Assembly: GCA_031288005.1 (NCBI GenBank)
Contig: JAITSE010000054.1
Span: 1-14,722, forward strand
From: Treponema sp.
GTDB lineage: Bacteria; Spirochaetota; Spirochaetia; Treponematales; Breznakiellaceae
Length of the DNA stretch: 14,722 nt
Direction: 5' to 3'
Below the pieces are notes generated by a model that had not been told where the DNA came from, did no database searches, and saw only the letters and a program-made list of their open reading frames with translations. The position numbers and the translations under genes are program-made. Of this stretch, positions 1-14,722 are shown one piece after another. Within the stretch, counting starts at the first letter, position 1. Each line of letters begins with the position of its first letter.

Positions 1-491
1 AGCTCCGTGTCCACTTGTATGGGCCACATATAAAGCAGAACTTTCCGCTCGTCATCCACAAGACGATTGCTGAATCCCGCCGCAAGAAGAGTCGGGCTTT
101 CTTCTCCATCCGCCAAATGGCCCATCAGCAGAAGAAAAAGCTGCGAGCGGTCAAGGTTAACAGGAGGCACCTTAAAAACAGCGCCTTCTTCACTTTTTTG
201 CCGTCTTGCTTCGGCGGCATAGAAAATACTCCCGTCCGTCCCGTCCACCACCACAAGCTGTGAAAAATTCGCATAGTTATTTATTAAATTCATGGAGCCG
301 CCGGCTCCGGGCATAGCTGTCCGCTCTGCGCCGTACAGAGACCTGGCGCTCACGCCCTCTCCGTCAAGTTCTATCTCTACGCTAAAGGGAGCGGAGGGAG
401 AGGGCTTCCCCCTTGCCACAGGAGATTCCACCGCAACCGGATTGAAACATCCGGCCAAAATCAATGCTGAAACAAAATATAGTAGTACCAT
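1..491 (-). CDS. putative lipoprotein, 5' part (runs off left edge)
   Basis: An open minus-strand frame runs from ATG at 491 to the window edge (163 codons) with no stop. The first 15 residues form a short hydrophobic signal ending in a lipobox, L-A-G-C, with the lipidation Cys at residue 15, so the product should be an envelope lipoprotein. The mature part begins with a Pro/Ser-rich linker and continues as a mixed alpha/beta sequence ending ...YMWPIQVDTE at the edge. I do not recognise the family. The signal lacks the usual Lys/Arg near the start. An in-frame TAA lies only two codons upstream, so the start cannot be moved outward in this frame. There is no Shine-Dalgarno sequence, and a TATAGT box sits just upstream, so the mRNA could be leaderless. 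It lies downstream of potD in the same direction, separated by a possible terminator. Confidence 0.72.
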   Translation of the reverse strand, partial: MVLLYFVSALILAGCFNPVAVESPVARGKPSPSAPFSVEIELDGEGVSARSLYGAERTAMPGAGGSMNLINNYANFSQLVVVDGTDGSIFYAAEARRQKSEEGAVFKVPPVNLDRSQLFLLLMGHLADGEESPTLLAAGFSNRLVDDERKVLLYMWPIQVDTE

Positions 492-499
492 AGCTTAAT

Positions 500-526
500 A
501 CTATAAGCGTAAACTGTAAAAAAACA
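500..526 (-). promoter_or_regulatory. possible promoter of the lipoprotein gene
   Basis: On the minus strand TATAGT (505-500) resembles a -10 box. A TTGTTT stands 16 bases upstream, inside the T-tract of the preceding terminator-like hairpin. Transcription from here would begin almost at the ATG at 491, which fits the missing ribosome binding site. The -35 match is weak. Confidence 0.3.
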
Positions 527-550
527 ATGCTCCCTGAAAAATCCATTGCC
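518..550 (-). terminator. possible intrinsic terminator after potD
   Basis: Downstream of the potD stop the minus strand carries CAATG (548-544) and CATTG (529-525) arms followed directly by seven T residues (524-518). A GCCCC/GGGGC hairpin lies just before it. The stem is short and the loop long (14 nt), so this is only a moderate call. Confidence 0.4.
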
Positions 551-575
551 CCAGGACCGGGGGCCTGCATTTGCA

Positions 576-1655
576 TCAGTCTCCTACGCGGATAGACAGC
601 CACGCGTCGTCATAAAGCTGGAGGTTTTCGCCTACATCGTCCTTGAGTTCCACATTGACAAGCTCCTCCGCCGTGTAGTAGGGGCTAAGCTGTTTGAGGG
701 CCCGGGCGGGGATGTTGGCGGTGGCGGGGAAACCGAAGTAGTCGGTAAACTCGGCGTAAATTTCAGGGCGGTGAATAAAGTCGATAAACGCATAAGCCAG
801 GTCCATGTTCCTTGCGCCCTTGAGGATACACATACTGTCGATATACGCGGGGCCGCCTTCCGGGGGAATAAAGAAGACGGTGTCCGCTTTGAGTTCGCCG
901 GAGATCTCCTCGTACACAACTTCGGCGTAGCCCTGGACAACCCAGAAGTCCCCATCGGCAAAACCCTTGCCAAAAGCTTCGGCGTCAAATTTGAGGAGGT
1001 TCGGCTTCCAGGTGTTGTTGATTAAGTCCCGGGCCGCGGCGATTTCAGCGGGGTTCACGGTATTCACAGAATACCCAAGGAAGCTGAGGGCGTCGCCCAG
1101 CACTTCCCTCATGTCGTCCAGCATGGTCATTTTTCCGCGCAGGTCTTCGCGGCCAAAGATGGACCAGCTCTTTTCGTAGTCCGGGACCCGGGCGGTGTTG
1201 ACCGCGATTCCGGCGGCGCCGAAATAGTAGGGAACCGCATAGTCCATGGCGGGATCATACGTTGCCTTTTGAAGCACTATCGGGTCGATGTTGCCCAGAT
1301 TCCGCAATTTGGACTTGTCGAGTTTTTCGAGCATCCCCTGCTTGATCATAATGGAAACATAGTCTCCCGACGGGAACACCAGATCGTAACCCGTACCGCC
1401 GGCCAGGAGCTTGGCGTAGAGTTCCTCGTTGGAAGCAAAGGTGTCGTACACGATGGTCACCCCGTATTCCTGCTCGAACTTTCGCAGGATAGAATCGGGG
1501 GTGTAATAGGTCCAGTTGTAAACGTAAAGCCGCTTGGAGCCTTGCTCCCGGCTGGACGCCGTCTTTGACCCCTCTTTCTTCACGCAGCCTGATGAAAGGG
1601 CAGCCAGTACAATTACAGCGAGCAGCGCGGCGGAAGCCGCAAAATTTTTTTTCAT
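576..1655 (-). CDS. potD: spermidine/putrescine ABC transporter substrate-binding lipoprotein PotD
   Basis: This 359-residue protein is the extracytoplasmic polyamine receptor that delivers ligand to PotB/PotC. Residues 1-24 form a lipoprotein signal (KK at 2-3, hydrophobic core, L-S-S-G-C with Cys24). The fold is type-II periplasmic binding protein. Family landmarks are YVYNWTYY near 44-51, the FPSGDYV stretch near 94-100, and LDDMREV at 179-185, which carries the Asp/Glu pair matching the ligand-binding acids of E. coli PotD. The Asp of the C-terminal Y-I-D-S motif (273) is also kept. Two aromatic positions differ: the Trp of the E. coli W-x-D motif is Tyr271, and the Trp of its VWNGS segment appears as Gln241 by eye alignment, so specificity may not be classical spermidine. 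The start has an excellent Shine-Dalgarno AAGGAGG (1669-1663). The gene lies 112 bp after potC, with a strong hairpin in the gap. Confidence 0.95.
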   Translation of the reverse strand: MKKNFAASAALLAVIVLAALSSGCVKKEGSKTASSREQGSKRLYVYNWTYYTPDSILRKFEQEYGVTIVYDTFASNEELYAKLLAGGTGYDLVFPSGDYVSIMIKQGMLEKLDKSKLRNLGNIDPIVLQKATYDPAMDYAVPYYFGAAGIAVNTARVPDYEKSWSIFGREDLRGKMTMLDDMREVLGDALSFLGYSVNTVNPAEIAAARDLINNTWKPNLLKFDAEAFGKGFADGDFWVVQGYAEVVYEEISGELKADTVFFIPPEGGPAYIDSMCILKGARNMDLAYAFIDFIHRPEIYAEFTDYFGFPATANIPARALKQLSPYYTAEELVNVELKDDVGENLQLYDDAWLSIRVGD

Positions 1656-1707
1656 CTTTAATCCTCCTTGCCGCTGAATTCTTTTTTCAGCGCCATTTGT
1701 GTATTTT

Positions 1708-1751
1708 GAATCCGGGCCGCCGTTTTCCGCGGCGGAAGTCCCCGGCGATTC
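1708..1751 (-). other. intergenic stem-loop between potC and potD
   Basis: On the minus strand an outer stem GAATC...CCGGG / CCCGG-ATTC encloses an inner perfect CCGCCG / CGGCGG stem with a short loop. No T-tract follows, so it looks less like a terminator than an mRNA-processing or stability hairpin. In known binding-protein operons such hairpins allow the receptor and permease genes to be expressed at different levels; that role here is inference. Confidence 0.55.
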
Positions 1752-1767
1752 AATGCCTGTAGTTATC

Positions 1768-2631
1768 CTATTTTGCGGCGATGTATTTCAGAAAGTTTCT
1801 GAGCAAATAAGTAAGCGCCACGGTTCCCAGGATCATAACCACCGACAGTGAGTTTATCACCGGAGACACTCCAAAACGTATGGCCGAGTAGATATACAGC
1901 GGCAGCGTCGTAGAGCCTGGACCCGCGACAAAATAGGTAATAACAAAATCCTCCAACGATATGGTTACGGCTGTCAGAAAACCGGAAACAATGCCGGGCA
2001 TACAAATCGGGACGGTTACCCGGATCAGTGTCTGGCGCTCATCTGCGCCCAGATCGCGGGCGGCTTCAATAATGGAAAAATCAAACTCGTCAAGCCGGGC
2101 CATCACCATAAGAAACACGAAAGGCAGGTTGAACGTGGTGTGGGCGATAAAAATTGTGAAGAGCCCCAGGGGTATTTTTACCCCCGCAAAGAACAGGGCC
2201 AGCGAGACGCCGATGATAATTTCCGGAAGTATCATGGGAAGGAAAGAAATAGTCTGCGCGTAATTTCTCAGCCTGAAACGATACCACTTGACGCCTATGG
2301 CGCCGAAAGTTCCTACTACCGTCGCAGTTCCCGCGGAAGTCAAGGCGATAACGATACTGTTCCGGAAGGCTCTCCACAGGTCTCTGGAATGGAAGAAGAG
2401 CTGTTCATACCAGACAAAGGAGAAGCCGGCCCACTTCATGCCCTTGGAGGCGTTGAAGGAATAAAGAACAAGCACAAAAAGGGGAAGAAACAGAAACACG
2501 ATGGTAGCGATAAATATGGTCTGGGAAAAGGAGAACCGGCCGCGGGCCGCCCGTCTGGCATGCCGCGCCGCTTCCCCCGGCGCTCCCCCGCCCTTGAGGG
2601 GAGTAATAAAGCTGCGAATGTTTAGTTTCAT
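1768..2631 (-). CDS. potC: spermidine/putrescine ABC transporter permease PotC
   Basis: This is a 287-residue inner-membrane permease of the binding-protein-dependent type, forming the translocation channel with PotB. About six membrane spans are visible, the first near residues 37-58 and later ones near 90-112, 126-150, 153-178, 210-235 and 250-276. The cytoplasmic EAA loop that docks on the ATPase is clear: EAARDLGADERQ from about 189, followed by the family Pro near 208. A basic, Ala/Gly/Arg-rich stretch of about 35 residues precedes the first span and is longer than in E. coli PotC. The ATG overlaps the potB stop in an ATGA, typical of translational coupling. Pairing with potB and the PotD receptor makes the assignment firm. 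Confidence 0.93.
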   Translation of the reverse strand: MKLNIRSFITPLKGGGAPGEAARHARRAARGRFSFSQTIFIATIVFLFLPLFVLVLYSFNASKGMKWAGFSFVWYEQLFFHSRDLWRAFRNSIVIALTSAGTATVVGTFGAIGVKWYRFRLRNYAQTISFLPMILPEIIIGVSLALFFAGVKIPLGLFTIFIAHTTFNLPFVFLMVMARLDEFDFSIIEAARDLGADERQTLIRVTVPICMPGIVSGFLTAVTISLEDFVITYFVAGPGSTTLPLYIYSAIRFGVSPVINSLSVVMILGTVALTYLLRNFLKYIAAK

Positions 2632-3587
2632 ACTCCCTTCCTCCCGTCCAAGCTTCCCGCGCTGTGACGGCTCTGTTCCGCAATGCGTCCGGCATCCTTC
2701 CTCTGGAGACTCATCATGACGAGAATACCCACCGTAGTCACCAGAGTAAGGACCATGGAAATCGCCGACGCCAAAGGCCAGTTCCGGGCCTTGGTAAGCT
2801 GATCCGCCACGACATTCCCCAGCATATAGGAGTCCTTCCCGCCAACCAGCAGCGGTACCGCATAGGCTCCAAAGATGGGGATAAACGTGAAAAGCACCGC
2901 CGTATAGATGCCGCTCCTGATATTGGGAAACAGCACTTTTACTATCGCCATAGGCTTGGAAGCCCCCAGGTCCCGGGCCGCTTCCAGCAGGGAAAAATCG
3001 AATTTATCGATAGTAGAAAAGAGAGGCAGGATGGCATAAGGCAGGTACATATAGACCAGCACCAGGATCACCGCCGGCTGGTTGTAGATGAATTGAATAT
3101 AATCTTTCAGTATCCCTGTCCGCATAAGGAATTCGTTCAAAAAGCCATTGTTCCCCAGAATGTTCATCCAGGCGAATACCCGGATAAGAAAATTCGTCCA
3201 AAAGGGGATGATGATAGCAAGGAGCAGCGCCGTCTGATGCCGGCTCTTAGCCATGTAGTATCCACAGGGCAGGGCAAAAAAAATTGTAACCGTCGTGGCG
3301 GCCAGGGACGTTATAATCGTGCGTACCGTGATAAGGATAAAGCTGGGGTTCCCCAAAGACTTGTAGGCGTCTAGAGAAAGCTGTCCCGCAGCTACGCCCC
3401 CGTAAAGCCCTTTCCTGTGAAAACTATAAGCTATGATGATGATGATGGGCGCAAGGAAAAAGGCCGTAAACCACAGGGTCATTGGACCCGAATAGAGAAG
3501 TCCGTAGTTATGCTTTCCGGCGGCAGGCAGGTTTTCCGCGGCCGCCGGCTTTCCCCCAGGTTTGGCGGGATACGGCACTGCGTTCAC
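2628..3587 (-). CDS. potB: spermidine/putrescine ABC transporter permease PotB
   Basis: This 319-residue inner-membrane permease is the partner of PotC. A hydrophilic N-terminus of about 30 residues is followed by spans near 36-55, 87-110, 120-138, 170-190, 225-248 and 271-292. The EAA motif reads EAARDLGASKPMAIVKVLFP from about 202, the contact point for PotA. The start is GTG at 3587, overlapping the potA TGA stop as GTGA, so translation should be coupled to potA. The stop overlaps the potC start as ATGA. Length and layout match the PotB/HydH-type permeases of polyamine importers. The last 20 residues are polar and not conserved. Confidence 0.93.
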   Translation of the reverse strand: MNAVPYPAKPGGKPAAAENLPAAGKHNYGLLYSGPMTLWFTAFFLAPIIIIIAYSFHRKGLYGGVAAGQLSLDAYKSLGNPSFILITVRTIITSLAATTVTIFFALPCGYYMAKSRHQTALLLAIIIPFWTNFLIRVFAWMNILGNNGFLNEFLMRTGILKDYIQFIYNQPAVILVLVYMYLPYAILPLFSTIDKFDFSLLEAARDLGASKPMAIVKVLFPNIRSGIYTAVLFTFIPIFGAYAVPLLVGGKDSYMLGNVVADQLTKARNWPLASAISMVLTLVTTVGILVMMSLQRKDAGRIAEQSRHSAGSLDGRKGV

Positions 3588-4723
3588 GGCTCTTTAACCC
3601 CGACGATATACCCGTCATTGGCGCTCCAGGAAAGAAATACCGAATCCTTCCATACAATATCCGGCCCTTCATCTGAATATTTGGCGTGCTGCTTGATAAC
3701 CCGGATGACAACATTCTCCGCGATTTTCACATAGAATTTGGTCTGAAATCCCGAATAGATAGGCTCGTCAACAAGGCCCTGAAAATGGTTTATATCCTCC
3801 CGTTTGGTAACAGACTTTTCCTTGGAGATGACGATCTTTTCCGGCCTGATAGTAAAACTAACCTTTTGGCCCGGCTTTACAGGGTCTACGGTAGTCACCT
3901 TGATCCTGCCCAGTTCCGGGATGTCCAGTTCCGCCATATATTCCGGCGCCGGAGCGGAAGGTTTGTCAAGCTTTTCCGCAGAAATGACTGTCCCATCAAA
4001 AAGGTTGGCCTCGCCGATGAAACGGGCCACGAAGTCCGTAGCCGGACTCTCGTAGATTTCGTGAGGACTCCCTATTTGGAGAACATCCCCCTGATTCATC
4101 ACCGCAATCCGATCCGAAACCGACAAAGCTTCCTGCTGATCATGGGTAACATAGATAAAGGTAATGCCGATCTTATCGTGAATCTGGTCCAGCTCTATAA
4201 GCATGTGCTGCCGCAGCTTGGCATCCAGAGCGGAAAGCGGCTCATCCAGAAGAAGCACCCGGGGTTCATTGATCAGCGCCCTGGCAATAGCGACCCGCTG
4301 CTTCTGTCCCCCGGAAAGCTGGTTCGGCCTCTTTTGGGCGTGCCCTTCCAACTGGACCAGCTTGAGGTACTCCTTCACCTTCGCGCTAATCTCCGATTGA
4401 GGAGTCTTCTTTATCCTTAGGGAAAACGCCACATTTTCAAAAACCGAAAGGTGGGGAAATAAGGCGTAATTCTGAAAAACCGTGTTTACCTGCCTGCGGT
4501 TAGGAGACAGGGGAAGCACATCAGTTCCCTCAAGCATTACCGCGCCGTAATCGGGGCTCTCAAACCCCGCGATAATACGCAGGAGGGTTGTTTTACCACA
4601 CCCTGACGGCCCCAAAAGGGAAAAAAATTCACCCTTTTTAATTTCAATATCTACATCATTTAAAACCGCAAAATCACCAAAGGATTTAGAAACGCCCTTG
4701 ATGACCACATCGCTCCCTTTCAA
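3584..4723 (-). CDS. potA: spermidine/putrescine ABC transporter ATP-binding protein PotA
   Basis: This cytoplasmic ATPase drives polyamine import. With the TTG start used here it is 379 residues, close to E. coli PotA. Motifs in order are Walker A GPSGCGKTT (about 38-46), Q-loop FQNYALFPH (about 83-91), signature LSGGQKQR (about 136-143), Walker B LLLDEP (about 157-162) and the switch His in VTHD (about 194). A C-terminal TOBE-type regulatory domain fills about 240-379. The frame stays open back to a GTG at 4876 (430 codons), but those extra residues are basic, unlike the family, and include a TTGACA promoter-like element. Another possible start is GTG at 4708, with GGGAG four bases ahead. 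Start choice is therefore uncertain; the function is not. The stop overlaps the potB start. Confidence 0.93.
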   Translation of the reverse strand: MKGSDVVIKGVSKSFGDFAVLNDVDIEIKKGEFFSLLGPSGCGKTTLLRIIAGFESPDYGAVMLEGTDVLPLSPNRRQVNTVFQNYALFPHLSVFENVAFSLRIKKTPQSEISAKVKEYLKLVQLEGHAQKRPNQLSGGQKQRVAIARALINEPRVLLLDEPLSALDAKLRQHMLIELDQIHDKIGITFIYVTHDQQEALSVSDRIAVMNQGDVLQIGSPHEIYESPATDFVARFIGEANLFDGTVISAEKLDKPSAPAPEYMAELDIPELGRIKVTTVDPVKPGQKVSFTIRPEKIVISKEKSVTKREDINHFQGLVDEPIYSGFQTKFYVKIAENVVIRVIKQHAKYSDEGPDIVWKDSVFLSWSANDGYIVGVKEP

Positions 4724-4802
4724 TACGGTTCTCGCAACCTCCCTTCGCCGGGCAGATAACAGCCCCCTTCCAGGACCGTTTTGTAAAATACAGATAAAAG
4801 GT

Positions 4803-4831
4803 ACAATGCGGATTTTAGCCGGCATTGTCAA
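4803..4831 (-). promoter_or_regulatory. possible promoter for potABCD
   Basis: Minus strand: a perfect TTGACA (4831-4826) is followed after 17 bases by CATTGT (4808-4803), a 3/6 match to the -10 consensus. It lies downstream of the kamA stop and inside the longest possible potA frame, which favours a later potA start. No convincing terminator was seen between kamA and potA, so read-through is also possible. Confidence 0.4.
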
Positions 4832-4941
4832 TAGTCTCCAAAGTTTTCCACGCCTATTGCTCCGAAAAGATCTCACTAAAATTTTAATTCATTAAAGAGA
4901 GAAAAAGTCATAATCTTGCTCTTTTTTCCGGGCGCGGGCCT

Positions 4942-6018
4942 TTAACGCCGCGGGTAGGCCCAAAGTTTCCCATCCGGCCCCCTAAGGTAGTAGACCGGCC
5001 CGCCGGGACTTTCCCCCTCCCCGGCGATACTGTCATCGCCAAGGCGTATCTTGCCGCCTCCGCCCGGGAGGTCTACGGCGTAGGCTGGGCAGTCAGGCCC
5101 CAAAAATTCTTTCAGCTTCCGGTAGATGGCAAGCCCCTCCTTGAGGGGAACGCGGAAATGAGCGGTTCCAGGCGCAAGGTCAATCTGAAAGAGATAATAC
5201 GGGCTAAGCCCCAGGGCGAGACATTCCCTGAAAAGCTCAGCCAGAAGCGCGGGATCATCATTTACGCCCCGGAGAAGCACAGTCTGGACCAGCACGGGGA
5301 TGCCCGCCCCGGAGCAGTCCGCAAGGACCTTGCGGGCCGCGTCCGCCAGTTCCCGGCAATGGTTTATGTGGACCGCCATACGCAGGGGCTTATACCGGCT
5401 GAACATGGCAATAAGCCTGGGGCTTATCCTTGAGGGAACGGTAATGGGGATTCGGGTACAGATGCGGAGGCTGAGGGGTTCTTCCCGGACGCCCGCGTTC
5501 CTGAGCCGCCGGAACAGTTTTTCCAGGACGCCGTCCGATGCGGTCATGGGGTCTCCCCCGGACACGAGGATCTCCCGGATTTCAGGATGCCTTTCCAGGT
5601 AGGCGCTTACAGGATCGAGTTCGCCGGCGTTGATGAAAAAACGGGAAGAACCCAGCCAGACCCGGCGGAAGCAGTGGCGGCAGAATCCGGCGCAGCTTCC
5701 TCCGGCCAGAAGCAGGGCCCGGTCCCGGTACTGATGTATGAACCTGGGGGCCGCAAGATGTCCCGCCTCCCCTAAAGGATCGTCCAAGGCGAAAGGGTCA
5801 GGCGCTTCTTCCCGCGGGTCTGGGAAAAACTGTCGCCTTATGGGGTCATCCGGGTCAGGCCCGGCCAGGGAAGCGAAGTGAGGGCTCACGGCGAAGGGAA
5901 GTCCGCCCCGCCCGCCCAGGAACGCGATATATTCCCGCTCCTCCGCTCTGACAGCCAAGGCAAGGCGGCGAGGCAGGTCTTCCGGGGAAGTAATAAGCCC
6001 CTTATCCGCAGGCCGCAT
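4942..6018 (-). CDS. kamA: KamA/EpmB-family radical-SAM lysine 2,3-aminomutase-like protein
   Basis: The 358-residue protein belongs to the KamA family, radical-SAM, PLP-dependent aminomutases that move the alpha-amino group of lysine to the beta carbon. The [4Fe-4S] ligands are C-x3-C-x2-C at Cys109, Cys113 and Cys116 (SCAGFCRHCFR). SGGDP is at 153-157. The PLP-lysine motif is PGGGGK with Lys323. Asp280 (in QIDLAPGTAHF) and Asp316 (in YAVDLPGGGGK) match the two Asp residues that hold the substrate amino group in clostridial lysine 2,3-aminomutase. Those residues and the PGGGGK motif favour a true aminomutase over EpmB, the EF-P lysine modifier, which has a different C-terminal motif as I recall it. 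The length (about 340-360) is instead EpmB-like, lacking much of the long KamA C-terminus. The start overlaps the preceding gene by 17 bp, so it is in the oxidoreductase operon. Confidence 0.85.
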   Translation of the reverse strand: MRPADKGLITSPEDLPRRLALAVRAEEREYIAFLGGRGGLPFAVSPHFASLAGPDPDDPIRRQFFPDPREEAPDPFALDDPLGEAGHLAAPRFIHQYRDRALLLAGGSCAGFCRHCFRRVWLGSSRFFINAGELDPVSAYLERHPEIREILVSGGDPMTASDGVLEKLFRRLRNAGVREEPLSLRICTRIPITVPSRISPRLIAMFSRYKPLRMAVHINHCRELADAARKVLADCSGAGIPVLVQTVLLRGVNDDPALLAELFRECLALGLSPYYLFQIDLAPGTAHFRVPLKEGLAIYRKLKEFLGPDCPAYAVDLPGGGGKIRLGDDSIAGEGESPGGPVYYLRGPDGKLWAYPRR

Positions 6019-6538
6019 ATCCCGCCCTGACAGCCTCCGCGTTTAGAGAGACGAACTTGTGTTTGTCGGGGGGGAAAAACTTCTTTAATATCTCCTCAAT
6101 GCCGTCTATGCTAAGGGCGCCCGTCAGTTTCGCCATAACTCCCAGGGCGGCCATATTCGCGAAGCGGGCGTTCCCGGCCTTCTCCGCAAGCCCCAGGACA
6201 TCGACCCGGACCGCCCTTACATCGCTCCTTTTGGGTTCGTCCCGGACAAGCCCTGAGTTAATAACCATGAGGCCGCCGCTTTTGAGCATTCCCTCGCAGA
6301 GGGGCAGGGAATCGCCGTTCATCACCAGAACCGAATCTGGAACCGTTACCAAGGGGCTGGCAATCTCCCCGTCAGAAATAATGACCGAAGCTCTGGCTAT
6401 GCCGCCCCGCTTCTCCGCCCCATAAAAAGGGAAAAAACTGACGTTTTTCCCCTGCTCCATGGCGCAATAGGCCCAGATTTGCCCAAGGGAGATGATCCCC
6501 TGGCCGCCTAAGCCGGCAAAGAAAGATTTCTCAGTCAT
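6002..6538 (-). CDS. 2-oxoacid:ferredoxin oxidoreductase gamma subunit
   Basis: This 178-residue protein is the gamma (Pfam POR-type) subunit of a four-subunit 2-oxoacid:ferredoxin oxidoreductase. It opens with the family signature G-L-G-G-Q-G at 9-14, followed by the YGAEKRGG segment at 39-46, both hallmark loops of VorC/KorC proteins. It forms part of the catalytic complex that oxidatively decarboxylates a 2-oxoacid to its acyl-CoA while reducing ferredoxin. The ATG lies inside the last codons of the beta gene (8-bp overlap), so translation should be coupled. The stop in turn overlaps the kamA start. Substrate (2-oxoisovalerate or 2-oxoglutarate) cannot be fixed from this subunit. Confidence 0.92.
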   Translation of the reverse strand: MTEKSFFAGLGGQGIISLGQIWAYCAMEQGKNVSFFPFYGAEKRGGIARASVIISDGEIASPLVTVPDSVLVMNGDSLPLCEGMLKSGGLMVINSGLVRDEPKRSDVRAVRVDVLGLAEKAGNARFANMAALGVMAKLTGALSIDGIEEILKKFFPPDKHKFVSLNAEAVRAGYAACG

Positions 6539-7319
6539 TTGCGGCCTCCCGCACGGAGGAGGGCGGCCAGCTTTCAGGGAGCGTATTTTTTACCTCCCCC
6601 AAGGGGAACACAGGGATCATATTATTCTCAAGCCAGTCAAGGGATTCCAGGGGCGCCATACCCCAGTTGGTAGGGCATTGGGAGAGGACCTCCACCATGG
6701 TAAAACCCTCTCCCCGCATCTGGGCTTCCAGGGCTTTCTTGATATAGATTTTAGTCTTCCTGACATTCCCGGCGCTGTTCACCGCGCCCCGGGCAATGTA
6801 GCGGCTTCCCTCAAGGCCGGCAAGGAGTTCCGCCACCCGCATGGGATAGCCCATGCCCGCTTTTTCCGGGTCCCGCCCCAGGGGAGCCGTGGCCGCCTTC
6901 TGGCCCACGAGGGTCGTGGGCGCCATTTGGCCGCCGGTCATGCCGTAAATCGCGTTGTTCACGAAAACCGTCGTGAACTTTTCGCCCCGGTTGGCCGCGT
7001 GGATCATCTCCGCTGTGCCGATAGCCGCCATGTCTCCGTCCCCCTGGTAGCAGATCACCAGATGATCCGGGAGAACCCGCTTGATCCCCGTGGCCGCCGC
7101 GGGAGTCCGCCCGTGGGGAGGCTGCACCGAATCGAAATCGAAGTAGAGATCGGCCCAAATGGCGCAGCCCACGGGATTCGTAATCACGGCCCGCTCCCGC
7201 AGCCCCATTTCGTCAACCAACTCCGCGATAATGCGGTGGATTATCCCATGGCCGCAGCCCGCGCAGTATTTCGTGGGGACCTTGTAAAGGCTCTTCGGGC
7301 GTTTTCCTATAAGTTTCAT
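6531..7319 (-). CDS. 2-oxoacid:ferredoxin oxidoreductase beta subunit, TPP-binding
   Basis: This 262-residue beta subunit carries the thiamine-diphosphate site. Visible motifs are CAGCGHG (19-25), NPVGC (48-52), the TPP/Mg motif GDGD (93-96) with NNAIYGMTGGQMAPT (121-135), and GQKAATAPLGRDP. CAGCGHG and NxIYGMTGGQ are typical of the KorB/VorA-type beta subunits. A good ribosome binding site AGGAGA lies just before the ATG, in the 11-bp gap after the alpha gene. The 3' end overlaps gamma by 8 bp. The length matches the family (about 250-280). The C-terminal 35 residues, rich in Pro/Ser/Glu, are less conserved. Confidence 0.94.
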   Translation of the reverse strand: MKLIGKRPKSLYKVPTKYCAGCGHGIIHRIIAELVDEMGLRERAVITNPVGCAIWADLYFDFDSVQPPHGRTPAAATGIKRVLPDHLVICYQGDGDMAAIGTAEMIHAANRGEKFTTVFVNNAIYGMTGGQMAPTTLVGQKAATAPLGRDPEKAGMGYPMRVAELLAGLEGSRYIARGAVNSAGNVRKTKIYIKKALEAQMRGEGFTMVEVLSQCPTNWGMAPLESLDWLENNMIPVFPLGEVKNTLPESWPPSSVREAAND

Positions 7320-7330
7320 GTCTTCTCCTG

Positions 7331-8497
7331 TTAAAAGCCGCTCTTGCCGGCCAAAACAGCCTTTGCCCGCTCAAAAATCTCCTCTTCCGAAGGAATCACC
7401 CCGCCTGAATGTCCCAAAAGATGAACCTGCTTGAGGGAAGCTTTTGGCTCCGCTTCAAGGAGCGAAAGTTTCACGTCCTCCACAAGCTGGCCCAGGCTCA
7501 TCTCAACAGTGAGGATGGGCTTCCCGCCGGAAGCGATCTTTGCAAGGGCTTTGTATGGAAAGGGCCAAAGGGTGATGGGCCGGAACAGGCCCAGGTTGAC
7601 GCCCTCCTTCGCGGCAAGCTGCCGGGCGCCCAGCGCGGCTCTGGCCGAGGTGCCGTAGGCCGCAATCGTCAGGTCCGGGCCTTCCCCGCTAAACCCGCCA
7701 CCGCCCGTATTGAAACCCAGAGCCTCAAAGCGGAGTTGCTCTTTCTCCACCGTCCTGTAGCGCTCAAAACGGGCCCGCGTCTTAGCTTCAAGATCTTCGG
7801 GAACCAGGTCAAGCGAAGTGATGTGCCGGCTTGCCCGGCTTTCTTCCGCCATGCGGCCCACGGTCCAGTCCCGCGGGGGGAGGCGTCCCGGGTCTAGAGG
7901 CGGAGGCAGGACCACTCCCTCCATCATCTGCCCGATGACGCCGTCGGCCAGAACTATGGCGGGCATCCTGTATCTGTCGGAAAGCTCAAAGGCCAGAAAG
8001 GTGAGGTCCGCGCACTCCTGGACGCTCTTTGGGGCAAGGACTATGCAGCGGTAATCTCCGTGGCCCCCGCCGCGGGTGGACTGAAAGTAATCGCTCTGGG
8101 CCGGGGCGATGGAACCCAGACCGGGACCGCCTCTGACCACGTTTACCACCACCATAGGAATGTCGGCCCCGGCGGCGTAGGAGATTCCCTCCTGCTTGAG
8201 GCTTATTCCGGGACTGGAAGAACTCGTCATGGCCCTGTACCCCGCGGCGGAAGCGCCGTATACCATGTTCACCGCCGCAGTCTCGCTCTCGGCCTGGACA
8301 AAGACCCCTCCCCTATCCATCATGTTCGCGGCCATATAGGCGATAAGCTCATTCTGCGGGGTAATTGGATAGCCGAAATAAGCCCGGCACCCCGCGCGGA
8401 GGGCGGCCTCGGCGATGGCCTCGTTCCCCTTCATAAGGAGCTTTTCTCCCCGGCAGCCGCCGCGGCAAGCGCAGCCGGAATCTTCGCGACCCTTCAT
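7331..8497 (-). CDS. vorB: 2-oxoacid:ferredoxin oxidoreductase alpha subunit VorB
   Basis: With the start at 8497 the product is 388 residues, the alpha subunit of a branched-chain 2-oxoacid (3-methyl-2-oxobutanoate) or 2-oxoglutarate:ferredoxin oxidoreductase. Landmarks are LMKGNEAIAEAA (21-32), FGYPITPQNE (41-50), TSSSSPGISLKQEGISY (91-107), VRGGPGLG (121-128), STRGGGHGDY and the ADGVIGQMMEG segment. These read like the VorB family. The ATG overlaps the ferredoxin stop as ATGA and has a strong AGGAGG seven bases upstream, whereas the same frame extends to 8689 only as antisense-like sequence over the ferredoxin gene. Oddly, this start adds about 20 residues with three cysteines (C9, C11, C15) before the usual family start at Met22 (8434), which has a GGGGAGA about ten bases ahead. 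Confidence 0.92.
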   Translation of the reverse strand: MKGREDSGCACRGGCRGEKLLMKGNEAIAEAALRAGCRAYFGYPITPQNELIAYMAANMMDRGGVFVQAESETAAVNMVYGASAAGYRAMTSSSSPGISLKQEGISYAAGADIPMVVVNVVRGGPGLGSIAPAQSDYFQSTRGGGHGDYRCIVLAPKSVQECADLTFLAFELSDRYRMPAIVLADGVIGQMMEGVVLPPPLDPGRLPPRDWTVGRMAEESRASRHITSLDLVPEDLEAKTRARFERYRTVEKEQLRFEALGFNTGGGGFSGEGPDLTIAAYGTSARAALGARQLAAKEGVNLGLFRPITLWPFPYKALAKIASGGKPILTVEMSLGQLVEDVKLSLLEAEPKASLKQVHLLGHSGGVIPSEEEIFERAKAVLAGKSGF

Positions 8498-8727
8498 CCC
8501 GCGACCTCCTCTTCCAGGTCGAACACCTCGATGCAGACTTCCGGGCATACCGCGAAGCAGTTGCCGCAGCCCGTACACTTCTCTATCTGAAGCGCCGACG
8601 CGGGGAAGCTCCCCTGCATATTGAGATGTTTCTCGACATCCAACACTTTTACCGGGCAAGCGCGGATGCACAAGCCGCAGCCCTTGCACAGCTCCCGGTC
8701 AATCACTACTTTCCCTTTTCTGGCCAT
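8494..8727 (-). CDS. 2-oxoacid:ferredoxin oxidoreductase ferredoxin (delta) subunit, 2x[4Fe-4S]
   Basis: This 77-residue bacterial-type ferredoxin subunit passes electrons from the TPP site to external ferredoxin. It has two clusters: CKGCGLCIRACP (Cys14, 17, 20, 24) and CTGCGNCFAVCP (Cys51, 54, 57, 61). I use ATG at 8727 (MARKGKVV...), preceded by GGGGAGG four bases away and matching the family start. An in-frame ATG at 8757 would add ten residues but lies inside a perfect hairpin (8750-8782) with no good ribosome binding site. It is the first gene of the delta-alpha-beta-gamma-kamA operon and overlaps alpha by ATGA. Confidence 0.92.
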   Translation of the reverse strand: MARKGKVVIDRELCKGCGLCIRACPVKVLDVEKHLNMQGSFPASALQIEKCTGCGNCFAVCPEVCIEVFDLEEEVAG

Positions 8728-8912
8728 GGGGCCTCCCCTGTAATCCGCATGAGACATGGAACCGCAGGTTCCTTAGGTCTCACGGGTTGTTTAGAGTTTC
8801 AGACAAGTGAAACGCTTTTGAGACCCGCGTCCGCGCGTCCCTTGCGGCTTTATTTAAGGTCCGGACTGGTCCGCTTAGGCCTAAGAAACCTGATAATCCC
8901 CGGTCCTGAGTT
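8728..8912 (-). promoter_or_regulatory. structured 5' leader of the oxidoreductase operon, candidate cis-regulatory RNA
   Basis: About 185 nt separate the predicted transcription start (near 8912) from the ferredoxin ATG. Inverted repeats, in transcript order, are: AAGAAAC/GTTTCTT (8916-8910 and 8889-8883); a perfect 12-bp palindrome CTTAGGCCTAAG (8885-8874) that shares bases with the first stem's 3' arm; a nested stem CGGGT/ACCCG (8827-8823 with 8787-8783) enclosing GTTTCA/TGAAAC (8813-8808 with 8801-8796); and a hairpin TGAGAC/GTCTCA (8782-8777 with 8755-8750) enclosing GGAACC-tgc-GGTTCC (8772-8758). I do not match it to a known riboswitch class. No T-tract terminator is visible, so any control would be on translation, mRNA stability or protein binding. 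Confidence 0.5.
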
Positions 8913-8918
8913 TCTTGA

Positions 8919-8947
8919 ATCATAAAATATATTTATCTTAAAACCAA
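8919..8947 (-). promoter_or_regulatory. promoter of the oxidoreductase-kamA operon
   Basis: Minus strand: TTGGTT (8947-8942), 17-bp spacer, TATGAT (8924-8919). The -10 box matches consensus at 5/6 positions, the -35 at 3/6, and the spacing is ideal. The spacer is AT-rich. It lies immediately after the stop of the small upstream ORF (8953). Confidence 0.55.
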
Positions 8948-8952
8948 GACCT

Positions 8953-9072
8953 TTAGCATGAAGCTCTATAGTCTTTTGTGGAAGCCTTATAGTCTTTTGT
9001 CCAGAACTGATGACCCTCTTTCGAGTCATAGAACTGTAGGACGGCCAAAACTTTTTCATCGATTCTGGTCAT
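8953..9072 (-). CDS. hypothetical 39-residue protein ending in a heptad repeat
   Basis: A 39-codon ORF starts at ATG 9072 with GAGG five bases upstream (9081-9078). Its N-terminal part (MTRIDEKVLAVLQFYDSKEG) looks like ordinary protein, with a predicted helix. The C-terminus is two tandem seven-residue units, TKDYKAS and TKDYRAS, followed by Cys and stop, created by an imperfect 21-bp DNA repeat. I do not recognise a family. It could be a real small protein, a truncated remnant or a product of repeat expansion. It follows the two structured elements in the same direction and ends 6 bp before the promoter of the oxidoreductase operon. Confidence 0.42.
   Translation of the reverse strand: MTRIDEKVLAVLQFYDSKEGHQFWTKDYKASTKDYRASC
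8959..9000 (-). repeat. tandem 21-bp direct repeat, two units
   Basis: Units at 8959-8979 and 8980-9000 are identical at 18 of 21 positions; the shared core is TATAGTCTTTTGT on the plus strand. The length keeps the reading frame, so each unit adds seven residues to the 39-residue ORF. Confidence 0.85.
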
Positions 9073-9088
9073 CTGATCCTCTTGCTTT

Positions 9089-9136
9089 GATGAATGGGAC
9101 CTAAGTCTTCGGAGACAACGCTCCACACCATTCATC
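9089..9136. repeat. structured repeat element, copy 1 (three-way junction)
   Basis: Plus strand: a perfect 9-bp closing stem GATGAATGG (9089-9097) / CCATTCATC (9128-9136). Inside lie a mini-hairpin GAC-ctaa-GTC (9098-9107), a TTC linker, a hairpin GGAG-ACAACG-CTCC (9111-9124) and an ACA linker. The interior closely matches copy 2 while the outer stem sequence is unrelated, which points to selection for shape. The active strand is not determined. On the minus strand it would lie in the leader of the 39-residue ORF. Confidence 0.65.
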
Positions 9137-9150
9137 GCAATATATTTTTA

Positions 9151-9195
9151 TAGGCGGGACATACAGTCGCCGGGGACAACACCCCACACCGCCTA
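9151..9195. repeat. structured repeat element, copy 2 (three-way junction)
   Basis: Plus strand: a perfect 7-bp closing stem TAGGCGG (9151-9157) / CCGCCTA (9189-9195). Inside lie GAC-ataca-GTC (9158-9168), a GCC linker, GGGG-ACAACA-CCCC (9172-9185) and an ACA linker. Relative to copy 1 the GGAG/CTCC stem has become GGGG/CCCC by a paired change, and the whole closing stem is replaced yet still paired. Copies are 14 bp apart and lie between the 51-residue and 39-residue genes. Confidence 0.65.
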
Positions 9196-9215
9196 ATTTA
9201 GCCTTACGCTGCTTC

Positions 9216-9371
9216 CTAAGCGTTCTGCTGGTAATAATCCAGTTCATCGTCCCAGTCGTTAATGACTGAAACGTTGGCGCCACTGTCCGCAAGCTCCTCA
9301 GCGGCGCTTTTCCTGTCGTATTGGCCGTTCATGTACCCAATCCTGATGTCCTCAACCGATACCCTGTTCAT
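9216..9371 (-). CDS. hypothetical 51-residue acidic protein
   Basis: The ATG at 9371 has an excellent ribosome binding site, GGAGG six bases upstream, so this is probably a real gene. The product begins MNRVSVEDIRIGYMNGQYDR and continues with an Ala/Glu-rich helix and an acidic C-terminal stretch NDWDDELDYYQQNA. There is no signal or membrane segment. I do not recognise the family. The same frame extends to 9437, but that part is translated hairpin sequence and is rejected. A terminator-like hairpin ends only about 6 bp before the ribosome binding site, so expression may depend on read-through. It is divergent from the XRE-nuclease operon. Confidence 0.6.
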   Translation of the reverse strand: MNRVSVEDIRIGYMNGQYDRKSAAEELADSGANVSVINDWDDELDYYQQNA

Positions 9372-9385
9372 CCTGTACCTCCAAT

Positions 9386-9441
9386 AAAAAAAGCGTTGGT
9401 TGGAACCTCGGCCCTGCCCGGCTCTGGCTCCAATCAACGCT
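9386..9441 (-). terminator. terminator-like hairpin (attenuator candidate) upstream of the 51-residue gene
   Basis: Arms 9441-9429 and 9404-9392 pair over 13 positions with one mismatch on the minus strand (a G-U wobble on the plus strand). The loop is GC-rich and a run of seven T on the minus strand (9392-9386) follows. No minus-strand gene lies upstream to be terminated before the XRE start at 9503. The hairpin therefore sits in the leader of the 51-residue gene, whose Shine-Dalgarno begins just after the T-run. Confidence 0.6.
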
Positions 9442-9483
9442 CTTTCTTTCCCGGGGCAGCGGGTTAAATCTTTGTTTACGGAG

Positions 9484-9499
9484 ATATTGCCGATAATAT
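9484..9499 (+). promoter_or_regulatory. possible -10 box and operator of the XRE operon
   Basis: GATAAT (9492-9497, 5/6 match to TATAAT) ends five bases before the XRE ATG, which predicts a start of transcription at or next to the ATG. It overlaps a dyad ATATT-N6-AATAT (9484-9499), a plausible autoregulatory site for the XRE protein. No good -35 box is visible. Confidence 0.4.
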
Positions 9500-9502
9500 T
9501 CT

Positions 9503-9883
9503 ATGTCCATTTCAAGAGAAGATCTCGTTGAAAGAATAATGGCCGCACTCGATAAAAAGGGACTTAATAGGACTAAACTATATGAGATTGCCCCGTCTGG
9601 TACAATTTCAGCTTGGAAAACTAAAAGGCAAAAACCGAGTGCTTATACCCTCTTTGAGATAGCTAAATTTGTCGGGGAATCTTTGGACTATCTTTTGACT
9701 GGTTCAGACGGTCTTACGGAGACAGAACATAACCTTCTAGATGCATACCGCAATCTAAATGATGTCGGTAAAAAGGCCGCTATAGACGCAGTGAGGGATC
9801 TGTATGCTTCTTTCCCTCAGCCATTAGAACAAGGTTGGAGTCTCATCGTAGACGATAACATAAAGCCAATAACACCAAAATAA
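9503..9883 (+). CDS. XRE-family helix-turn-helix transcriptional regulator
   Basis: This 126-residue protein has an N-terminal Cro/CI-type HTH at about residues 7-65. The pattern is helix, TKLYEIAPSGTISAWKTKRQ recognition region, then PSAYTLFEIAKFVGESLDYLLTG, the classic end of XRE domains. The C-terminal half is helical (TETEHNLLDAYRNLND...), common in phage-repressor-like proteins. No catalytic LexA/CI protease motif is seen. It is followed after 11 bp by the DUF262-HNH gene and probably controls that operon, as controller proteins do for restriction systems; that is inference from context. There is no clear Shine-Dalgarno before the ATG and a -10-like box ends five bases upstream, so the transcript may be leaderless. 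The gene is more AT-rich than its metabolic neighbours, suggesting transfer. Confidence 0.88.
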   Translation: MSISREDLVERIMAALDKKGLNRTKLYEIAPSGTISAWKTKRQKPSAYTLFEIAKFVGESLDYLLTGSDGLTETEHNLLDAYRNLNDVGKKAAIDAVRDLYASFPQPLEQGWSLIVDDNIKPITPK

Positions 9884-9894
9884 GGGGGAATGAT

Positions 9895-11265
9895 ATGTCA
9901 GACGAATACACTATCAATGAACAAGAAGAACTTACCGGGTATGGGGACGTTGCGGAAAAAGGCGATGAACCGGTATTTGACGGACCGGGAAACAGAAAAA
10001 TCGTCTGGAATCCTATGGATTTTTCGGTAGAAACGCTTTACTACAAGAAAAAAGGCGGCGACCTCGACCTTAGCCCCCCATGGCAGCGCAACTATGTCTT
10101 TGACAAGACAAAAGCCAGCCGGCTTATAGAATCCGTGCTACTGGACGTACCTTTGCCAGCGGTATATCTGGCGGAGGAAGCGGACGGAACCCTGAGCGTG
10201 ATAGACGGCCAGCAACGCCTTACCACTTTCTTCGGCTTCATTGATGACCAGTTTCCAGTGGGGAAATCGTATACCGAATTCAAACTGAACGGCTTGGAGA
10301 TACTGACCGAACTGAAAGGCTTGAAGTATGCCGGGCTTGAAAAACCCCTCCAGCGAAAAATCAGAGACACCCCCATTCACGCCATAATTATTAAAAAAGA
10401 GTCTGATGAGGACGTAAGGTTCGATATTTTTGAGCGGCTGAACACCGGTTCCATGAAGTTAAACGAGGACGAAATCAGGAATTCCGTCTACCGCGGCCCC
10501 TATATTGACCTGTTGGACGAACTTGAGGAGGATAAAACCTTCGGAAAGCTGGTCAACAAGCCTAATTTCAAGAACCGTATGCTCTACCGGGGTATGATAC
10601 TGCGGTTCCTTGCCCTTTCCGAGAAAGATTACCGGGACTACCGTCCAAGCATGAAGCAGTTCTGCAACAAAGAACTCAGGGAACGGCGGAATTTATCAAA
10701 AGAAAAAGCTAACGAGTACCGGAAACGGTTCAGAACATGCGTTGACCTCTGTCATTCGGTTTTCGGAGAAAACGCTTTCAGGCGGTTCAGTCCGGGGAAA
10801 GACGAGAGCAACAAGGATGGTTCCTGGGTTGCCAGCCGGATCAACATGGCCTTATTTGATGTTCAGATGTGCTGCTTCGCCAAATACGATCAGAGCCAAT
10901 TCCAGGGGCATTGGAATGAGATTCGGGATCGGATGCTTGACCTCATGTGCAACGATCCCGAATTCGGCGATGCTATCGAAATTCAAACAAGCAGTACCGT
11001 GCGTATGCAGAGTCGGTTCACCAAATGGCTTGGCGTCTTGGACTCTATCGTCTCAAATCCAACATCCCGAAATTTTAGCTACGAGATCAAAAAACAGCTT
11101 TTCGAGAAAGACCCAACCTGCGGAATCTGCCATAACCAGATTCTCGCCATCGAGGATGCCGAAGTGGACCATATAGACCCATATAGCAAAGGCGGACCTA
11201 CGACCATCGAAAACGCCCAGATTGCCCACCGGTACTGCAACCGGCATAAGAGCGATAACACATAA
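9895..11265 (+). CDS. DUF262 and HNH endonuclease domain protein (probable anti-phage nuclease)
   Basis: This 456-residue protein has two recognisable parts. The DUF262 (GmrS/SspE N-terminal-like, ParB-type) domain covers about 43-260, with SPPWQRNYVF (60-69), the nucleotide-binding signature IDGQQRLTT (103-111) and FERLNTGSMKLNEDEIRN (179-196). The C-terminal end is an HNH nuclease: CGIC (Cys409, Cys412), EVDHIDPYSKGG (His426), Asn440, and HRYCNRHK (445-452, Cys448). Known DUF262 proteins such as GmrSD and SspE restrict modified or phosphorothioated phage DNA using NTP, but those carry DUF1524 rather than this zinc-type HNH. I therefore infer defence without naming a system. It has a good ribosome binding site AGGGGGA and lies 11 bp after the XRE gene. 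No methylase or other partner is present, so it may act alone. Confidence 0.88.
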   Translation: MSDEYTINEQEELTGYGDVAEKGDEPVFDGPGNRKIVWNPMDFSVETLYYKKKGGDLDLSPPWQRNYVFDKTKASRLIESVLLDVPLPAVYLAEEADGTLSVIDGQQRLTTFFGFIDDQFPVGKSYTEFKLNGLEILTELKGLKYAGLEKPLQRKIRDTPIHAIIIKKESDEDVRFDIFERLNTGSMKLNEDEIRNSVYRGPYIDLLDELEEDKTFGKLVNKPNFKNRMLYRGMILRFLALSEKDYRDYRPSMKQFCNKELRERRNLSKEKANEYRKRFRTCVDLCHSVFGENAFRRFSPGKDESNKDGSWVASRINMALFDVQMCCFAKYDQSQFQGHWNEIRDRMLDLMCNDPEFGDAIEIQTSSTVRMQSRFTKWLGVLDSIVSNPTSRNFSYEIKKQLFEKDPTCGICHNQILAIEDAEVDHIDPYSKGGPTTIENAQIAHRYCNRHKSDNT

Positions 11266-11281
11266 TTTATAAAAAACGTGG

Positions 11282-11326
11282 TTGTGGTTTTCCACAAGTT
11301 GCCCACATCAGTTTTTCTAAAACTGA
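11282..11326 (+). other. two hairpins with an embedded DnaA-like box
   Basis: The first is TTGTGG-TTTT-CCACAA (11282-11297), perfect. It contains TTTTCCACA (11288-11296), which fits the relaxed DnaA-box consensus TTWTNCACA. The second is TCAGTTTT-tct-AAAACTGA (11308-11326), perfect with 8-bp arms. Neither is followed by a T-tract, so they are not standard terminators for the nuclease gene, though they may protect its 3' end. Confidence 0.5.
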
Positions 11327-11464
11327 ATAACAATTAAATTTATATTTATATTAAATTTACATTACTATACTATATATGGAATGGTATAGATAGGGTATGG
11401 AAGGGGTATCTATAGGGTATCAATACCCTACTTCTTATAGAAGAAAATCGGGACTGGAACCAGT
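11327..11464. repeat. AT-rich tract, four GGTAT motifs at 11-bp spacing and flanking dyads (iteron-like)
   Basis: An extremely AT-rich stretch (about 11327-11379) leads into GGTAT at 11383, 11394, 11405 and 11416, exactly one helical turn apart, then the inverted copy ATACC (11423-11427), giving GGGTAT-CA-ATACCC. Two more dyads follow: CTTCT-tat-AGAAG (11431-11443) and ACTGG-aa-CCAGT (11453-11464). Same-face spacing suggests cooperative protein binding. The region lies between convergent genes, so it need not be a promoter. It could be an origin, a partition site or a regulator-binding array. Confidence 0.55.
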
Positions 11465-11477
11465 TTACCAAGGCAAT

Positions 11478-11501
11478 AAAAAAGCCCCGGATGTCCGGGG
11501 C
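11478..11501 (-). terminator. intrinsic terminator of the PIN toxin operon
   Basis: Minus strand: GCCCCGG-ACAT-CCGGGGC (11501-11484), a perfect GC-rich 7-bp stem, followed at once by six T residues (11483-11478). It lies 25 bp after the stop of the small partner gene. This is the clearest terminator in the window. Confidence 0.88.
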
Positions 11502-11525
11502 CTGACTCTGCTTCTTACCTGCTTA

Positions 11526-11771
11526 TTAAGTAACTGCCGCAGTTCTTGGACGGATCTTCCCCCGGCCTACTAAATCATAGCAAATGGAAAGCCCTCTTTT
11601 TGCCAGGGAAGCTTCCGCCCTTTTGTTTCGTTCTTCCGCAGTCATTCCGGCGGTTTCGTCCTGTATTTTTAACCGTATAGCATGAATCTCCCTGATAGGC
11701 TCCATAGCCGCCATCATTTCCGGGTCATTGGTGATCCGGGGATCATTCAGGTAATCTTGTACTGTCTTCAT
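11526..11771 (-). CDS. small partner of PIN-domain toxin (putative antitoxin)
   Basis: The 81-residue product begins MKTVQDYLNDPRITNDPEMM and continues with REIHAIRLKIQDETAGMTAEER, a pattern I recognise as the small protein that accompanies this PIN family in many bacteria. It is mostly helical and charged, with no evident HTH or ribbon-helix-helix. The start ATGA overlaps the PIN gene stop, so the two are translationally coupled with the toxin gene first, the reverse of most type-II modules. A strong terminator follows. The antitoxin role rests on context and family recollection, not on a visible motif. Confidence 0.7.
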   Translation of the reverse strand: MKTVQDYLNDPRITNDPEMMAAMEPIREIHAIRLKIQDETAGMTAEERNKRAEASLAKRGLSICYDLVGRGKIRPRTAAVT

Positions 11772-12262
11772 AACGCTAATACCTCCACAGGTCTATATAT
11801 CCCGATAGGGTTAAAACCTTCTTGTTTATTGACCCGCCTGACCCGTTCGATTGTCCAGGGCCGGGCTATATGTTCAAAATTAAGGCTCACAGTGAAGTCT
11901 AAGCCGTTGAGCGCCGTAATTGCAATATGTCCGGCATCTGTAGGATAACTTTCAGGAATCGCCTTGGATTGGATATAAAGGGACGCAAGCCTTTTCGATT
12001 CTTCTGTCTCCGGCAGAACCTTGACATTGTAATCCGTAATGAGCCGCCACATATTCTCCCGCTTTTCATGGTTGGTTTCATCATCGATTTCATCAGTTGC
12101 CAGGATAGAAGTATAAGGTTCATACTTCCCAGCTCTAATCAGATCAAAGACCTGGCGAACCTCCGCTTTTAATTCCAGGTATGGCGGGGCCGTCCGCTTT
12201 TCGTAATAAAAGCTGAACATCGTCGTTTCAAGATAGATTTTCGGAACCTCAATACCATCCAT
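11768..12262 (-). CDS. PIN-domain protein (putative type-II toxin ribonuclease)
   Basis: This 164-residue PIN-fold protein opens with PKIYLETTMFSFYY (7-20), where the first acidic residue is Glu12 instead of the usual Asp. TDEIDDE follows (Glu58 as the second acid), then YPTDAGHIAIT (Asp109) and VSLNFEHI (Asn128 at the fourth position). PIN domains cut RNA with Mg ions held by such acids. The sequence, including the GFNPIGIYRPVEV ending, matches a widespread VapC-like group paired with a small downstream protein. It has a good ribosome binding site AAGGAG (five-base spacer) and its own TTGACA promoter. Toxin activity is inferred from the family and pairing. Confidence 0.8.
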   Translation of the reverse strand: MDGIEVPKIYLETTMFSFYYEKRTAPPYLELKAEVRQVFDLIRAGKYEPYTSILATDEIDDETNHEKRENMWRLITDYNVKVLPETEESKRLASLYIQSKAIPESYPTDAGHIAITALNGLDFTVSLNFEHIARPWTIERVRRVNKQEGFNPIGIYRPVEVLAL

Positions 12263-12279
12263 AAATACTCCTTGACTTT

Positions 12280-12307
12280 AACGTATCCCATCTACCTTAT
12301 TTGTCAA
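12280..12307 (-). promoter_or_regulatory. promoter of the PIN toxin pair
   Basis: Minus strand: perfect TTGACA (12307-12302), 16-bp spacer, TACGTT (12285-12280; 3/6). It sits in the 63-bp gap after the AT-hook gene, about 20 bp before the PIN start codon. No terminator separates the two genes, so read-through from the AT-hook gene is also likely. Confidence 0.5.
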
Positions 12308-12325
12308 TAATTTTCCGCAATTTTC

Positions 12326-12760
12326 TCAAATTGTTTTCCTTGGCCGCCCACGCTGCCCCGGCACCTTGGGCGGCTTTTCCTTCCGGGGCCTTCCGCGGGG
12401 CCGCTTCGGTCCGGCTGCTTCCGGCTGTTCTTTCTTAGGCCGTCCAACCGGAATCTTCGCCTCCCTTTCAAACTGCCGCTCCTGGTCCAAGGTGAAGTAA
12501 TAACTGGCCTCACGCATCTCTACACCATGCTCACAGGCCCATTTCCGTACCTTCTCCGGAGACCAGCCAGTCTTTTTCGCAATGGTTCTTGCGCTACGGG
12601 GTGCGCATTCCATGGTCCGCCGGCTCAGGAACGCGGCTTCCTGGACTTCATCAAAAAAATACCTCCCGGATGTTCGCTTCATACCGTGTTCCCGGGCCCA
12701 ATTACGGACCCTGAAAATAGACCTGCCGGAAATCCGGGCTAGCTCTTCAACGCTCTTCAT
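12326..12760 (-). CDS. DNA-binding protein with duplicated HTH and three AT-hooks
   Basis: This 144-residue basic protein contains two homologous helix-turn-helix units, residues about 3-46 and 55-98. They align as ELARISGRSIFRVRNWAREHG...GRYFF and TIAKKTGWSPEKVRKWACEHG...SYYF, each ending in an aromatic pair like the wing of MerR/excisionase-type domains. A Lys/Arg/Pro/Gly tail carries three AT-hook cores: VGRPKK (105-110), PRGRPRK (121-127) and QRGRPRK (136-142), which bind the minor groove of AT-rich DNA. It is therefore a compact chromatin-like or regulatory DNA binder. It has a GGAGG ribosome binding site and a TTGACG promoter, and sits directly upstream of the PIN pair. Likely targets include the AT-rich intergenic regions of this island; that is inference. 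The family name is unknown to me. Confidence 0.75.
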   Translation of the reverse strand: MKSVEELARISGRSIFRVRNWAREHGMKRTSGRYFFDEVQEAAFLSRRTMECAPRSARTIAKKTGWSPEKVRKWACEHGVEMREASYYFTLDQERQFEREAKIPVGRPKKEQPEAAGPKRPRGRPRKEKPPKVPGQRGRPRKTI

Positions 12761-12781
12761 TCAGTCCTCCACCCACCTTGG

Positions 12782-12810
12782 ATAGTACCGCAACCGACAA
12801 CATCCGTCAA
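12782..12810 (-). promoter_or_regulatory. promoter of the AT-hook gene
   Basis: Minus strand: TTGACG (12810-12805; 5/6), 17-bp spacer, TACTAT (12787-12782; 4/6), with the start codon 22 bp further on. The GGAGG ribosome binding site follows at 12770-12766. Confidence 0.6.
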
Positions 12811-13107
12811 TAATTATTGGACTATTTTTTCAACTTTTTTCTGGAAAGACTAAAATGCGCTTAAAGGCCGCAGCGGAGTTTATTTTACTTTTTGGGGGAA
12901 AAGTATGGCTTAGGCTGATAAAGCCCGCCTAAACCCTCCTAAAGAGGCTTTGAAAAAAGGCTTCGCCTATACTTCTGGATTGAACCAAAACAGGAAAAAA
13001 TGAATATAAATATGAAAAATGGCTATCAAGTTGAATAGCAGCCTCCTAAAGAAAGGTTCTGCCAGGGGGCCGCCTATCCTTTTTAGCGGGGTTTTTCAAT
13101 GAAAAAG
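12811..13107. other. gene-free stretch with repeats, possible recombinase-binding or attachment region
   Basis: No convincing ORF is seen. It contains an 11-bp direct repeat CCTCCTAAAGA at 12935-12945 and 13042-13052; an inverted pair TTAGGC/GCCTAA around 12910-12932; a hairpin with AAGCC/GGCTT outer and CCTC/GAGG inner arms near 12921-12950; and a perfect dyad TTTTTCA-a-TGAAAAA (13092-13106). Its position just beyond the recombinase gene is where attP and arm-type binding sites often lie, but no matching copy of a core was found at the other side of the island. Confidence 0.35.
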
Positions 13108-13166
13108 GTAAAATGATAAGGGGGTGGTCCAAATGGAACGCTTAGCGCCCTTCTACCGCATTTTAC
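13101..13166 (-). terminator. long stem-loop directly after the recombinase gene, terminator-like
   Basis: Arms GTAAAATG / CATTTTAC (13166-13159 and 13115-13108) are perfect. They enclose AAGGG / CCCTT (13152-13148 and 13122-13118) and an inner TCCA/TGGA. On the minus strand a CCTTTTTC tract follows. It begins at the base after the recombinase stop codon, consistent with termination, although it could also belong to an attachment site. Confidence 0.5.
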
Positions 13167-14129
13167 TTATCCGACTTTCCCGAAATTCGAGGCTTTCTCC
13201 TCAAGGATCGAGGCTGTACCCTCAATTACCGAATCGATCTTGGTTCCTATTTCCCGAATGGTTTTTTTCGTGGAGTGCAAATAGTTTTTTGTCGTTTTGA
13301 GGTCCGAGTGATCCAAGAGATCCTGGATATACCGCAGGGAAACGCCGCGATCCTCCAGGACTGAGGCTAGGGAGTACCGGCTGCTATGCGGGACAAGCTG
13401 CCGGCCGTTCAGCTCAATGCCAGCCCGGGCCAGCCATTTTTTAAAACGGCCTTTTATCCAGGAGGATCCCGGGGTTTTCCCATCCTTGAACGCAAAAACA
13501 AAGCCGTGCTGCTCGTTCGCCTGCCAAAGATCCCTGATCGCCTCCTGCAATACCTTATCAAACGGAGCAATCCGTTCCCGTTTGCTTTTCGTAGGCCCCA
13601 AGTTCCGCTTCCGGTATGAGAAATTCTGCCAAGCATGGGACACCGTGATCTTCGGGGTGAACCAATCAAGATCCTCCGGGCGCAGCGCAAAAATCTCCGA
13701 CCGGCGCAGCCCGGCCAGGAACATCGCCGCGCAGATTGCCCGCTCCATTTTGTCCAGCAGTACCCCGGGCTGGAACAGCTTAATCACCTCTTCTTCCGGT
13801 AGCGCGTCCCTTACCGTAAACCTGATGGTCCTTGGAGGCTCTATGTCTTGGAAGGCATTATACCAGCCGGGACGGTTCTTTCCGTACTCCTTGAAAGCCA
13901 TGCGGAGAAACTTCACCAGTTTGTTAAAGGTTTCTGAGCCGGCCATTTTCGGCTTCTCCTCTTTGTTCTTGTACCGACCCTGCAACTCCCGACGCCCCAT
14001 GCGGCTGATGAACTCAAGTGCATCAACCGGCTCTACCTCTACCATCAGCATATTCATAAACGGAGCATCTTTCATGTGGTTTTCATACAGCCCTTTCAGA
14101 CGGTCTACGGATTGGGGCTGTTTTGCCAT
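13167..14129 (-). CDS. tyrosine recombinase/phage-type integrase
   Basis: With ATG at 14129 the protein has 320 residues, a normal size. The N-terminal 1-100 is a SAM-like core-binding domain. The catalytic domain (about 105-290) shows the first Arg in AGLRRSEI (Arg142), a Lys in the beta-hairpin PTKSKRERI (about 181), HSSR (His248, Arg251), LLDH (His274) and the nucleophile Tyr283 in KNYLH. The full R-K-H-R-H-Y set is present, so the enzyme should be active. It probably integrated and excises this island. The frame is open to 14201, but those upstream residues are antisense to the 57-residue gene and are rejected. A C-terminal tail of about 30 residues follows Tyr283. The ribosome binding site is poor (only AGGTC far upstream), which suggests weak expression or an unrecognised start. 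Confidence 0.9.
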   Translation of the reverse strand: MAKQPQSVDRLKGLYENHMKDAPFMNMLMVEVEPVDALEFISRMGRRELQGRYKNKEEKPKMAGSETFNKLVKFLRMAFKEYGKNRPGWYNAFQDIEPPRTIRFTVRDALPEEEVIKLFQPGVLLDKMERAICAAMFLAGLRRSEIFALRPEDLDWFTPKITVSHAWQNFSYRKRNLGPTKSKRERIAPFDKVLQEAIRDLWQANEQHGFVFAFKDGKTPGSSWIKGRFKKWLARAGIELNGRQLVPHSSRYSLASVLEDRGVSLRYIQDLLDHSDLKTTKNYLHSTKKTIREIGTKIDSVIEGTASILEEKASNFGKVG

Positions 14130-14133
14130 AAAA

Positions 14134-14307
14134 ATGAATAAAGAAGACCTGTTAAAATATCTTTTAAAATATAGCCATGCATCGCCTGAACTTGAAAACA
14201 ATCCGGTATACCTAAAAGAAAGGGAAGAATATAAAAATTTTCTTAACGAAGTAGAAAAATTAGAATCAGAAGAAGAATATTTATTAGTGGCAAAAGAGAT
14301 AATGTAA
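14134..14307 (+). CDS. hypothetical 57-residue acidic helical protein
   Basis: A plus-strand ORF begins MNKEDLLKYLLKYSHASPELE and ends in a Glu/Lys-rich amphipathic helix (NFLNEVEKLESEEEYLLVAKEIM). It is strongly AT-rich and uses A/T-ending codons, unlike the recombinase. The longer plus-strand frame reaching back to 13417 is antisense to the recombinase, and only this end looks like protein. Its ATG lies four bases from the divergent recombinase start, so any promoter must lie inside the recombinase gene and no good ribosome binding site is visible. It could be a small antitoxin-like or recombination-directionality protein, or a fragment of a gene cut by the integration. Family unknown. Confidence 0.45.
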   Translation: MNKEDLLKYLLKYSHASPELENNPVYLKEREEYKNFLNEVEKLESEEEYLLVAKEIM

Positions 14308-14349
14308 AGCTGCTAAAATTACTAAAATCAAGAAAACTTCAAACTCACG

Positions 14350-14378
14350 TTAACAAAAAAATGGGATAACGCGATATT
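14350..14378 (+). promoter_or_regulatory. possible promoter of the TolC gene
   Basis: TTAACA (14350-14355; 5/6), 17-bp spacer, GATATT (14373-14378; 4/6). Transcription would start just before the 18-bp dyad at 14391-14408. An alternative -10, CATAAT (14407-14412), overlaps that dyad but has no good -35. Confidence 0.4.
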
Positions 14379-14390
14379 TTCAAAATATTT

Positions 14391-14408
14391 TGTTCGTTGA
14401 TACGAACA
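14391..14408 (+). promoter_or_regulatory. 18-bp operator-like dyad upstream of the TolC gene
   Basis: TGTTCG-TTGATA-CGAACA is a perfect 6-6-6 inverted repeat, 24 bp before the start codon. The size and symmetry suit a TetR- or MarR-type dimer, regulators common for efflux operons. No regulator gene is within the window. Confidence 0.5.
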
Positions 14409-14432
14409 TAATTGTATAGGAGCTATTATATA

Positions 14433-14722
14433 ATGCGGCGAATATTATTTTTCTTTTCTTTTATACTCTTTGCTTTTCAAGGCTATGCCTTAACCCTTAC
14501 GGAAGCGATCAATCTTTCGCTTGAAAACAGCGATAAAATAAAGCAGGCACGGGCCGGAATTGACGCGGCGGACTACACACGCCAATCCCTGCGGGCGGCT
14601 TTTATGCCCAAGGCGGATCTTTCCTATACATATACAAGCGCGGAGCTTTCAAATGTGCCGAACCCGCTTACCGCTAAGGAAGAAGACGCCACAAACGAAG
14701 AGGCAAATTTAAGTTTATCGCT
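14433..14722 (+). CDS. TolC-family outer membrane efflux protein, N-terminal part
   Basis: The frame opens at ATG 14433 with AGGAG ten bases upstream and runs past the right edge (96 codons seen). Residues 1-19 form a Sec signal (MRR, Phe-rich core, G-Y-A end). The mature start LTLTEAINLSLENSDKIKQARAGIDAADYTRQSLRAAFMPKADLSYTYTS is the characteristic first helical hairpin and strand of TolC/outer-membrane efflux proteins. Such proteins form the trimeric outer channel of drug efflux or type-I secretion systems. The inner-membrane and adaptor partners probably lie downstream. The gene is outside the island and may be controlled by the dyad just upstream. Confidence 0.85.
   Translation, partial: MRRILFFFSFILFAFQGYALTLTEAINLSLENSDKIKQARAGIDAADYTRQSLRAAFMPKADLSYTYTSAELSNVPNPLTAKEEDATNEEANLSLS

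What the first reader, a model, noticed from the sequence alone, without database searches (positions are those of the whole stretch)
9089..9195. Two tandem structured elements with covarying stems: candidate undescribed small RNA or DNA-hairpin family
Seen directly: two neighbouring copies share an interior (GAC loop GTC, 3-nt linker, GGRG-ACAAC-R-CYCC, ACA) that is nearly identical. Their closing stems share only the innermost GG/CC yet are each perfectly self-complementary (9 bp in copy 1, 7 bp in copy 2). The second hairpin also has a paired A-T to G-C change. Covariation between two copies is the usual mark of a selected secondary structure, here a compact three-way junction. It does not match hammerhead, twister, pistol, mini-ykkC or integron attC patterns that I can recall. 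Possible roles are a tandem cis-regulatory RNA for the 39-residue ORF (minus strand), a dispersed structured repeat family, or folded single-stranded DNA substrates for a mobile element.
Basis: partly seen in the sequence, partly recalled or inferred. Interest (0 to 1): 0.72.

Follow-up and report, generated by a model that had tools for sequence, protein, structure and literature searches.

The report
Tandem hairpins in prophage early operon
Two small look-alike folded RNA (or DNA) structures sit between two phage-like genes in a spirochaete, and just upstream lies a wider family of phage leader RNAs in which two stretches match each other like lock and key.

Summary
In detail: two neighbouring copies (9089-9136, 9151-9195) each close as a three-way junction; none of 3000 shuffles of the gap gave two. 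They lie in a prophage-like integrative element of a Treponema, between orfA (51 aa) and orfB in the leftward operon (sister element: leader, orfA, the copies, orfB, HU-like, excisionase-like, NinG). One other genome, G069, carries both copies; between the two elements 0 of 60 paired bases changed against 10 of 86 other bases of the gap. No further homologue was found in 195 family and 390 order genomes, viral contigs or Rfam, so it is a narrow pair. Strand and function stay open; I favour a cis-acting intercistronic mRNA element. Following the operon upstream gave the better find: the orfA leader (9382-9468, minus) is a terminator-like hairpin preceded by a small hairpin whose loop is complementary to a six-base stretch in the upper part of the terminator. 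Of fourteen such leaders (window and eight genomes), 13 have a perfect six-base match, in seven codes. No Rfam family matches; it resembles, without being shown to belong to, IsrK/SeqA and P4 CI RNAs.

The parts
9089..9136 (.). copy 1: three-way junction, P1 9 bp, hairpins GAC/GTC and GGAG/CTCC
   Evidence: conserved in G069 (L131 9844-9891)
9151..9195 (.). copy 2: three-way junction, P1 7 bp, hairpins GAC/GTC and GGGG/CCCC
   Evidence: conserved in G069 (L131 9906-9950)
9137..9150 (.). AT-rich spacer between the copies
9216..9371 (-). orfA, 51 aa; 12 database proteins at E<=0.001, one of them the window's own; three-helix model
8953..9072 (-). shortened orfB (39 aa here, 75 aa in G069); similarity to G069 stops at about 9000
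9382..9468 (-). structured leader of orfA: small hairpin, long stem with apical loop, U-run, then ribosome-binding site of orfA (site by eye)
9450..9463 (-). leader hairpin 1, loop CUGCCC
9414..9419 (-). leader apical loop GGGCAG, complementary to hairpin 1 loop
9503..9883 (+). CI-like repressor, divergent from the leader (Pfam just below its cut-off, PHROG repressor families)
9895..11265 (+). GmrSD_N + HNH protein
12326..12760 (-). DNA-binding-like protein with AT-hook match, shared with G069
13167..14201 (-). tyrosine integrase of the element

Best explanation
The flagged pair is a real, selected secondary-structure element in the intercistronic gap orfA-orfB of the leftward (early-type) operon of a Treponema prophage-like integrative element. 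Most likely it acts in cis as part of the minus-strand mRNA: the two junctions fill the gap, copy 1 ending a few bases before the orfB ribosome-binding site (by eye), and would separate orfB translation from orfA, protect or process the mRNA there, or be bound by a regulator. Shown: structure, conservation in one second genome, place in the gene order. Inferred: that these genes form one transcript, that the minus-strand mRNA is the acting molecule, and what it does. The operon is headed by a second structured RNA (9382-9468, minus), a terminator-like hairpin with a stretch that matches the loop of an upstream hairpin; this one belongs to a family of at least 14 leaders, and is the likely on/off switch of the operon, giving a short RNA by termination or orfA-copies-orfB mRNA by read-through (inferred).
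For: Structure and covariation between copies. G069 has both copies at the same place and changes fall outside stems (0/60 v 10/86, p 0.0055; within the elements 0/60 v 3/33, p 0.042). The gap lies between two co-directional genes with database relatives (orfA 12, orfB 6 proteins at E<=0.001). In G069 the same strand continues into HU-like, HTH_17/excisionase-like and NinG genes. Leader: on the six alignable members 99.0% of cells paired, 0 of 500 shuffles, 8 of 33 pairs changed on both sides; 13 of 14 leaders with a perfect six-base match; promoter-like TTGACA-17-TATTGT upstream of it in G069 (where promoter-like sites overall are no more than shuffles give).
Against: The + strand of the tandem pair folds more distinctively as RNA than the minus strand (z -4.86 v -1.79 over 136 nt) and has A/C-rich loops, which points to the opposite strand or to DNA. 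No promoter-like site was found on either strand at 8700-9550 of the window. Pairing of the tandem pair with the leader is no better than shuffles. Only two elements carry the pair, so the conservation test rests on 10 substitutions. No expression data.
Confidence: 0.45

Rival explanations
1. The + strand is the acting one: a small antisense RNA (or an antisense part of a longer transcript) made of the two junctions, pairing with the orfA-orfB mRNA.
For: More distinctive fold on +; A/C-rich loops and junctions.
Against: No promoter-like site at 8700-9550, and the one terminator-like site found there, on + at 8831-8847, lies upstream of the pair; orfA and orfB, on either side, run on minus.
Confidence: 0.2
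2. Put-like antitermination element: the nascent RNA pair binds RNA polymerase and lets it pass later terminators of the operon.
For: Place in a phage-like leftward operon; HK022 put is two stem-loops of about 70 nt, putR about 270 nt downstream of its start (passages of PMC9378689).
Against: The leader terminator lies upstream of the pair, so the pair cannot act on it; terminator-like sites in G069 8000-10400 are not clearly above shuffles (6 on both strands, 4 of them on minus; mean 3.5, sd 2.4); among 7 other genomes with a leader the four-copy model finds no match at E<=0.5, one weak hit at 0.62 in G035.
Confidence: 0.12
3. DNA-level element: hairpins in single-stranded DNA, or repeats bound by a protein, used in excision, replication or packaging of the element.
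For: It lies in a mobile element; both strands fold as DNA (-9.2 to -10.2 kcal/mol).
Against: Integrase is 4 kb away; no relaxase or replication initiator among the window proteins scanned.
Confidence: 0.13
4. A local duplication with chance pairing and no function.
For: Found in two elements only; little divergence between them.
Against: 0 of 3000 shuffles give two junctions; stem differences between the copies are all paired changes; stems unchanged between elements.
Confidence: 0.1

Closest known systems
[quoted passage not shown]
   Same: The leader here is also a prophage leader that would end at a terminator as a short RNA or be read through into a small ORF (IsrK: abstract and one passage of PMC4825925).
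   Different: No Rfam match; the match between two parts of one leader is not in what I read of IsrK; trans action untested.
P4 CI RNA immunity
   Same: Phage early transcription controlled by RNA-RNA pairing and premature termination (passage of PMC4825925).
   Different: CI pairs with separate sites seqA and seqC; here both partners are in one leader with a built-in terminator.
HK022 put RNA; Tn916 canT
   Same: Structured RNA in early transcripts of a phage or mobile element (passages).
   Different: No antitermination shown; different anatomy.
Rfam families
   Same: Small junction or hairpin RNAs in general.
   Different: No family reaches its threshold in the window; the only hit at 9000-9260 with E up to 5 is a snoRNA at 13.5 bits against a cut-off of 40, beside the pair at 9005-9078.

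Membership tests
HK022 put RNA (for the tandem pair) | in an early transcript of a phage, two stem-loop units | tested here: inconclusive
   two units in the orfA-orfB gap; that the gap is transcribed, and on which strand, is not shown
HK022 put RNA (for the tandem pair) | upstream of the terminators it suppresses | tested here: inconclusive
   terminator-like sites in G069 not clearly above shuffles
HK022 put RNA (for the tandem pair) | antitermination through RNA polymerase | not testable with these tools
   needs transcription assay
IsrK/SeqA (for the leader) | prophage leader ending in a terminator before a small ORF | tested here: met
   anatomy only; orfA has relatives
IsrK/SeqA (for the leader) | match to a curated Rfam family (that Rfam holds isrK is recalled) | tested here: not met
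IsrK/SeqA (for the leader) | short form acts in trans | not testable with these tools
   needs RNA work
Any Rfam 15 family incl. small ribozymes (for the pair) | score at or above the family cut-off | tested here: not met
   (0 matches)
Dispersed structured repeat family (for the pair) | many copies in a genome or across genomes | tested here: not met
   2 copies in 1 of 195 genomes; of 390 order genomes G069 plus one weak hit; 8 genomes with laxer filters

The most novel reading that the evidence does not exclude
The prophage leaders form an RNA-coded switch: each leader carries a six-base 'key' in hairpin 1 and its complement in the terminator. The short terminated RNA of a resident prophage pairs in trans with nascent leaders of the same code, so that code identity sets which incoming elements are silenced (or released), with the tandem junctions as a further RNA layer in this one element.
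Probability: 0.15. Interest if true: 0.75.

Novelty: new variant of a known kind. Interest (0 to 1): 0.5.

Why it matters
Phage early operons are a source of new RNA switches, and phages of spirochaetes are (to my knowledge) little studied. A leader family with seven different but internally matching codes gives a direct test of whether this pairing governs read-through and whether it acts between different prophages. The tandem junctions are a small, well-defined structure ready for probing.

Tried and rejected
Exact-pattern scans of viral contigs for the interior: 1 and 40 stretches. The hit of the longer pattern lies in sequence without a closing stem (by eye). A structural descriptor over the window and these 41 loci also fitted stretches in six of them (L002, L003, L012, L027, L034, L035), none at the pattern match and none with the shared junction strands. 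Looser pattern: 13 viral hits, 0 with all four P3 pairs. Leader patterns: 1 viral hit each, neither with the leader around it (by eye). GTDB pattern scan: 0. BLAST of the region: no phage record; one 35-base plasmid match at E 0.8; leader against phages: none.

Weak model hits of the pair: seven other family genomes at E 0.0086-0.095 (sequences), G121 again at 0.0055, G035 at 0.62. Some share part of the motif: G047 and G048 hold GGGGACAACGCCCC, G121 holds AACGCTCCACA. All seven lie inside open reading stretches, the longest per locus being 362 to 727 codons, and the G047/G048 frame reads like a GTPase by eye, so I treat them as chance in coding DNA; the G035 hit was not checked this way.

Other structures: the scan of leader-bearing loci for junctions printed at most three per strand and locus; it listed other junction-like folds there, none with the shared interior by eye. 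orfA and orfB were not found in viral contigs; in 195 family genomes orfA matched G069 alone, orfB G069 and, at 27% identity, G099. The DNA-binding protein gave one viral hit over 37 residues. Models of orfA and orfB matched nothing in the PDB at E<=0.001. Duplex of leader with the tandem pair: 242 of 300 (minus) and 36 of 300 (plus) shuffles as good. The integron attC idea was rejected by recall only, ribozymes by Rfam. Literature searches (listings of 10 to 20 papers) showed no title or abstract that I recognised as describing either element; absence from print is claimed for those listings alone.

Full report
What was claimed and what is there. The window holds two neighbouring copies of a compact three-way junction. 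Shuffling the bases of the 146-nt gap 3000 times gave two such junctions in none and at least one in 35.

Where it lies. The window's korA is most like two MAGs named Treponema (72% and 71%); that these come from termite guts is my recall, not from a call. No whole genome is held for the window. From about 9000 to the integrase (13167-14201) it is a prophage-like integrative element: CI-like repressor, GmrSD/HNH protein, DNA-binding-like protein, integrase. There the minus strand reads leader, orfA, the two copies, orfB, HU-like, HTH_17/excisionase-like, NinG. In the window similarity stops near 9000, inside orfB, so the 39-residue ORF is a shortened orfB. orfA and orfB have database relatives: 12 proteins (one the window's own) and 6 proteins at E<=0.001.

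How widely the pair occurs. A covariance model of the two copies found G069 (both copies, E 1.8e-15 and 4.6e-14) among 195 genomes of the family; seven more genomes gave E 0.0086-0.095. These seven share at most parts of the motif and lie in long open reading stretches, so I take them as chance. A four-copy model found G069 and one of those seven (G121, 0.0055) among 390 genomes of the order and, with laxer filters, G069 and one hit at 0.62 among 8 genomes. These genome sets overlap, and searches of more than 40 genomes use stricter filters. Viral contigs, phage and plasmid records and Rfam gave nothing convincing. It is a narrow feature of one element type as far as these searches reach; 11 further orfA proteins show that more such elements exist whose DNA I could not read.

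Is it under selection? Between window and G069, 28 ungapped differences lie at 9000-9387. None of the 60 paired positions changed; 10 of the 86 other positions of the gap did (Fisher p 0.0055), and 3 of 33 unpaired positions inside the elements (p 0.042). The gap limits in that script are off by up to two bases from the codon limits, without effect on the numbers of changes. The test rests on few changes.

Which strand and what for. As RNA the + strand is the more distinctive (136 nt: z -4.86 against -1.79); as DNA both strands are alike. orfA and orfB run on the minus strand, and copy 1 ends just before the orfB ribosome-binding site (by eye). I prefer a cis role in the minus-strand mRNA, with an antisense RNA as main rival. 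Nothing tested here shows a function.

The neighbouring leader. Aligning the two elements showed a second structure upstream of orfA with paired changes. It folds as a small hairpin, then a long stem that ends in a U-run just before the orfA ribosome-binding site (z -4.93 and -4.53). DNA search found it in G053 and G108 too. A model from these four matched 7 of 195 family genomes at E<=0.001, three of them used in the model, and 5 of 390 of the order, all five among those seven. Some matches are the opposite strand of a member, because the hairpin is nearly symmetrical.

The six-base match. In the window the hairpin loop CUGCCC is complementary to the apical loop GGGCAG. The model did not include this pairing. 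In one search, 12 of 13 leaders have a perfect complement of six or more bases downstream of hairpin 1; the exception, G108, has one mismatch. A fourteenth (L181, G053) was read by eye and also matches. Of the 14, nine are model hits not used to build the model, and all nine match (eight by script, one by eye); two of the nine are near-identical neighbours (G035). G099 was found through a weak protein hit and a descriptor that itself asks for complementarity, so it is not independent. There are seven codes: CUGCCC, CGGCAC, CGUCCC, CUGGCA, CUGGCC, UGUCGG, CCGACA. Chance of a six-base complement in a shuffled remainder is 1.1-8% per member. Across nine RNAs a loop finds its complement only in its own RNA or in one that shares the code or its partner. 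Against: when only hairpin loops of the minimum-energy folds are compared (two bases added on each side), 8 of 11 leaders show the match; in G187b the partner is not in a predicted hairpin loop, in G199 the predicted fold lacks hairpin 1, and G108 has the mismatch. So loop-loop contact is well supported for most members, and for the rest the match is shown but not that both sides are loops. On six alignable leaders 99.0% of 195 cells pair, 0 of 500 shuffles reach this, and 8 of 33 pairs changed on both sides, 2 of them among the six pairs of this match. The model keeps some preference for the training loops, which favours G/C-rich codes.

Setting of the leaders. For 9 of 14 a regulator-like ORF lies upstream on the opposite strand: the window's has PHROG support, G187b's a Pfam match below the cut-off, the other seven are by eye (the listing was cut); two leaders start near a contig end and three are unclear. 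Downstream genes include RusA, ATP-dependent ligase, GpA terminase and SSB in different loci. In G069 a promoter-like site ends 28 bases upstream of the leader (promoter-like sites overall 3 against a shuffle mean of 3.2). So the leader probably heads phage early-type operons.

How the leader may work. With stem lengths as folded, I estimate that the hairpin 1 loop cannot reach the apical loop once the whole terminator stem has closed; that is inference from helix geometry, not computed. The pairing would then either form first and delay the terminator, or form between two RNA molecules. The closest described systems are IsrK, whose transcript ends at a terminator or reads through (abstract), and P4 CI (passage).

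Verdict. Flagged pair: real, narrow, function open. Leader family: real, broader, without an Rfam 15 match. Together a new variant of a known kind, phage early-operon regulatory RNA.

Noticed in passing
window 9382-9468 (minus); L131 10137-10222; L146; L147; L159-L163; L133; L154; L181: Leader RNA family with terminator-like stem and a six-base match between hairpin 1 and the terminator, seven codes; no Rfam match.
   Followed up: yes
window 8960-9000: Two 21-base tandem repeats right at the point where similarity to the G069 element stops.
   Followed up: no
window about 9000: The element is cut inside orfB; no counterparts of the HU-like, excisionase-like and NinG genes of the G069 element align to the window.
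   Followed up: partly
L131 15476-15549: tRNA gene next to the integrase of the G069 element, a possible integration site; no tRNA in the window.
   Followed up: no
window 11526-12262 (minus): Two overlapping small ORFs (81 and 164 aa) without Pfam or PHROG match, in a stretch that does not align to G069; possibly a toxin-antitoxin pair by eye.
   Followed up: no
L146 and L159-L162, minus strand: Repeated small HTH-like proteins with GRPxK (AT-hook-like) tails, by eye, in leader-bearing regions, several divergent from a leader.
   Followed up: partly
window 11375-11420: 22-base tandem repeat, 2.1 copies, in an AT-rich gap.
   Followed up: no
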